Source of the DNA: Treponema sp.
GTDB lineage: Bacteria; Spirochaetota; Spirochaetia; Treponematales; Treponemataceae
Length of the DNA: 63,057 bases
NCBI GenBank assembly: GCA_024683675.1
Contig: JAIKYB010000108.1
Coordinates: 1 to 63,057, forward strand
Direction of reading: 5' to 3'
The notes under the pieces were generated by a model. That model worked only from the letters and a program-made list of their open reading frames with translations, was not told where the DNA came from and did not search any database. The position numbers were made by a program, and so were the translations under genes. This document shows positions 1 through 63,057 of this stretch, in pieces (the stretch's first letter is position 1; the number at the start of each line of letters is the position of its first letter).

Positions 1-8
1 CTCCTTTA
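1..8 (-). promoter_or_regulatory. Ribosome binding site of a gene lying outside the window
   Basis: Read on the minus strand, the first bases of the window give AAAGGAG, about 10 bases after the stop codon of the repeat-helical protein gene. This looks like the Shine-Dalgarno sequence of a further minus-strand gene that starts just beyond the window edge, so the ispG transcription unit probably continues. Only the site itself is visible. Confidence 0.5.
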
Positions 9-18
9 TTAATTAATG

Positions 19-1122
19 TTAAAGTCCCAACTCAGATAATAACAATACAGCTTCTTTCTGCCAGTAACGTTCAGGACACCAGCGTACAAGTACAGAAAGA
101 AGACCTCTTGCAAAAATATCATGACCATCTTCATGGGCAAGTTTTGCAAGAAAATTAAAATTCTTCCAAAGTAAATTTTTATTTCCCCATTCAACTATAT
201 CAGTATTATAAGATAGCTCCTGAAAAAATGAAGCTAGATTTGTATATTCATAATTGGAATTTCTACTCTGAAGAGTTTCCAAAATCTTTGAAAATCCACA
301 TATAACTGCCAGAGAAGTAAATTCCATAGCCCTATCCTTTGCCCCAGCATCATAATAGTAATCAGCAAGCTTAGTGTAAGCATCCATAGAATAATAAACC
401 TGAGCTCTATAAAGACTAAAGAATTTTTCCATTGAATCACTTTTATTTGTAGAAATTGTATGTAGCATAGATGATTTTAAGGCTTTATCATTATAGGCCT
501 CATCCAGAGTAAGTATATTTAAAAGTCTTACTTCCATTTTTTGCAAATCATTTTGCAGCCTGCTTATTTCTGCTAACATGTATAAAATTTCATACTTTTC
601 ATCAGGAACATCAAGTACATCTTCATTACTAAGGGCTAAAAGATAATAATCTTCTGCAAATTTATATTCACCTTCAAGTCTGTATATATCTCCAATCAAT
701 TTATGAGCTTCAGGATAATGAACCATAGAATTCATATATTCACGAAGCTTTGTTATAGAATTATCAAAATATTCATTTCCTTTTTTCTTTAGATAAGTGT
801 TAATAATTCTTATACTTTCTTTTTCCTTTCTGCTTTCAAGAACATCCAGAACAGCATAAATACTATCTCCCGCATCGCGAACCCTTTTTGCAGAAAGAGA
901 GTCTTTTAAAGTCTGCTTTTCTTTTTCTAATTGTTGCTTCCTAAATAAAATGGCATCTTCTGAGTATTTAAGAGCCTTTCCATAATCCATGCTATCAAAG
1001 CTATAAAGTGCATTTCTGTAAGCATTTAAGCTTAAATTTGCCAGTTCAGCCGCGGTTGGAGCAGCTGCAAATAAGGAAATACATGTAAAAAGTGTAAAAA
1101 TAGTAACAAAAATCTTTTTCAT
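19..1122 (-). CDS. Exported TPR-like protein of unknown function
   Basis: The 367-residue product begins with a Sec signal peptide: KK, then a hydrophobic stretch ending in FAAA around residues 20-22, with no lipobox cysteine. It should therefore be periplasmic. The rest is alpha-helical with TPR-like pairs, for example the helices around residues 135-165 (containing AHKLIGDIYRLEGEYKFAED) and 230-275. That suggests a protein-binding scaffold, not an enzyme. The gene begins 3 bases after the ispG stop codon and has no clear Shine-Dalgarno sequence, so it is probably translated by coupling to ispG. No catalytic motif is visible and I cannot name the family. The gene is complete. Confidence 0.7.
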   Translation of the reverse strand: MKKIFVTIFTLFTCISLFAAAPTAAELANLSLNAYRNALYSFDSMDYGKALKYSEDAILFRKQQLEKEKQTLKDSLSAKRVRDAGDSIYAVLDVLESRKEKESIRIINTYLKKKGNEYFDNSITKLREYMNSMVHYPEAHKLIGDIYRLEGEYKFAEDYYLLALSNEDVLDVPDEKYEILYMLAEISRLQNDLQKMEVRLLNILTLDEAYNDKALKSSMLHTISTNKSDSMEKFFSLYRAQVYYSMDAYTKLADYYYDAGAKDRAMEFTSLAVICGFSKILETLQSRNSNYEYTNLASFFQELSYNTDIVEWGNKNLLWKNFNFLAKLAHEDGHDIFARGLLSVLVRWCPERYWQKEAVLLLSELGL

Positions 1123-1125
1123 AAA

Positions 1126-2214
1126 CTATAAAGAATTTAATTCTTCCTCAAAAACTTTATCGGCATCTTTTGCATCAATTGTTCGTACAACTTTACCTTT
1201 CTTAAAAATAATTGCCTTATCATTTGTTCCGGCAATTCCCAAATCCGCATGACGACCTTCCCCAGGCCCATTTACTACACAGCCCATTACTGCAACAGTA
1301 ATATTTTTATCCATTGCCAAAAGCTTTTTCTGCCATCTGTCAACAAAAGAATGTACATCAAAGCCTATACGACCACAGCGGGGACAACTAACAAGAGTTA
1401 CTCCCCCACTTCTTTTTCCACATTCCTTTAAGATGTTTATTCCAGCCATAACTTCATTTTCCATAGGAGAAGAAAGACTTACACGAATAGTATCTCCAAT
1501 TCCTTCTGAAAGAAGTGTTGAAAAGGCAATTGATGATTTTACAATTCCACCAATTAAAGGCCCGGCTTCTGTAACTCCCAAATGCAAGGGATTATCATAT
1601 TTTTCTGCATAAAAACGATTACATTCAATAGTTTCTTTTACATCACTGGATTTCATGCTGACTACATATTGGTCAAATTTTAAATCCTCAAAAACCTGAG
1701 CTTCTCTAACAGCGGTTTCACAAAGTCCCTGAGCTCTTGTAATTTGTCCTTCAGCAATTTGCTTTTGTAAATCCTGAGGAAGACTGCCACTATTAATTCC
1801 AATACGAATTGCAAGTCCGTTTTGGCGACAGCCTTCTACAACCTTACGTGTGTTTTCAATAGAACCAATATTTCCAGGATTTATTCTGATTGCAGCAACA
1901 TTTCCCTTAATACATTCAAGAGCGAGTTTATAATCAAAATGAATATCTGCAACTAAAGGCATAGAAGTTCTGGCTGCTATAAAATTTAAGCCATTTGCAC
2001 TTTCCATATCAGGAACTGCAAAGCGAACAATATCACAGCCCATCATTTTAAGATCATTTAATTCTCTAAGAATTCTTTCAAGCTTTTCATTATTAGTAGA
2101 AAGATCTGTTATTCCTTCTTTCCACATTGTCTGTACTGTAATAGGGTTATTTCCACCAATTGTAATTTTGTCAGTGATTCCCTTTCCACCCAAAGAAACA
2201 GTTTTACTACTCAT
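1126..2214 (-). CDS. ispG: 4-hydroxy-3-methylbut-2-enyl diphosphate synthase (IspG/GcpE)
   Basis: IspG carries out the penultimate step of the MEP isoprenoid pathway, reductively converting methylerythritol cyclodiphosphate to HMBPP with a [4Fe-4S] cluster. The N-terminal TIM-barrel half contains the family motif VQTMWKEG near residue 28 and VRFAVPD near residue 64. The C-terminal half has the cluster cysteines in SCPRCGR and in the MGCVVNGPGEG motif. At 362 residues it is the normal bacterial length, without the plant-type insert domain. The start is ATG with no Shine-Dalgarno sequence, and an extended -10 box lies 7 bases upstream, so the mRNA is probably leaderless. The downstream exported protein gene is co-transcribed. 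Function is secure from the motifs. Confidence 0.95.
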   Translation of the reverse strand: MSSKTVSLGGKGITDKITIGGNNPITVQTMWKEGITDLSTNNEKLERILRELNDLKMMGCDIVRFAVPDMESANGLNFIAARTSMPLVADIHFDYKLALECIKGNVAAIRINPGNIGSIENTRKVVEGCRQNGLAIRIGINSGSLPQDLQKQIAEGQITRAQGLCETAVREAQVFEDLKFDQYVVSMKSSDVKETIECNRFYAEKYDNPLHLGVTEAGPLIGGIVKSSIAFSTLLSEGIGDTIRVSLSSPMENEVMAGINILKECGKRSGGVTLVSCPRCGRIGFDVHSFVDRWQKKLLAMDKNITVAVMGCVVNGPGEGRHADLGIAGTNDKAIIFKKGKVVRTIDAKDADKVFEEELNSL

Positions 2215-2221
2215 ATTAATT

Positions 2222-2230
2222 ATTATAACA
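2222..2230 (-). promoter_or_regulatory. Extended -10 promoter of ispG, probably leaderless
   Basis: On the minus strand TGTTATAAT (extended -10, TGnTATAAT) is followed by exactly 7 bases and then the ispG ATG. No good -35 box sits at the normal distance, which is usual for extended -10 promoters. Transcription would begin at or next to the start codon. Confidence 0.55.
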
Positions 2231-2245
2231 GTAAATAAAACAAAA

Positions 2246-2274
2246 AACCATATCCCAATAATTGAGATATGGTT
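2246..2274 (-). terminator. Hairpin with T-run between the ATPase operon and ispG
   Basis: Arms AACCATATC (2246-2254) and GATATGGTT (2266-2274) form a 9-bp stem with an 11-base loop. On the minus strand it is followed by TTTTTGTTTT. It looks like a second Rho-independent terminator behind the V-ATPase operon, insulating the ispG promoter just downstream. The rest of 2215-2399 holds only another TATAAT-like box (2289-2294), an imperfect palindrome (about 2295-2310) and the stronger terminator. Confidence 0.5.
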
Positions 2275-2347
2275 ATATAAAGTATTAAATTATAGCTCCC
2301 TTAAGTGAGCCTTGATATTAACTATTTATAAACATTAAGTGACAAAA

Positions 2348-2380
2348 AAAAACTGCGGGACGCTGGGACCCGCAGTTTTT
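2348..2380 (-). terminator. Rho-independent terminator of the V-ATPase operon
   Basis: A perfect 12-bp stem, AAAAACTGCGGG paired with CCCGCAGTTTTT, encloses a 9-base loop. The T-run continues on the minus strand. It lies 20 bases after the atpK stop codon, as expected for the end of the operon. Being symmetric, it could also stop plus-strand transcription. Confidence 0.9.
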
Positions 2381-2399
2381 ATTTTTATGCGAAATTCGA

Positions 2400-2837
2400 T
2401 TATGCAATCAGAGAGAATACCATTGCGAACAAAGCAACAGATTCACAAAGACCTACAACCATGATGTACTGTGCAAAACCTTTTCCTGTTTCACCAAGAG
2501 CATCAGAAGCAGCAGCACCAGCTTTTCCCTGAGCAATAGCAGAGAAACACATAGCAAGACCAGATGCAATACCAAGACCAAGTGCAAAACCAGGTGTCAT
2601 AGCTCCGCTAGCTACCTTTGGCTTCATTGCAATATTCATAAGAAGGAAGCCGTAAATTGTCTGTGTAAGTGGAGCACCAGCAAATACTGTGAGGATGAAT
2701 GGAGCTGGCTTGTTATTAATATAACAGCGTTTCCAAGCACCAATTGCTCCCTGACCAGCAATTCCAATACCAATTGCTGAACCAATAGCAGCAATACCCA
2801 TACATACAGCAGCACCAATGTAACCTAAAATTTCCAT
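2400..2837 (-). CDS. atpK: V-type ATPase rotor proteolipid, subunit K
   Basis: This is the membrane rotor ring subunit that carries ions across the inner membrane. The 145 residues form two helical hairpins, i.e. the duplicated 16-kDa V-type form with four membrane segments. The first hairpin has PLTQT (T58, Q59) and the second has the ion-binding glutamate E132 in the motif GLCESVALF. Q103 completes a set that matches the spacing of the Na+ ligands T64, Q65, Q110 and E139 of Enterococcus hirae NtpK, so Na+ coupling is plausible. An AAAGGAG ribosome site precedes the ATG. It is the last gene of the operon, before a strong terminator. Identity is certain; ion choice is inferred. Confidence 0.95.
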   Translation of the reverse strand: MEILGYIGAAVCMGIAAIGSAIGIGIAGQGAIGAWKRCYINNKPAPFILTVFAGAPLTQTIYGFLLMNIAMKPKVASGAMTPGFALGLGIASGLAMCFSAIAQGKAGAAASDALGETGKGFAQYIMVVGLCESVALFAMVFSLIA

Positions 2838-2871
2838 ATTATTCTCCTTTAGCCAATTCAGGCTTTATATT

Positions 2872-4800
2872 TTATTTTTCAGCGAATGGCTGGAATTTAA
2901 CTCCAGACCAGCTCATTCCAATATGTGTACAGAACTCCAATGTGTTCAAACGTACGCCATGTACAATTACAGACAGCAGGTTCAAAATCATGTTTAAGCC
3001 ATGACCAAATACCAGCAGTGCAATAGCAGCAATGAACAAAATTGCATGTCCCAACATAGGGCCAGCAAGAGTGTTTACTGTCTCAGAAATAGCGGCACCA
3101 GCCAGACCAACGGCCCAGAGGCGGATATAAGAAACTATATCCGAGAATACATTTACTACTCCCAAAAGAACAGAAATAATATTCTTACAGCTTTCAAGGA
3201 TAGATTTTCCAACACTTCCTTCGTAGTTAGCAAAAATAAAGCTTAAGGCAAAACCTACAGCAATCATTGCAACTTCAATTTTTCCAACAGGAACCGGTCC
3301 AATTGAACCAAGCATTGGGAAAACCTGGCCATTTACGACCATAGCAAGTACAACCCAGAACATACCAATAAGCTGCATGAGCGAACCGATATCTCCAAGT
3401 GACTTTACGCCATTTCCTTCTCTGATGTTTCTTGCGGCAGCCTTGATATGTGCAACAGAAAGCTGAAGCAAAGCCAGAGCAAAACAGAAAATCTGCAAGT
3501 TCTGAGACTTTGTAAGTCCTATGCTTGTGTCCGCAATCCAAGGTACATTCCAAAGCTTATCTTCGTAGGCACTTGAAATCCATGGAATAGAAAGCTTTGT
3601 AAGCCAATTAGGCAGCTTTTCAACAGGAATACCAAACCAAGTACAGGTTACAGTTCCCCATATTACAGTAGCAAGTGCAACCAAGAGGATTAAACCAAAT
3701 AAAGCTGGCACCGGCTTTTTAGCGGCCTTTGTTTTAAGCATCATAATTACGACAAAAGCCGTAACTAAGAGTCCATAACCTCCATCGCCAAAAATCATGG
3801 CAAAAAAGATTGTAAAGAATAATAAGAACCAACCAGAAATATCAAATTCATGATAGCCAGGTACTGTTCCTAGGAAGTCTGTAAGAGGATAAATAAGACT
3901 TACAAACTTATTATTCTTAAGCTTTGTTGGAACTTCAACGTCATCATCTTCAGGATCTGCGTAAGCAAGGGCCCAGGAATTGTCTGCACAATATTTCTTG
4001 AATTCTTCAAGATTTGCAGCAGGAACATATCCCGAAAGCCAGGCAAGGTCATTTTCATTTCCATTCTTTTCGCAGCCCATTCCAGCATTAACGTTTTCAA
4101 ATTCGATATCAGCAACAAGCTTTTTCTGGAATTTTGAAATAGCTGTTACATAAGGAGCTTTTTCTGTATAAAAGGCTTCAATTTCAGCAATTTCCTTTTT
4201 ATCCTTAAGGATTTCTTCTTCCAAAAGTTTTGTTGACATACGAGGGAAAGGTACTTCAAATGCTTCTGGCAAAAGATTTGCCGGACGACCTTCGCCCCCA
4301 TTGATAACCATAAATCTTACAGCCTTAGAATCGTTATTAACAAGAATTGTTTTTACTGATTCATCAATTTGACTGTATTTTTCTGCAGGAACTTCATACA
4401 TCTTGAGCTGAATACCCTTTTCAGCCAAATAGGTAAAGTCTTCAATTGTAACTTGTCCCCATGACGAAAAACGATCCAATTCAGTTGTATCTGCAGATAT
4501 TTCTTCCAAAAGTCCTTTCTTGCGGTCTGATTTTTCAACAACTTCAGCGCAGAGATTAACGACTTCTTGGTCAGACAAAGTAGCTTCATTTCCTTTCTTT
4601 GTCTTAGGAAGCTTTATTTCCCCCAGAATTGATTCTGAGAGCATTGCATTATTTGTATATTCTTTGAAAGCTGTGAGTTTTTCACTTGAGCCATCCAGTT
4701 TTTCCAGATGTACAAGACCTATTTTTCTCAAAGCCTTCAGAGCCTCTTCTTTTTCCTTATTGAGAAGGACAACAGAGACTTTTTTCATTGGTTCAATCAT
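2872..4800 (-). CDS. atpI: V-type ATPase subunit I (subunit a homologue)
   Basis: Subunit I is the stator membrane subunit that forms the ion half-channels against the K ring. The first ~300 of 642 residues are a cytoplasmic, charged, partly coiled-coil arm. From about residue 325 there are seven or eight membrane segments, with the conserved FGDGGYG loop near residue 340. The late helix with SYIRLWAVGLAGAAIS contains the essential channel arginine. Length and layout are typical of archaeal/bacterial V-type subunit I. Its ATG overlaps the atpD stop by 4 bases (ATGA), so it is translationally coupled to atpD. Its partners are K in the membrane and the peripheral stalk E subunit. Confidence 0.95.
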   Translation of the reverse strand: MIEPMKKVSVVLLNKEKEEALKALRKIGLVHLEKLDGSSEKLTAFKEYTNNAMLSESILGEIKLPKTKKGNEATLSDQEVVNLCAEVVEKSDRKKGLLEEISADTTELDRFSSWGQVTIEDFTYLAEKGIQLKMYEVPAEKYSQIDESVKTILVNNDSKAVRFMVINGGEGRPANLLPEAFEVPFPRMSTKLLEEEILKDKKEIAEIEAFYTEKAPYVTAISKFQKKLVADIEFENVNAGMGCEKNGNENDLAWLSGYVPAANLEEFKKYCADNSWALAYADPEDDDVEVPTKLKNNKFVSLIYPLTDFLGTVPGYHEFDISGWFLLFFTIFFAMIFGDGGYGLLVTAFVVIMMLKTKAAKKPVPALFGLILLVALATVIWGTVTCTWFGIPVEKLPNWLTKLSIPWISSAYEDKLWNVPWIADTSIGLTKSQNLQIFCFALALLQLSVAHIKAAARNIREGNGVKSLGDIGSLMQLIGMFWVVLAMVVNGQVFPMLGSIGPVPVGKIEVAMIAVGFALSFIFANYEGSVGKSILESCKNIISVLLGVVNVFSDIVSYIRLWAVGLAGAAISETVNTLAGPMLGHAILFIAAIALLVFGHGLNMILNLLSVIVHGVRLNTLEFCTHIGMSWSGVKFQPFAEK

Positions 4801-5420
4801 TTTCCAGCCTCCATTTCTTCATCAATTTTAGCCTGCAGCTTTTTCTTAGAAATCTTACTGCGCACAACGGCGGCAACCTGTTCATCACCAAGATAAACAG
4901 TGATTTTCTTTATATTAGCCTTAGTTTCAGGAATCTTAACCTTTTCAAAAAGATTAACACGCTGAGTTGTAGTGCGAAGCTCTTGAGATAAGAGGCGTAC
5001 CTGCTCATCCAATACTTCAGCTTCCAGGTCTAGAGACAAGGCCTTTTCCATTCTATCGGCCGCCATATCAATCCACAGCGGTGTCTGATAAAGGTCATAA
5101 TCCCCTCGCCCAAAGTCTGCACCTTCATATACCGGAATTGTTACACCGGCAATATTACCCGTACCCTTTTTGATATTTTTTACAGTGACCATATCAGGAG
5201 TGAATGCTTCTCGCTCACCGAATACGGAAATCCACTGCTCAAACTCTTTTTCAAGGGCAACACGAGCGGCGCGCACTTCTTTTGCTTTGGCATCTATAGT
5301 GCGGATTTCTGTTTGAAGCTGCTGTTTTTTGAGCATAAGGGTTGGAAGATAGCGCTTGTACATTTTTAGCGCATCTTTTTGTACCTTGAGCTCATTTTTT
5401 GTCAGCTTTATCTTTGCCAT
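4797..5420 (-). CDS. atpD: V-type ATPase central stalk subunit D
   Basis: Subunit D is the rotating central shaft inside the A3B3 head. The 207-residue product starts with the typical MAKIKLTKNELKVQ and is helical at both ends (about 1-75 and 130-200), which form the antiparallel coiled coil, with a short middle region. A GGAG ribosome site lies just before the ATG, 12 bases after the atpB stop. In other V-ATPases D works with subunit F. No F gene is visible in this operon. Confidence 0.93.
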   Translation of the reverse strand: MAKIKLTKNELKVQKDALKMYKRYLPTLMLKKQQLQTEIRTIDAKAKEVRAARVALEKEFEQWISVFGEREAFTPDMVTVKNIKKGTGNIAGVTIPVYEGADFGRGDYDLYQTPLWIDMAADRMEKALSLDLEAEVLDEQVRLLSQELRTTTQRVNLFEKVKIPETKANIKKITVYLGDEQVAAVVRSKISKKKLQAKIDEEMEAGK

Positions 5421-5432
5421 CAGCGATCTCCA

Positions 5433-6728
5433 CTAGTTCTTTGGCCAGTACTCTTCAATTAATGATGATTTAAGACCGGTTTCTTCTGGTTCAAAACAAT
5501 CAGCAAGAATCTTCCAGCCCAAATCCAAAGCATCTTCCAGAGGAATATTCTTTGAAAGGTCCATCATTCCATCTTCAAATTTCTTACCATAAGCGAGGAG
5601 TTTTTCATCCCACTTACTCATATTAAATCCCATTGATTTCTTTTCAAGGGTATCTTTGTAGTTAGAATAAAGACGAATCATACCATCCATAAGAGCACGA
5701 TGATCTGGACGTGTAGAACCGTTTACATTCTGCTTCAAACGAGAAAGAGAACCGAATGGCTCAATACGTCCACCCTTAAGGTAGTACTGTCCTTCTGTAA
5801 TATATCCAGTGTTATCTGGTACCGGATGAGTTACGTCATCACCTGGCATTGTTGTTACAGCAAGAATTGTTACAGAACCTGCAGAATCGAAGTCTACAGC
5901 TTTTTCGTAACGGCTAGCTAACTGTGAGTACAAGTCTCCAGGATAACCACGGTTAGAAGGAACCTGTTCCTGTGTAATGGCAATTTCCTTCATTGAGTCG
6001 GCAAAGTTTGTCATATCTGTAAGAAGTACAAGAACATCCTTACCTTTAAGGGCAAACTGTTCAGCAACTGCAAGTGACAAATCAGGAATCTTCTGACATT
6101 CTACTGTAGGGTCAGCGGCTGTATGCATGAACATTACAGTCTTTGAAAGAGCACCACCATCTTCAAGTGTTTTCTTAAAGTAGAGATAGTCATCATATTT
6201 AAGACCCATACCACCAAGAACGATTACATCAACTTCGGCCTGCATGGCAATGCGGGCAAGCAGCTGGTTATAAGGTTCTCCAGAGATAGAGAAGATAGGA
6301 AGCTTCTGTGATACTACCAATGTATTGAACATATCAATCATAGGGATACCGGTACGAATCATACGGCGTGCCATGATACGTTTTGAAGGGTTTACTGAAG
6401 GACCTCCAATTGTTACAAGGCTGTCTGCAAGTGCCGGACCATTGTCACGAGGCTGAGCAGAACCGTTAAAGATACGACCAAGCAAATCATCAGAGAAAGA
6501 TACTTCCATCTGATGTCCAAGGAACTTAATGTGGTCTCCGGTAGAAATACCGCGTCCTCCGGCAAAAACCTGGAGTGAAACTACATCACCTTCAATTTTA
6601 TTAACTTCGGCAAGTGATTTTCCGAAACGTGTTTCAATTTCGGCAAGCTCACCGTAAGCGACATTGTCTGCCTTTACAGTAATAACACTTCCGACGATGG
6701 ATTCAATCTTACTATAAACTTTGTTCAT
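5433..6728 (-). CDS. atpB: V-type ATPase subunit B (non-catalytic)
   Basis: Subunit B alternates with A in the ATPase head. The 431-residue product shows the beta-barrel N-terminus, the [16 protein letters not shown] segment near residue 122, and [11 protein letters not shown] where a catalytic subunit would have its P-loop. The lack of GxxxxGKT is normal for B. The downstream [16 protein letters not shown] and [15 protein letters not shown] motifs are characteristic of V-type B. It begins 2 bases after the atpA stop. Length is slightly short of archaeal B (about 460) but all core motifs are present. Confidence 0.96.
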
Positions 6729-6730
6729 AA

Positions 6731-8500
6731 TTATTCACCATCCTTAAGCATTGCGCTTACATCGTCGCGAACCTTTCCGTTTGCAGAAGCATAGTGAGCT
6801 TCAACAGCTTTTTCTGCTTCCTTGAACTTGTCGCTGTTCCAGAGAGAATAGTTCCAGTCAATAAACTTCTGTCTCATCTGGTTGAAGAAGTTACGTGCTG
6901 TATCCTTGTCTGCAAGTTCAAAGTCGGAACCAAGAACCTTAAGAACTTTAGCAAATGTGTACTGCTGACGTTCAACGCTTACAGCTGCATCAATTTCATC
7001 AAATGAGTTCTGCTGCATATAAACGGCATCAAGGAATTCACTCTTAAGATATTCGATATAATCTTCAGTTGTTGTACCTTCTTCACCAACTACTTTCATC
7101 ATCTGATTTACTTCTACCCCAGAAAGGAATACCTTACGTGCATAAGCAACCCAGTCTTCGCGAATAACTGATTTATATTTTGACCATGAAATAATTGGGT
7201 CAATTGCAGGATACTTACGAGCATCAGAACGTTCACGTGAAAGTCCATGGAAAGCACCAACTACTTTAAGAGTTGCCTGAGTTACAGGCTCTTCAAAGTT
7301 ACCACCGGCAGGAGATACTGTACCACCAATTGTTACAGAACCTACATTTCCATCACGGAGCTTTACAATACCAGCACGTTCATAGAAGGCTGCAATATAA
7401 GATTCAAGGTAAGCTGGGAATGCTTCTTCTCCAGGAATCTCTTCCAAACGTCCAGACATTTCACGAAGAGCCTGTGCCCAACGAGAGGTAGAATCTGCAA
7501 GCAGAAGAACGTGAAGACCCATCTGACGATAATATTCAGCAAGTGTAACTGATGTATAAACTGAAGCTTCACGGGAAGCAACAGGCATAGAAGATGTATT
7601 ACAAATGATGATTGTTCTTTCCATTAAAGAACGACCTGTTCTTGGGTCCTTCAATTCTGGGAACTCTTTAATTGTTTCTACAACTTCACCGGCACGTTCA
7701 CCACAGGCTGCGATAATTACGATATCAACGTCAGCATTTCTTGAGGTTGTGTGCTGCAATACAGTTTTACCAGCACCGAAAGGTCCTGGAATACAATATG
7801 TACCACCCTTAGAAACCGGATAGAAAGTATCAATAAGACGAACCTGAGTTACCATTGGTTCTGTTGGGGCAAGTCGCTCTGCATAGCAGTCAACTGCACG
7901 TTTTACAGGCCATTTGAAAGCCATTTTAAGATCGTGGTCATTACCCTTTTCGTCTGTTACAACTGCTACAACATCTTCTATTGTATAAGAACCAGCAGGA
8001 GTAACCTTCTTTACTGTGTACATTCCAAGTAAATCAAAAGGAACAAGAATCTTATGAGTAAATGGTCCTTCTGGAACAGAACCAATTGCATCACCACGAA
8101 GAACCTTATCGCCTTCTTTTACACTTGGTGTCCAGTCCCATTTCTTGTCACGAGGAAGTGAATCAACATACACACCACGCTCAAGGAAGAATCCTGCTTT
8201 TTCTGCAACCAAAGGAAGAGGATTCTGCAAACCATCAAAGGTCTGGCCAAGAAGTCCTGGTCCTAATTCTGCACAGAGAAGATCTCCCATCAGGTCAACC
8301 TTGTCACCTGCTTTGATTCCCTGTGTCATTTCGAAAATCTGCATTTGGGCTTTATTTCCGCGAATACGGATAATTTCACCTCTGAGCTTCTTTCCGTCAA
8401 CATTTACGTAGCCTACTTCATTCATAGAAACAGAACCTTCGAATTCGATGGTTACCATGTTTCCGTTAATGCCGACTACTTTTGCATTTGTATCAGTCAT
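6731..8500 (-). CDS. atpA: V-type ATPase catalytic subunit A
   Basis: Subunit A hydrolyses or makes ATP. The 589-residue product has the Walker A motif GPFGAGKT at about residues 239-246 and the catalytic segment [10 protein letters not shown] downstream. It also carries the ~90-residue non-homologous insert (about 110-200) that separates V-type A from F-type beta. I place the start at the ATG at 8500, one codon later than an in-frame TTG, because this ATG overlaps the stop of the preceding gene (TGATG) and has GGAG 7 bases upstream. It follows the DUF2764 gene and precedes atpB with 2 bases between. Confidence 0.96.
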
Positions 8501-9048
8501 CAATTAACTCCATCATTGCTTAAAATCGTATCGTAAATCTTATGATAAGATGTCTTTCCGTTTTCAACCTCGAACTTGCGCATTCGCTCAACAAGTATAA
8601 GACGGAGGCCGTAGGCGTACACAGCATCAATTGAAAATGCATCCAGAGGACGCAAATCATCTAGCAGTCGTAACCTGTAATCATAAAGAAACTGCTCTGC
8701 ACTCAAAGGGCTATCCATACCCACTGCCGTACGTGCTGCAGTAACAATGTCTGCTGTACATCCCGGAGGGAGCGGAATACTGTCCTTTTTAAGTTTCTGT
8801 GCACGAATCTGAGCCAATGCACAGCGCAGGTTTCTTTCTTTTTCATACCAAGTATCAAGAAAAGCAGAGCCTGTAGCTTCAAGTTCCATTGGAGGAACAA
8901 GGGAAAGCTTTTCCAGAATCTTTTTTTCATCCTCAGAAATAAAACGACCTGCCAACTCACGGAATTGTTCTCCTGTAAGAGGTAGAGCTGCTTTAGTTTC
9001 TGCAGCAGAGATATTTGGTAATTGTGAAACCAAATAATAGTAATCCAC
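8500..9048 (-). CDS. DUF2764 family protein of the V-ATPase operon
   Basis: This 182-residue protein resembles the DUF2764 family, known from spirochaete V-ATPase operons such as T. pallidum's. It starts MDYYYLVSQLPN, is soluble and mainly helical, and contains the segment LLDDLRPLDAFSID near residue 129. It lies exactly between E and A, where archaeal-type operons carry subunits C and F, and neither is present here. I therefore infer that it may do the job of C/d, the socket joining the shaft to the K ring. The GTG start overlaps the atpE stop as TAGTG. Family assignment is from recognition of the sequence; the role is not proven. Confidence 0.75.
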   Translation of the reverse strand: MDYYYLVSQLPNISAAETKAALPLTGEQFRELAGRFISEDEKKILEKLSLVPPMELEATGSAFLDTWYEKERNLRCALAQIRAQKLKKDSIPLPPGCTADIVTAARTAVGMDSPLSAEQFLYDYRLRLLDDLRPLDAFSIDAVYAYGLRLILVERMRKFEVENGKTSYHKIYDTILSNDGVN

Positions 9049-9668
9049 TAGTTTGCATCCTTTGCAGCTGTCTTAAGAAGTGCCGCTACCTTTGGATTAA
9101 GATATGCTGCAAACATTTCAGCTAGACTTTCTGCTGAATAATCATAATATGCAGCACCATTGTTTACACCAATTCTGAAACCAGCTGTAAGAGTCTTATC
9201 AGGTTTGATTTCAAGGCCCTTTGCAATTTCAGCTTTAAGTTCTGCTGTAAGTGACTTTTCAAGATCTGCGAGATCTTTTTCACTTAATAACACTGAAAGT
9301 TCAGAAGCATCTGAATTTTTAGCCCAAGCCTTTACAGTTTCAGGTACAAGCTTTGCAAGAATGTCTTTAGATTCTGCTTTTGCTGTATCTGCTTGAATAA
9401 GACCATCCAATTCTGCTACGAGAGAATCTTTGAAGGAAAGGAGCATATTTCTTCCGGCCTGTACGATTGCCTCTTCACTAGCCTTCTCCATTCTTTCTGT
9501 TTCTGCTTTTGCATTCTTAATGATTTCTGCAGCTTTTTCCTGAGCGTCTGCAACAATTCCTTCAGCCTTTTTTTCTGCAGCTTCGATTACTTTTGCTGCT
9601 TCTGCTTCAGCTGTTGCAACACCGTCTTTCTTGATTTTATCAATCAGTTCCTGTAATTGTACATCCAT
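9048..9668 (-). CDS. atpE: V-type ATPase peripheral stalk subunit E
   Basis: Subunit E is part of the peripheral stalk that holds the A3B3 head still. The first ~95 of 206 residues are a charged, alanine-rich coiled coil (repeats such as AEAEAAKVIEAAEKKAEG). The globular C-terminal half ends in LLKTAAKDAN and would contact subunit B. It is the first gene of the operon, and GAGGT 7 bases before the ATG is a good ribosome site. Its usual partner H/G is not encoded next to it. Function is supported by domain form and operon position. Confidence 0.9.
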   Translation of the reverse strand: MDVQLQELIDKIKKDGVATAEAEAAKVIEAAEKKAEGIVADAQEKAAEIIKNAKAETERMEKASEEAIVQAGRNMLLSFKDSLVAELDGLIQADTAKAESKDILAKLVPETVKAWAKNSDASELSVLLSEKDLADLEKSLTAELKAEIAKGLEIKPDKTLTAGFRIGVNNGAAYYDYSAESLAEMFAAYLNPKVAALLKTAAKDAN

Positions 9669-9816
9669 TACAATACCTCACTTAACTATAACCAATTTAA
9701 TATCATTAATTCTAAACGATGTTTTTAAATTCATCAATGAAAAAAATAACATCATTTTAAATAAGAATTACGAGATTTTTTATTTTACTTTTTTTTATTG
9801 CTTTTTTTTAGAATTG

Positions 9817-9843
9817 AAGGTGGTTTATAAAATAAACCACCTT
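9817..9843. terminator. Hairpin between galM and the V-ATPase operon
   Basis: A perfect 12-bp stem, AAGGTGGTTTAT with ATAAACCACCTT, has a 3-base loop and starts 17 bases after the galM stop. On the minus strand it is not followed by a T-run, so it may terminate galM weakly or protect the 3' end. The rest of 9669-9859 is AT-rich with long T tracts and must contain the ATPase operon promoter, which I could not place with confidence. Confidence 0.5.
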
Positions 9844-9859
9844 TTATGATTTTTGTAAA

Positions 9860-10918
9860 CTACTTAAAAGAATAAATAGTTTTTGCTTTCATTTTTTGTC
9901 CAGGTTCCAAAATACAGGTCGGGAAATCTGCATGATTTGGAGTATCTGGGAAGGCTTGAGTTTCCAGACAGAAGGCGTCGTGATTTTGATAAAGGCTACC
10001 ATTCTTTCCTAGAATACCTTTTATGAAATTTCCGGTATAGAACTGACAGCCTTCCATGTTTGTAAATACAGACATTTCATGGCCTAAAGTTGGTTCTTTT
10101 ACTGTACAGAATTCAACCAAGTCGCTGTCATCTAAAGGAACAGAGGTTCTAATCTTATCAGGATTGTACATTTCTGTAACATAACAGTGATCATAACCAG
10201 AGCCTACCTCAGCAATATCCTTACCAATTTCTTTTTCCTTTGTGAAATCAAAAGGAGTTCCTGCAACTTCTGTAAGTTTTCCTGTAGGAATAAGCTTAGG
10301 TGAAACTTCCAATATATTGGAAGAATTCATCTGCATTGTATGTTTTCCAATATTACCTTTACCAGCCAGATTAAAATATGCATGGTTAGTAATATTGATT
10401 GGAGTTGGAGCATCACTTTCGGCAGTATAAAAGCAGGTAAGGTTATTTTTTGTATCCAGAAGATATGTAACTTCTAGTTTTACATTTCCAGGAAAGCCCT
10501 GTTCTCCATCTGGACTCATTCTTGAAAATTTAACACCGCAAAAGTTTTTACCTTTAATAGATTTTCCCTTCCAGAGCATTTTATCATAACCGTCAAAGCC
10601 ACCATGAAGGGTATTAGGACCGTCATTTTTATCTAAGGAATATTTTTTTCCATTTAATACGAATGAGGCTTTTCCAATTCTATTGGCAAAACGTCCAACT
10701 ATGGCTCCAAAGCAATACTTTGTATTAAGATATCCCTCTAAGGTAGAAAAACCTAAAAGTACATCTGTTTTTGAGCCATCTTTATTATTTAATACAATAC
10801 TTGTGAGTGTAGCACCGTATTCTGTACAGGAAAAAGACATATTATCATTTTTTACTGTATAGAGATTAACTTTTGTGCCATCACAAAGCAGTCCAAACTT
10901 TTGTTTTGAAACTTTCAT
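9860..10918 (-). CDS. galM: Aldose 1-epimerase (galactose mutarotase)
   Basis: GalM interconverts the alpha and beta anomers of hexoses such as galactose in the cytoplasm. The 352-residue beta-sandwich shows the substrate motifs GRFANRIG near residue 76 and TLHGG near 106, the catalytic histidine in TNHAYFNLAG near 178, and the catalytic glutamate in CLETQAFPD near 316. There is no signal peptide. The start has CGAGGT 8 bases upstream. It stands alone between two operons, so its regulation is not evident; the GC-rich repeat lies directly upstream. Confidence 0.93.
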   Translation of the reverse strand: MKVSKQKFGLLCDGTKVNLYTVKNDNMSFSCTEYGATLTSIVLNNKDGSKTDVLLGFSTLEGYLNTKYCFGAIVGRFANRIGKASFVLNGKKYSLDKNDGPNTLHGGFDGYDKMLWKGKSIKGKNFCGVKFSRMSPDGEQGFPGNVKLEVTYLLDTKNNLTCFYTAESDAPTPINITNHAYFNLAGKGNIGKHTMQMNSSNILEVSPKLIPTGKLTEVAGTPFDFTKEKEIGKDIAEVGSGYDHCYVTEMYNPDKIRTSVPLDDSDLVEFCTVKEPTLGHEMSVFTNMEGCQFYTGNFIKGILGKNGSLYQNHDAFCLETQAFPDTPNHADFPTCILEPGQKMKAKTIYSFK

Positions 10919-10936
10919 TTATATTTACCTCGTTTT

Positions 10937-10982
10937 TAACGATTTACTATTTAACACCGGCCTTGCCTTCCGGCGGCCTTAC
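10937..10982. repeat. GC-rich direct repeat, copy 1 (5' region of galM)
   Basis: This 46-base sequence shares TATTTAACACCGGCC and CCGGCGGCCTTAC with copy 2 at 11021-11060, and differs by a 6-base longer centre plus a few changes. It stands out sharply from its AT-rich surroundings. Read on the minus strand it would encode VRPPEGKAGVK and a stop, matching the tail of the neighbouring gene, so it is either a duplicated gene end or a copy of a dispersed palindromic element. Confidence 0.75.
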
Positions 10983-10997
10983 TTTGGTGGTCAAGCT

Positions 10998-11019
10998 AAA
11001 AAACGCTTCCGCGTTTTTT
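10998..11019. terminator. Rho-independent terminator after the motility operon
   Basis: AAAAAACGC pairs with GCGTTTTTT around a TTCC loop, giving a 9-bp stem flanked by A and T runs. It lies 12 bases past the stop codon of the last motility-operon gene and between the two copies of the GC-rich repeat. It can act in either direction and is the likely end of the long minus-strand transcript. Confidence 0.75.
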
Positions 11020-11020
11020 T

Positions 11021-11060
11021 TAACGCTTTCCTATTTAACACCGGCCGCCGGCGGCCTTAC
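11021..11060. repeat. GC-rich direct repeat, copy 2 (forms the end of a gene)
   Basis: This 40-base copy holds the perfect 14-base palindrome GGCCGCCGGCGGCC. It includes the stop codon and the last nine codons (VRPPAAGVK) of the gene at 11031-11726. The element may have inserted at, or grown from, the 3' end of that gene. Confidence 0.7.
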
Positions 11061-11726
11061 ACACATATCTATTATAAACTGAACTTCGGAGATTGAACAA
11101 GATAATTCGGCGGCAATTTCTTCAATTTGGAGGCCTTCTTCGTAAAGTTTTTCAACTTTTTTATTTATGGATTTAGAAGGCTTTTCGGTTTCAGAAATAG
11201 GCTTATCTTCATAAACCTTTGTTACAATTAGAGGAACCTGTTTATAAGCGGAACCATCACTTCTTACATTTATTTCATCTACAGGATTTTCTTCATTATC
11301 ATCATCAAATAAGCTCTGCTGATTCATTTCAACTCTGGCAGAAGGATCAATATATGGATTTGGCTTTCCTACAGGGGTTATTCCAGCAAGTCTTTCATTC
11401 TGTACATATACTGTTTTTCTTCCATTTTTTTTAGCAGCAGAATCAGCTTCGGCGATTGTATTTCTGAGCATATCTGAAGCCTGACGAAACTGATCCATTT
11501 TTTTGTCAGCTTCATTCATCAAGGCTTTTATTCGTCTTGAAGTTTCATTTACAAGCTCAATATCTCTATTAGCGTTATTATTTATATCCATAATAACTTT
11601 ATTCATTTGAAGCTTTGTTTTTTCTATAATTCCATCTGTAGAAAATAATTTCTTAAACCTGATGATAATAAAAAGCAGCAGGAGAATATTGATAACAGAT
11701 AGAATGATTGCAATATAAGCAAGCAT
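11031..11726 (-). CDS. Membrane-anchored coiled-coil protein with C-terminal HTH-like motif
   Basis: The 231-residue product has one N-terminal membrane helix (about 3-24), a predicted coiled coil (about 30-105), a polar low-complexity linker (about 105-185), and a C-terminal segment around 186-222. That segment, EKLYEEGLQIEEIAAELSCS, resembles a helix-turn-helix. The layout matches the DUF2802/DUF6115-like proteins often found beside flagellar genes, but no specific function is known to me. A GAGGT ribosome site precedes the ATG. It is the last gene of the motility operon, and its final nine residues come from the GC-rich repeat. It may organise a protein complex at the membrane. Confidence 0.65.
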   Translation of the reverse strand: MLAYIAIILSVINILLLLFIIIRFKKLFSTDGIIEKTKLQMNKVIMDINNNANRDIELVNETSRRIKALMNEADKKMDQFRQASDMLRNTIAEADSAAKKNGRKTVYVQNERLAGITPVGKPNPYIDPSARVEMNQQSLFDDDNEENPVDEINVRSDGSAYKQVPLIVTKVYEDKPISETEKPSKSINKKVEKLYEEGLQIEEIAAELSCSISEVQFIIDMCVRPPAAGVK

Positions 11727-11728
11727 TT

Positions 11729-12055
11729 TTACCTCGTAATGTCTATAATTGTTCCTATATGAGCATATCTTGGTTTATCCCTCTTTGGCTCTTCAGTTTC
11801 AGAAGAATTGTCTTTTTGCTTTTTCTGATTTTGATTAAAGCCTGAAGAATTTGAACCATTTTGATTTACAGCTTCTGCATCGGATTTTTCATTTGAAGTT
11901 TCATGAACCTTTGTAGAATTTTCTATGCTCTTCTGAATGTTAGACTGCTGCTGCATAGCTTCTGTAAGCTGAGCCTGCTGAGCTCCCGACATTGTTTTTG
12001 AAAGGTTGGAGAGCTGAGAATACATTGTCTGAAGGTCAATCGGCTGTATACCCAT
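11729..12055 (-). CDS. Small conserved-looking unknown in the motility operon
   Basis: This is a 108-residue soluble protein. The N-terminal third is helical and rich in glutamine (about 10-45), the middle is a disordered stretch rich in Asn, Ser and Gln, and the end is a short motif, YAHIGTIIDITR, that looks like a conserved binding peptide. Its ATG lies inside the end of fapA with a 20-base overlap, and GGAGGA precedes it, so translation is clearly intended. It is followed after 2 bases by the membrane coiled-coil gene. No family is recognised. The company suggests a role tied to FapA or the flagellar sigma factor. Confidence 0.6.
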   Translation of the reverse strand: MGIQPIDLQTMYSQLSNLSKTMSGAQQAQLTEAMQQQSNIQKSIENSTKVHETSNEKSDAEAVNQNGSNSSGFNQNQKKQKDNSSETEEPKRDKPRYAHIGTIIDITR

Positions 12056-14003
12056 CTGGTTCCTCCAAGTCTAGAGAAGGAGGCTCATATGGTCCGCGTT
12101 TACTGAAACTCTTCTCATAATAGAAAGTAACACCCGGAGTATCAATCTTAACTTCATCAAGCACATCACGGACATAGACCTTTACACCGGCATAGACACT
12201 ATTTTCAACTTTAACCTTGCCAACAGCTTTAAGTTCCCTAAGATGAGCCTGAATAGAATTGATTTCTTTGGTCATATCTTCAAGCTCTTTGCTTATCTGT
12301 TCACAACGCACCTTAAGAGTCTTAAGTTTTTCTTCTTTTTCCTGAGGAAGCTTCTTTCTAAGCTTCTTCTGTTGTTCCAGAGTCTGTATGTCAAGATCAC
12401 AGTTTTCGTATTCTTTTGTGCTTTTAGCTTGCATTGTCTGAAGTTCTTCCAGACGTTTCTTTGCACGTGGATCAATTCCAACTTCAAGAATTGTTTCCGT
12501 ACCACCACCTGGAGAACCAATCTTCTTAGCACAAATTTCCTCCGTTGCAAGAAGGTGTCCACCAATAATCTGGGCTTTTTTACCCTTTACGATTATATTT
12601 TTCATGGCAGTAACATTGGAATTTACTATACTGTCAAATACAATTACATTTTCTTCTACTTCTACCGTAGTATCATTGATAAACTTAGCCCAGAGAGATT
12701 TTCCAGCTTTTATATAACCTTCGCCCTTACCAAAAATACCCTGTCTAACAATAATGTTTCCTGTAGCTTCCAGACGAGATTTATCTACAATTCCATTTAC
12801 TTCAATATTTGTAGCTTCAACCTTATAACCTTCTTCTACAGAGCCTTTAATAACAACAGTTCCTACAAACTTAATATCACCAGTTTTTACATTAACTGCA
12901 TCAAGATATTTAATTGGTTCAACGGTAACCTTTCCATTTACAAGCATTACTTCACCGTCAATTTCTGCCTTGATAGTAACTCCATCTCTATCAAGTTTAA
13001 CGTTGGCACCAAGCTGAATCTGAATATCCTTACCATTTTTAGCTTCAAGATATCGACCGAACAAGGTTTTTCCACCCTTACCACGTTCAGCAGGGATTTT
13101 TTGTGCCAGAGGCTGATCAGCTATAACATTTTGAATCTGATTTAATTCCTTATAATTTATCTGACCTGTTTCAGAAACTTTTGCCTTTAATTTTTTAGGA
13201 TCAGTTTCAAAGTTGTAAGAAATATAGGCATCATGTCCGTCAACTGGTAAAATAGCAGAAGCGACTTCATACGGAATATTATATGTAGGTCTATCAACAA
13301 ACTCTATAATTTTTTCTTCATTATAGCAGGCTTCTACAACCCCTTGTGCCATAAGAGCTCTTTTTATCATTTCTGCAGAAGCTTCAGAACCACTTCCTGT
13401 TGGTGGAGAAACAACAATACTGCCCTTCATCTCATCTTTAGAAACTTCTATACCAATAACTACATCACCAGCAGAAACATGTTTATATTGTCCAATAATG
13501 AGATATTCTTTATCTGTACCCTGCTTGATATATTTTTTAATCAGACCTTCATCATAATCGATAGTGTCATCTCGTTTTACTTCATCAAGAACATCTCTAA
13601 GTTCAATTTCAGCACCATCACCAAGAGGTAAAAGTACCTTTAGGCATATATCTGATTTAAAGCGGCGGACAAAGAACATTCCGTCTCTATTTTGATTGAT
13701 AATTAAATCTTCTTCATCTTCGTTATCAAACAAGCCGTCAGAAGCAAGTTTTGTAACCTTTTTAACTGTATTTGGATCCTGATAAATTTTCAGCTTCCAG
13801 TGCTTTTTACCCAGCCCCATGAAGCCATCACTACCTCTTTCGATTATTTCATATTGAAGATTGGAAACTTTAGTATCAAGTTGGACAGCAGCATCCGCAA
13901 GAGCTTCATCTATTGTGTCTGCATGTACATCAACAAAATGAAGCCCCTTATCTACAGAGAGAAGCTCTTTCATATCCTGACGAACTTTTTCAAGAGTTAC
14001 CAT
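12036..14003 (-). CDS. fapA: FapA-family protein (DUF342), flagellar-operon associated
   Basis: The 655-residue product has an N-terminal Jag-N-like domain (about 1-75, with GSDGFMGLGKKHWKL) followed by the FapA/DUF342 region. Its right-handed beta-helix (about 340-500) contains repeated short hydrophobic strands such as IKGSVEEGYKVEATNIEVNG, and a long coiled coil (about 510-590) follows. In other bacteria, notably Vibrio, FapA is linked to polar localisation and flagellar assembly; its biochemical activity is unknown. The gene follows fliA by 9 bases and overlaps the small unknown by 20. No strong ribosome site is seen, suggesting coupling. It is long but complete. Confidence 0.85.
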   Translation of the reverse strand: MVTLEKVRQDMKELLSVDKGLHFVDVHADTIDEALADAAVQLDTKVSNLQYEIIERGSDGFMGLGKKHWKLKIYQDPNTVKKVTKLASDGLFDNEDEEDLIINQNRDGMFFVRRFKSDICLKVLLPLGDGAEIELRDVLDEVKRDDTIDYDEGLIKKYIKQGTDKEYLIIGQYKHVSAGDVVIGIEVSKDEMKGSIVVSPPTGSGSEASAEMIKRALMAQGVVEACYNEEKIIEFVDRPTYNIPYEVASAILPVDGHDAYISYNFETDPKKLKAKVSETGQINYKELNQIQNVIADQPLAQKIPAERGKGGKTLFGRYLEAKNGKDIQIQLGANVKLDRDGVTIKAEIDGEVMLVNGKVTVEPIKYLDAVNVKTGDIKFVGTVVIKGSVEEGYKVEATNIEVNGIVDKSRLEATGNIIVRQGIFGKGEGYIKAGKSLWAKFINDTTVEVEENVIVFDSIVNSNVTAMKNIIVKGKKAQIIGGHLLATEEICAKKIGSPGGGTETILEVGIDPRAKKRLEELQTMQAKSTKEYENCDLDIQTLEQQKKLRKKLPQEKEEKLKTLKVRCEQISKELEDMTKEINSIQAHLRELKAVGKVKVENSVYAGVKVYVRDVLDEVKIDTPGVTFYYEKSFSKRGPYEPPSLDLEEPDGYTAD

Positions 14004-14012
14004 TTTTTTACT

Positions 14013-14795
14013 TTAAATAATACCCTTTCTTAAGTTAGTAAGTTTTGCACGTAAGCGTAAGTTTGCCTTAGTATGAAGCTGAGATATTCGGGATTCACTT
14101 ACTTCCAAAACCTCACCAATTTCTTTAAATGTTAAATCTTCATGATAATAAAGAACGATTACAAGTTTTTCTTTTTCAGGTAATTCACTAATTGCCTGTG
14201 CAATTACCTTTTTTATTTCTTCTCTTTCTGCAATTACATCAGGGTTCAAGCTTGATGGTGATTCAATATTGTTACCGATTGACATATTATCATTATCATC
14301 ACCAGCATACCAAATATCATTAAGAGAAAGCACACTTGTTCCAGAAACCTTCATTACAGTTCGATGATATTCATCTTCACTCATATTAAGAGAACCTGCA
14401 ATCTCAGAATCTGTTGCTGTTCTTCCAAGTTTTGATTCCAAGGAAACTATAGCATCTTCAATTTCTCGAGATTTCTGACGAACAGAACGTGGCACCCAGT
14501 CTATTTGACGAAGTTCATCAAAAATTGCACCACGAATACGTGTTACGGCATAAGTCTTGAATTTAACACCCTTTTCAGGATCATATTTATTTATTGCATC
14601 TAAAAGACCAAACTGTCCATAACCAACTAAGTCATCGAATTCTACTGAATTAGGAAGACCAACAGCTACCTTTCCGGCAACATATTTTACAAGAGGCATA
14701 TACTGTCTGATAAATTTATCCCTCAGAGCCGGAGACTTCGTTTTCTTGAACTCTACCCAAAGGTCGTCTTCTTCTTTTTCATCATTAATCGGCAT
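14013..14795 (-). CDS. fliA: RNA polymerase sigma factor FliA/WhiG (sigma-28)
   Basis: Sigma-28 directs RNA polymerase to late flagellar and chemotaxis promoters. The 260-residue product shows region 2 (about 25-100) with the -10 recognition segment YAVTRIRGAIFDELRQIDWV. Region 3 follows at about 105-150, and region 4 at about 205-255 carries the helix-turn-helix TFKEIGEVLEVSESRISQLH. It lacks a region 1.1, as FliA/WhiG types do. It sits between an unknown membrane protein gene (14 bases upstream) and fapA. The expected -10 box for this factor is GCCGATAA, and three such boxes occur between genes in this window. Confidence 0.94.
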   Translation of the reverse strand: MPINDEKEEDDLWVEFKKTKSPALRDKFIRQYMPLVKYVAGKVAVGLPNSVEFDDLVGYGQFGLLDAINKYDPEKGVKFKTYAVTRIRGAIFDELRQIDWVPRSVRQKSREIEDAIVSLESKLGRTATDSEIAGSLNMSEDEYHRTVMKVSGTSVLSLNDIWYAGDDNDNMSIGNNIESPSSLNPDVIAEREEIKKVIAQAISELPEKEKLVIVLYYHEDLTFKEIGEVLEVSESRISQLHTKANLRLRAKLTNLRKGII

Positions 14796-14809
14796 CTAAA
14801 TTAACCCTC

Positions 14810-15625
14810 TTATATAGATTTCTCATCAGCAAGTACAGAACTAATTGCCTTTGCAATTAAACCTGCATCCTTAACTTCAGGAACCTCTGCTTTTTCACTA
14901 GATGTGTAAGATGGTTCAAAACCTGAATCATCCTCATATCCATTATCATCCTCTTCCGAAGAGGATTCACTACTTCCAAATGAAAAATTATTCATATCAG
15001 GAAGTGTATCTATTGCTTCCGATTCATTCGAAAGATCAACATGTGTTAAGGCAGCTGCATTCATAGGTACAAAAGATGAGCCACCTTTATTTTCAGATAC
15101 TGGAGCACTTTCAGGAACCGGCTTTGGCTGAGTCTGCTGAACACCTTGATCATGTTCGATTATTACAGGCTCTTCTGGTGAACTCATTTGAGTTACATTT
15201 GGTACCACCATAGATTTTGCCGCTTCTGGTTTATTTTCTACAAAAGAACTGCTGCCAGAATCTTTTACATCTGTATCATTCAGCATTTGATGATTATCCC
15301 CAACAACAAAGCGATTAGAGCTTTCTCCTGGAGCTATCTCTTCATCCTGAATAACTATATCTACTAACTGCCCCTTTTGGGGTCCAGCTGTAACTACAGA
15401 CTGAGCACTCGGAGCAAAATCCGATGAAAAATCTCCGTCTGAATCATTAAGGAATTTATCAAAAACTATCTTTATTACAAAGCCTAAGATGGCAAAAATA
15501 ACTGCAAAAAGCAGAGCTACCAAAAGCTTGTGTATAAAAGACGAATGTGGTGAAAAAAGACTTGATACAAAAGACAATACAAATCCAAAAACAGCAAAGC
15601 CTGATATAAATTTCATATCTTTCAT
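14810..15625 (-). CDS. Membrane protein of unknown function between flhG and fliA
   Basis: The 271-residue protein has two membrane helices in its first 60 residues (about 5-24 and 32-54). A long hydrophilic, serine- and acid-rich tail follows, probably disordered and cytoplasmic, ending in a short helix (DAGLIAKAISSVLADEKS). An in-frame stop stands just before the ATG, so the start is near-certain although no ribosome site precedes it. A strong GGGAGGAG lies about 45 bases further up with no usable start behind it. The 120-base gap to flhG holds a TATAAT box (15699-15704), so an internal promoter for fliA and later genes is possible. No family recognised. Confidence 0.65.
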   Translation of the reverse strand: MKDMKFISGFAVFGFVLSFVSSLFSPHSSFIHKLLVALLFAVIFAILGFVIKIVFDKFLNDSDGDFSSDFAPSAQSVVTAGPQKGQLVDIVIQDEEIAPGESSNRFVVGDNHQMLNDTDVKDSGSSSFVENKPEAAKSMVVPNVTQMSSPEEPVIIEHDQGVQQTQPKPVPESAPVSENKGGSSFVPMNAAALTHVDLSNESEAIDTLPDMNNFSFGSSESSSEEDDNGYEDDSGFEPSYTSSEKAEVPEVKDAGLIAKAISSVLADEKSI

Positions 15626-15745
15626 CTATGCTTTGTGATATCAATCTGCTGCCAGATTATGTATCACTCCTCCCACAATTTTATAAATACCCGTAAATAT
15701 TATACAACACAAATAAAAAAAAATATAGAAATATTTAACTATTAT

Positions 15746-16642
15746 CTACTTTTTTTTACCTAAAAACTTCTTCAAAAAGCTTGAAACTCCCTCATTATAT
15801 TCAGGTTCAGTCTTTTCTATACGGCCAACAATGTGTTTTAAGTAAACTGCAGGCTTTGAAGTAGGATTTACTATTATAAATGGCTTTTGCCTGATTACAG
15901 AAGCCATTACTAAAGGATCCTCTGGAATACAGCCTAAATATTCAACCTTATAGCTTAAGAACTGTCCAACTATTGTAATAATTCTTTCTGCAATTCTTTT
16001 TCCTTCATCAGGAGAATGAACTCTGTTTACAATAAGCTTTATATCTACAGTTCTATCAACAATTTCTGTAGTTATAATTTTTATAATTCCATAAGCATCT
16101 GTAATAGCTGTAGGTTCAGGAGTTGTTACAACAAAAACTTCATCTGCTGCTGCAACAAACTGAAGAACGTTATTAGCAATTCCCGCACCTGTATCTATTA
16201 TGATTAAATCAGCATTGCCCAGGGTTGAAAACTGATTTGCAAAATATTCAAGTTCTTCAACACTTAAATTGGCAATTTTTGAAAAACCATTTGCACCAGC
16301 AACAAACTTAATTCCAAATTCAGTATCGTTGATGATTTCTTTCATAGTCTTCTTTTTGTTAATTACATGCATTAAGTTATACTGAGGAACAACATTTAGA
16401 AGAACATTGACATTTGCCATTCCAAGGTCACCGTCAATAAGGATAACTTTTTTTCCTAACTGCGCATAAGCAATAGACATATTTACAGCAAAGTTAGTTT
16501 TTCCTACACCACCCTTACCACTGGTAATTGCTATAATTCTTGTATTATGCTCCTTCTGAGATTGAGACTTAACTTCTGAAGCCCCCTGTGAAGAGCTTGT
16601 TTCACCTAATAATTCGCTTAATCCTTCAGCTTGTTCTTCCAT
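15746..16642 (-). CDS. flhG: FlhG/YlxH, MinD-like ATPase controlling flagellar number or placement
   Basis: FlhG is a MinD/ParA-type ATPase that acts with FlhF to set flagellar number and position. The 298-residue product has the deviant Walker A motif SGKGGVGKT near residue 45, a Walker B-like LIIIDTGAG near residue 145, and a short C-terminal amphipathic tail (SSFLKKFLGKKK) of the type that binds membranes. I chose the ATG at 16642, eight codons after an in-frame GTG, because AAGGAG stands 7 bases before it. It follows flhF after a gap of about 50 bases. Confidence 0.92.
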   Translation of the reverse strand: MEEQAEGLSELLGETSSSQGASEVKSQSQKEHNTRIIAITSGKGGVGKTNFAVNMSIAYAQLGKKVILIDGDLGMANVNVLLNVVPQYNLMHVINKKKTMKEIINDTEFGIKFVAGANGFSKIANLSVEELEYFANQFSTLGNADLIIIDTGAGIANNVLQFVAAADEVFVVTTPEPTAITDAYGIIKIITTEIVDRTVDIKLIVNRVHSPDEGKRIAERIITIVGQFLSYKVEYLGCIPEDPLVMASVIRQKPFIIVNPTSKPAVYLKHIVGRIEKTEPEYNEGVSSFLKKFLGKKK

Positions 16643-16691
16643 ATTTATACTCCTTGTAAACTCCACATAAGTGGTGTTGTCTGGATGTTAT

Positions 16692-17936
16692 TTACATCTC
16701 AACTCCAAATTTATTTTCAATATGAACTCTGTCTATCTTAAAGCCTTCAAGACGTTTCAGAAATTCAACAACATTTGCTTTTGTAATATCACGGGCAGCC
16801 ATCTGTCCATGTGTTAAATATGATATAGTTTTATGTCTTTCATTCAGAACACTTATTACATTTCCTATTTGTTCTGATTCATCACATTTTGTAACTATAA
16901 CAGATTTATAACCAAAAGGCTCGTAATTTTGCATAATATTTTGAAGATCGCGAGCCTTTGTAGAGGCTGTAAGAGCCAGATATACATCAGGATTCATACC
17001 CGGAACATCAAGCAGCATTTTTATTTGAGCTAGATGTGCAGCATCATTTGGACTATAACCACTGGTATCAATAAAAATTGCATCAACATTATTACGATTT
17101 TCATCATAAAGAGTTTTTAAATCTTCAACACGCTCTGCTTTTAGAACTCTTGAGGAAAGACGGTCTCCCCATCGTTCCAACTGTTCCAGAGCACCAACCC
17201 TCATTGAGTCTGTTGTGATAAAGCAAACTTCTGGTCTACGTCCACTATTTTCAACACTAAAGGATTTGATAAACATAGCAGCAAGCTTTACTAAAGTTGT
17301 TGTTTTTCCAACACCTGTTGGTCCAACAATAATATAAACATGAGGAGGCCTAAACACACTTTCTTTAGCAACAGAAATAGACTCTCCTATCCAATCCACA
17401 ACCCGGCGTTCTACTAAATCATAATCCTCAAGACCTTCAAGAGAAAATTCATTACGAATTCTTTCTTCCATCATTTTTATATATGAGAAAGTAAATTCAT
17501 TTTGGGAAAGTAAATCTTCTATCTTTACAATTGATTCATGTTTTTCCTGACCACCAGCTATTGTCTGCAGTTTATTAGACATAACCTTTTCAAATTCATC
17601 AATTTTTGCATTAAACTGCTGGTTTAATTGAGAAATTTGAGCAGACATCAAAACAGAACTTTGATTCTGAAGAATTCCTTCTCTATTTTTTGCAAGTCTT
17701 TGAGCTTCAGCATCATCATCATAAGATTTTGAGTCAGGAGAATAAGCATTTGGATGAAAAGTTACATAAGTTACTTCTGTAACATCCCTTCTTCCAAACC
17801 CCAGAAATCCACTCTTCTGAACAATCTGTTTATCAACTATTCGAAAATCCTTTCCAAAGGTTTTAAAGAGTTTTTCCTTACATTCATCAATTGAATTTCC
17901 GGTGATTTTTAATTTTTTGTCATAATCAAAACTCAT
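16692..17936 (-). CDS. flhF: FlhF, SRP-like GTPase for flagellar placement
   Basis: FlhF is a signal-recognition-particle-type GTPase that marks the cell pole for flagellar assembly. The 414-residue product has an N-terminal B domain (about 1-100) followed by the N and G domains. The P-loop GPTGVGKTTTL is near residue 204, and the later GTPase motifs are IFIDTSGY near 297 and TKCDE near 352. It lies between flhA (36 bases upstream) and flhG. In spirochaetes, whose flagella are periplasmic and subterminal, it should act with FlhG at the cell ends. Confidence 0.94.
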   Translation of the reverse strand: MSFDYDKKLKITGNSIDECKEKLFKTFGKDFRIVDKQIVQKSGFLGFGRRDVTEVTYVTFHPNAYSPDSKSYDDDAEAQRLAKNREGILQNQSSVLMSAQISQLNQQFNAKIDEFEKVMSNKLQTIAGGQEKHESIVKIEDLLSQNEFTFSYIKMMEERIRNEFSLEGLEDYDLVERRVVDWIGESISVAKESVFRPPHVYIIVGPTGVGKTTTLVKLAAMFIKSFSVENSGRRPEVCFITTDSMRVGALEQLERWGDRLSSRVLKAERVEDLKTLYDENRNNVDAIFIDTSGYSPNDAAHLAQIKMLLDVPGMNPDVYLALTASTKARDLQNIMQNYEPFGYKSVIVTKCDESEQIGNVISVLNERHKTISYLTHGQMAARDITKANVVEFLKRLEGFKIDRVHIENKFGVEM

Positions 17937-17972
17937 AAAGTTTTATCCCTACCAACTTATTTTTCTAACTTT

Positions 17973-20117
17973 TTACTCTTCATCTGTTATATCATCTATG
18001 ATTTCTGGAACTACATTACTACCTGCAGCATAAAGCTCCATATCTGATATAACAACTATTCCAGGCTGCTCATGCTCTAAAGCAGACCTGACAAGCTGCC
18101 TGACACTACTAACACAAAGTATAATTGGCATTATTCCCATGCCATTAACCTTGCTTAGAGAACCGCTAACAGCCTTAATCCACCTTCTTCTGTCTACAGG
18201 GTCTAAGGCAACATAAGGTTTAGAACCATCTGGAGGATTATAGGCATGATCTGCAATAAGCTCCGAAAGCTCCTGTGAAAGTCTCATAACACGGAGTTTT
18301 TTATCTGCAGGATTTACATATTGCAGACAAATCTGAGAGCCCAAGGCTTCGCGAACCTTTGCTGTAAGCTCCCAAACATTGTGGGAAACATTTGCATAAT
18401 TGGCCATAGTTTCCAGAATCTTGACATAATTTCTGATTGAAACTTTTTCTTCCAAAAGATTCTGCAAAACCTTTTCTATTGTACCGTAAGAGAATTTTGC
18501 TGTATTAAGAACTTCATCAACAAGTACAGAATTTGTTTTCTTAACTGTTTCGAGAATATCAGAAACAGCCTGTCTGTCGATAAGTTCTGCAGCATGAGAG
18601 CGAATAATTTCTGTAATATGAGTTGAAATAATTGTAGGTGGGTCTACAACTACATAGCCTGCACTTTCAGCTTCACTTCTTCTGTCTTCAGGAAGCCAGA
18701 TAGCATCCATTCCAAAGGCAGGATCCTTGGTACTTTCTCCTTCAAGTTTATCCATTACAGCACCGGTATCCATACACATTACATAGCCCAGGCGGACTGT
18801 TGCATGACCAACTTCAATTCCTTCAATTTTGAAGCTGTAATCATTTGGATCCAGAGTCATATTATCCTGAATACGAATCTTTGGAATATTTAAACCAATA
18901 TCAAGTCTAGATTCATCACGGATTCTAGAAATTCTTTCCAAAAGTTCAGCGCCTTTTTCTTTATCAACAAGAGGAATTAAGGCATAGCCCAACTCAAGAG
19001 AAAGAGGATCAAGCATAACAATTTTTTCACTATCAGTTGCAGCGGCCTTTTGAGTTGAAGCAGCTTTTTGGGCACTTTGCTGGGCAACAAGTTCTTTTGC
19101 AGTTTTTTCTTTTGTCATTTTGTTTCCCATGTAGAAGAATAAAATACCTACAGGAACAAGTATTGCAAGTAATGATGGCTGACCATTAAGACTGAAAATA
19201 ACTCCAGCAGCGATTAAAACCATAGCAACTATTTCGTAAATATGACCATCGCTTGTAAATTCTTTTTTAAGCTGAATATCAATTGTTTCGTCCGATTTTG
19301 TTCCGGTTACCAGTAAACCTGTTGCAAAAGAAATAATGAGAGAAGGAAGCTGTGAGGTTAATCCATCACCAATTGTAAGTGTAGAATAGGTTCTCATAGC
19401 ATCACCAATATTCATACTTTGATTACCAAAGAAATTTGCCAGTATTGTTCCCATTAAGATTCCACCAATCAGGTTTATAACCGTAATGACAATACCAGCT
19501 TTTACGTTTCCACTTACAAATTTAGAGGAACCGTCCATATTGGAATAGAAGTCTATATCCCTACGTACAGCTTCCTTCAGTTCCTCTGCCTGCGCTTCAT
19601 CAATTACTCCTGTATTAAGGCGATTATCAATATCAAAAAGCTTCTGGTTCATAGAATCCAAAGAGAAGCGGGCTGCAACTTCAGAAACTCGCCCGGCACC
19701 CTTGGTAACTACAAGAACCTGAACAACAATCAGAATGATAAAGATAATAAAACCAACAACAAGATTATCGCCTGCTACAATTTTAGCAAAAGCAGTAACC
19801 ATATCACTTTGACCTATAAGCTTTCCATTTCTTATTTGACCGGTGAGGATTAGTCGCGTAGAAGAAATGTTTATAGCTAAACTGAACAAAGTTTGAAAAA
19901 GAATTACTCTAGGAAAGGACTGAAAATCGGATGGTCTGGGAATTTGAACTACAACAAGCAAAATAATTATAGACAAAGCAAGATTTAAAATCATGCTCAA
20001 ATCTACAAGAAATTTTGGAATTGGAATGAAGAGGAGAAATACAGTTATAACGACAGCAACAGGTACAGCGTTTTTCTGTATAAATGTTACAATGCTCCCA
20101 CGACGTTCATCTGCCAT
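17973..20117 (-). CDS. flhA: FlhA, flagellar type III export gate
   Basis: FlhA is the export-gate membrane protein of the flagellar secretion system. The 714-residue product has about eight membrane helices in the first 330 residues. The conserved cytoplasmic loop between helices 4 and 5 contains FSLDSMNQKLFDIDNRLNTG. A large soluble C-terminal domain (about 360-700) forms the nonameric ring that receives chaperone-substrate complexes. Length is usual. It follows flhB by about 32 bases. Confidence 0.96.
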   Translation of the reverse strand: MADERRGSIVTFIQKNAVPVAVVITVFLLFIPIPKFLVDLSMILNLALSIIILLVVVQIPRPSDFQSFPRVILFQTLFSLAINISSTRLILTGQIRNGKLIGQSDMVTAFAKIVAGDNLVVGFIIFIILIVVQVLVVTKGAGRVSEVAARFSLDSMNQKLFDIDNRLNTGVIDEAQAEELKEAVRRDIDFYSNMDGSSKFVSGNVKAGIVITVINLIGGILMGTILANFFGNQSMNIGDAMRTYSTLTIGDGLTSQLPSLIISFATGLLVTGTKSDETIDIQLKKEFTSDGHIYEIVAMVLIAAGVIFSLNGQPSLLAILVPVGILFFYMGNKMTKEKTAKELVAQQSAQKAASTQKAAATDSEKIVMLDPLSLELGYALIPLVDKEKGAELLERISRIRDESRLDIGLNIPKIRIQDNMTLDPNDYSFKIEGIEVGHATVRLGYVMCMDTGAVMDKLEGESTKDPAFGMDAIWLPEDRRSEAESAGYVVVDPPTIISTHITEIIRSHAAELIDRQAVSDILETVKKTNSVLVDEVLNTAKFSYGTIEKVLQNLLEEKVSIRNYVKILETMANYANVSHNVWELTAKVREALGSQICLQYVNPADKKLRVMRLSQELSELIADHAYNPPDGSKPYVALDPVDRRRWIKAVSGSLSKVNGMGIMPIILCVSSVRQLVRSALEHEQPGIVVISDMELYAAGSNVVPEIIDDITDEE

Positions 20118-20149
20118 AAGTCCCCACCCAGCAAATTACGAATTAACGT

Positions 20150-21220
20150 TTAAGAATTAACATATTTAAATTTTTCAAGCCCTGCATAAATTACTGCAAC
20201 GGCTTTAATATATGTTTCTGGTATTATAGCACCAATTTCAATATTTGTATACAAATCTCGCGCCAGAGGACGATTTTCTACTACTTCAATATTGTTTTCT
20301 TCTGCTATACGCCTGATATTTAATGCTACAGCATCCTCACCTTTTGCATTTACTATAGGACCATCAGATACTTCTCTATCCCATTTTAATGCAACAGCAA
20401 AGTGTGTAGGGTTTGCAATTACTACATCTGATTCTGCAACTGCCTTTGGTATATTCTGCTGTAAAAGCTGACGTTGCAACTGCTGCAAACGACTTTTTAC
20501 TTCAGGATCACCTTCCATTTCCTTATATTCTTCTTTCTGTTCCTGTTTTGTCATTTTCATTTCCTGCATAAAATCATGGCGGGAAACAAAATAATCAGGA
20601 ATAGAAATTGCAAGAAAGAGGACTGCAACTGTAAGCAAAATTTGAGCTGCCATAGTTGCTACCTTTACTAAAGCACCTGCAATATCACCATTTTGAATTA
20701 TTTGAATAAGAACAAAAAGATCTTTTTTTATATATGCATATGCAACCAAAACAATAACTGCAACCTTTCCAAGAGATTTTGCAATATTAAAAAGTCCTTT
20801 TACAGAAAAAATTGTCTTTTTAAGATATTCACCAATTTTTGGAACAATTTTAGAAAATTTTGGCTCAATTGGTTTTAAACTAAAAATAAAGCCTTTTGTT
20901 TGTATAATATTTCCAATAATTGCAGCAATAAAACCAACTACTCCAACAGGAATTATGCATCTTAAGAAAAAGTTAAAAAAAGCAGTAATAAAATCAGGAT
21001 TAAAAATATCTTCACTAGTACTTCTATCAAAGAAGAAAGTCATGGCACCTGCAAGCTGATTAAGAATAAACTTTGCCATAGCAATAATTGTAATTACACC
21101 AAGCAGAAGAATTAAGGCTCCACTTACCTCCTGACTTTTTGCAACTCGGCCTTCTTTTCTGGCCTTTTCAAGTTTATATTCCGACGGTTCTTCGGTACGT
21201 CCTTCGTCTTCTGCAGCCAT
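20150..21220 (-). CDS. flhB: FlhB, export-gate switch protein
   Basis: FlhB switches flagellar export from rod/hook to filament substrates by self-cleavage. The 356-residue product has four membrane helices (about 30-210) and a cytoplasmic domain containing the autocleavage motif NPTH (in VVIANPTHFAVAL). The N-terminus (AAEDEGRTEEPSEYKLEKA) is typical. GGGGAGGT stands before the ATG. It begins 3 bases after the fliR stop. Confidence 0.96.
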   Translation of the reverse strand: MAAEDEGRTEEPSEYKLEKARKEGRVAKSQEVSGALILLLGVITIIAMAKFILNQLAGAMTFFFDRSTSEDIFNPDFITAFFNFFLRCIIPVGVVGFIAAIIGNIIQTKGFIFSLKPIEPKFSKIVPKIGEYLKKTIFSVKGLFNIAKSLGKVAVIVLVAYAYIKKDLFVLIQIIQNGDIAGALVKVATMAAQILLTVAVLFLAISIPDYFVSRHDFMQEMKMTKQEQKEEYKEMEGDPEVKSRLQQLQRQLLQQNIPKAVAESDVVIANPTHFAVALKWDREVSDGPIVNAKGEDAVALNIRRIAEENNIEVVENRPLARDLYTNIEIGAIIPETYIKAVAVIYAGLEKFKYVNS

Positions 21221-21223
21221 TTA

Positions 21224-22039
21224 CTATAAACCTCCCCCCGTAGCAGTAGTAGTAACTTGTCGGAAAAATTCACTTAAATCAGAAAAGCCTTTATTAAAGG
21301 AGCGAACAAAGAAATCAATTATATTTGGCATTACAAAAGCAATAATTGTAAATGCCACTAAAATCATTATAGGGAAACCTTCAGAAAGAAGATTCATCTG
21401 AGGTGCAGCCTTACCCAAAAGGCCCATTGTAACTGTAATAAGGCACATAGTTCCCATAACAGGCAAAGCAATTACCAGGGCATCGGAAAACAAATCAGTC
21501 AGGCTTCTAAGCATAAATCTAACGATATGGTTTCCACTTGTTGCAATATTTATAGCATTTAAGGAAGCAAAGCTTTCTGTTAATCCTCCGAAAAACAACT
21601 TCTGAAACCAATGAGTTTGCATAAAAATCAACATGGCTACCAGATTAAAAAATTGACCCATAAGAGGATTTTCAACCTGAGACAGGGCATCATAGGAACT
21701 GGCGGCACTTAATCCCATTTGAAAAGCAATAAACTGACCTGCTGTACTGAAGGCCGAAAAAATTATGGTAACATAAAAACCCATAATAATTCCGATAAGT
21801 GCTTCTCCTATTGCAATAAGAAGAAATTGCAGGGAGGCAATACCCTCTAATTCAAGATAAGGATTATAAATAGATAAATCGACTGTACCTAAAAGAAAAA
21901 AAGAAATATATCCCGCAAGAGCAACCTTAGCAATTCTGGATGCCGCTCTGGTAGAGAATAAAGGTAGAGTAAAAAGCATTGCGGCACAACGTACAAAAAT
22001 TAAGAGAAACAAGGGTGCCTGCGATATTATTCTATCCAT
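21224..22039 (-). CDS. fliR: FliR, flagellar export apparatus membrane protein
   Basis: FliR forms the helical FliP-FliQ-FliR export pore. The 271-residue product is almost entirely hydrophobic, with about six membrane helices. It carries the family features FTLPLFSTRAASRIAKVALA near residue 22 and MGLLGKAAPQMNLLSEGFPI near residue 204. It lies between fliQ (10 bases upstream) and flhB (3 bases downstream). Confidence 0.95.
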   Translation of the reverse strand: MDRIISQAPLFLLIFVRCAAMLFTLPLFSTRAASRIAKVALAGYISFFLLGTVDLSIYNPYLELEGIASLQFLLIAIGEALIGIIMGFYVTIIFSAFSTAGQFIAFQMGLSAASSYDALSQVENPLMGQFFNLVAMLIFMQTHWFQKLFFGGLTESFASLNAINIATSGNHIVRFMLRSLTDLFSDALVIALPVMGTMCLITVTMGLLGKAAPQMNLLSEGFPIMILVAFTIIAFVMPNIIDFFVRSFNKGFSDLSEFFRQVTTTATGGGL

Positions 22040-22049
22040 ATATTACAGC

Positions 22050-22319
22050 CTACTTTGCAAAATCAGGAATTCTACGGAATAATTCTATTGTATATTCTCC
22101 TAAGGAACCAAACATTGTTCCCCCTAAAAGTGCAATTACCAGAAGAATTACCAAGAGCTTAGGAAGAAAAGTAAGAGTCTGTTCCTGAATAGAGGTAGTA
22201 GCCTGAAAAATTGCGATAATTAATCCAACAATAAGAGCAAGTCCTAAAATTGGCGCAATCATAGATATAACCTGAACTATAGCACCACGCATTAATACTG
22301 AAATTTCACCGGTTGACAT
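22050..22319 (-). CDS. fliQ: FliQ, flagellar export apparatus membrane protein
   Basis: FliQ is the small two-helix subunit of the export pore. The 89-residue product has helices at about 15-38 and 50-72, with the typical TTSIQEQTLTFLPKLL segment between them. AGGAGG lies 6 bases before the ATG. It sits in the usual place between fliP and fliR. Confidence 0.95.
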   Translation of the reverse strand: MSTGEISVLMRGAIVQVISMIAPILGLALIVGLIIAIFQATTSIQEQTLTFLPKLLVILLVIALLGGTMFGSLGEYTIELFRRIPDFAK

Positions 22320-22332
22320 CTTTTTCTACCTC

Positions 22333-23163
22333 CTACTTTATTACAGAAGTGAACAACTGCTGGGTTAAAAGTCCCCAACCGTCTACAAGAACAAACAATA
22401 TCAGCTTAAATGGCATAGAAATCTGAACTGGCGGCAGCATCATCATACCCATAGCCATAAGTACACTGGCCACAACCATATCTATAATAATAAATGGAAT
22501 ATAAAGCAAAACACCTATTTTAAAAGCAACTGTCAGTTCATGAAGAATATAGGCAGGTATTAAAACATAAGTTGGTACTTCTGAAAGATTTGCCGGCTTT
22601 GGCAGTTTTGCCATATTCATAAACATAGTTATGTAACTAGTATCATCAGACATTTGAGTATACATAAACATTCTTAAAGGAGCTTCTGCTTCAGTATATG
22701 CTTCTTCAATAGAAATTTGACCATCAGAAAGTGGCTTGTAAGCATTATCATAGATTTTTGTAAATGTTGGCCACATAGCAAACAAGGTCATAAAAAATGC
22801 AATTCCATTCAAAACTGCTGTTGGAGGTACCTGCTGAAGAGAAAGAGCTCTTTTTATAAAGTCTAAAACGATTGAAAATCTTAAAAAACAGGTAAGAAGA
22901 ATTAAAATGCTTGGTGCAAGGGTTAATACAGTAAGAATCAGCAGAAGTCTTACTGAAAAAGCTACTTCTTTACCATCTTGGGGCTGAGTAATTTCTACAG
23001 AAACATTTGGAATTAAAGGCTGTGTTACATTTCCACTCATCTGAGTGGTTCCTTGGCTTGAACCTTGAGGAAAATTTTGATTTCCAGTAGATTGCGCAAA
23101 AAGCGGACTCATAGAAGAAAAAATAAGCATAATGAAAACAATTTTTAAAATGCGTGATTTCAT
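22333..23163 (-). CDS. fliP: FliP, flagellar export pore protein
   Basis: FliP forms the core of the export pore. The 276-residue product starts with a cleavable signal peptide (KSRILKIVFIMLIFSSMSPL, ending near residue 23). A short polar region follows, then four membrane helices, with the family motifs LRFSIVLDFIKRALSLQQVP near residue 92 and AYILHELTVAFKIG near residue 204. AGGAG precedes the ATG. Confidence 0.96.
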   Translation of the reverse strand: MKSRILKIVFIMLIFSSMSPLFAQSTGNQNFPQGSSQGTTQMSGNVTQPLIPNVSVEITQPQDGKEVAFSVRLLLILTVLTLAPSILILLTCFLRFSIVLDFIKRALSLQQVPPTAVLNGIAFFMTLFAMWPTFTKIYDNAYKPLSDGQISIEEAYTEAEAPLRMFMYTQMSDDTSYITMFMNMAKLPKPANLSEVPTYVLIPAYILHELTVAFKIGVLLYIPFIIIDMVVASVLMAMGMMMLPPVQISMPFKLILFVLVDGWGLLTQQLFTSVIK

Positions 23164-23169
23164 GCCCTT

Positions 23170-23796
23170 TTAACTCCTGTTTTCATTATTAAACATTTGT
23201 GAAACCTCTTCTTCAGACTCAGAAAAAACATTTTTCTGTTTTCCAGTCTTAACAAGAAACATATCAAGCACTTCTGCAAAGGTTGCAGGCTTCTTAATAT
23301 TTGACTTCTTATCAGAATTAAGATTCATAGCCTTTATAAGCTCATCATCATTTATTTCACCCAGAAGAGTAATTGAATCTTCAGTTACACCAATCAAAAA
23401 AGCTTTATCAATAAGAGTTACAACCTGGACTGATTTTCCAGGTGCAATATTAATAGCAGCGACTCTTCTTAAATAATCATCTTCATTAGTAACAACATTT
23501 GACTTTTTCTTAATAAACCAGAAGATTCCATAAATCAGAAAAACTATTATCACAAGAACAAGAATCATTTTTACAAATATTCCGATTCCAGAAGTTTTTT
23601 TATTCTGATTTGGGGAAGTTTGACCAGCAGGACTGTTATCTGAAGTTGAAAATACTATACTTTTTTCCAGATCAGAAGAAGAGATACTTTGCTCTGTTTC
23701 TGATTCTGAATTTTGTGTCTGAGCATAAAAAGGTAATGTAAAAAAGATAATAGCCATGCCAAAAAGCACGGCTTTAAGAGATATTTTTTTCCCCAA
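23170..23796 (-). CDS. fliO: FliO/FliZ-type flagellar assembly protein
   Basis: FliO is a membrane chaperone for FliP assembly. The 208-residue product has a signal peptide (about 1-25), a short serine-rich periplasmic part, a membrane helix at about 72-95, and the small cytoplasmic FliO domain. That domain contains LRRVAAINIAPGKSVQVVTL, followed by a helical tail. The start is TTG, chosen because GAGGTGGGG stands just before it and no ATG fits. It is placed between fliY and fliP as in other spirochaetes. Confidence 0.85.
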   Translation of the reverse strand: MGKKISLKAVLFGMAIIFFTLPFYAQTQNSESETEQSISSSDLEKSIVFSTSDNSPAGQTSPNQNKKTSGIGIFVKMILVLVIIVFLIYGIFWFIKKKSNVVTNEDDYLRRVAAINIAPGKSVQVVTLIDKAFLIGVTEDSITLLGEINDDELIKAMNLNSDKKSNIKKPATFAEVLDMFLVKTGKQKNVFSESEEEVSQMFNNENRS

Positions 23797-23812
23797 TTTT
23801 CCCCACCTCTTT

Positions 23813-23828
23813 TATCCCAAAAGGGATA
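23813..23828. other. Short hairpin between fliY and fliO
   Basis: TATCCC and GGGATA pair around an AAAA loop (a perfect 6-bp stem) in the 45-base gap just before the fliO ribosome site. It could be an mRNA processing or stability element inside the operon. It is too short and lacks a T-run to be called a terminator. Confidence 0.35.
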
Positions 23829-23841
23829 TATAAAATTGGTT

Positions 23842-25071
23842 TTAGGTTAATTCATTAACTCTTTCAATAGGAGAAAGGATTTCAGTTACACGAACACCAA
23901 AGTTTTCATCGATAACTACAACTTCTCCCTTTGCAATAGGTTTATGATTAACAAGAATGTCTACAGGTTCACCGGCAAGCTTATCAAGCTCAATAATTGT
24001 ACCTTCACCCATTCCAAGAATATCTTTAATGGATTTCTTTGTACGTCCGAGCTCTACGGTCATTTCCATGTTTACATCCATGATTAAACCGATATTTCCC
24101 TGCTCGTTAGAACTTAAACCTGCTGTTAAATTTGGATACTGCAGCTGCTGAACATTAGGAACATTCATACCCATGTTCATACCCATTGGCATCTGCTGCA
24201 TGCCACCCATTTGGCCCATGCCCATATTTGGCATTGCGCCTCCCATCTGTGGCATTCCCATATTAGGCATACCGCCCATCTGCTGCATGCCACCCATTTG
24301 ACCCATGCCCATGTTTGGCATTGCACCACCCATTTGCTGCATGCCGCCCATTCCCATAGCAGAGGCATCCATACCACCACCCATAGAAGCATTTAAGTCA
24401 ACTGGAGTTAATGTAGCAGCAGAATCACCACCAAGAGCCTTTGAAATACCTTCTGCAGAATCTCCACCAAGACATTCCCATAAAGTATATGAATTTCCGT
24501 CAAGGCTCAATGGATAACTTGCCACAACGAAATCTCCCTGTGGGAACATAACCATTGCCTTAGATTCATTAAAGCCTTCTGGTGTTGCATAAGCAAGACC
24601 TGGTACTTTACCTACACTATCAATCTGAGTAATTTCTGCACTTATATGTGTTGCTACAAATTCTGAAACTACAGAAAGAACCATATCATCAACTTCTGCA
24701 GCCTCTTCAGAACTTACCAGCTGGAAAAGTTTAAGAGCAAATTCTGATGATAAAAGATAAAGGTGACTTCCTTTAATTCCCTGGTTATAATCAGCATTTA
24801 CTCCAATTACAACTTCTGGAAGCTTAGAAAGAACTCTATCTCGATTAGTTTTTTCTACTACTGGAGCATCACATGTAAAAGTAGCACTTGTATATTTATT
24901 GATATTTTCTTCAAGCTTTGGCTTAAGATCATCTGCAAGCTTCTGAAGAGTAGGAATATCAAAATTATACGAAGGCGTGTTGCCTACATGTCCGGAGGAG
25001 TTTAATCCATCAATAGATACTCCGGAAAGCAATGCATCAATTTCATCCTGTGAGATAGCACCATCACTCAT
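23842..25071 (-). CDS. fliY: FliY (FliN-type) flagellar switch protein with Met/Gly/Gln repeats
   Basis: FliY is a C-ring switch component. The 409-residue product begins with the CheY-P binding motif SQDEIDALL (about 7-15), followed by a CheC-like middle domain (about 40-200). The SpoA domain lies at about 329-402 (ELGRTKKSIKDILGMGEG). Between them, residues about 239-303 are a low-complexity run of Met, Gly, Gln, Asn and Pro built from near-repeats of MGGMQQMGGAMPNMGMGQ, coded at 24163-24357. Its start overlaps the fliM end by 8 bases. Confidence 0.93.
   Translation of the reverse strand: MSDGAISQDEIDALLSGVSIDGLNSSGHVGNTPSYNFDIPTLQKLADDLKPKLEENINKYTSATFTCDAPVVEKTNRDRVLSKLPEVVIGVNADYNQGIKGSHLYLLSSEFALKLFQLVSSEEAAEVDDMVLSVVSEFVATHISAEITQIDSVGKVPGLAYATPEGFNESKAMVMFPQGDFVVASYPLSLDGNSYTLWECLGGDSAEGISKALGGDSAATLTPVDLNASMGGGMDASAMGMGGMQQMGGAMPNMGMGQMGGMQQMGGMPNMGMPQMGGAMPNMGMGQMGGMQQMPMGMNMGMNVPNVQQLQYPNLTAGLSSNEQGNIGLIMDVNMEMTVELGRTKKSIKDILGMGEGTIIELDKLAGEPVDILVNHKPIAKGEVVVIDENFGVRVTEILSPIERVNELT
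24163..24357 (-). repeat. Tandem repeats inside fliY coding a Met/Gly/Gln-rich linker
   Basis: The segment consists of imperfect repeats, about 36-54 bases each, which translate to variants of MGGMQQMGGAMPNMGMGQ. The reading frame is open throughout and joins two conserved domains. Such repeats can change in number by slippage, which would alter linker length. Confidence 0.8.
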
Positions 25072-26101
25072 ATGTTTCGTCTCCTTCTACAGAAAGCTCT
25101 TCAAATTCGTCTGAATCAACGTCTTCAATTTTTCCTGTAATTTGTACTGCCATTTTTTTACCGACAACTCCCGGTTGGCAGTAAAACTTTTTTCTGTTTC
25201 CTATACTCAGGGATAAAGGATCCCCGATTTTTATTGTAGAAAGACGTACAACATCACCTACACGCAATGAAAGTACGTCTCTAATAGGCAAATTAACGGT
25301 TCCAATATCTGCAACAACATCCATATCAACAGAAGTAAGCTGCTGTTTAATAGTTCCTAAATACTGAGTTGTTGAATTTTTTCTTACAGATGAGAACCAG
25401 AACTGTGATGAAAGTTTTGAAATAATAGGCTCTAGTACCAGGTAAGGGATACAGAAGTTCATCATTCCTTCTTCATCACCTACTTTTGTTTCAAGGGTAA
25501 CAAGCACAACCATTTCAGTTGGTGGTACAATCTGAGCAAACTGAGGATTTGTTTCAATCTGAGCAAATCGTGGACGAAGGTCAATTACCTGTGTCCAGGC
25601 TTCACGGATATTTGCAAGAATACGTACAATTACGCCTTCCATTACTTCCTGCTCAATATCTGTAAGGTCACGGTTTTTATTTCCGGTTGTAGCACCACGA
25701 CCACCAAAGAGGCGGTCAATCATACAGAAGGTAATTGCCGGGTCAATTTCAAGAACGGCATTTCCCTTCAATGGATCCATATTAATAACAGCCAGCGTTG
25801 TTGGGGTTGGAATAGAACGAATAAATTCCTCATAAGTAAGCTGGTCTACAGAAGCTACGTGTACATGCACAAGAGAACGCAACTGAGCCGAAAGGCTAGT
25901 TGTTGTTAAACGAGCAAAAGTCTCATGCATATTTGAGACTGTACGCAACTGTTCCTTTGAGAATTTATCAGGACGTTTGAAGTCATAAATTTTTATTTTA
26001 CGGGTACTATTGACCGGCTTAAAGTCATCTGTATCGGAATCTCCCGAACTGATTGCAGTAAGCAACTGGTCAATTTCGTCCTGTGACAGAACTTCGTTCA
26101 T
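25064..26101 (-). CDS. fliM: FliM, flagellar motor switch protein
   Basis: FliM is the C-ring protein that binds phosphorylated CheY and sets rotation direction. The 345-residue product starts with the CheY-binding motif LSQDEIDQLL (about 5-14). The middle domain (about 50-230) contains FARLTTTSLSAQLRS and the GGRGATTGNKNRDLTDIEQE segment. A C-terminal SpoA domain lies at about 250-325. AAGGTGG precedes the ATG. Confidence 0.96.
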   Translation of the reverse strand: MNEVLSQDEIDQLLTAISSGDSDTDDFKPVNSTRKIKIYDFKRPDKFSKEQLRTVSNMHETFARLTTTSLSAQLRSLVHVHVASVDQLTYEEFIRSIPTPTTLAVINMDPLKGNAVLEIDPAITFCMIDRLFGGRGATTGNKNRDLTDIEQEVMEGVIVRILANIREAWTQVIDLRPRFAQIETNPQFAQIVPPTEMVVLVTLETKVGDEEGMMNFCIPYLVLEPIISKLSSQFWFSSVRKNSTTQYLGTIKQQLTSVDMDVVADIGTVNLPIRDVLSLRVGDVVRLSTIKIGDPLSLSIGNRKKFYCQPGVVGKKMAVQITGKIEDVDSDEFEELSVEGDETYE

Positions 26102-26130
26102 GCACTCGCCACCTTTTTAACTCTGTTCAA

Positions 26131-26685
26131 TTAATTCTGTTCAATGACATCTTTCTGGAGGAATGCGACATCTCGTATACGAGAGCTGCTCAGAATCTTA
26201 TCATTGATACCATTTTTAATTTCATTTTCCAAAGCATCTTCATTTGCTGTATTTCTCAGCTCTGAAGCAGTTTTACTGCTAAAATATCTTCTTAAAAATG
26301 CTTTTAACTCTACAGTACGCTGAGTAATTTCAGTTGAAGTTGTCTTATCATCCTTTTTATAGGCAAGAGCAACATCAATACGAACTGTTGCAGGAGGTTC
26401 ATCGCAAGTTGTAGTCTGAATAATACCAAGAGAAGTATACCAGTCGTAAACTTCACGCTGACCTGAGACATATTCTTCTGATGTAGGGATTGCAGTTACG
26501 CGAGTAGCGTTCTTACTTGCAATTTTCATGGTTACAACAACAACCACTACAATAACAATAATTGCAGCAAGAGCTATAATCACCCATTTTAACAAACCTG
26601 GCAATAGGCCACCTAGTCCACCTTTCTTTTCTGGAGCTCCACCAGAGCCACCATCATCAAGGTTGATATCTTCATCGTCTGCCAT
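26131..26685 (-). CDS. fliL: FliL, flagellar basal-body protein
   Basis: FliL associates with the stator and supports torque. The 184-residue product has an acidic, glycine-rich N-terminus, one membrane helix at about 32-55, and a periplasmic SPFH-like domain ending in SSRIRDVAFLQKDVIEQN. The lysine-serine-arginine-type end of the family is only loosely kept. A strong GGAGGGG site precedes the ATG. It is placed between motB and fliM as in T. pallidum. Confidence 0.9.
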   Translation of the reverse strand: MADDEDINLDDGGSGGAPEKKGGLGGLLPGLLKWVIIALAAIIVIVVVVVVTMKIASKNATRVTAIPTSEEYVSGQREVYDWYTSLGIIQTTTCDEPPATVRIDVALAYKKDDKTTSTEITQRTVELKAFLRRYFSSKTASELRNTANEDALENEIKNGINDKILSSSRIRDVAFLQKDVIEQN

Positions 26686-26721
26686 TTCCCCTCCAGCAAA
26701 TCAATACTAAATATTGTAACA

Positions 26722-27450
26722 TTAAAAATGTCCTTCGTCTAGGATAATTATATCCACACGTCTGTTATAAGCACGGCTTTCAGCCGTATCATTAGAAAAC
26801 TTTGGTCTGGTGTCAGCATAACCGGCAACAGAAAAATCATTTTCCCTTACTCCATAATCGGCAAGATAATGGAGAACATTAACAGCTCTTGTTGCAGAAA
26901 GTTCCCAATTGCTAGGAAATTGTGACCCCAATGCAACAGGTGTATTATCCGTATGACCTTCAATTCTGAATCTTCTACCTTTTAATTCATCAGATTTGAA
27001 GAAATCCGCAAGTCTCAAAAGAGTATCACGGGTATCATTTATATTTAATTCAGCACTTCCCTCTTCAAAAAAATTATCAGAAAGAAGAGTTATGATAAGT
27101 CCACGCTCATCACTTGTAATTGTAATTTTATTAGATTTAATATCAGGAGCAAAAAGACTGACCGCCTTCTTTTTTGCAGTTCCTAAAGATTTTCCTTTTT
27201 CAAGAGATGGCAAAGCATTTACATTATTACCTAAATCTGCCAGCTGACCTGCAGACAGAGAAAGTCCACCAGATGTTGTAGTTGTTTCAGACATCTGAAG
27301 GCTCTGAGTAATAGTAGCCATAGTAGTAATATCTATTTCTGAAGGATCATAAAGCATTACGAAGAAGCAGAGCATGAGAGTAATCATATCTCCGTAAGTA
27401 CCCTGCCAGGCTGATGATGGTTTTTCAGGTGCTTTTGCTTTCTTTCCCAT
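26722..27450 (-). CDS. motB: MotB, stator protein
   Basis: MotB anchors the stator to peptidoglycan and carries the proton or sodium path. The 242-residue product has one membrane helix at about 20-37 with the essential aspartate D21 (YGDMITLML). A plug/linker region follows, then an OmpA-like peptidoglycan-binding domain (about 115-240) with [16 protein letters not shown] and a C-terminal RRVDIIIL. It begins 13 bases after motA. Confidence 0.96.
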
Positions 27451-27463
27451 TTTTAATTCCTAA

Positions 27464-28246
27464 TTAATCCTTCAAAACATCTGCTTCAATTGCCTTTCTT
27501 GAAACAGGATCAAGATAAGTAAGAAGCTTCTGAGCCATAATACGAGGGTTTTCACCTGCCTGAATAGCAAGTACCCCCTCAATAACCATTTCTTTTGCCC
27601 TCATTTCTGCTGAGTTATGAGCAAGGAGCTTTGTAGCAAATGGAGTAATAAGCCAGTTGGCCATCATGGAACCGTAAAGTGTTGTAATCAAGGCAACGGC
27701 CATGTTAGGACCCAAAGATGATTTATCTTCAAGGTTGTTCAACATACCAATAAGACCTACTACAGTACCCATCATACCAAAACCAGGAGCGAATCCAGCC
27801 CAGGCATTGATAAGTCCAATCCAATCCATGTGGCGGGCTTCTATCTGGTTCATTTCGTTTTCCATAATAGTTCGAATGATATTTCCATCAGTACCATCAA
27901 CAACAAGACGAAGTCCCATCTTCATAAAGTCATCTTCAAGATCATCAAGACCATCTTCCAAAGCAAGAATACCTTCTCGTCGGGCCTTTTCCGAAAGAGC
28001 CTGCATATTTACTACTATGTTTTTTTCACCAAAATCAGGTATTTTAAAGGCTCGGCCCATAATCTTAAACATACCTAAGGCCTTTTTTAAAGGAGCCGCA
28101 ATAAACATGGCGAAATAAGAACCACCAATTGTCATGGCAGCAGAAGGAACATCGATAATTCCACCCAAAGTACCACCAGATGTTACAACCGACATAACGA
28201 TCATGGCAGCACCACCAACGATACCAATTATACTTGCTATATCCAC
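27464..28246 (-). CDS. motA: MotA, stator protein
   Basis: MotA forms the stator ring around MotB and works on FliG. The 260-residue product has four membrane helices (about 3-20, 30-50, 145-165 and 180-200). A large cytoplasmic loop between helices 2 and 3 carries the charged residues that contact FliG (ARREGILALEDGLDD). The start is GTG and overlaps the flbD stop codon as TAGTG, so it is translationally coupled. Identity is certain. Confidence 0.96.
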   Translation of the reverse strand: MDIASIIGIVGGAAMIVMSVVTSGGTLGGIIDVPSAAMTIGGSYFAMFIAAPLKKALGMFKIMGRAFKIPDFGEKNIVVNMQALSEKARREGILALEDGLDDLEDDFMKMGLRLVVDGTDGNIIRTIMENEMNQIEARHMDWIGLINAWAGFAPGFGMMGTVVGLIGMLNNLEDKSSLGPNMAVALITTLYGSMMANWLITPFATKLLAHNSAEMRAKEMVIEGVLAIQAGENPRIMAQKLLTYLDPVSRKAIEADVLKD

Positions 28247-28446
28247 TATAAGACCTCTTGCCTGTCCACACCGATATTGCGACGGTATGCAACGATTTTT
28301 TCTATTATATCTTCAGGGGAATTCTTTACAATGATTTTTCGACCTGACAACATTGTTAGTGTCAAATCTGGAGTAGTTTCCATACTTTCAATCATATGCG
28401 GATTCACCCAATATATTTTCCCATCTAACCGCATTACTTCTATCAT
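28246..28446 (-). CDS. flbD: FlbD-family small protein, first gene of the motility operon here
   Basis: This 66-residue protein belongs to the spirochaete/Firmicutes FlbD family, a small beta-rich protein regularly found before motA. It contains the signature KIYWVNPHMIESMETTPD and LSGRKIIVKNSPEDIIEKI. Its exact role is not known; it is not the Caulobacter FlbD regulator. The ATG has no ribosome site, and a strong promoter places the mRNA start only a few bases upstream, so the message is probably almost leaderless. Its stop is shared with the motA start. Confidence 0.88.
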   Translation of the reverse strand: MIEVMRLDGKIYWVNPHMIESMETTPDLTLTMLSGRKIIVKNSPEDIIEKIVAYRRNIGVDRQEVL

Positions 28447-28456
28447 TATTATAATA

Positions 28457-28484
28457 ATTATAATCTTTTTTTTCTATATTTCAA
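28457..28484 (-). promoter_or_regulatory. Sigma-70-type promoter of the motility operon
   Basis: On the minus strand TTGAAA (28484-28479), a 16-base spacer and TATAAT (28462-28457) are followed after 10 bases by the flbD ATG. It would start transcription about 4 bases before the start codon. No sigma-28 box is present, consistent with the operon being an early motility unit. Confidence 0.6.
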
Positions 28485-28572
28485 TATTTCATTTTAAAAT
28501 ATTATAAAAAAACTGTTATTTCTTTTTTTCCTCTTTATTTCGCTTTATTTTATGTGTTAAATTAAACGTATA

Positions 28573-29289
28573 ATGAATAATTCTAATCCTGTTATTTATG
28601 TAATTGAAGATGAAGAATGTCTCTCTAAGTTAATCTGTCTATATCTTGAAAAATCTGATATGGAAGCAAAGGCATTTTATGATGCTGAATCTGCTCTGGA
28701 AGCCTTAAAAAACAACAGAGCTCCTGATATTATCCTGCTTGATTTAAATTTACCCGGAGTAAGCGGATTTGACTTTTTAAAACAACTAAAAGAAAACACT
28801 GAAATATCACCGACTGTAATTATTACCTCTGCAAGAGACTCTGATGAAGATATCATACACGGTCTGGAATACGCTGATGATTTCATTACAAAGCCATTCT
28901 CTCCTAACGTCCTGGTTGCAAGAGTTAAGGCTGCAATTAGACGTCAGCTTTCTGCAAATGCAAAGGCTGAAGAATCAATTCAGTTTGGAGAATACACTAT
29001 TCTTCTTAACAGCTGTGTATTAAAGAAAGGAATGACCAAAATTCCTCTTTCACAAAAGGAATATGATGTACTTGAATACCTTGTAAAGAATGCAGGAAAA
29101 ATCATTTCTCCAGAACAGATTTATCAGTCTGTATGGAAGGTAACTTATGGAGACGTAACTGCAGTTGCCGTTTATATACAGAGACTCAGAAAGAAAATCA
29201 GAGTTGATAATGAAGAAATAATTAAAACAGAATTCGGAAAAGGATATGTTTTTAACGAAAATCTGATTTCAGGAAAATTCCAGGCATGA
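28573..29289 (+). CDS. OmpR/PhoB-family response regulator
   Basis: This is the DNA-binding partner of the sensor kinase that follows. The 238-residue product has a receiver domain with the acidic pocket around E12/D13, the phosphorylation site D57 (ILLDLNLPG) and K107. A winged-helix domain occupies about 130-230 (AVYIQRLRKKI recognition region). Before K107 it reads YADDFITKPF where relatives usually have one more residue (G-ADD), a small deletion in the loop. The gene is divergent from flbD and has no clear ribosome site. The start of the kinase gene overlaps its stop by 4 bases. The signal sensed is unknown. Confidence 0.88.
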   Translation: MNNSNPVIYVIEDEECLSKLICLYLEKSDMEAKAFYDAESALEALKNNRAPDIILLDLNLPGVSGFDFLKQLKENTEISPTVIITSARDSDEDIIHGLEYADDFITKPFSPNVLVARVKAAIRRQLSANAKAEESIQFGEYTILLNSCVLKKGMTKIPLSQKEYDVLEYLVKNAGKIISPEQIYQSVWKVTYGDVTAVAVYIQRLRKKIRVDNEEIIKTEFGKGYVFNENLISGKFQA

Positions 29290-30344
29290 AGTTAAAAAAG
29301 CTTACTGTTCTACTCTTTGTTTTTCTGCTTAGCATACCAATCACTCTTTCTATTTTTCTTACAATAGATTTGCTTTTTTTATCCCCTGTACCTATTCACT
29401 CTAAAAAAGCTGTAATATATGTATTTGCACTTTTTATAATGATAATCAGCATAACAATTTTTCTATTTTTTATTTTCAAATGGATATTAATTTTTTTTAC
29501 ACAATTACAGAAAAAAACTGAAAATCTTTCCAGTGGTAGTCTGCAGGAATCCGTTATACCAGAAGCAAACTCAAGAATATTACAAATATCTGAAATGGAA
29601 GATATTATGCAAAATCTTGAAAAAATGAGATTATCTCTTATAAATGCTCAAAATCAAAAAAGCAGATTTATTATGGGAATCAGTCATGATATCAGGACTC
29701 CAATTTCAATTATAAAAGGTTATACAGAAGCACTAAGCGATGGCTTTTTAACAGGCCCTGAAGAAACAAAAAACGGACTCGACATTATTTCTCAGAAAAC
29801 TCAGGAACTTGAAGGAATCACAGAAACTCTAATTGATTATATGAGGATGGATTTAAATGAGCTTACAGAACAGCTCGAACCTATTAATGCACGAGAAGTC
29901 TTCCACTTATTTGCAAAATCCAGCGAATTAACAATGCCAATTTACAACAGAAATTACACATATAACATAGACATTCCTGAAAACATAACCATACTTGCAA
30001 ACAAAAACCTTCTTTTAAGAGCTTTAGACAATCTTTTTACAAATGCCCTTCATTACACAAAAAATCATGACAAAATTCATTTCGATGCCCATCTTGAAGA
30101 CAAGTGTATAAAACTTTCTCTTGAAGATTCTGGTATTGGCATGGAAAAAAATGAACTTAATAACATTTTTAATATTTTTTACAGAGGGCAAAACACAAAC
30201 AAACAAAAGGGTTTAGGAATAGGATTAACAGTAGTTCATGATATTGTAGAAATACACAAATGGAAAATAAGCTGTGAATCAGAAAAAGGAAAAGGAACTA
30301 CTTTCTTTATAACAATTCCTTTAGAAAGCTATTCAGATAAATAA
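29286..30344 (+). CDS. Sensor histidine kinase with almost no external domain
   Basis: The 352-residue kinase has two membrane helices (about 7-30 and 43-70) separated by only about a dozen residues. A HAMP-like linker and the dimerisation domain with phosphorylated H134 (ISHDIRTPI) follow. The ATPase domain has the N box NLFTNALHYT and the glycine motifs DSGIGM and GLGIGL. With so small an outer loop it probably senses a signal in or at the membrane, or through a partner. Its 3' end overlaps the convergent hemW by 38 bases. Confidence 0.9.
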   Translation: MKLKKLTVLLFVFLLSIPITLSIFLTIDLLFLSPVPIHSKKAVIYVFALFIMIISITIFLFFIFKWILIFFTQLQKKTENLSSGSLQESVIPEANSRILQISEMEDIMQNLEKMRLSLINAQNQKSRFIMGISHDIRTPISIIKGYTEALSDGFLTGPEETKNGLDIISQKTQELEGITETLIDYMRMDLNELTEQLEPINAREVFHLFAKSSELTMPIYNRNYTYNIDIPENITILANKNLLLRALDNLFTNALHYTKNHDKIHFDAHLEDKCIKLSLEDSGIGMEKNELNNIFNIFYRGQNTNKQKGLGIGLTVVHDIVEIHKWKISCESEKGKGTTFFITIPLESYSDK

Positions 30345-31509
30345 TCCCCTCTTTTCCTAAAGAATATAAAATATCATTATTGTTTTTTTCTATTTTTGCT
30401 AAGCCTTTTGATTGCCATTTTTCAAATAAAGAAAGTATTTTTTCAGGAAGTTTTCTATTAAAATGCTTTTCATATTCCGATTCTGAAAATCCATCAAGCT
30501 TTCTTAAAGCCATCATATAAAATTCAAGCTCACCTTCTTCAGCTTCAATCTCTTCAAAATAATAAGGAAGCTCTACATGTAAAGATAAATCAGATTTTGT
30601 CTTATTCCAATAATCACTATAAAGAGAAATATCATTAAGATTAGTACGCCTTAAGGCAGCTCCACCCTCAAAATAAATAGTTCCAGTTGCACCAGCGCCA
30701 CAGCCGACATAATCTCCACGACTCCAGTATTTCATATTATGCCGACATTCTTTTCCACTTTTGCAAAAATTTGAAACTTCATACTCCCTATAGCCATTTT
30801 CTTCCAGAAAATCACGACCTTTAAGCCACATTTCATCAGCTGCTTCAAAATCATATTGTAAAGAACCAGAATCAAGCAGTTTTCCAAGAGGAGTCTTTTC
30901 TTCTATTGTGAGAGAGTACATTGAAAGATGATCCGGATTAGAAGAAATAAGTTCTTTCAGGCCACTTAAAAAAGAAGCCTGATTTTCATTTGGCATTGCA
31001 GATATAAAATCCAAAGAAAGTAAGCCCGGCCATTTTGATGCTAAAAGAGTCAGAGCTTTTTGATTTGTACTTGAATTAGCCCGCCTATGGCAAAATGTTA
31101 GAGACGCATCATTAAAGCTTTGAATACCACAGGAAATCCGATTTATTCCACAAGTCCATAGTTTTTCCAAAAGCGGAAGATTAAGGTCATCAGGATTTAC
31201 TTCTATTGTAAACTCATAATCTGGAAGAATCGGAAGCTCATTAAATAAAAAGGAAGTAAGAAATTCAATCTGCTGCAAAGAAAGTAGACTTGGAGTTCCT
31301 CCCCCTATATAAATAGTATCTATCTTAACATTCGAAGCTTTACTATTCTGAAAAAGAAATGAAATTTCATTACATAGAGCTGTCAAATAACTTTGAGGAA
31401 CCTTTTTTTTTGATTCAATACTGAAAAAATCACAATAGGTGCATTTAGAAAGACAAAAAGGAATATGAATATATAAACCAAGTTTTCTTCCTTCAAGTTT
31501 ATAGTCCAC
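30307..31509 (-). CDS. hemW: HemW-type radical SAM protein (CPO-like)
   Basis: HemW proteins resemble oxygen-independent coproporphyrinogen oxidase but act as heme chaperones or carriers in several bacteria. The 400-residue product has the radical SAM cluster motif CLSKCTYC (C19, C23, C26), followed by GGGTPS and a typical HemN-like C-terminal domain. The fourth upstream cysteine typical of true HemN is not evident. The start is GTG. It follows lepB by about 12 bases. Whether it serves heme is not shown, since no other heme genes are in the window. Confidence 0.87.
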   Translation of the reverse strand: MDYKLEGRKLGLYIHIPFCLSKCTYCDFFSIESKKKVPQSYLTALCNEISFLFQNSKASNVKIDTIYIGGGTPSLLSLQQIEFLTSFLFNELPILPDYEFTIEVNPDDLNLPLLEKLWTCGINRISCGIQSFNDASLTFCHRRANSSTNQKALTLLASKWPGLLSLDFISAMPNENQASFLSGLKELISSNPDHLSMYSLTIEEKTPLGKLLDSGSLQYDFEAADEMWLKGRDFLEENGYREYEVSNFCKSGKECRHNMKYWSRGDYVGCGAGATGTIYFEGGAALRRTNLNDISLYSDYWNKTKSDLSLHVELPYYFEEIEAEEGELEFYMMALRKLDGFSESEYEKHFNRKLPEKILSLFEKWQSKGLAKIEKNNNDILYSLGKEGIIYLNSFLKELL

Positions 31510-31521
31510 AAAAAGGATTCC

Positions 31522-32220
31522 CTAATATAATTTAAAATTCTTGAAAGGAAGATAACAGAAGAGCGCTTTAGCATCTATATCATCCTTTGTAACGACACCC
31601 CATAAACGAGAATCATCGGTGGATTTTCTGTTATCGCCCAGAACAAAATATTCATCATCAGCAAGAACAATTTCATCAAAAGAACCTTTTACTCCTAATG
31701 AAGAATCCCAACCAGCAGGCGCAGTAAAGAAAGTTACATTATAAGTTTTTGGGGTAATTTCAAATTCTGTAAGAAAGTGCCTTGTTCCCTTTGGTTTTAC
31801 ATACATTACATAATCCCGCATATAAATAGTGTCACCAGGCATACCTACAATTCTTCTAAGCTTCTGTTTTGTTCCAGGAAAGGAAGAATCTTCAGAAACA
31901 AAGACCTGACGTCCAGTGAAAAAAGAAATAAACAATTCACAAAAACGGTCAAAAAGCCCTTTTTCTTCAGAAACTCTTTTTCCAATTAAAACAATATCAC
32001 TTCTTTCATATTTTGAAGCAACAGGAGAAACCATTACAACAGATTCCTGCTGAACATCTGGAATCATAGAAAGAGAGGTTTGTCTAACCGGAAATATAAT
32101 ATAAGTCAAAATTGTATTAATAAAAGCAAAAAGAAAAACTGCGTATAAAAATATAAGGAAAACCTTTCTCTGCTTTGCTTTTTTCATTTGATATGGAGTT
32201 GCCATCTGTTTACGGTTCAA
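31522..32220 (-). CDS. lepB: Signal peptidase I-like protein (S26), unusual box D
   Basis: Signal peptidase I removes signal peptides from exported proteins. The 232-residue product has one membrane helix (about 18-42), the nucleophile serine S51 (SLSMIP, SMxP pattern), box C RSDIVLI, and box E GDNRKSTDDSRLWG. In box D, where the general-base lysine is expected (KRxxGxPGD), the sequence is RRIVGMPGD, with Arg at 122 and the nearest lysine at 120. The start is TTG with GAGGT before it; a later ATG (MATPYQ) is possible. Either the alignment shifts or the enzyme is altered, so activity is uncertain. Confidence 0.85.
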   Translation of the reverse strand: MNRKQMATPYQMKKAKQRKVFLIFLYAVFLFAFINTILTYIIFPVRQTSLSMIPDVQQESVVMVSPVASKYERSDIVLIGKRVSEEKGLFDRFCELFISFFTGRQVFVSEDSSFPGTKQKLRRIVGMPGDTIYMRDYVMYVKPKGTRHFLTEFEITPKTYNVTFFTAPAGWDSSLGVKGSFDEIVLADDEYFVLGDNRKSTDDSRLWGVVTKDDIDAKALFCYLPFKNFKLY

Positions 32221-32295
32221 AACATAACCTCTAATACTTTAATTTTTCATTTATATATTAAAGAAAACTAATGCAAAATTCAACTCAGTGGAAAC

Positions 32296-32324
32296 TTGAA
32301 ACCAAATCATGTATAGCATATAAT
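32296..32324 (+). promoter_or_regulatory. Promoter of smpB, predicted leaderless
   Basis: TTGAAA (32296-32301), a 17-base spacer and a perfect TATAAT (32319-32324) form a textbook sigma-70 promoter. Only 7 bases separate the -10 box from the smpB ATG and no ribosome site is present, so transcription should start at the start codon. Confidence 0.8.
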
Positions 32325-32331
32325 AAACTTT

Positions 32332-32793
32332 ATGGCTGATAGAAAAATTATAGCAGAAAATAGAAAAGCCAGATTTGATTACTTCATTGAAGACACCTAC
32401 GAATGTGGTGTTGAACTTCAGGGAACAGAAGTTAAATCAGTAAAAAATGGCAGCATCTCATTTCCAGACGCATTCGCAGAAATTATAAATGGCGAAGTTT
32501 GGGTTAAAAATGTGCACATATCAGAATATGCTTTTTCTTCTATTTTTAATCATAACCCGGACAGACCAAAAAAACTTTTACTTCATAAAGAAGAAATAAA
32601 AAAACTTACAAGAAAAGTTGACGAAAAAGGTTACACTTTGGTTCCTTTGGACTTTTATTTAAAGAATGGAAGAGTAAAAGCAACGCTTGGAGTCTGCAAG
32701 GGTAAAAAGCAGTATGATAAGCGTGAAAGTATTAAGAACAGAGATCTTAATCGCGAAATGCAAAGAGATTTCTCAAAGAGGTTAAAAGGCTAA
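32332..32793 (+). CDS. smpB: SmpB, tmRNA-binding protein of ribosome rescue
   Basis: SmpB carries tmRNA to stalled ribosomes for trans-translation. The 153-residue product has the OB-fold core with GVELQGTEVKSVKNG and the conserved basic C-terminal tail (KKQYDKRESIKNRD...). Length is normal. The ATG lacks a ribosome site and lies 7 bases after a perfect -10 box. It shares a transcript with the exported unknown that starts 1 base after its stop. The tmRNA gene is not in the window. Confidence 0.96.
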   Translation: MADRKIIAENRKARFDYFIEDTYECGVELQGTEVKSVKNGSISFPDAFAEIINGEVWVKNVHISEYAFSSIFNHNPDRPKKLLLHKEEIKKLTRKVDEKGYTLVPLDFYLKNGRVKATLGVCKGKKQYDKRESIKNRDLNREMQRDFSKRLKG

Positions 32794-32794
32794 A

Positions 32795-33664
32795 GTGAAG
32801 AATATTAAAAAATCTCTTTTTTCTATTATTCTCATTATTACCCCCTGCCTGCTTTTTTCACAGGCTTATAACATTGATTATTATGGAATTATAGCAACAC
32901 AGATTGATGCTAACATGTCCAAAATGACCAGTGACCTCTATTATACTCAATTGACAGAAATAAATAACTTTTCGGTCACAGATAAAAGAGATGGAAAATC
33001 TTTTATAACCGAAGAACCTGACAGTCAGTTATTTTCTGAATCTAAACTTTCATTTTATGCACTCATAACAAAAGATGAAGCAAGTGAAAAATGGACTTCA
33101 ATTTTTAAAGTTGTTGACAAAGCAAAAAATGAAGAACATTCAAAGTCAAAAACTTACGATTCTTTTTATAAGATTCTTATGGAACCAAAATCTACTTTGC
33201 AGGAAACCATAAAAAATCTTATAGAAAAAGATCAGAATACAGTTACATTACAAAAATCAAACTCAACTGGTGATATTCAAAAACAAAGTTCTATTGAATC
33301 AACAGAAGTTTTATCTGGAACCTGGGTCGGAGAATCAACTATAGATAAGGTTGTTATACTTAGAGGCGGAAGAGGCTTTGTTATTTTTAAGAATGGAGCT
33401 TCAATGAATATCGGAATTGAATTATCAAGCAGCGATCAGGAACAGAATATCGTAATTACACAAAAAGGAAGAGCAAATGCTTCCTTCTACCCTGAATTAC
33501 CAAGAAGCATTGCATTAAATGCAGCATTAACAGCAGAACCAATAACCTGGACTCTTACAGCATTAGATAATGACACTTTGACAGGAACAAAAAATACACT
33601 AATTCAAAAGGGAGATGACTACGAAGCAGGCTCCCTAACCGTAGAGTGGAAAAGAATAAATTAA
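32795..33664 (+). CDS. Exported protein of unknown function following smpB
   Basis: The 289-residue product has a signal peptide (KNIKKSLFSIILIITPCLLF, cleavage near SQA at about 23-25). The first part is helical and polar (about 25-160). The second half is beta-rich, with a segment like a lipocalin or jelly-roll start (SGTWVGESTIDKVVILRGG near residue 176). It should be periplasmic or surface-exposed. The GTG start immediately follows the smpB stop, so it is translated by coupling. I recognise no family. Its 3' end is 6 bases from the convergent next gene, with no terminator between. Confidence 0.65.
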   Translation: MKNIKKSLFSIILIITPCLLFSQAYNIDYYGIIATQIDANMSKMTSDLYYTQLTEINNFSVTDKRDGKSFITEEPDSQLFSESKLSFYALITKDEASEKWTSIFKVVDKAKNEEHSKSKTYDSFYKILMEPKSTLQETIKNLIEKDQNTVTLQKSNSTGDIQKQSSIESTEVLSGTWVGESTIDKVVILRGGRGFVIFKNGASMNIGIELSSSDQEQNIVITQKGRANASFYPELPRSIALNAALTAEPITWTLTALDNDTLTGTKNTLIQKGDDYEAGSLTVEWKRIN

Positions 33665-33670
33665 TTAAAA

Positions 33671-34168
33671 TTAAATCTGAGGAAGATCGTAAACAGGAAC
33701 ACCCGTAACGATTGGCTTTTTATCCTTATCAAATAATATATTCCCCTTATTAATGTCATAAAGGAAAATTATAATAAAAGTAAGTAAGCCAAAGAAAAGA
33801 CCAATTATCTTACAGTATTTTTCAGGAAGGAATTCAGGTTCTTCATGTCTTACTACAGTGCCTGTATCATAAAGTGCAGTCTGAGCAGGTTTTAAACCGG
33901 TAATTTTTACAAGCTTTTCATCTTCTGAAACATAATCTAATTTACGTGCATAAGCGGCAATAACAGCCTTATCAAATTGAAGTGCAGTAAGCTCAAGCTT
34001 CAATTCACTATTAATATTCTGAATATCATCAGTCTGCTTGCTAATAATTCTTCTCTGCTCTTCCATTTGGTTATAGCAACGAATACTATTCTGTCCAACA
34101 GTAACTGAAATTAACACATAAGCCAGTGTGGCAGAGAAAATCGACAACAAATATTTTGCACGTTTCAT
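33671..34168 (-). CDS. FtsB/DivIC-like coiled-coil membrane protein, tentative
   Basis: From the ATG at 34168 the product has about 165 residues: a membrane helix (about 5-22), a coiled coil (about 25-60), a polar region, a second membrane helix (about 111-133), and a short tail. The first half resembles the septum-formation proteins FtsB/DivIC, but the second helix is not typical, so the call is weak. An in-frame TTG 7 codons upstream is possible. I prefer the ATG because a GCCGATAAT box (34187-34179) overlaps that upstream stretch and ends 10 bases before the ATG. No ribosome site is seen. Confidence 0.5.
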   Translation of the reverse strand: MKRAKYLLSIFSATLAYVLISVTVGQNSIRCYNQMEEQRRIISKQTDDIQNINSELKLELTALQFDKAVIAAYARKLDYVSEDEKLVKITGLKPAQTALYDTGTVVRHEEPEFLPEKYCKIIGLFFGLLTFIIIFLYDINKGNILFDKDKKPIVTGVPVYDLPQI

Positions 34169-34179
34169 AATATATTTTA

Positions 34180-34187
34180 TTATCGGC
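34180..34187 (-). promoter_or_regulatory. GCCGATAA box upstream of the FtsB-like gene
   Basis: On the minus strand this is a perfect sigma-28 -10 consensus, GCCGATAA. The expected TAAA at -35 is not present at 14-16 bases. It could alternatively work as a GATAAT sigma-70 -10 box. It mirrors the plus-strand box at 34272-34279. Confidence 0.4.
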
Positions 34188-34271
34188 AAGAATTTCTGTT
34201 TTCTGAAATCAAAAGATATGTTATAATAAAAAAAAGAATCTAAATTATCTATGTACTTTTTAGCCTTTTTT

Positions 34272-34279
34272 GCCGATAA
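34272..34279 (+). promoter_or_regulatory. GCCGATAA box upstream of the acidic-protein operon
   Basis: This perfect GCCGATAA lies 35 bases before the acidic protein ATG. A clear TAAA -35 is missing. A sigma-70-like TATACT (34294-34299), with TTGCCG 18 bases before it, is an alternative that overlaps this box. Both would leave the GAGGAA ribosome site in the message. Confidence 0.45.
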
Positions 34280-34314
34280 TTATATAGATAAATTATACTT
34301 ATGTGAGGAAATGT

Positions 34315-37300
34315 ATGAGCAGATCTGATGATAACGCAAATGATCTTGAAAGCTATGGAGTTTGGGTAAAAAACACCGGCGATAAAGAAGACCTGGAGTT
34401 AAATGATTCAACTGAAGGGTTACCAGATTTTGACGATTCAGACTTTTCAGATATGTTCAAAGATGACTCCCAGTTTTCTACCGAAGAAAATGCTGATGCA
34501 GAAGGCTTCGAGGGAGATTCCACATTAAGCACAGATGAATTAGCTAACATAACAGGTGCTGGTGATGTTGCAATAGAAGAAGTAAATGCAGAAGACTTTG
34601 CAGATTCTACAGAAGATGAAGACATGCCAGACTTTACAGACATATCAATAGAAGCTTCTTCTGACGAAACACAAGATGTTACAAGTGATTTTGAAGAGAC
34701 TCTCCTCCCCGATGATTCTGAAGAACCCTCACATGACTTTGAAGAATCAGGAGAAATTACATTTGGTGAAGATGAAGAAATCTCACTGGATGATTTTATG
34801 GACGAAGGCTTCTCTGACGAAACTGTTGCAGCAGGTAACAATGGTTTTGAACCAGGTAAAGAACCTGATTCTGGAGAATCTGAAGAACTTTCTCTTGATG
34901 ATTTTATGGATGGTGGCTTCTCAGATGCTGTTCCTGGTCCAGATGAATCTGCAAAAGCAGAAGACACTATAGTTGATGAAAAACCATTGGAAATGGATAT
35001 TGAATTTGACTCATCAGCAGATCAGGTAGAAACAGAAGATAATATTTCAATAGAAACAGATTATTCTGATGACGATGATGATACATCTTCAGAATCTTCA
35101 ATTATAACTGAAGAAATTTCACTTGATGATTTTGGAACTTCCTTTGATTCAATTGCAGATACTGCAGACAGTTCTAAAACAGAAAGTGTTGCAGTTTCTA
35201 CAGGAGACATTTCAACAGAAGAAGTTGATTTGTCAGATTTTGGTATTGATGCAAGTGCAGAAGAAACTCCTGTAACTCAGGACGTTGAAGCTGCTAAGAA
35301 TAAAGAAAAAATTATCGATTACGACTTATCAGTAGGAGATGAAAACATGGCAACAGCACCTGTAGTTAATGAAATTAAAACATCAACTTCAGAAACACCA
35401 GCAGAAACCCAGACTACAATTCCAGAAAATGCAACAGTAGTAGAAAACTCATTACTGCAGCAAATTGTTCAGGATTTAGCAGGTCTTAAAGATGAAATCA
35501 ATAAGATTAAGAGTAATATAGAAGAAATAAAAGCTGGAGAAATACCAGAAGGCTACGAAGCCAGTATACAAACAGAAGAACAAGAGCTTGATATTCCACA
35601 GGCAGATGAAAGCCAGCAGTCTTCAGGTGGCTTCTTTGATTCTGATGATACAGATGAAACTATTGCCCTCTCCGGAGATGAGTTATCAAATATCTTTAAT
35701 ACAGCAGAATTCAGTGAAAGTGAAGAAGTTTCTGCAGAAGAAAATGATGCTACTGAAGAAAATGATGTAATAGAAGAACCTATTGTTCAAGAAGCAGCAG
35801 AAGAGTCAGTAACAGAAGAAGTTTCTGAAGAACCTGTTTTCGAAGAAAGCCTTGCTGAAGAAGATATTCCGGTTGAAGAAGAAACCGTTGCTGAAGAAAA
35901 TGAAATTGAAGAAACAGCTGTTGATGAAAACGAAGTTGAAGAACCAGCAATAGAAGAAAGTCCTTCTTTTGATGAAGAAATAGTTGAAGAAAGTGTTGAA
36001 GTTCCGGCAGATGAAGAAATTACAGAAGAAGAAACTCCTTCATTTGAAGAGAACATAACAGAAGAGGAAACTCCGGTATTCGATCAGGAACCTGTTTTTG
36101 AAGAAGAAAACCTTGAAGAAAGTTCAGAAGAAGTTCCGGTATTTGATGAAGAAGTACCTGCTTTTGATGAAAGTTCTATAACAGAAGAAAGTCCTGTATT
36201 CGAAGAAGATATTCCTGTAGAAGACGAAACAATTGTAGAAAACTCTGGTATTGAAGAGCCTGTTGTAGAAGAACCTGTTACAGACGAAATTACAATTGAT
36301 GAAGAAATTGTAGAAGAAGAAACTCCGGTATTCGATGAAGAAACTGTAATTGAAGAAGAAGCTCCTGCAGAAGAAGAGACATTTGTTGAAGAAGACGTTT
36401 CAGAAGATATTCCAGTTGAAGAAGAGATAGTTGAAGAAGAAACTCCAGTATTTGAAGAAGAAGCTGCTGTAGAGGAAGAAGTAAATGAAGAAATATCTCT
36501 TGTAGATGAAATTAATCTTGATGAAGAAATTGAAGAAAAATCTGATGATGATACTTTAGTATTTGAAGAAGAAACTCCTATTGAAGAAATATCAGAAGAA
36601 GAAACATTTGATGAAGAATCAAATGATGAGGATTTGACATTTGACTTCCAGGATGAAGAACTTAATGAACCAGACCTGGCTTCAATTGATGAAAATGCCG
36701 TAATAGAAGATTCTGAAGATGAAGAGAATGATCTTCCTGATGAGATTTCAATTCCTCAGTCTGATGACTTACTTGTAGAATCTAATTCAGCAGATTTTAT
36801 TAATTCTGTTGCAGATACTACAGAAGAAGAACTTGAAGAAGAGATTCCTACTGTAGACAAGATTCTTGAAGAAGACAATGCAGAAGAAAGTCCTCTTGAA
36901 GAAAATGCTGTTGAAGAAAGTAATGAAGAAGAGAACTTCGCTGATGTAGATGTATTTGAAAGCTCTGAAATTGAGCCTCTTGAAGACGACTTTGCAACAA
37001 CAGATGATTTAATTTCAGAAAGCTCTCTTGAAGAAGTTACTGAAGAAGCAGTAATAGAAGAAAATCCAGTAGAAGAGGATTTTGCAACAACTGATGATTT
37101 AGTAACAGAAGAAGAAGTAAGCCCTGCTCCTGCAGAAGAAAGCTTTGCAGAAGTAGATAATCTGGATAATGGAATCTCAGAGAGTAATCTTGATTATCTT
37201 ACAAAGAAAGATGATGCAGTTGAAGCTGAAACAAGTTCAGTTTCTAAAGATTTGAAGCAGGATATTAAATCTGTATTACTCTACATGGATCAGCTGCTTG

Positions 37301-37392
37301 AAAACCTTCCAGAAGAAAAGATTGTTGAATTTGCTAAATCAGATGAGTTTATAACTTATAAAAAATTGTTCAACGAATTAGGACTTTCATAA
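34315..37392 (+). CDS. Large highly acidic repeat protein, first gene of the DUF115 operon
   Basis: About 1025 residues, dominated by Glu and Asp with few basic residues and no signal peptide or membrane helix, so it is a cytoplasmic and largely disordered scaffold. It contains four copies of an EEISLDDF-type motif (coded near 34774, 34882, 35110, 35218), a long tract of EETPVFDEE-like repeats (about 35730-36480), and two DDFATTDDL copies. A short predicted coiled coil (about residues 378-405) lies between. The last ~50 residues (KQDIKSVLLYMDQLLENLPE) form the only clearly folded, basic-containing segment and may be the binding end. I use the ATG at 34315 because GAGGAA stands 5 bases before it; an in-frame GTG lies 4 codons earlier. 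Function unknown. Confidence 0.75.
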   Translation: MSRSDDNANDLESYGVWVKNTGDKEDLELNDSTEGLPDFDDSDFSDMFKDDSQFSTEENADAEGFEGDSTLSTDELANITGAGDVAIEEVNAEDFADSTEDEDMPDFTDISIEASSDETQDVTSDFEETLLPDDSEEPSHDFEESGEITFGEDEEISLDDFMDEGFSDETVAAGNNGFEPGKEPDSGESEELSLDDFMDGGFSDAVPGPDESAKAEDTIVDEKPLEMDIEFDSSADQVETEDNISIETDYSDDDDDTSSESSIITEEISLDDFGTSFDSIADTADSSKTESVAVSTGDISTEEVDLSDFGIDASAEETPVTQDVEAAKNKEKIIDYDLSVGDENMATAPVVNEIKTSTSETPAETQTTIPENATVVENSLLQQIVQDLAGLKDEINKIKSNIEEIKAGEIPEGYEASIQTEEQELDIPQADESQQSSGGFFDSDDTDETIALSGDELSNIFNTAEFSESEEVSAEENDATEENDVIEEPIVQEAAEESVTEEVSEEPVFEESLAEEDIPVEEETVAEENEIEETAVDENEVEEPAIEESPSFDEEIVEESVEVPADEEITEEETPSFEENITEEETPVFDQEPVFEEENLEESSEEVPVFDEEVPAFDESSITEESPVFEEDIPVEDETIVENSGIEEPVVEEPVTDEITIDEEIVEEETPVFDEETVIEEEAPAEEETFVEEDVSEDIPVEEEIVEEETPVFEEEAAVEEEVNEEISLVDEINLDEEIEEKSDDDTLVFEEETPIEEISEEETFDEESNDEDLTFDFQDEELNEPDLASIDENAVIEDSEDEENDLPDEISIPQSDDLLVESNSADFINSVADTTEEELEEEIPTVDKILEEDNAEESPLEENAVEESNEEENFADVDVFESSEIEPLEDDFATTDDLISESSLEEVTEEAVIEENPVEEDFATTDDLVTEEEVSPAPAEESFAEVDNLDNGISESNLDYLTKKDDAVEAETSSVSKDLKQDIKSVLLYMDQLLENLPEEKIVEFAKSDEFITYKKLFNELGLS

Positions 37393-37393
37393 T

Positions 37394-38188
37394 ATGGGTT
37401 TGCTTTCAAAAGCCGGTCACCTTGAAACAAATAAGGGACTGGCTTTTTCTGAATTTATTAACAAATATAATTTCAAAATTTGTGCTCTATTTGAAAAAAA
37501 GGATAATTTCTTTCTTATAAAAAACAGCATAGGTTTTGATGGGGCCTCTATTTTATCATCATATTCCACAGTAGACTTTTGGAATGGCATTTGTGATACT
37601 GTTGAAGAATTAAATATTTTTACAGATGATAATGGAACACTTTCTCCCCTGCTTCAGTTGTTTTCTTTTTCACAAAAAGACGATATAGAATCCGTTGCAG
37701 TATATAAGCCTTCAAATTCTAAAATCTTTATTTCCTGCAATCAAAAATTCCCTAAAGAATGTATTCATGATTTATGTAATCTTGATGAAAATAAAAAAAT
37801 TATAAATCTTGAATCATTAAATCGCCTGATTACTAGAGAATCTAAAGTAATTGAAATGGAAGTTGATTTTGAAGAAGCCGTAGAAAGCTTTTTACAGGCC
37901 CAGGTAAAGGATAAAACAAAAGCCGCAACCTTCATTGATTCTATTTATAATGAAATCTCAAACCGCTTCTTATGTTACTTTTCAAAAAATGTATCAGTAA
38001 GAATAAATCAGCATAGTTCAAGAGCAATTTTCGTAGTTTCCAGAGATTTAACACAGGAACACCTGATAAATCATATAATATTAAATCTTTCTGGAGTTAT
38101 TGGAAACTATTCTGAAATTATTAACTTTAATGTTTCTGGAATAGCAAATTCTATTCCAGAAATTAAAGAGTTTTTACAGGTAGAATAA
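37394..38188 (+). CDS. Unknown soluble protein of the DUF115 operon
   Basis: The 264-residue product has no signal peptide or membrane helix. The N-terminal ~140 residues alternate strands and helices in a GAF- or roadblock-like way (KICALFEKKDNFFLIKNSIG). The C-terminal ~110 residues (about 155-264) look like a second alpha/beta domain. I recognise no catalytic motif. It starts 1 base after the acidic protein stop and is followed after 2 bases by the first DUF115 gene, so it belongs to the same operon. Confidence 0.6.
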   Translation: MGLLSKAGHLETNKGLAFSEFINKYNFKICALFEKKDNFFLIKNSIGFDGASILSSYSTVDFWNGICDTVEELNIFTDDNGTLSPLLQLFSFSQKDDIESVAVYKPSNSKIFISCNQKFPKECIHDLCNLDENKKIINLESLNRLITRESKVIEMEVDFEEAVESFLQAQVKDKTKAATFIDSIYNEISNRFLCYFSKNVSVRINQHSSRAIFVVSRDLTQEHLINHIILNLSGVIGNYSEIINFNVSGIANSIPEIKEFLQVE

Positions 38189-38190
38189 CT

Positions 38191-39651
38191 GTGATTGAAT
38201 TTAAGCCCGCTAAAAATGAGGAACTTACTGCCAGTGCAGATGGAATACTCTTACATTCGGGCTATAATCCTTCTAAAGAAGCAGAAAGATACGCTGAAAA
38301 TTTACAGCTTTTACCCTATGAAAATATTTTAATTTTAATAGAACCTGCAATTTCTTATGCTGCTAAATTTATAAAAAAGAAATATCCCGATATAAAGCTT
38401 GGGGCCATTCGTTTTTCTTCAGATTTCAATAAATATAACGACAATTTCGATTTTATAATCAATTTTAATTCATCTTTTAACGAAAAACTCTTTTCTTTGC
38501 TAGGCGAAGAAGGAATTTATCAAACACATTTTTCTGATTGGGAAGCAAGTAAAAAAGTCTTTCCAGAAGAATACAAAAAGTGTATTTTTGCCATTAAAGA
38601 ATGTATGGAAAAATCAAAAACACTTTTAGTAACTAGAGAATATTTTGAAAAAAAATGGTTCTCTAATTCCCTAAATTTTATAAAATACTTAAAAAATCCT
38701 ATTACATTAAAGGAAAAAATTAACAGAGATGTATTAATTTTAGCATCCGGTCCTAGCTTAAAAGCAGCCCTTCCCTATATAAAGGAATATCAGGATAAAT
38801 ATTTTATAATTGTTTTATCTTCAGCAATTCGACTGGCTTTGGAAAATAATATTAAGGCTGATCTTACCATGTCAACAGACGGAGGCTATTGGGCTGGAGA
38901 ACATCTGAAACATATTCCAGAAAATTGGTTTATTGCACTTTCACCCGAAAGTTGGGCTGATAAAAAGCTTTTAGCAAGCAACTATATTTTACCACTAAAT
39001 TATGGGGATGGAATTTCTTCTAAACTTTTGTCTATATGCGGTTTTACGAAATACATAAAGGCAGAAAGAAACGGAACTGTGAGTGGAACTGCACTGTCTT
39101 TTGCTTTAAGTAATAGTCTAGGTAAAATTTATATATTTGGTTTAGATATGGCAAATAGTAAAGGTTTCCAACACAGTCAGCCCAATGAACTTGAAATAAA
39201 TAACTCTCTAAAAGATTTCAGACTTTTACCATGTCAGAGCCGGCTTTATAAAAGCGAAATAGCACATGGCAGCTTAGACATATATTTACAATGGTTTGAG
39301 GAAAGAAATTTTGAAAAGGATAGAGTGTATAGAATTATAGACAATCCAAAAAATCAACTTGGAAAAATAAAAGATATTAGCAGTAAAAATTTTTTTGAAA
39401 TCTGTATGGAATATAATATAAGTAAAAAACAAGGAAATGAGTATTTTGTCATTCAAGAAAAAAAATCAACTTGTTTAAAAAAGTTAACAGAAAATGAAAA
39501 ATTAATTTTTTCAGAAAAAAATATCAAGCAATTATTCCCTCTTTCAAATCTTTCCATCAATCATAATCCGGACAATAAAGAAGTCAAAGAAAGACTGGAA
39601 AATGAAGTTGCAAAATTAAAAAGAAAATTCAGGGAAATATGTAATGAATAA
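38191..39651 (+). CDS. DUF115/MptE-like protein 1, motility accessory factor-like
   Basis: The 486-residue product has the DUF115 core from about residue 175, beginning with LILASGPSLKAALPYI and continuing through ADLTMSTDGGYWAG and the conserved IYIFGLDMA. DUF115 occurs in archaeal 6-hydroxymethylpterin pyrophosphokinase (MptE) and in Maf proteins that put nonulosonic acids on flagellins. The N-terminus shares a YNPSKEAE motif with the next gene. The start is GTG, 2 bases after the previous stop. The sequence shows the family; whether it is a glycosyltransferase here is inferred. Confidence 0.75.
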   Translation: MIEFKPAKNEELTASADGILLHSGYNPSKEAERYAENLQLLPYENILILIEPAISYAAKFIKKKYPDIKLGAIRFSSDFNKYNDNFDFIINFNSSFNEKLFSLLGEEGIYQTHFSDWEASKKVFPEEYKKCIFAIKECMEKSKTLLVTREYFEKKWFSNSLNFIKYLKNPITLKEKINRDVLILASGPSLKAALPYIKEYQDKYFIIVLSSAIRLALENNIKADLTMSTDGGYWAGEHLKHIPENWFIALSPESWADKKLLASNYILPLNYGDGISSKLLSICGFTKYIKAERNGTVSGTALSFALSNSLGKIYIFGLDMANSKGFQHSQPNELEINNSLKDFRLLPCQSRLYKSEIAHGSLDIYLQWFEERNFEKDRVYRIIDNPKNQLGKIKDISSKNFFEICMEYNISKKQGNEYFVIQEKKSTCLKKLTENEKLIFSEKNIKQLFPLSNLSINHNPDNKEVKERLENEVAKLKRKFREICNE

Positions 39652-41152
39652 ATTATACCAGTCAATAATTGAAGCAAAAAATGGCACTTTTATTCCTCTT
39701 TTATATAACGGTAAAACAGTTGATTCAAAATATAATCCCCAGAGAGAGGCTGAAAAACAACTTGAAAATATAAATACAGATAATCAATTTAATTTTTTTA
39801 TTCTTTTGGGTTTAGGCTGTGGAATATTTGCTCAAGCTTTAAGTCAAAAATATCCTGATTCAAGAATATTAATTATAGAAAGAAGTCAGGAAGATATTAA
39901 TTTTTTATTGCAGATAAAGCTTATACAGGAACTAAAAGAAAATTCTAAAATAAGAATTACTGGTATTGAAGATTTAAGGAATGTTTTTACCTCTTTTTGG
40001 CTTCCCGCAAAATATGAAAAACCAGAAATAATTGAAAATCATGCATGGATACTTGAAAATAACGACCAGAAAGAAATAATCCAAAATGAACTCAATAAAG
40101 CCTTTAGAATAATTTCAGCTGATTATTCTGTGCAGAGTCATTTTGGAAAAATATGGCAGCATAACATTCTTTCAAACCTGATGGAGTTTTCTGATTATTT
40201 ACAAAATAATGAAGATTCATCACTTATAAATTCTTTAAATAGAAAGAAAAAGGCTATAATTATTGCAGCAGGCCCATCCTTAGACAAAAAAATTGAATAT
40301 TTAAAAGAAAATAAGGATAGTTTTTTTATAATTGCAACAGATACTGCAGCAAAGGCTTTATATAACAACAAAATAAAAGCTCATGCTGTAATTTCTATAG
40401 ACGGACAGCCGGTTTCAGTGAATCATTTTTTGGCTTCAGTAGAAAAGGATGCTTTATATTTTTTTGATTTTTCTGCAAATTCTTCTGCGGCACAATATAT
40501 CAGAAAACAAGGGGGCAGACTTGTATATTTTTCGTCAGGTCACCCCCTGCTAATTCTTGCTTCAACTTTAACTAAATGCAGCTTCCCTCAATTATTTTCG
40601 GGTGCTGGTACTGTAACTATAGCAGCAACAGATTTAGCAATAAAACTTGGTTTTACAGAAATAGAAGTTCTGGGGGCAGACTTTTCCTATCCTTATGGAA
40701 AAGCCTATACAAAAGGAACTTATCTTGAAGACCTTTATTACTTTAATCAAAATAAAATTGACAGTTGTGAAAGTAAATTCGATAAATTAATGTTTAGAAC
40801 CGCTCTGAATATCAACAAAAATAATAAGCCTACAACTGAAATATTAGAAGCTTATCAAGTATCATTCATTGAATTTTTAAAAAGTAACGATATTAAATAT
40901 AGAATAGAAAATGAAATATATATTCTTTCTAATTCACAAAATAAGAGGGAGGAATTAAAGGTTTGCAAAAGTTTTGATTTTAAAACTTTTTTGAATTTAT
41001 TTAAGCAATGTAAGCTGGAAGATATTGAAATTGCTTTACTGCCCTATATTGCTTACCTAAAAAAAGAGGAAAGAGGGCCTGTAAATTACCAGGAACTTCT
41101 GAAACTTGCACAGACCTTTATAGTAAGTTATAATGAAAGATATGAAAAATAA
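39644..41152 (+). CDS. DUF115/MptE-like protein 2, motility accessory factor-like
   Basis: The 502-residue paralogue has YNPQREAEKQLENI near residue 28, a Rossmann-like stretch LLGLGCGIFAQAL near residue 54, and the DUF115 core AIIIAAGPSLDKKIEYL near residue 202. AVISIDGQPVSVNHF and GADFSYPYGKAY follow. This N-terminal glycine loop is better kept than in the first copy, so the two may differ in activity or form a pair. It overlaps the previous gene by 8 bases and the next by 20, showing tight coupling. Role as above: probable flagellin glycosylation, not proven. Confidence 0.75.
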   Translation: MNKLYQSIIEAKNGTFIPLLYNGKTVDSKYNPQREAEKQLENINTDNQFNFFILLGLGCGIFAQALSQKYPDSRILIIERSQEDINFLLQIKLIQELKENSKIRITGIEDLRNVFTSFWLPAKYEKPEIIENHAWILENNDQKEIIQNELNKAFRIISADYSVQSHFGKIWQHNILSNLMEFSDYLQNNEDSSLINSLNRKKKAIIIAAGPSLDKKIEYLKENKDSFFIIATDTAAKALYNNKIKAHAVISIDGQPVSVNHFLASVEKDALYFFDFSANSSAAQYIRKQGGRLVYFSSGHPLLILASTLTKCSFPQLFSGAGTVTIAATDLAIKLGFTEIEVLGADFSYPYGKAYTKGTYLEDLYYFNQNKIDSCESKFDKLMFRTALNINKNNKPTTEILEAYQVSFIEFLKSNDIKYRIENEIYILSNSQNKREELKVCKSFDFKTFLNLFKQCKLEDIEIALLPYIAYLKKEERGPVNYQELLKLAQTFIVSYNERYEK

Positions 41153-42587
41153 GTTTATTTTAGGTTATTCAGTTATTGCATCAATTTTTATTATTTTTTC
41201 AGTTTCCTTTTTTTGTTTTAATTTATATCGAGAATATTCACTGGGAGAAGCCAGAACTAATACAAATTTTATTCGAATGACAAGTAAAATTAAATCAGCA
41301 TCCTACCAGGCTGATAAAAATTCACCAGAATACACGACCAAACTTATTCAAGCCATTGGTAATTTTGATGATATTTCCTACATCGAAATAAAAAGAGATG
41401 GAATAGCAATTCTTACCTATCCAGACACTTCCCGTAAGGAAGTAAAATCTTCTCTTACAATGAATTTTTCTGATAAAGCTTTAATAAGAGATTCAACACT
41501 TGAAATTGAAGCAAGTCTTTATCTTTTGCGCCCAATTTCTATTCATTATTACGCAAAAATTGCATTTTTAATGATTCTTATAGTTACAATGACTACTATA
41601 ATCTTAATTATCTATATTCAGATTCAGGAATCAGGTGCCTTCACTAGTTCTAATTCAGAATTAAAGACAGAAGATAATGAAGATAACCTTGACACCGAAG
41701 ACGAAGCAGATTACAGAAGAGCAGAAAATCTGGAAGAAGCTTGTGAAATTAAAAATAAAAAGACAGAGTTAGAAGAAATAAAAGCTGAAGAAGTAAAAGC
41801 ATCAGAAGCTGATAAGCCTGTTGAAGAAAGAAAAGCTTTTACAGAAGAAAAGCCTGTTGAAGAAAAAAAGCAAGTTGAGGAGGAAAGTTCGGTTGAAGAA
41901 AAGCCTGTTATAGAAGACAGCCCGATTGAAGAAGAAAAGCCTGTTGAAAAAGACATTCCGGTTAAAGAAGAAAAGCCTCTTACTGAAAAAAAGCCACTTT
42001 ACCATGAGAAAAGCTCAATTGATAAAGTAGAACTTCCGAGTGAAGATGAAAAACCGGTAGTAATTGAAACTACAAAAGAAGAAATTGAACCAAACGGACT
42101 GTTTTCTCCTATTACCGGTATCGGTTGGGAATCTTACCTGAAAACAAGACTTGAAAATGAAATCAGCAGAGCAGTTGCTTCTGAAATGGATTTCACTTTG
42201 TTTGTAATTCAGATTCCTGGCAGTAAGAGAGATTCTGAAATTATAAAGAATGTTTGCAACTATCTTGCAATTCAATTTCAGTTTAAAGATCTTCTTTTTG
42301 AATATAAGGAAGATTGTATTGTTGCAATGAAAATTAACATGAATCTTGATGAAGCCTTAAATTTTGCAGATAAGCTTTATACAGATATTATGAATATAAT
42401 CAGTGTAGAAAATAAAAAATGTTTTATGGGAATTTCTACACGTTCTATAAGAATTGTTGCTGCAGAAAGATTATTTACAGAAGCAGAACAGGCTTTGGAA
42501 CATGCAAAAGAGGATCCAGATTCTGCTATAATTGCATTCCGTGCTGATTCAGAAAAATATCGACAGTATTTAGACGAAAATAGATAA
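41133..42587 (+). CDS. Membrane protein with acidic linker and degenerate GGDEF-like domain
   Basis: The 484-residue product has two membrane helices (about 8-32 and 137-162) enclosing a ~100-residue periplasmic domain. A linker of repeats such as KPVEEKKQVEEESSVEEKPV spans about 190-310. The C-terminal domain (about 325-480) has the fold pattern of GGDEF diguanylate cyclases: a DFTLFVIQIPG strand near the start and AERLFTEAEQALEHAK at the end. At the active site it has LLFEYKEDCIVAM instead of GGDEF, so it should not make c-di-GMP and may bind a ligand or partner. It starts with a 20-base overlap. It ends exactly at the convergent TPR lipoprotein gene. Confidence 0.7.
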   Translation: MKDMKNKFILGYSVIASIFIIFSVSFFCFNLYREYSLGEARTNTNFIRMTSKIKSASYQADKNSPEYTTKLIQAIGNFDDISYIEIKRDGIAILTYPDTSRKEVKSSLTMNFSDKALIRDSTLEIEASLYLLRPISIHYYAKIAFLMILIVTMTTIILIIYIQIQESGAFTSSNSELKTEDNEDNLDTEDEADYRRAENLEEACEIKNKKTELEEIKAEEVKASEADKPVEERKAFTEEKPVEEKKQVEEESSVEEKPVIEDSPIEEEKPVEKDIPVKEEKPLTEKKPLYHEKSSIDKVELPSEDEKPVVIETTKEEIEPNGLFSPITGIGWESYLKTRLENEISRAVASEMDFTLFVIQIPGSKRDSEIIKNVCNYLAIQFQFKDLLFEYKEDCIVAMKINMNLDEALNFADKLYTDIMNIISVENKKCFMGISTRSIRIVAAERLFTEAEQALEHAKEDPDSAIIAFRADSEKYRQYLDENR

Positions 42588-43337
42588 TTACTGACTTATT
42601 TCTTCAGAGGAAGATTCTTTTTCAGTATTTTCTTGGGCTTCTTCACTGCTTTCAGGATTATCATTATCTGATAATTCTGACTCCCCTTCACTTTCGTTTT
42701 CTTCGGAAGCTAATTCTTCTTCCTCAGAAATATCTTCAATTTCCTCTTCTTTAATTTCTGCAAGCTCTTTGTATTTTTCAGTTATTTTTGTAAGATTTTT
42801 GTTTTCAGGATTTACTTCATTAAGTTTTTCAAGTTTTTCTTCAAAGGCAGTTCTATATTTTTTAAAGTATTTCTTTTCAGATAAAATTAAAACAAGATAA
42901 TTTTCAAGGTAAGATTCATTTTCGGGTTGTTCTTCAAGAAAGCTTGCATACATTTTAATTGCTTTTAGAACATTTCCATTCATTGAATAAATATAAGCTA
43001 GACTTGCCTTTAGGCTTGAATTATCAGGATCTCTTTTTAACATTTGTTTATACATGCTTTCGGCATTTGCCCAGGAAGAAGTATAAACATAACAAAGAGC
43101 CAGCTTATAATAACAGGCCCAATAAATCTTCTTATTGTGCATTGCAAGCTTATAGTTTTCTGCAGCAGATTTATAATCTTCCAGCTTAAAGAAGGTATTT
43201 CCAATATTCATATATTCAATATAAATATTTCTTATGGTACGTGGGCTATCCCCAGGAATGGGAATAGGCTTTGAAACACATCCAAGAGAAGTGAATAGAG
43301 AAAAAATTATCATTGCTGGAAGAATAAATCTTTTCAT
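42588..43337 (-). CDS. TPR lipoprotein with acidic tail
   Basis: The 249-residue product has a lipoprotein signal (FSLFTSLGC, lipidated C20). Four or so TPR units follow (about 35-165; for example YMNIGNTFFKLEDYKSAAEN), then a coiled segment. The last ~55 residues are almost all Glu, Ser, Asp and Asn. It should be anchored to a membrane and bind partners. The gene begins 3 bases after the upp stop and is convergent with the GGDEF-like gene with no gap. Its acidic tail resembles the composition of the acidic repeat protein in the opposing operon. Confidence 0.7.
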   Translation of the reverse strand: MKRFILPAMIIFSLFTSLGCVSKPIPIPGDSPRTIRNIYIEYMNIGNTFFKLEDYKSAAENYKLAMHNKKIYWACYYKLALCYVYTSSWANAESMYKQMLKRDPDNSSLKASLAYIYSMNGNVLKAIKMYASFLEEQPENESYLENYLVLILSEKKYFKKYRTAFEEKLEKLNEVNPENKNLTKITEKYKELAEIKEEEIEDISEEEELASEENESEGESELSDNDNPESSEEAQENTEKESSSEEISQ

Positions 43338-43340
43338 CTT

Positions 43341-44375
43341 TTAGCCAAGAACAATTTTTTCAATTTCATAAAGCTGTGATTTATAGAGGCCTGAAATATT
43401 ATGTCCATAATCAGCAATAAGTTGAATCATATTTCTAGGAGCATCTTTTGTATCACAACCATTAAGACGGTCACCTGCATCTCCAAGACCAGGCATGATG
43501 TAGGCTTTTTCATTCATTACAGGGTCAAGCCAAAGTGTATAGCAGGTACAATTTTCAAGAGCACGTGTTACACGGATACTTCCTTTTAAGGTAGAAATTG
43601 TATTAAAGAATGAAATTGATTTTGGATGAACTCCCTGACTCTGAAGATATTTTACAACTGTAACAAGAGAACCACCTGTAGCATTCATAGGATCAGCAAA
43701 AATAAGGTCTTTTCCATCCAAGTCTTCAAGATTAAAGAAGGATTTATTTAAATCCATAATATATTCCATATCAGCTTCGTTCTTTGTGTCATTACGGCTA
43801 ATCTTAAAAAGAGCAAATGGAGTTTTATAACCATGAGAAGAATATTCCTGAATTTCCTTTGACATAATCATACTTGGTAAAAGTGCACCACGAAGCATTA
43901 CACACATTACTGTATTTTCAATTTTATGATCGATATCCGGGATTTTATGAACGGCATAGTTCTGAACAGGGAAATTTACTGGAGTTTTTACAATCATATG
44001 GCCTTTTTTGTCACTATGCTGATCTGTATAAGCCATACGGAAAAGCATTTCGTAAGCACGCTGACTGTAATACATAAATTCCTGATGATCTGTTTTTACA
44101 TCTCGCAGCTTTGATATAACACGAGAACATTCAGCATGAGCTCCTTCTTCTGTTACAAAAGAATAAACCTTAATATTTGGATGCTTTTGACAAATTTTCT
44201 GCATTTCATGCCCCATTTTGTCATAACCATCTATAATTTTCTGCTCGTCAATAGGATCAAAGGATTTCATTGTTTCCTTAAACATAACTTCAAGACTTTT
44301 GAGATCATCCATGTCCTCTGAAGTAAGATAGCCGTCAAGATCTTCGGCCTTCAAAATGATTTTGTCGTTTGTCAT
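43341..44375 (-). CDS. upp: Uracil phosphoribosyltransferase with N-terminal extension
   Basis: UPRTase makes UMP from uracil and PRPP in pyrimidine salvage. The C-terminal ~210 residues carry the PRPP motif [11 protein letters not shown] (family DPMLATGGT) and the uracil-binding [10 protein letters not shown]. The first ~130 residues are not part of the usual ~210-residue enzyme and are helical and charged. AAGGAG precedes the ATG. It lies between ileS/lipoprotein and the TPR lipoprotein, all on the minus strand. The extension's function is unknown. Confidence 0.88.
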
Positions 44376-44389
44376 AATTTCTCCTTAAT

Positions 44390-45280
44390 TTATAATACGA
44401 GCAGTTTGTAAAGCTGCTTTTTATCCAGTTTAATGCCTTCTATAATAAGTTCATTACTTCCTTCAATTACAGTAGACTGGGAATTCGTAAGTCCAAAGGC
44501 TAAGACCAAAAGAGCTTTTCCTGCCTTCAACATTTTTTCACTCTTAAAAGCAAAATGCAATTTAAGAATATACTGTGATGGATGAAGTTGATCTGTTACA
44601 AAACTTCCCTTTACATCTATTAACTGAAGATTCAATTGGGCACCCGTTAATATTGTAAGGAAAGAAGAAGGCTTATTTGCATAAAATCTGATTTCATTTT
44701 CTGCTGAATTTAGATATTCATAAAGAGGAGCCCCTATTTCATAGCAGGCTGTCTGATCTTCTGCAGGAAGTGAAGCAATAGCATCAAATTTATTTATCAT
44801 ATAATCCATTCCCCGCCCTATACAGGCAAGGTTAGAGGCAGGAAAGGACATTTGTAAAGAATTATAGTCATAAATCTGATACTGTTTTTGACTACTTTCT
44901 ACTGTGTAGGTTATTTTATTCCAACCATTTTTGGAGCTAAGGATTTTCGGAACCATTTTTACAGGAACAGAGGCATCTATTGCAGATTGAATTTCAATAG
45001 AATTTTTATGTCTGTTCAATCCACAATAAACCTTATCAATATGGCTGGAAATTAATTTAACATCAGATTCAGATATATTTTTTACGTTATTTTGTATTAT
45101 ACGTTCAATTAAATCTGAATCTGCTGCTTTTGGAATTGCTATATAAAAAGTACTATTATTATCAAGAAGCTCTATTGCCTTTACCTGTCTGTTCTGCACC
45201 TCTGGAAGTGATTTACAGGCAGATAGTGTAAGAATAAACAGAATAAAAGCAATAAAACTTAGAGACTTAAGCTTTTTCAA
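44390..45280 (-). CDS. Lipoprotein of unknown function overlapping ileS
   Basis: I place the start at the TTG at 45280, giving 296 residues with the signal KKLKSLSFIAFILFILTLSA followed by the lipidated C22. Earlier in-frame ATGs lie inside ileS in a stretch that does not look like a real N-terminus. GGAG stands 9 bases before this TTG, within ileS, and the gene overlaps the ileS end by 14 bases, so it is coupled. The rest is mixed alpha/beta with no motif I recognise; two cysteines (near residues 98 and 168) might form a disulfide. Function unknown. Confidence 0.7.
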   Translation of the reverse strand: MKKLKSLSFIAFILFILTLSACKSLPEVQNRQVKAIELLDNNSTFYIAIPKAADSDLIERIIQNNVKNISESDVKLISSHIDKVYCGLNRHKNSIEIQSAIDASVPVKMVPKILSSKNGWNKITYTVESSQKQYQIYDYNSLQMSFPASNLACIGRGMDYMINKFDAIASLPAEDQTACYEIGAPLYEYLNSAENEIRFYANKPSSFLTILTGAQLNLQLIDVKGSFVTDQLHPSQYILKLHFAFKSEKMLKAGKALLVLAFGLTNSQSTVIEGSNELIIEGIKLDKKQLYKLLVL

Positions 45281-48200
45281 TAGAAATGCTCCATGTCTTG
45301 TCATCAGCATCAACAGTGTTTGCATCTGCAATACTGTTCTTCCATTCAATCTTTGTAGCAAGAGTTTCATTTGAAATGAAATCGTTGAACATTTTAAGAG
45401 CAGCTTCGAGCTCTGGGTCTCCAGAAACCTGAAGGTTAATTCTGTCTGTTACATTAAAGCCAGATTCCTTTCTAAGATTCTGAATACCGCGGATAAGGTC
45501 ACGTACGTAACCTTCCTTCTTAAGTTCATCTGTAATTTTGGAATCAAGACCAACTGTAAGAGTTCCGTCATTCAATACCTTAAGATCATCCTTTTCGAAA
45601 CGTTCTACAATTACCTTTTCTTCATCCAATTCAACATTTGTTCCGGCTACATCAATTGAAAGCTTTCTTCCTTCAAGGATTGACTGAATCTGTTCACTTG
45701 TAAGACCTGAAATTATTCCGGCAGCCTGCTTCATAAGAGGTCCAAGCTCTTTTCCAAGAACCTTGAAGTTTGCTTTAGCCTTATATTCAACAAGCTCATC
45801 TTCACGATCATGGAATTCGACAGCCTTAACATTAAGCTCTTCACGGATAGAATCTTCCATTTCTGCAAGAACTTTCTTTTCTTCCGGATTACGGGTTACA
45901 AGAGCAACACTTGCAAGTGGCTGACGATTTTTAAGATTAAACTGATTGCGCAGACTGTGTCCCATAGATACAGCCTTCTGAACAGTTGCCATCTTAAACT
46001 CAAGAGCTTCATTTATCCAAGCTTTGTCTGGTACAGGATATGAACAAAGATGTACAGATTCCTTATCTTCAGAAGTTTTTAGGTTCTGATACATTTCTTC
46101 TGTTATAAATGGAACAAATGGAGTTGCAACCTTACAAAGAGTCTTAAGTGCAATGTAAAGGGCTTCATAAGCTTCAGCCTTATCGTTGTCATTTTCTGAT
46201 TTCCAGAAACGGCGACGGCTGCGACGGATATACCAGTTATTAAGCTCGTCAATAAATTTAACAATTGGGTCAATTGCACCAGAAAGGTCGTAAGCATCAA
46301 GTCCTGCAGTTACATCACTAATAAGCTCCTGTGTAATAGAAAGGAGCCATGCATCCAAAGGATTTGAAGGCAACTTTGAATCAAACATATGACCTGTAGG
46401 AGTTACATTATCAATATTCGCATAAGTAACAAAGAAGGAATAAGAGTTCCACAAAGGAATAAGGATTGATTTAAGAACATCTCTAACACCTTCATCGCTA
46501 TAGCGGATTTCATCTGCCTTTACAACTGCTGAATGCATAAGGAAAAGACGGATAGCATCTGCACCAAACTTATCAATAGCTTCAACTGGGTCTGTATAGT
46601 TACGCAGAGATTTAGACATTTTACGTCCGTCCTCTGCAAGAACGATTCCGTTTACAACACAGTTCTGGAAGGCTGGCTTATCGAAAAGCTGAGCGGCAAG
46701 AACAGTAAGTGTATAGAACCAGCCACGAGTCTGGTCCAAACCTTCTGAAATGAAATCTGCAGGGAAGTTCTTTTCAAACTTTTCCTTATTTTCAAATGGA
46801 TAATGCTGCTGTGCATAAGGCATGCTTCCTGATTCGAACCAGCAGTCAAAAACTTCTGGGATACGGTGCATTGTGCCCTTTCCGCACTTTGGACACTTAA
46901 AGGTAATCTTATCTACAAATTGCTTGTGAAGATCTTCAGGGTAAGTTCCGCTAAGGTCCTTAAGCTCCTGTCGGCTTCCTACACAAAGAGTGTGCTTACA
47001 ATCAGGATCATCACAACGCCAGATTGGGATTGGGTTACCCCAGTAACGGTTACGGCTTACAGCCCAGTCGCGTGCTCCAGCCAGCCACTTACCAAAACGA
47101 CCTTCTTTAATATGGTTAGGCTGCCAGGTAATCTGGCTGTTTGCCTTAAGAAGTACATCATGATAATCTGCAACCTTTACAAACCAGGAACCAATTCCAC
47201 GGTAAATAAGAGGAGAATTACAACGCCAGCAGTGTGGATAAGAGTGAACGATTGTATCACGCTTTACAAGCTTACCCTCTTCCTTAAGGCGTTTAATAAT
47301 ATCCTTATCTGCATCCTTTACAAAAAGGCCCTGATAATCAGAAACCTCTTTTGTAAATTTACATTCAGCATCAATTGGTTCAACATTAGGAACACCAGAA
47401 CCGCGGAATACCTTGTTATCTTCTTCACCAAAGGCCGGAGCGATATGAACAATACCAGTACCATCTTCTGTAGAAACATAGTCTGCATTGAACATGCGGA
47501 AGGCACCCTTTTCGCACTTCTGATTTGACATTTCTTCGCAGGCTTTAGGGTCTTTCAGCTGGGCAAAATATGGGAATAATGGTTCATATTCAGCATCAAG
47601 GAAGTCTTTACCCTTATGACGGTAAATAATTTCATAAGCATCTTCGCTCTTGTAATAAGCGCTCAAGCGAGCTTCAGCAAAAATGTAATAATCTCCGCTT
47701 TCCTTATCCAAAATCTTTACATAGTCAACTTCAGGTCCCATACAAAGACCAAGATTTGAAGGCAAAGTCCAAGGAGTTGTTGTCCAGGCAAGGAAATATG
47801 TTTTTCCGTTTGCCATATCTGGATCATTTACTCCTGCAGGAGCCTTAGTAATCTTAAAACGAACGGTTACTGTCTGATCCTGAACATCCTTATAGCCCTG
47901 AGCAAGCTCGTGAGTAGACAGAACTGTAGAACAACGTGGACAGTAAGGAAGGATGTATTTTCCTTCGTAGATAAGGCCCTTATCCCAGAGAGATTTTGCA
48001 ACCCACCAGATAGATTCCATGAATTCAGGATTCATAGTCTTATAATCGTGGTCAAAATCAACCCAACGCCCCATACGGGTAATTGTCTGGCGCCATTCAG
48101 CAGTATATTTTAATACAGAAGCCTGACAAGCCTCATTAAACTTATCAATTCCGTAGTTTTCAATTTCATGCTTAGAATTTAATCCAAGCTCTTTTTCAAT

Positions 48201-48488
48201 AAGATTTTCTACAGGAAGTCCGTGGCAGTCCCAACCAAAACGGCGCTCTACGTGCTTTCCCTTCATTGTCTGATAGCGTGGAATAATATCTTTAATAGTT
48301 GATGGAATTAAATGTCCGAAATGTGGAAGGCCTGTTGCAAATGGAGGTCCGTCATACAATACGAAGTCCTCTGCACCCTCAGTCTGGCTTAATGACTTGT
48401 TAAAAATGTCTTTTTCCTGCCAGAACTTTAATACGTCTTCTTCCTGCTTTGGGAAGTCAACTTTTGGATCAACTGGTTTAAAGCTCAT
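45267..48488 (-). CDS. ileS: Isoleucyl-tRNA synthetase, type 2 (eukaryote-like)
   Basis: IleRS attaches isoleucine to its tRNA. The 1073-residue product has the HIGH-type signature GLPHFGH near residue 51 (rather than the HIGH/HMGH of type 1) and KMSKS in DGRKMSKSLRN near residue 622. An editing domain lies between them, and zinc-type cysteines occur (ILPYCPRCSTVL). The HFGH form and the eukaryote-like sequence place it in the type 2 clade, which is often naturally insensitive to mupirocin. AAGGAT precedes the ATG. I saw no T-box leader. Confidence 0.96.
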   Translation of the reverse strand: MSFKPVDPKVDFPKQEEDVLKFWQEKDIFNKSLSQTEGAEDFVLYDGPPFATGLPHFGHLIPSTIKDIIPRYQTMKGKHVERRFGWDCHGLPVENLIEKELGLNSKHEIENYGIDKFNEACQASVLKYTAEWRQTITRMGRWVDFDHDYKTMNPEFMESIWWVAKSLWDKGLIYEGKYILPYCPRCSTVLSTHELAQGYKDVQDQTVTVRFKITKAPAGVNDPDMANGKTYFLAWTTTPWTLPSNLGLCMGPEVDYVKILDKESGDYYIFAEARLSAYYKSEDAYEIIYRHKGKDFLDAEYEPLFPYFAQLKDPKACEEMSNQKCEKGAFRMFNADYVSTEDGTGIVHIAPAFGEEDNKVFRGSGVPNVEPIDAECKFTKEVSDYQGLFVKDADKDIIKRLKEEGKLVKRDTIVHSYPHCWRCNSPLIYRGIGSWFVKVADYHDVLLKANSQITWQPNHIKEGRFGKWLAGARDWAVSRNRYWGNPIPIWRCDDPDCKHTLCVGSRQELKDLSGTYPEDLHKQFVDKITFKCPKCGKGTMHRIPEVFDCWFESGSMPYAQQHYPFENKEKFEKNFPADFISEGLDQTRGWFYTLTVLAAQLFDKPAFQNCVVNGIVLAEDGRKMSKSLRNYTDPVEAIDKFGADAIRLFLMHSAVVKADEIRYSDEGVRDVLKSILIPLWNSYSFFVTYANIDNVTPTGHMFDSKLPSNPLDAWLLSITQELISDVTAGLDAYDLSGAIDPIVKFIDELNNWYIRRSRRRFWKSENDNDKAEAYEALYIALKTLCKVATPFVPFITEEMYQNLKTSEDKESVHLCSYPVPDKAWINEALEFKMATVQKAVSMGHSLRNQFNLKNRQPLASVALVTRNPEEKKVLAEMEDSIREELNVKAVEFHDREDELVEYKAKANFKVLGKELGPLMKQAAGIISGLTSEQIQSILEGRKLSIDVAGTNVELDEEKVIVERFEKDDLKVLNDGTLTVGLDSKITDELKKEGYVRDLIRGIQNLRKESGFNVTDRINLQVSGDPELEAALKMFNDFISNETLATKIEWKNSIADANTVDADDKTWSISIEKA

Positions 48489-48564
48489 TAATATATCCTT
48501 AAAATTAATATTTTTAATCTTCTTAATCTATCATAAAAGTGGAATTTGTTCTATATATATAATT

Positions 48565-49386
48565 TTAAAGGCCTAGTTTCTTTTCAACCTTCCCCCGGTT
48601 ATTTGTATAATAGAGCAAGGAATAATTATTATCATTTAAGAATCTGATAAAGGAAATATATTTAGTATCAGAAAGAATTTCATCACATTCATTAAGAAGT
48701 TTTGAAGCATCTTCTTTTAAGCCATTGTCATAATAAATTTGAGACAAATATATACGTGAATAAAAGGCCTCATAGTCGCAGGCAGCACAGGAAACTGCAT
48801 GTTCTAAATAGCTTTTTGCTTTTTCTTTACTGCCCCCACCAATAGCCGGAGCAAAGTAATACCATAAGGCAGCATTTATGAGGCCAAAGGCTAAATCAGG
48901 ATTTTCTTCAAGAACCTTATCATAGTCTTCTTTTTCTTTAAGCCCCTGCTTTATGGCTGTAGCTTGTGGTATAAACTGCATAGAAGAATTAATTACATCA
49001 CCCGAAGATAAAATAAACCATGGAGAAAATTTCTTTCCTTCATGCTTTTCAACATAGTCATTAATTTTGTCATATTGAGCAAGAATATATGGTTTTAAGT
49101 CCGGAGACTCTAAATCCTTTTCATACATATAATTATATCGTTCAAGTGAAATCATATTATCAATTATCAATTCTGCTTCAGTGAGTTGTCCGGTAAGGAT
49201 TCCCTGGTCTTCATAAGCTTTTCTAAGAGAATCCATTGAAGCAATTGCCTGGTCTGAAGTGGGACATAGTCTGGTAGCTAGTCTTGCATCAAGAGTTTTA
49301 TATATTAAAGAATAATCCTCTGCAAATATAAAATTGGCAAACAATGTTACAAAAAAATAAAGATAAAAGCGCTTATATTTTAACAT
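48565..49386 (-). CDS. Exported helical protein of unknown function
   Basis: The 273-residue product has a signal peptide (LKYKRFYLYFFVTLFANFIF, cut near FAED) and no lipobox. The mature part is alpha-helical with a TPR-like pair near residues 205-245 (FYSRIYLSQIYYDNGLKEDA). One Cys sits near the middle, with a CAAC near 191-194. The overall design recalls the T. pallidum TPR/TatT-type exported proteins, but I cannot assign it. Start at ATG; a weak TGATATTCT box lies 7 bases before it and no ribosome site, so it may be leaderless. Confidence 0.65.
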   Translation of the reverse strand: MLKYKRFYLYFFVTLFANFIFAEDYSLIYKTLDARLATRLCPTSDQAIASMDSLRKAYEDQGILTGQLTEAELIIDNMISLERYNYMYEKDLESPDLKPYILAQYDKINDYVEKHEGKKFSPWFILSSGDVINSSMQFIPQATAIKQGLKEKEDYDKVLEENPDLAFGLINAALWYYFAPAIGGGSKEKAKSYLEHAVSCAACDYEAFYSRIYLSQIYYDNGLKEDASKLLNECDEILSDTKYISFIRFLNDNNYSLLYYTNNRGKVEKKLGL

Positions 49387-49409
49387 AAGAGTGAGAATAT
49401 CAAATATGC

Positions 49410-49438
49410 TTGTATTTGCCTACTAAAAATGTTAAAAT
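49410..49438 (+). promoter_or_regulatory. Candidate promoter of the GT8-PlsC operon
   Basis: TTGTAT (49410-49415), a 17-base spacer and TAAAAT (49433-49438) precede the operon by about 25 bases, leaving the GAGGAA ribosome site in the mRNA. Both boxes are one or two bases from consensus. Confidence 0.5.
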
Positions 49439-49462
49439 ATATAAATTTCAATGAGGAAATAT

Positions 49463-50506
49463 ATGAGCAACCCAAAGGAAATACCTATCTGTTTTGCAAC
49501 AGATGATAATTATGTTCCGTTCTTAGCTATCGCCGTTTCGTCTCTTCTAGATAATGCTTCAAAGGAAAATTTTTACAGAATATTTGTTTTAATTACAGAA
49601 TTAAAACAGGATAATATTGATAGAATCAAAAAGCTGGAAACAGAAAATTCATGTATTGAATTTATTTCGCTTGCAAAAGAATTAGATAAAATTAAAGATA
49701 TGTTTCACCTTAGAGATTATTATTCTAGGGAAACTTATTATAGAATTTTTATTCCTAATCTTTTCCCTCAATATAAAAAGGTACTCTACCTGGATTGTGA
49801 TATTACAGTTGTAGGTGATATCAGTGAATTGTATGGAACCCACATTCATGGTTTTTATGTAGGTGCTGCCCAGGAAGAGGTAATGCAAACCTTTGAAGTA
49901 TTTGGAAATTATGTAGAAAAAGCTGATGGAATTAACCGTGCAGATTATTTTAATGCCGGTATTCTGCTCATAAACTGTCGTAGATGGCGAAAAAAACATA
50001 TTGCAGAAAACTTTGTAGATTTATTAAACCGTTATAAATTCAGAGTTGTTCAGGATGAAGATTACTTAAATGTTTTGTGTAAGGGGCATGTAAGAAAGCT
50101 TTCTTTGGGCTGGAATAAAACCTCATACAAAAACGAAGCTTTTGATGATAAAGATTTGAAATTAATTCATTTCAAGATAAACTGGCGGCCATGGAAATAT
50201 AAGGATGTTCTCTATGAAGAGTATTTCTGGAAATATGCAAAAAAAACAGATTTCTATGATCAGCTTATAAAAATGCGAGATTCCAGAACAGAAGCTGATG
50301 AAGAAAAGGACAAGCTTCTTATGGAAAATCTTTGTAAAATGGCAGAAGAGGATGCTAATGATCCGAATAACTACCATAATTCAAAGGGAGAATTAACTCT
50401 TGTTTCTAATATTTTTGAGCAAATAAAGAAACTTAGAAAGATTAAGAAGCTTGTTAATATTAAGGCATATAAAATCAAAAGGTTTAAGAGAAATAAGAAC
50501 AGATGA
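49463..50506 (+). CDS. Family 8 glycosyltransferase 1
   Basis: GT8 enzymes transfer glucose or galactose from UDP-sugars, keeping the anomeric form, and include LPS and lipooligosaccharide transferases. The 347-residue product has PICFATDDNYVPFLAIAVSS at the start, the metal-binding DxD in YLDCDITVVGD near residue 111, NAGILLINCRRWR, and a C-terminal HFKINWRPWK. A basic tail suggests membrane contact. I use the ATG at 49463 (GAGGAA 6 bases before it) rather than one four codons earlier. Its end overlaps the next gene by 4 bases (ATGA). Confidence 0.88.
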   Translation: MSNPKEIPICFATDDNYVPFLAIAVSSLLDNASKENFYRIFVLITELKQDNIDRIKKLETENSCIEFISLAKELDKIKDMFHLRDYYSRETYYRIFIPNLFPQYKKVLYLDCDITVVGDISELYGTHIHGFYVGAAQEEVMQTFEVFGNYVEKADGINRADYFNAGILLINCRRWRKKHIAENFVDLLNRYKFRVVQDEDYLNVLCKGHVRKLSLGWNKTSYKNEAFDDKDLKLIHFKINWRPWKYKDVLYEEYFWKYAKKTDFYDQLIKMRDSRTEADEEKDKLLMENLCKMAEEDANDPNNYHNSKGELTLVSNIFEQIKKLRKIKKLVNIKAYKIKRFKRNKNR

Positions 50507-51357
50507 TAGAAAAGGATCCTCAAAGATTAAAAATACTCGAAAGAATTGATGAATATGAAAAAAAAGGCTGGTGGACAAAAGATGTTGAAGATGATCCACC
50601 AACAATTCCTCTGACACCAGATAAGGTTGATTATTTAAATAAAAAGCTTATAAACAAAATATTAACAGCCTTTATAAATAGTAAAGCAGAAAGGTTTATA
50701 AACCAGCTTGTAAAAAATAAAAAACTTTTGATTAAGGAAATTAAGGGAATTGAAAATTACGAGGCTGTTCAAAATGAAGGTCTTATTATAACCTGTAATC
50801 ACTTTAATGCCTTTGACAATTTTGCAATTCATTATGCACTTTTTCCATACTTATACAGAAAACATAAGGCACTTTACAAAGTAATAAGAGAAGGTAATTT
50901 TACAAACTTCCCAGGAATATACGGCCTTTTCTTTAGACATTGTAATACCCTTCCACTCAGTTCAAGTTTTGCAACCATGAAGCTTTTTATGGAAGCAATA
51001 AAAACTCTTTTGGAAAGAAAAGAAAAGATTCTTATTTATGCAGAACAGGCTATGTGGTGGAATTACAGAAAACCAAGACCTTTAACACTGGGAGCTTTTA
51101 AATTCGCTGTAGAAAATAATGTTCCTGTTCTTCCAATGTTTATTACGATGGAAGACTCTGACATAATTGATGAAGATGGATTTCCTTTACAGATATACAC
51201 ATTAAATATACTTCCAGCCCTTTATCCAGATCCTTCTAAATCAAAAAAAGAAAATATGGAAGAGTTGAAAAATAAAAATTATACAGCCTGGAAAGAGGTT
51301 TATGAAGATTTTTATAAGATTCCTCTAACCTACACTACAGAAGTAAATGTTGAATAA
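50503..51357 (+). CDS. PlsC-like acyltransferase 1
   Basis: The 284-residue product belongs to the lysophosphatidic-acid-acyltransferase superfamily. It has the HX4D motif in TCNHFNAFD near residue 98 and the later YAEQAMWWNYRKPRPL block (the EGTRS-like region) near residue 185, followed by VPVLPMFITM. An N-terminal ~65-residue part is charged (LKILERIDEYEKKGWW). It is coupled to the GT8 gene before it and overlaps the next acyltransferase by 11 bases. It probably acylates a glycolipid or lysophospholipid at the inner membrane; the substrate is unknown. Confidence 0.82.
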   Translation: MIEKDPQRLKILERIDEYEKKGWWTKDVEDDPPTIPLTPDKVDYLNKKLINKILTAFINSKAERFINQLVKNKKLLIKEIKGIENYEAVQNEGLIITCNHFNAFDNFAIHYALFPYLYRKHKALYKVIREGNFTNFPGIYGLFFRHCNTLPLSSSFATMKLFMEAIKTLLERKEKILIYAEQAMWWNYRKPRPLTLGAFKFAVENNVPVLPMFITMEDSDIIDEDGFPLQIYTLNILPALYPDPSKSKKENMEELKNKNYTAWKEVYEDFYKIPLTYTTEVNVE

Positions 51358-52126
51358 TAATAAAAAAGTCATCTACTATAAAGATGAATTAAATGATGAA
51401 TTTGCCGGTGACTCAATAAAGGCTCGTCCAATTGATACTGCTTATTGGTATGGAGATTCTTCATTTTATTTTAAATTAATGAGACTTTTTTGGTATAGGA
51501 TTATTGCCTTTCCTCTTGCAACAGCCTTTATGAAATTAAAATATCATCATAAAATTGAAAACAGGAGTGTAATTTATCCCTATAAAAAAGAAAGTGTATT
51601 TATATATGCAAATCATACAAACAATATTGCTGATGCTTTAATTCCAAGTTTAGTTTCATTTCCTCATTCAACTTATGTGGTTGTAAATGCAAATAATGTT
51701 TCAATGCCACTTTTAGGAAAAATTACCCCTTATCTGGGAGCTCTTCCACTTCCTGACAATATGACAGCAAGTAAGAATTTTATGAACACAATTAAACTTA
51801 GAGTTTCAGAAAGCTCAAGTATTATGATTTATCCGGAAGCCCATATATGGCCCTTTTACACAAAAATCAGACCTTTTACAGATCTTTCTTTCAGATATCC
51901 AATTCAATATAAATGCCCGACCTTTTGCTTTACAAATACCTATCAAAAAAGGCCTTTTTCTAATAAACCCAAAATTGTAACTTATGTTGACGGACCTTTT
52001 TTTCCAGATGAAAAGCTTGACAGAAAAGAAAGACAAGCTGATTTAAGAAATAGAGTTTACGAAAAAATGCAGGAACGAAGTAAAAATAATAATATCGAAC
52101 TCATAAAATATATCAAGGAGATATAA
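51347..52126 (+). CDS. PlsC-like acyltransferase 2 (HX5D type)
   Basis: The 259-residue product has the acyltransferase block IYANHTNNIAD near residue 90, where histidine and aspartate are five residues apart. That spacing is also found in yeast-type glycerol-3-phosphate acyltransferases and their bacterial relatives. MIYPEAHIWPFYTKIRPF near residue 162 is the second conserved block. A hydrophobic stretch near 45-60 may touch the membrane. It overlaps both neighbours' coding frames closely (11 bases before, 0 after). Substrate unknown. Confidence 0.8.
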   Translation: MLNNNKKVIYYKDELNDEFAGDSIKARPIDTAYWYGDSSFYFKLMRLFWYRIIAFPLATAFMKLKYHHKIENRSVIYPYKKESVFIYANHTNNIADALIPSLVSFPHSTYVVVNANNVSMPLLGKITPYLGALPLPDNMTASKNFMNTIKLRVSESSSIMIYPEAHIWPFYTKIRPFTDLSFRYPIQYKCPTFCFTNTYQKRPFSNKPKIVTYVDGPFFPDEKLDRKERQADLRNRVYEKMQERSKNNNIELIKYIKEI

Positions 52127-52963
52127 ATGCGAAATATTCTGTTCTGTGGTAATTCTAAAGTTTTTGATGGTGTATTAACCTGTATGCTTTCTATCTTTAA
52201 GAGAAGCGAAACAAAGGAAGCATTCTCAATTACTATTTTCACAATGGATGTTTCTCATTTGAATCCTGCTTACACCTGTATTACAAAGGAAATGGTATCT
52301 TTTTTGGATAAAGTTGCAAAAAGCTATAATCCAGATAATTCCGTAAAAATGTGTAATGTTACAGAAATTTATAATAAGGAATTTTTGAATAGCCCAAATG
52401 AACAATGTTATTGTTCACCTTATACCCTAATAAGGCTTTTTGCAGATTTAATTCCTGATATGCCTGAAAAATTCTTATATCTTGATACTGATATTATGTT
52501 TAATAGGGATATTAGTCTGCTTTACGATATTGACATTAATGATTATGAATATGCCGCAGCCAATGACCATTATGGAAAATATTTAATCCGTCCTGATTAT
52601 ATTAATGCCGGAGTTTTGCTTTTTAACCTGAAAAAATGTAGAGAAACAGGCCTTTTTGAAAAAGCAAGAAATCAAATTAAAACAAAAAAATGGTTATTTG
52701 CAGATCAGGATGCTTTATGGCACAGTACAACAAGAAAAAAATTAATTTCTCAAAAATTTAATGACCAGAAATTTTTATGGAAAAATACAGTTGTCCGCCA
52801 TTTTTCTAAAAGATTATTCTGGACTCCCTATCCTCATACAGCAAATATAAAGCAGTATCATATTACAAAGGTTCATACAATTTTTAAGTATCACCAGTTT
52901 GATGATATTCTTTACGAATATGTATATTTGAAAACCTACTTTGAAAGAGAAGGAAAAATTTAA
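52127..52963 (+). CDS. Family 8 glycosyltransferase 2
   Basis: The 278-residue product is a second GT8 enzyme with LYLDTDIMFNRDISLLYD near residue 110 (DxD) and NAGVLLFNLKKC near 160. It lacks the long basic tail of the first. Its ATG follows the acyltransferase stop directly. Its own stop overlaps the convergent lipoprotein gene by 4 bases (TTAA shared). Together with the first GT8 it brackets the two acyltransferases, suggesting two sugars and two acyl chains on one product. Confidence 0.87.
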   Translation: MRNILFCGNSKVFDGVLTCMLSIFKRSETKEAFSITIFTMDVSHLNPAYTCITKEMVSFLDKVAKSYNPDNSVKMCNVTEIYNKEFLNSPNEQCYCSPYTLIRLFADLIPDMPEKFLYLDTDIMFNRDISLLYDIDINDYEYAAANDHYGKYLIRPDYINAGVLLFNLKKCRETGLFEKARNQIKTKKWLFADQDALWHSTTRKKLISQKFNDQKFLWKNTVVRHFSKRLFWTPYPHTANIKQYHITKVHTIFKYHQFDDILYEYVYLKTYFEREGKI

Positions 52964-54561
52964 TTCCACAGAGCCATTTTACTGGCTATCATTTGTGTCA
53001 TTTCGTTCTCAATATCGTGAATTCCCATTGTCTCAATATCAGAACACATTTTTTTGTAATCTGATTCAAAATCTTCCTGATCACCTAAAATCATTTTTAT
53101 AAGGGCTTCTTTAACAAAATTATCAATTCTTGTAAGTAAAAGCTGAGACTGAACTTTTAAAGGATACTGCCAGACTTGACCATGCTTTGAAACTCCAAGT
53201 TCTTCACTGCTTGGAAAGAGGTCTGTCCACATTTCTACACCATAGGCTTTTAAGGTTTCCTTCTGGGAATAATTGTAGCCGGCAATTACAGTATCTCTTT
53301 GATTTTTCCCAAGAGGATTTCCTGTGGAATCTATATAACCAGGGCCTGCAACCGGGAAAGGATAAAGCCAGATTCCAACTCCGCATTTTGGGTCAGTGTT
53401 ATTAATGGCAATTCTTTTATTTTCCCCATTATAATAATAATCAATATTTTCAATTCCCCAGTTTATAAGGATTTGAGCTTCTTCGGAACAAATGTAATCC
53501 ATAAACTTAAAGGCTCTTTCCGGGTATTTACACTGCTTTGAAATTGCAATTCCCCAGCCACCAGAATAACCATAATCCTTTAAGGATGGATCCTTTATTT
53601 TTTCAGATACTGTAACCGGAATATAGGCAAAACTTCTTTCTGTCATATCCTTTTTGGCAAGATTTGTCTGAATATCATTAAAAGACCAGAGAGGAAAGCT
53701 GGTTGCCAATACATAACCTTCTGAAAGCTTTGATTTCCAGCCATCAATATTTTGAGTAAAGCTTTCCGGATCTAAAAGTCCTTCGTGATAAATTTTATTA
53801 AGCCACTTATAAAAGAGCTTCATTTGTGGATTTAAGAATTTATAAGTACAGCTTTGATTATAAGGATTAACAATCCACTGGCCGTCATCAGGGTAACCAA
53901 TAACATAATTTCCAGGATTAGAAAGGCCAACATACCAGTACCAGTCATCTGTTAGAAGACTTAAAGCTATAGTTTTATGACCGTTTATTTCAGGATACTT
54001 TCTTGTATATGCAAGGAGTAGATTTTCTAAATCATCTAGAGTTTTTATTTTGGGATAGCCGAATTCCTTTAAGACTGCATTTTGAATCTGTATATTTCCA
54101 GAAGTTTCATATTTATTTGTTTTAATTTCATAGGTTCCAAAGGAATAAATAGAAGGGTCTTCTTTGGTATAACGCAGCTTTACAATCTGATCCCCATAAA
54201 GAGCCTTCATATTCTGACCATATTTTTCTATGTAATTATCCAAAGGAAGAATGACCCCAGCTTCTATCAATCGGGAAAGGTCACTTTTTGCAAAAATCAA
54301 ATCGGGATAATTATTATTTGCTATCATTAAGTCTATCGAAGAGCTTTGATCCATTCTGTTATCAAGAATTTTTAGGGTAACACCTGTTCTTTCTGTTATT
54401 TTTTTTGCGACAGTATCGTCAAAGCTTTGACTTTCGGCAGTATCTGCAGAATAAAAGCTTAAAGTGATTGGCTCATTTTTGCTTGAAGACGAAGAAGTCT
54501 TTTGGCAGCCAGAAAAAATAAGACAGAAGGTAAGAAAGCAAACGAATAGACTAAGCTTCAT
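52960..54561 (-). CDS. Extracellular solute-binding lipoprotein (family 1)
   Basis: The 533-residue product has a lipoprotein signal (TFCLIFSGCQ, lipidated C19) and the bilobed solute-binding fold of family 1, with DTVAKKITERTGVTLKIL near residue 47 and IAISKQCKYPERAFKFMDYI near 330-350. It resembles the LplA/LipO-type proteins of the YesMN-linked carbohydrate transporters. No permease or ATPase genes accompany it here. It lies 7 bases after the response regulator gene and is probably co-transcribed. Confidence 0.87.
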   Translation of the reverse strand: MKLSLFVCFLTFCLIFSGCQKTSSSSSKNEPITLSFYSADTAESQSFDDTVAKKITERTGVTLKILDNRMDQSSSIDLMIANNNYPDLIFAKSDLSRLIEAGVILPLDNYIEKYGQNMKALYGDQIVKLRYTKEDPSIYSFGTYEIKTNKYETSGNIQIQNAVLKEFGYPKIKTLDDLENLLLAYTRKYPEINGHKTIALSLLTDDWYWYVGLSNPGNYVIGYPDDGQWIVNPYNQSCTYKFLNPQMKLFYKWLNKIYHEGLLDPESFTQNIDGWKSKLSEGYVLATSFPLWSFNDIQTNLAKKDMTERSFAYIPVTVSEKIKDPSLKDYGYSGGWGIAISKQCKYPERAFKFMDYICSEEAQILINWGIENIDYYYNGENKRIAINNTDPKCGVGIWLYPFPVAGPGYIDSTGNPLGKNQRDTVIAGYNYSQKETLKAYGVEMWTDLFPSSEELGVSKHGQVWQYPLKVQSQLLLTRIDNFVKEALIKMILGDQEDFESDYKKMCSDIETMGIHDIENEMTQMIASKMALWN

Positions 54562-54568
54562 AAATAAT

Positions 54569-56119
54569 TTATTCCCCCTTTTCTATTGATTTTTTAAACT
54601 CTTTTGGTGTGAGTCCTGTACATTTTTTGAATTTCATAAAGAAGTAGTCTGTATTTGAATAGCCTACCAGCTTTGAAATTTGATATACCTTGAGGTCAGA
54701 ATGTAAAAGTTTTTCTTTTGCATCTTCAATCCTAAGCTCATCAAGGAAGGTATTAAATTGTTTACCGGTAAATTTCTTGAACTTCTTTCCCAAATATGCA
54801 GAATTACAGTTAAATAAGTCTCCCAGATTTTCAAGACGGATATCTGGAGAGGTGTAATTATTTTTTATATAAGAAATCACCTTAACGATAACTGAATCTG
54901 CGGTATTAAAGTTAAAGTTTTCAATAAAGTTATTAAGTACATTTCTAAAGAACATGAAAACTTCATCATAAGAAGCAGCATCTAAAATCTTTGGAATGAT
55001 TTCAAAAGTTTCTCCATCACTAATTTCACGCTCCGGATATTTTGCAATTATTTTATTTCTGAGCTCTACGATGCAGGAAATAATATTCTTCTTAATGACA
55101 GTATCCTGAACCTTGTAATTGAAGAAGCCCTGATAAAGATATTTTTCTACTTCTGAAAGTTTAACCTTATCATAAGTTTCAATACAGAAAATAAGCTGAT
55201 CAACATTATCACTGATATCAATTACTTCTTCTGATTTTGATGCAGACTGAAGAATTTCTTTTGAAAGATAAATTTCCTTTGAAAAATAGAATTTATAAGA
55301 CTGAAGCTCCAGGGCCTGTTTATAAGAAAGTAAAATACCTTCCAAGCCATGATTACACTGACTTTTTGTTGTAAACATACGGCCAATCTGGAATTTCGAC
55401 ATCCGATCCAAACAGTTTAAGATTGCAGATTCGTTGGAGGTTTTAATAAATAAAGCAAGGTTACTTCCAAAGGAAATAGTCTGATATGTGAAGAAGGAGA
55501 ATACATTATCAATTGTTTCCTTTAATTTGTTTTCTGTTATAGAGTCACATTTTGAAAGATCCATTAAAATACAGGTATAATCAGCTTTATCATAGTCAGA
55601 AAGGAACTTTGTTGAAGAAAGTTCAGCTGGCTCACCTACTACACCGCTTTGTATAATACGTAAAATAAAATCTCTTACCTGTAAGTGAACTGCATTTTTA
55701 GAAGATTCAGAAAGACGGCGATTTTCCTTGATTTTATGAATAATTTCTACAACCTTTTTTTCCAGCTCTACTTCATCTACAGGCTTTAAAAGATAGCCGG
55801 AAGCTCCCAGGTTCATAGTTTTTTGAGCATAATCAAAATCTGAATAACCGGAAAGAATTAAAACTGCAGGCATTTTTGTAGGATCAGAAGAAAAGTAACT
55901 TCTAACCTGAGAAAGCACTTCAATTCCTGTAAAACCTGGCATTTTTATATCCAAAATTACCAGATCAGGACGTAAATCAATAATCTGATTAATTGCATCC
56001 TTTCCGTTTGCAGCTTCACCACATATTCTGCAGCCAATTTTTTCCCAGTCAATGATGCATTTTAAGCCATTTCGAATGTTTTCCTCATCATCAGCTATGA
56101 GTACATTAAAGAAATCCAT
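54569..56119 (-). CDS. YesN-type response regulator with AraC domain
   Basis: The 516-residue product has an N-terminal receiver domain with the phosphorylation site D57 (LVILDIKMPGFTG) and the lysine LLKPVDE. A long middle region (about 140-400) follows. The C-terminal AraC-type double helix-turn-helix (about 415-510) contains LENLGDLFNCNSAYLGKKFK and YQISKLVGYSNTDYFFMKFK. YesN partners usually control sugar-uptake genes. It follows the sensor gene by about 18 bases and precedes the solute-binding gene. Confidence 0.92.
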   Translation of the reverse strand: MDFFNVLIADDEENIRNGLKCIIDWEKIGCRICGEAANGKDAINQIIDLRPDLVILDIKMPGFTGIEVLSQVRSYFSSDPTKMPAVLILSGYSDFDYAQKTMNLGASGYLLKPVDEVELEKKVVEIIHKIKENRRLSESSKNAVHLQVRDFILRIIQSGVVGEPAELSSTKFLSDYDKADYTCILMDLSKCDSITENKLKETIDNVFSFFTYQTISFGSNLALFIKTSNESAILNCLDRMSKFQIGRMFTTKSQCNHGLEGILLSYKQALELQSYKFYFSKEIYLSKEILQSASKSEEVIDISDNVDQLIFCIETYDKVKLSEVEKYLYQGFFNYKVQDTVIKKNIISCIVELRNKIIAKYPEREISDGETFEIIPKILDAASYDEVFMFFRNVLNNFIENFNFNTADSVIVKVISYIKNNYTSPDIRLENLGDLFNCNSAYLGKKFKKFTGKQFNTFLDELRIEDAKEKLLHSDLKVYQISKLVGYSNTDYFFMKFKKCTGLTPKEFKKSIEKGE

Positions 56120-56137
56120 AATAACTCCTTCTTAAAC

Positions 56138-57943
56138 TTATTTTAATGCAAAATGTAAGGTCACTGATGTTCCCTCTCCTACCTTGCTTTCTATTTTCAT
56201 TCCGTATTCATTTCCATAAAAAAGTTTTATACGGGAATTTACATTTTCAATACCGATAGACATTGAATGTTCATCGTTTTTTCCGCTGTCCAGTTTTTCC
56301 TGCAGTTGGGCAAGCTTTTCTTCTTCAATTCCACAGCCATTATCCTTTACAATAATATCCATGTATTTTTCCTGTTCAGAAATACTTAAAATATTGATTA
56401 TTATGTAAATCATACCGCCTGAAAGTCTATCTTCCAGACCATGACTAAAGGAATTTTCTACAAGAGGCTGAATTAAAAGCGGCAGGACCATAACATTTTC
56501 TTTTTCGCCTGTCACCAAAAGGTCATAAGAAACCCTAGAGCCAAAACGCATCTGCTGGATTTTAAGGTAATTGTCTACAGCTTCCAGCTCTTTTTCCAAA
56601 GGTACAGGAGTACCCTTTACAGAAAGGTTATAACGTAAAAGTGCTGCCAGCATTCTGAGCATGGAAGCAATTTCCTTTTCACCAGAGGCAATAGCCTTCA
56701 TTCTGATTGTTTCAATTGTATTAAATAAAAAATGAGGATTAATCTGTGTTGCCAGCATTTTAAATCTGATTTCATTTTGCCTTGAAGTAAGCTGCTCCTT
56801 TTCCAGATTCTGCTGATAGACTTCTTTAATCAGTTGTTTAATATCATTAGACATTTGATAAATTGTATTATAAATCTGAGCAAATTCATCATGGCCGCCA
56901 ATAGAAGGGGCAATTTCAAAATTGTTATCAACTATCTGAACAATTTCATTTTTTATACGTCCAAATCGTCTTTTCAGATAAGTAGCAAAAAGGAAGAATA
57001 CCGTCATTGCAAGAGCTCCGAAGACGGTAAGAGTTACAACAGAAAATAAAATAACGGAAGCAAAATGATGATAAAGATTTGCCATTGGAAATACATTAAA
57101 AATTACAAGTCTGACAGCTGCATTTCCAGGGGCCTTAAATCTTGATTCAGAGATTCCATAACTTTGGTTACGGAAACGTTTTCTTTGAATAGTTTTAAGG
57201 TTGAGTATGGAATCATTTACCATACTTCGGAACATAAGTATTTCTTCCTGCGAAAGATTATCAAAGGAAGATAAAAACATTTCTGAATCCAAAAAAATTA
57301 AGGAATCATAAGTTGGACTTTTTAATAGCTTTGAAAATATTTCCGGATTAATATTCATGCAGAGAACCCCCAGAAACTTTCCTTCAGAAGACCAGAGAGA
57401 ACGAATCAAACAGAAATATTTTTTTTGGCTAACAGAATCAAGCTTATAAAGCCAGAAAGACTGTCCTTTTGTATTAATGGCATCTACATACCATTTTGAA
57501 TTAAGTATTTTTTTATCAGTTTTAATAATAAAGGAATTATCAAGCAAATCTGGATTTTCCGTATAGATTCGAATATTTTGAACCTGGGGATAAACATGCA
57601 GATAGTTATCAAAAAAAGTCATTTGAGAATAGGCAGTATAGACTTCCTGAATATCATTAAACTTTAAGCCTAAAAGAGTATTAAGCTGATTATTAACGTA
57701 AATTCTATCAGAAAGAATCTGTACTTCTTCCAGGTCGTGGGAAAAGGCCCCCTGCATAGTCTGCAAGGTAGACTTTATACCTTCAGATTCCCAATCCATC
57801 ATAAATTTATAAACATATGAAATAAAAATCGCTGATAAAGTAAGAAAAGGGACTAAAAATACAGTTATAAAAAGTATGCGGATACTATTTTCTACTGAGA
57901 TTCTATTTAGTTTGTTTTCGAAAAATTCCTGAACTTTATTCAT
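56138..57943 (-). CDS. YesM-type sensor histidine kinase
   Basis: The 601-residue product has a membrane helix at about 22-45, an external Cache-like domain (about 50-290), and a second membrane helix at about 300-325. A HAMP domain follows, then the LytS/YesM-type kinase core. The phosphorylated histidine is in NPHFLFNTIETIR near residue 410, and the ATPase motifs are DNGCGIEEEK and SIGIENVNSRI. Paired with the YesN regulator and the solute-binding lipoprotein it may sense an external sugar. The first gene of the unit; upstream bases are very AT-rich and contain TATAAT boxes. Confidence 0.92.
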   Translation of the reverse strand: MNKVQEFFENKLNRISVENSIRILFITVFLVPFLTLSAIFISYVYKFMMDWESEGIKSTLQTMQGAFSHDLEEVQILSDRIYVNNQLNTLLGLKFNDIQEVYTAYSQMTFFDNYLHVYPQVQNIRIYTENPDLLDNSFIIKTDKKILNSKWYVDAINTKGQSFWLYKLDSVSQKKYFCLIRSLWSSEGKFLGVLCMNINPEIFSKLLKSPTYDSLIFLDSEMFLSSFDNLSQEEILMFRSMVNDSILNLKTIQRKRFRNQSYGISESRFKAPGNAAVRLVIFNVFPMANLYHHFASVILFSVVTLTVFGALAMTVFFLFATYLKRRFGRIKNEIVQIVDNNFEIAPSIGGHDEFAQIYNTIYQMSNDIKQLIKEVYQQNLEKEQLTSRQNEIRFKMLATQINPHFLFNTIETIRMKAIASGEKEIASMLRMLAALLRYNLSVKGTPVPLEKELEAVDNYLKIQQMRFGSRVSYDLLVTGEKENVMVLPLLIQPLVENSFSHGLEDRLSGGMIYIIINILSISEQEKYMDIIVKDNGCGIEEEKLAQLQEKLDSGKNDEHSMSIGIENVNSRIKLFYGNEYGMKIESKVGEGTSVTLHFALK

Positions 57944-58081
57944 AAAAACTTACTTAATTAGTGATTATATATACAATTATATCATTATTTAAAAAAATGT
58001 ATAGAAGAAACTTTAATAAAAAGGAAAAAAAAATGTGAAAAATAGTGAAATTTATATAAGATTTTTATAAGACTTATATTT

Positions 58082-59080
58082 TTAGCGATTAAAATCTTTA
58101 CCGCGGGGACCAAAATCAGCTTGTCTTTGGCGGAGCTCTTGAATTATAAGATTTCCGCTTTCTAACTGATCAATTAAATCCCAATGCCAGTCTAAATTAC
58201 TTGGTGGAAATGGAGGCTGGGCTGGAGCTTTTACTCTGGAATTTGCTTGAAGAATAATTTCCATCAGAGCTTCCAGACTGCTTTTATCGGCCAGGCGAAT
58301 TAAATAAGCTTCTTTATCAGTTACAAGGATTTTTTTATCCTCTGAAAAAATATAATTTTCACTCTTAAAATCAAGAGGTGCAACTACATTACGAACCTTA
58401 TTACTTCTTCCTGAAGTGGCTGAATAATTATTTCCACAGGAAAAAAGATGTTTATCAACATAAAACTCATCTTCTTTATATTTTACAAGAGCCTTTTCCT
58501 CTGAATAATCCATATCAGAAATCCAATAGCGAATATCATATATTCGGTCATTGCTTATATAAAGTCCGCCAATGTTTCGGTCTGTTGCCTGAGGACTTAG
58601 TTTAATTCCATCTGAAGAAGCATTACCCCGGTAATAGTTTTTATCTTCCTGATCCTGTATAAAAAAATTCAGATAAAGTTTTTCATCAAAAACTGCAAGA
58701 GCTATTTTATTCTGATCATGTTTGGAAAAATTTAGAATTAATTCGCCTGCAAAGGGAGAATTTTCTTCTTCAATAGAATTGCTTTTAGAAATTGATTGAA
58801 AGTCAAGCGCTACAAGCTCGGCACTTTTGCTGTCTGCTGTATTTCTGCTTCTTGGGTACTTTTCTGAATATGATTTAGCTTCTGCAGCCCTATTCAAATA
58901 CCAGCCATAATAAGTTTTTAAGACAATAAATAAATAAGGATTTTCATCAGTCTGGTCTTTTTCAAAAAAAATATACCGGTCCTTGCCTTCCCAAAGCCCG
59001 TATAACGATTGGGGTAACGTAGCGGAATGCACAGGAAACAGTAAAAAGAAAGCCAAACTGACTAAAAATCCTTTTTTCAT
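58082..59080 (-). CDS. Exported protein of unknown function
   Basis: The 332-residue product has a signal peptide (KKGFLVSLAFFLLFPVHS, cut near HSA) and a beta-rich mature part. The start LYGLWEGKDRYIFFEKD recalls lipocalin-like repeats, and similar blocks recur (NIGGLYISNDRIYDIRYW; KSENYIFSEDKKILVTDK), hinting at internal repeats of a strand pair. A polar, proline-containing C-terminal region ends with GPRGKDFNR. It has a GCCGATAA box 10 bases before the ATG and no ribosome site. It is divergent from thiI. Family unknown. Confidence 0.65.
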   Translation of the reverse strand: MKKGFLVSLAFFLLFPVHSATLPQSLYGLWEGKDRYIFFEKDQTDENPYLFIVLKTYYGWYLNRAAEAKSYSEKYPRSRNTADSKSAELVALDFQSISKSNSIEEENSPFAGELILNFSKHDQNKIALAVFDEKLYLNFFIQDQEDKNYYRGNASSDGIKLSPQATDRNIGGLYISNDRIYDIRYWISDMDYSEEKALVKYKEDEFYVDKHLFSCGNNYSATSGRSNKVRNVVAPLDFKSENYIFSEDKKILVTDKEAYLIRLADKSSLEALMEIILQANSRVKAPAQPPFPPSNLDWHWDLIDQLESGNLIIQELRQRQADFGPRGKDFNR

Positions 59081-59090
59081 CGTTAAATGA

Positions 59091-59098
59091 TTATCGGC
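59091..59098 (-). promoter_or_regulatory. GCCGATAA box upstream of the exported unknown
   Basis: A perfect sigma-28 -10 consensus read on the minus strand, with TTGA 15 bases upstream where TAAA is expected. The box ends 10 bases before the ATG. It could also serve as the GATAAT box of a sigma-70 promoter (TTGATT, 16-base spacer). Confidence 0.5.
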
Positions 59099-59104
59099 AG
59101 GTAG

Positions 59105-59133
59105 TTCAAAAAATCAAGGAATTGTTCTATAAT
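59105..59133 (+). promoter_or_regulatory. Promoter of thiI, predicted leaderless
   Basis: TTCAAA (59105-59110), a 17-base spacer and a perfect TATAAT (59128-59133) are followed by 7 bases and the thiI ATG. There is no ribosome site. The geometry is the same as at smpB and ispG. Confidence 0.65.
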
Positions 59134-59140
59134 ATTCTTT

Positions 59141-60316
59141 ATGACTTATCTAGCAAAAATTGGAGAACTTACCCTTAAGGGGTCAAATCTTCAGGAATTT
59201 GAAAATCTATTAAAACATAATACAGCAAAATGTCTGGAAGGCACATCCGGAAAGGTTTCTTTAAGAGCCGGACGTCTTTATATTGAATGTGACCAGGCAG
59301 ATAGCGAAAAAACTGAATTTGTACTTAACCATCTTATAGGAATAACAGGCTGGGCCAAGGCTAGTGTTTGCGAAAAAAGTATAGAAGCAATTAGCAAGGC
59401 TGTTTATGAACTGGCAAAAATTGAAGCAGATAAGGGCTGCAAAACTTTTAAAATTGATGCCCGCAGAGCTGATAAAAGTTTTCCATTAAACTCTTACCAG
59501 ATTTGTTGCGAAGCGGCAGGTGACGTTGAAGCAATAATGAAGGTTGATGTTCATAAGCCTGACACTATTATTTATGTAGAAGTTCGTGAACAGGTTTTTA
59601 TTTATGTTGATTCAAATAAAGGCTGCCGGGGACTTCCTGTCGGTTCAAGCGGAAAGGGACTTTTACTTTTAAGTGGAGGTCTGGATTCTCCGGTTGCAGG
59701 CTATAGAATGCTAAGACGTGGAATGAAAATTGAATGCTGTTATTTCCATTCTTATCCTTACACTTCGGAAGAGGCAAAGCAGAAGGTTGTAACGCTTGCC
59801 CAAAAGCTTGCCTATTACGGAATTACGACTTATCTGAATGTAATACCTTTTACCGAAGTTCAAATGCAGATAAAAAAGAAGGCACCTGAAGCCTGGACAA
59901 CACTTATGCTTAGAGTTTGTATGATGAAGGTTGCAAACAGACTGGGACACCGCTGCAAGGCAAAGTGTATTATTACAGGTGAAAGCGTTGGTCAGGTTGC
60001 AAGTCAAACAATAGAAAACATGACTGTAACAGAGCATTTTGCGGAACTTCCACTGCTCCGCCCTTTGTGTGGAATGGACAAGGAAGAAATAATTCGGGAT
60101 TCTGAATTTATTGATACTTACGAAACTTCAATACTTCCCTATGAAGACTGCTGCGTTCTCTTTTCACCAAGACATCCTGTTTTAAGAGGAAGAGTTGAAG
60201 AAGCAGAAGAGATTTACAAAGCCCTGGAAGTAGATGAAGAGATTGAAAAAGCTTACAAAGAGCGGGAAATTATAAAGCTAACTATAAATGGTGAACCAGT
60301 AAAGAAGACTGAATAA
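59141..60316 (+). CDS. thiI: ThiI, tRNA 4-thiouridine synthetase
   Basis: ThiI adenylates and sulfurates uridine 8 of tRNA. The 391-residue product has the N-terminal ferredoxin-like and THUMP domains (about 1-165) and the PP-loop LSGGLDSPVAGY near residue 178. It ends soon after CCVLFSPRHP without the rhodanese domain of the 482-residue E. coli protein. Such short forms take sulfur from a partner cysteine desulfurase. The stop overlaps the next start as TAATG. Its promoter predicts a leaderless mRNA. Confidence 0.94.
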   Translation: MTYLAKIGELTLKGSNLQEFENLLKHNTAKCLEGTSGKVSLRAGRLYIECDQADSEKTEFVLNHLIGITGWAKASVCEKSIEAISKAVYELAKIEADKGCKTFKIDARRADKSFPLNSYQICCEAAGDVEAIMKVDVHKPDTIIYVEVREQVFIYVDSNKGCRGLPVGSSGKGLLLLSGGLDSPVAGYRMLRRGMKIECCYFHSYPYTSEEAKQKVVTLAQKLAYYGITTYLNVIPFTEVQMQIKKKAPEAWTTLMLRVCMMKVANRLGHRCKAKCIITGESVGQVASQTIENMTVTEHFAELPLLRPLCGMDKEEIIRDSEFIDTYETSILPYEDCCVLFSPRHPVLRGRVEEAEEIYKALEVDEEIEKAYKEREIIKLTINGEPVKKTE

Positions 60317-61098
60317 TGAAAAAAGAAGAAAAAGAGCTTATTTTCAATTTACTCAAGACTGCTGATGCTAATGTTTACGGCTATACACGGGATATTTTTG
60401 CAGCTGAAAGAGAATTTTCTGATGATATAATTAAAGAAGAAAGTTCCAAGGAAATTCCAGCTCAGCCAACAGTTTCCGATGCGACCAGCGCTTCTGATTC
60501 AGCTTCACTTTCTGCAGACAATGCAAATAGTACACAAAAGGGCATGACTTTGGATGAATTAAATGCAAAGATTATGCGCTGTACCCGCTGTCAGCTTGCA
60601 AGAACTAGAAATAATGTAGTCCCTGGTCAGGGAGTAGAAGCTCCTCTGGTTTTGGTTGTCGGTGAAGGACCCGGAGCAGAAGAAGATGCCAGAGGCTTAC
60701 CCTTTGTTGGCAAGGCCGGAATCTTACTGGATAAAATGCTTGCAGCAATTAAATTATACAGGGATACAAACTGCTATATAGCAAATATTGTAAAATGCCG
60801 GCCACCAGAAAATAGAAATCCTCTGCCAGAAGAAGAGGCAGCCTGTTTTTCATTTTTAGAGGCCCAGATTCATATATTAAAGCCAAAGATGATTTTATGT
60901 ATGGGAAAAGTTGCAGCCGAAAAGTTATTAGACCAGCAGTTACCAATCACCCAATACCATGGACATTTTTTTGAATATAAGGGCATTCCTTTAATGCCAA
61001 CCTATCATCCTAGTGCGCTTTTAAGAAACGAAGCCCTTAAAAGACCAGCCTGGGAAGATTTAAAAGGTTTCCGCAGAAGGCTTGACCAGCTGATATGA
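60316..61098 (+). CDS. Type 4 uracil-DNA glycosylase with N-terminal extension
   Basis: This DNA repair enzyme removes uracil. The 260-residue product has the type 4 iron-sulfur cysteines C89, C92, C161 and C177, motif A GEGPGAEEDARGLPFVG, and motif B HPSALLR. About 75 residues precede the core; they begin with a helical segment (NLLKTADANVYGYTRDIF) and continue as a Ser/Ala-rich linker. The gene overlaps thiI by one base and priA by 4 bases (ATGA). Confidence 0.93.
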   Translation: MKKEEKELIFNLLKTADANVYGYTRDIFAAEREFSDDIIKEESSKEIPAQPTVSDATSASDSASLSADNANSTQKGMTLDELNAKIMRCTRCQLARTRNNVVPGQGVEAPLVLVVGEGPGAEEDARGLPFVGKAGILLDKMLAAIKLYRDTNCYIANIVKCRPPENRNPLPEEEAACFSFLEAQIHILKPKMILCMGKVAAEKLLDQQLPITQYHGHFFEYKGIPLMPTYHPSALLRNEALKRPAWEDLKGFRRRLDQLI

Positions 61099-63057
61099 AA
61101 TATCTTCAGATAATTGTAAACCTGCCAATAAATCAGCCCTTTACTTACTCCTATTTTTCCCCGGATGAAGAAGTAAAAGCGTCTAAAAAAGAAGACAGCA
61201 CAAAGGAACTATTTGAAGCACCTGAAGATGAGCAAGAGAATGTAAAAGCCACTGGAAAAAGCAAGTCTACAAAAAAGAAAGTAAAAGAAGAAAATCCTCC
61301 CGAAATTGGAAAAAGAGCTGAAATTTATTTTGGAAATAAAAGAACAGAAGGCTTTATTATGGGCATTTCTGATAGTATTCCAGAAGACTGTCCTGTTGAA
61401 GCCGGAAAAATAAAGCCTGTAAAAAGAATTATAGACAAAGAAGCCCTTTTTGGTCCTGAACTTATTGAAATAGCAAAATGGATTTCACATTATTATTTAT
61501 GTACCCTTGGAGAAGCTGTTTTTTCCATGATTCCTTCAGGAAGGCGGGAAAGCGGAGCAGCCGGTTTTTCTTTTGAAGAGGAAGTAAGTGAAAAGGCAGC
61601 AGTCCAGCTTTCAGAGGAACAGAAAAAGGCTGTTGAAGATATTTATGAATCTTCAAAAAAAGCAAGTTTAGAAAAAGAGATAAAGGGAGCTAATAATAAT
61701 TATTATCATTACCTTTACGGGCCAACCGGAACTGGAAAAACAGAGGTTTTTCTTTCCCTGGCAGAAAAAATTCTTGCAGACGGAAAGGGGGTTATATATC
61801 TTGTTCCGGAAATTGGACTTACAGGACAAGTTGCCCAGGCAGTAACAAAACGCTTTGGAAAAACAGCTGCAATTCTTCATTCAGGGCTCACCCCTTCACA
61901 AAGACTTAGTGAATGGCGAAGGATTATGCATAAAGAAGCAAGAGTTGTTGTAGGAGCCCGCTCAGCTATTTTTGCCCCGGTTCCCGATTTAGGCCTTATT
62001 ATTATTGATGAAGAGCATGACGCTTCCTATAAATCAGGTAATAATCCCCGCTATCACGCTAGACAGGTTGCCATGCACCGCTCTTCAAAGCTGCAGATTC
62101 CACTGGTAATGGGAAGTGCAACTCCTTCTGTAGAATCCTGGTATGGAATGAAAAGCGGAACAATAATTAGTCACCGCCTTACAAAAAGACTTTCCGGCGG
62201 CCAAATGCCACATTTAAATTGTATTGACTTAAATTATTATCCTGACGGAGGTTGTATTTCACGACCTTTGGAAGAAGCAATTCAAAAGTCCCTGGATAAA
62301 GGACATCAGTCTATTTTGTTTTTGAACAGAAGGGGCTTTACTCACTTTTTCAGATGTAATTCCTGCGGTTATGAGCTGGTCTGCAAAAACTGTTCAGTTC
62401 CACTCACCTACCATAAGCTGGACCATCGTCTGCGTTGTCACTATTGCGGCTGGTCCTTATATCCACCTCAAAGCTGTCCTAAATGTGGTTCTCTGGATAT
62501 AGGAAGCTCTGGTTTTGGAACTGAATATATTGAAGCAGAAACAAAAGCAAAATTTCCAAATGCCAGAATAATTAGACTTGATACTGATGTATTGAAAAGC
62601 AAGGCAGAGCTATTAGAAAAGCTGGAAGATTTTAAGAATGGAAAATACGATATAATGCTTGGAACCCAAATGGTTGCAAAAGGCCTGAACTTTCCGAAGC
62701 TGGAACTAGTCGGAGTAATTTTAGCTGATGCGGGTTTGCACATGCCAGACTTCCGGGCTAGTGAAAGAACCTTTTCTCTGATCACTCAGGTTGCAGGAAG
62801 AGCCGGCAGATATTTTCCAGATGGTAAAGTCTTTGTACAAACATATAGTCCAGGCAGAGAAGCAGTATATTTTGCCTGCACTAACAAAATAGAAGATTTT
62901 TACGAAAGTGAACTGGCACAAAGAAAAATGCTGAATTTCCCGCCATTTTGCAGGCTCTTACGTTTTGTTTTTAGAAGCTATGATAAAAAGCTTGCAGAAG
63001 AAAGCGCAGAGGAGGCAGCTGGTTTACTGGCTCAGGCAGCAGGCCGAGGGGTTGAAA
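61095..63057 (+). CDS. priA: PriA replication-restart helicase, cut by the window end
   Basis: PriA recognises stalled forks and reloads the replicative helicase. The visible ~654 codons include the 3'-DNA-binding domain and the Walker A motif GPTGTGKT. The helicase motif DEEHD, LVMGSATPS, and the zinc-binding cysteines in CNSCGYELVCKNC and CHYCGW...CPKC follow. After residue ~27 a charged, Lys/Glu-rich insert of about 45 residues interrupts the N-terminal domain. The ATG overlaps the glycosylase stop (ATGA). The 3' end lies beyond the window, so there is no stop codon here. Confidence 0.93.
   Translation, partial: MKYLQIIVNLPINQPFTYSYFSPDEEVKASKKEDSTKELFEAPEDEQENVKATGKSKSTKKKVKEENPPEIGKRAEIYFGNKRTEGFIMGISDSIPEDCPVEAGKIKPVKRIIDKEALFGPELIEIAKWISHYYLCTLGEAVFSMIPSGRRESGAAGFSFEEEVSEKAAVQLSEEQKKAVEDIYESSKKASLEKEIKGANNNYYHYLYGPTGTGKTEVFLSLAEKILADGKGVIYLVPEIGLTGQVAQAVTKRFGKTAAILHSGLTPSQRLSEWRRIMHKEARVVVGARSAIFAPVPDLGLIIIDEEHDASYKSGNNPRYHARQVAMHRSSKLQIPLVMGSATPSVESWYGMKSGTIISHRLTKRLSGGQMPHLNCIDLNYYPDGGCISRPLEEAIQKSLDKGHQSILFLNRRGFTHFFRCNSCGYELVCKNCSVPLTYHKLDHRLRCHYCGWSLYPPQSCPKCGSLDIGSSGFGTEYIEAETKAKFPNARIIRLDTDVLKSKAELLEKLEDFKNGKYDIMLGTQMVAKGLNFPKLELVGVILADAGLHMPDFRASERTFSLITQVAGRAGRYFPDGKVFVQTYSPGREAVYFACTNKIEDFYESELAQRKMLNFPPFCRLLRFVFRSYDKKLAEESAEEAAGLLAQAAGRGVE

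Follow-up and report, generated by a model that had tools for sequence, protein, structure and literature searches.

A conserved Treponema operon with tandem DUF115 proteins and a sigma-28-type promoter: a candidate flagellin glycosylation module

Introduction

Which enzymes attach sugars to the flagellins of spirochaetes? The FlaB flagellins of Treponema denticola carry a 450.2 Da glycan on which both the assembly of the filament and motility depend (PMC9481697), and cryo-EM densities of Leptospira FlaB1, located at the core-sheath interface, have been read as putative glycans (PMC13144727). The enzymes that transfer these sugars have not been clearly identified and none is named in the literature found. 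A five-gene operon in a window of 63,057 nucleotides (the whole stretch of DNA that was analysed), from a Treponema-type spirochaete genome of 2.4 Mb that is about 80% complete, offers a specific, conserved and promoter-linked candidate set for such transferases. The set is present even in a 1.1 Mb T. pallidum-like genome (syphilis lineage), and with it the question becomes directly testable in a treponeme.

Organization of the locus

The operon consists of five plus-strand genes that span positions 34303-42587; in the ORF listing, the successive genes are separated by gaps of 1 and 2 bases and then overlap by 8 and 20 bases. The features of the locus are as follows.

33671-34189, minus strand: upstream neighbour, DivIC/FtsB-like (PF04977), divergent from the operon
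34252-34279, plus strand: putative sigma-28-type promoter, with a degenerate -35 element TGTACTTT (34252-34259), a 12-base spacer and a -10 element GCCGATAA (34272-34279)
34303-37392, plus strand: gene 1, acidic protein, 1029 aa from GTG 34303 or 1025 aa from the likely ATG 34315
37394-38188, plus strand: gene 2, 264 aa, predicted GAF and degenerate GGDEF domains
38191-39651, plus strand: gene 3 (D1), 486 aa, PF01973/DUF115, Maf-like
39644-41152, plus strand: gene 4 (D2), 502 aa, PF01973/DUF115, Maf-like
41133-42587, plus strand: gene 5, 484 aa, two predicted TM helices and a degenerate GGDEF domain

Beyond the DivIC/FtsB-like gene lie smpB and a TP0183-family gene, and a gene for a TPR protein is found downstream of the operon. 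The operon is not adjacent to flagellar genes. An earlier, sequence-only reading of this DNA had described five tightly packed genes encoding an acidic protein of about 1025 residues, a 264-residue protein, two paralogous DUF115 proteins and a membrane protein with a dead GGDEF-like domain. The ORF coordinates bear out the packing; the gene 1 product has a pI of 4.05 and is 36% D+E; both DUF115 proteins match PF01973; and gene 5 is predicted to encode a membrane-anchored protein with a GGDEF fold that lacks GG[DE]EF.

Conservation of gene order

The order and strand of gene 1, gene 2, D1, D2 and gene 5 are kept in all 20 neighbourhoods from family f1 (Treponemataceae), with gene 2 missing in one; these neighbourhoods cover the genus of the window and several others, including the T. 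pallidum-like genome. Across 80 named Treponema loci, which were collected via the D2 profile, the numbers with a profile match were 75 for gene 1, 66 for gene 2, 77 for D1, 80 for D2 and 78 for gene 5; several of the undetected genes are cuts at contig ends and some loci are genuinely without a recognisable gene 2. The median spacing of successive gene pairs in the named loci is -1, 2, -8 and -4 bases. In the f1 neighbourhood that lacks gene 2, from the Treponema relative G110 (L082:11574-11603), gene 1 abuts D1, and some lineages may thus be able to do without gene 2. Retention of the neighbourhood in related genomes had been named as a check on the sequence-only reading, which scattering of the genes would have spoken against; the five genes stay together across relatives and therefore are not scattered. 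The divIC-like gene is also divergent upstream of the operon in most of the relatives' loci.

The core of the operon (the acidic protein and the DUF115 pair) also occurs outside f1, elsewhere in the order and class. The arrangement gene 1/(variable gene)/D1/D2 occurs in f2, flagellated f3, f4, f5, f6, f9 and f11, and in a more divergent form in f12. In genomes of f3 and f4, gene 5 stands apart from the core. The genomes of f19 and f24, taken as Leptospira-like and Brachyspira-like, respectively, from size, copy number and class, have three unlinked DUF115 genes each; no tandem DUF115 pair was found in either, and no flagellar or sugar-nucleotide genes were found among the neighbours of these genes.

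A sigma-28-type promoter

The sequence-only reading had pointed to a sigma-28-like box upstream of the operon, and this claim has gained ground: the box is conserved in relatives, and the same type precedes flagellin genes. GCCGATAA occurs 5 times in the window (0.83 expected). Of 95 relatives, 70 have CCGATA 30-90 bases before the first gene, against a shuffle mean of 0.64 and a shuffle maximum of 3; among them are 10 of the 15 from other families. The 95 upstream regions are non-identical but related by descent, so these are not 70 independent observations, though the intergenic sequence around the box is otherwise variable at most positions. Position by position, the -10 element reads T-G-C-C-G-A-T-A, with a T-rich -35 element at the expected distance. 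The flagellin genes of five relatives are preceded by a TAAAGT-type -35 element and GCCGATA at the same spacing as in the operon promoter. The mapped promoter of T. denticola flaB2 (PflaB2) has a -10 element of CCGATAA and is assigned to sigma-28 (PMC9481697). The box is absent before the operon of the T. pallidum-like relative, and several other relatives scored as box-negative have a GTCGATA variant in place or ACCGATA further upstream. Judged from these patterns, the operon is probably under the control of a flagellar sigma-28 promoter. The regulon cannot be listed by motif search because a genome-wide search allowing 3 mismatches gave 109 matches and the reversed control 127, showing no excess.

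Other copies of the box were noted in the window. On the minus strand, a second GCCGATAA (34180-34187) faces away from the operon box and precedes the likely start codon of the DivIC-like gene (ATG 34168) by about 12 bases; it is a possible divergent sigma-28 promoter, and a reverse box also precedes some relatives' operons. Two more minus-strand copies, at 59091-59098 and 1157-1164, are just upstream of genes at 58082-59080 (332 aa) and 19-1122 (367 aa), respectively. Both encoded proteins have signal-peptide-like starts and no Pfam match, and their genes are candidates for further sigma-28 genes.

The acidic protein and the degenerate GGDEF proteins

The gene 1 product has no Pfam or NCBIfam match. 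It has syntenic homologues in relatives, and the alignment of these homologues contains only three conserved stretches.

34348-34371, plus strand: N-terminal motif, consensus ELDSYGVWVK (here ESYGVWVK), kept in other families
35455-35712, plus strand: middle region, a short coiled-coil-like stretch followed by GGFF..DETIALSGDEL.NI
37240-37389, plus strand: C-terminal motif, KSVLLYMDQLLENLPEEKI.EFA.S..F..YKKLF.ELG

The C-terminal motif, which no Pfam family covers, is present in 150 of 198 genomes of the phylum (none in f7) and as a single copy in the window's own genome. The protein is probably disordered, and its composition and the conservation of its motifs suggest an interaction hub or scaffold.

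The 264-residue product of gene 2 has the size first described and no Pfam annotation. It need no longer be listed as unannotated, which is new here: structure prediction identifies it as a GAF domain joined to a degenerate GGDEF domain. The AlphaFold2 model (mean pLDDT 88.7) matches GAF over residues 15-135 (Z 9.8) and GGDEF over residues 136-264 (Z 8.9) in structure comparison; Z values near 9 are moderate, but the matches for the two halves repeatedly name these same two folds. The top Foldseek match is the diguanylate cyclase 4zmu, aligned across both halves. In the model of gene 5, two TM helices flank a small beta domain, and a disordered acidic linker leads to a domain with the GGDEF fold (Foldseek 1.8e-8). 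The GG[DE]EF signature is found in none of 17 gene 5 homologues and in none of the aligned gene 2 homologues. Profile-profile comparison of gene 2 with gene 5 detected no sequence similarity, and the predicted common fold is visible in structure only. With gene 2 so identified, the operon would encode two dead-GGDEF proteins. Both resemble the degenerate GGDEF receptors of the LapD/PelD type in having a GGDEF fold without the catalytic signature and a GAF domain or membrane anchor; unlike those receptors, no EAL domain is present here and the genes lie within a candidate flagellin-modification operon.

What was observed, namely the order of the genes and how well it is kept, their domains, the conserved promoter and the co-occurrence with flagellin (see below), is best read as a sigma-28-controlled Maf-type flagellin glycosylation module, a reading that is held with moderate confidence. 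Transfer activity, FlaB as the substrate, the identity of the donor, scaffolding and regulation are the parts that we infer. Transcription would be driven by sigma-28 (FliA), and D1 and D2, as Maf-type glycosyltransferases with non-redundant roles, would add sugar to FlaB flagellins in the cytoplasm prior to export. The donor may be a nonulosonic-acid-like sugar supplied with the help of a NeuB-type synthase encoded elsewhere. The long acidic gene 1 product, through its three short motifs, would tether the enzymes and/or flagellin, and the catalytically dead GGDEF proteins of gene 2 (soluble, GAF) and gene 5 (membrane-anchored) may tune or place the complex. The sequence-only reading had placed a glycosylation module on an acidic scaffold; the module survives as the best reading, and the scaffold stays putative.

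A tentative elaboration, which we think less likely than not, is a scaffolded multi-subunit machine in which the two Maf-like transferases sit on an acidic disordered hub and are gated by the two dead-GGDEF proteins. Gene 2 would then be a soluble GAF sensor and gene 5 would read the periplasm, and sigma-28 together with a small-molecule signal would couple filament glycosylation to flagellar assembly. In Caulobacter FlmG, the substrate-binding part is separate from the transferase domain. The operon may be alike in drawing specificity from a part that stands apart from the transferase domain, the candidate partner here being the separate acidic protein; FlmG (a modular flagellin glycosyltransferase; PMC7591256) and the operon are likened by idea only, and no relation between them was found.

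The DUF115 proteins D1 and D2

Both proteins match PF01973 (MptE-like, formerly DUF115) above the cut-off of 34.6 bits, D1 at 2e-20 (73.7 bits) and D2 at 7.2e-33 (114.2 bits). Profile comparison matches D2 to 5mu5 at 1.8e-12 (profile positions 189-348) and D1 at 9.5e-8 over a short stretch; we take 5mu5 to be a Magnetospirillum Maf, and its structure record reads uncharacterized protein. A PseD model aligns with D2 residues 49-371 (3.9e-11). The residues D224, D230, G295, D319 and H328 of D1 are invariant across the family, and G210-P211, D253, H300-P301, G322-T323-V324 and D346 are conserved in D2. Two more DUF115 copies are encoded in the same genome, D3 (at C21) and D4 (at C52). In a maximum-likelihood tree of 50 sequences, in which the deep branching order and the long branches are uncertain, D1, D2, D3 and D4 form separate groups spanning several families, and the four therefore appear to be old paralogues, with D1 and D2 not the result of a recent duplication. 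D3 (L085:7429-9042) is a Maf with the N-terminal domain PF20157, and its gene immediately follows that of an ftsI-like transpeptidase. In a Brachyspira-like genome, too, a DUF115 gene (L188) is close to a PBP gene.

PF20157 was not detected in D1 or D2 by Pfam search. Its presence in D3 fits an alternative in which D3, as the canonical Maf, glycosylates, and the DUF115 pair serves as flagellin-binding chaperones or assembly/localisation factors without glycosyl transfer, with the acidic and dead-GGDEF proteins as an organising platform. Two further observations agree with this alternative: the T. pallidum-like homologue of D1 has a degenerate GPS loop, and the existence of four ancient paralogues suggests different jobs. 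However, most PF01973 motifs are kept family-wide in D1 and D2, as would be expected of enzymes, and a role as chaperones is considered unlikely.

Link to flagella

Of 350 flagellin-positive genomes, 343 have DUF115 over the cut-off, as against none of the 20 flagellin-negative genomes, one of which has a single sub-threshold match. The survey covered 370 distinct genomes, 197 from the order and 173 others from the phylum. Since the flagellin-negative genomes are confined to two families, the number of independent losses is small. Round spirochaetes without flagella also lack wall genes, and flagellum-less spirochaetes may have lost wall genes as well. The seven flagellin-positive, DUF115-negative genomes all belong to family f7 (1.0-1.8 Mb, as in Borrelia), which is taken as Borrelia-like from size and class; the C-terminal motif of gene 1 is absent from f7 too. 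Borrelia is without sigma-28, which other spirochaetes have (PMC11607428), and the flagellin of B. burgdorferi has been reported as unglycosylated (Sterba 2008, according to its title as cited in PMC6236881). The motility link drawn by the sequence-only reading is firmer now, given the conservation of the operon, the co-occurrence of DUF115 with flagellin, the conserved sigma-28-type promoter and the homology to Maf.

The loss of wall genes in round, flagellum-less spirochaetes would also suit an operon that modifies the sheath, the envelope or a peptidoglycan precursor, or that takes part in division or cell-shape control. The divergent divIC-like gene (PF04977) found upstream in most loci is in keeping with such a role, as are the penicillin-binding protein genes beside D3 and near the Brachyspira-like DUF115 gene. 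Against it, a sigma-28-type promoter precedes the operon, the Borrelia-like bacteria have flagella but no DUF115 and presumably divide normally, and sugars on flagellin have been described for both Treponema and Leptospira (PMC9481697, PMC13144727); an envelope or division role is therefore improbable. An identity of D1 and D2 as 6-hydroxymethylpterin diphosphokinases (MptE-like folate/pterin enzymes) was rejected as highly improbable: PF01973 is named after MptE and the D2 profile matches the pyrophosphokinase 8sd5 at 1.5e-9, but this match is partial (about 77 residues), Maf 5mu5 scores higher over 160 residues, and three to five copies per genome that track flagella are unlike a folate enzyme.

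Known glycosylation systems and sugar supply

The flagellin glycosylation module favoured here shares PF01973 and a link to flagella with the Maf/PseD glycosyltransferases (Aeromonas Maf1, Campylobacter PseD/Maf4, Clostridium Maf; 5mu5), and as in those systems the genome encodes a member of the nonulosonic acid synthase family. Maf/PseD enzymes are expected to act in the cytoplasm before export (PMC4065374, PMC3426422, PMC11339370). Unlike in those systems, two divergent paralogues occur here in tandem with PF20157 undetected, they share an operon with an acidic protein and two predicted dead-GGDEF proteins, and the operon lies outside a sugar-biosynthesis island, so that the donor may differ. 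A biological precedent is FlaB glycosylation in T. denticola (Kurniyati 2017; PMC9481697), which concerns the same bacterial family, a flagellin target and a requirement for filament assembly and motility; the operon is a candidate source of the T. denticola FlaB transferase. The locus suggests that spirochaete Maf enzymes partner with a dedicated acidic protein and dead-GGDEF regulators, a combination for which no description was found in the literature.

The sequence-only reading had stated that no sugar-synthesis genes are adjacent. This is correct for the operon itself, but a NeuB/PseI-family protein with a SAF domain (373 aa) is encoded elsewhere in the genome (G000:C208); its scores do not reach the equivalog cut-offs for sialic and pseudaminic acid synthases (NeuB/PseI). 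No nonulosonic-acid cluster was obvious by eye around NeuB in three genomes. Within the order, 164 of the 178 flagellated genomes and 3 of the 19 non-flagellated ones have strong NeuB matches (E <1e-20), the window's own genome and G013 among them; NeuB can also serve surface polysaccharides. About 7 kb away from the operon, and still within the window, is a gene for a family 8 glycosyltransferase (PF01501; 49451-50506, plus strand).
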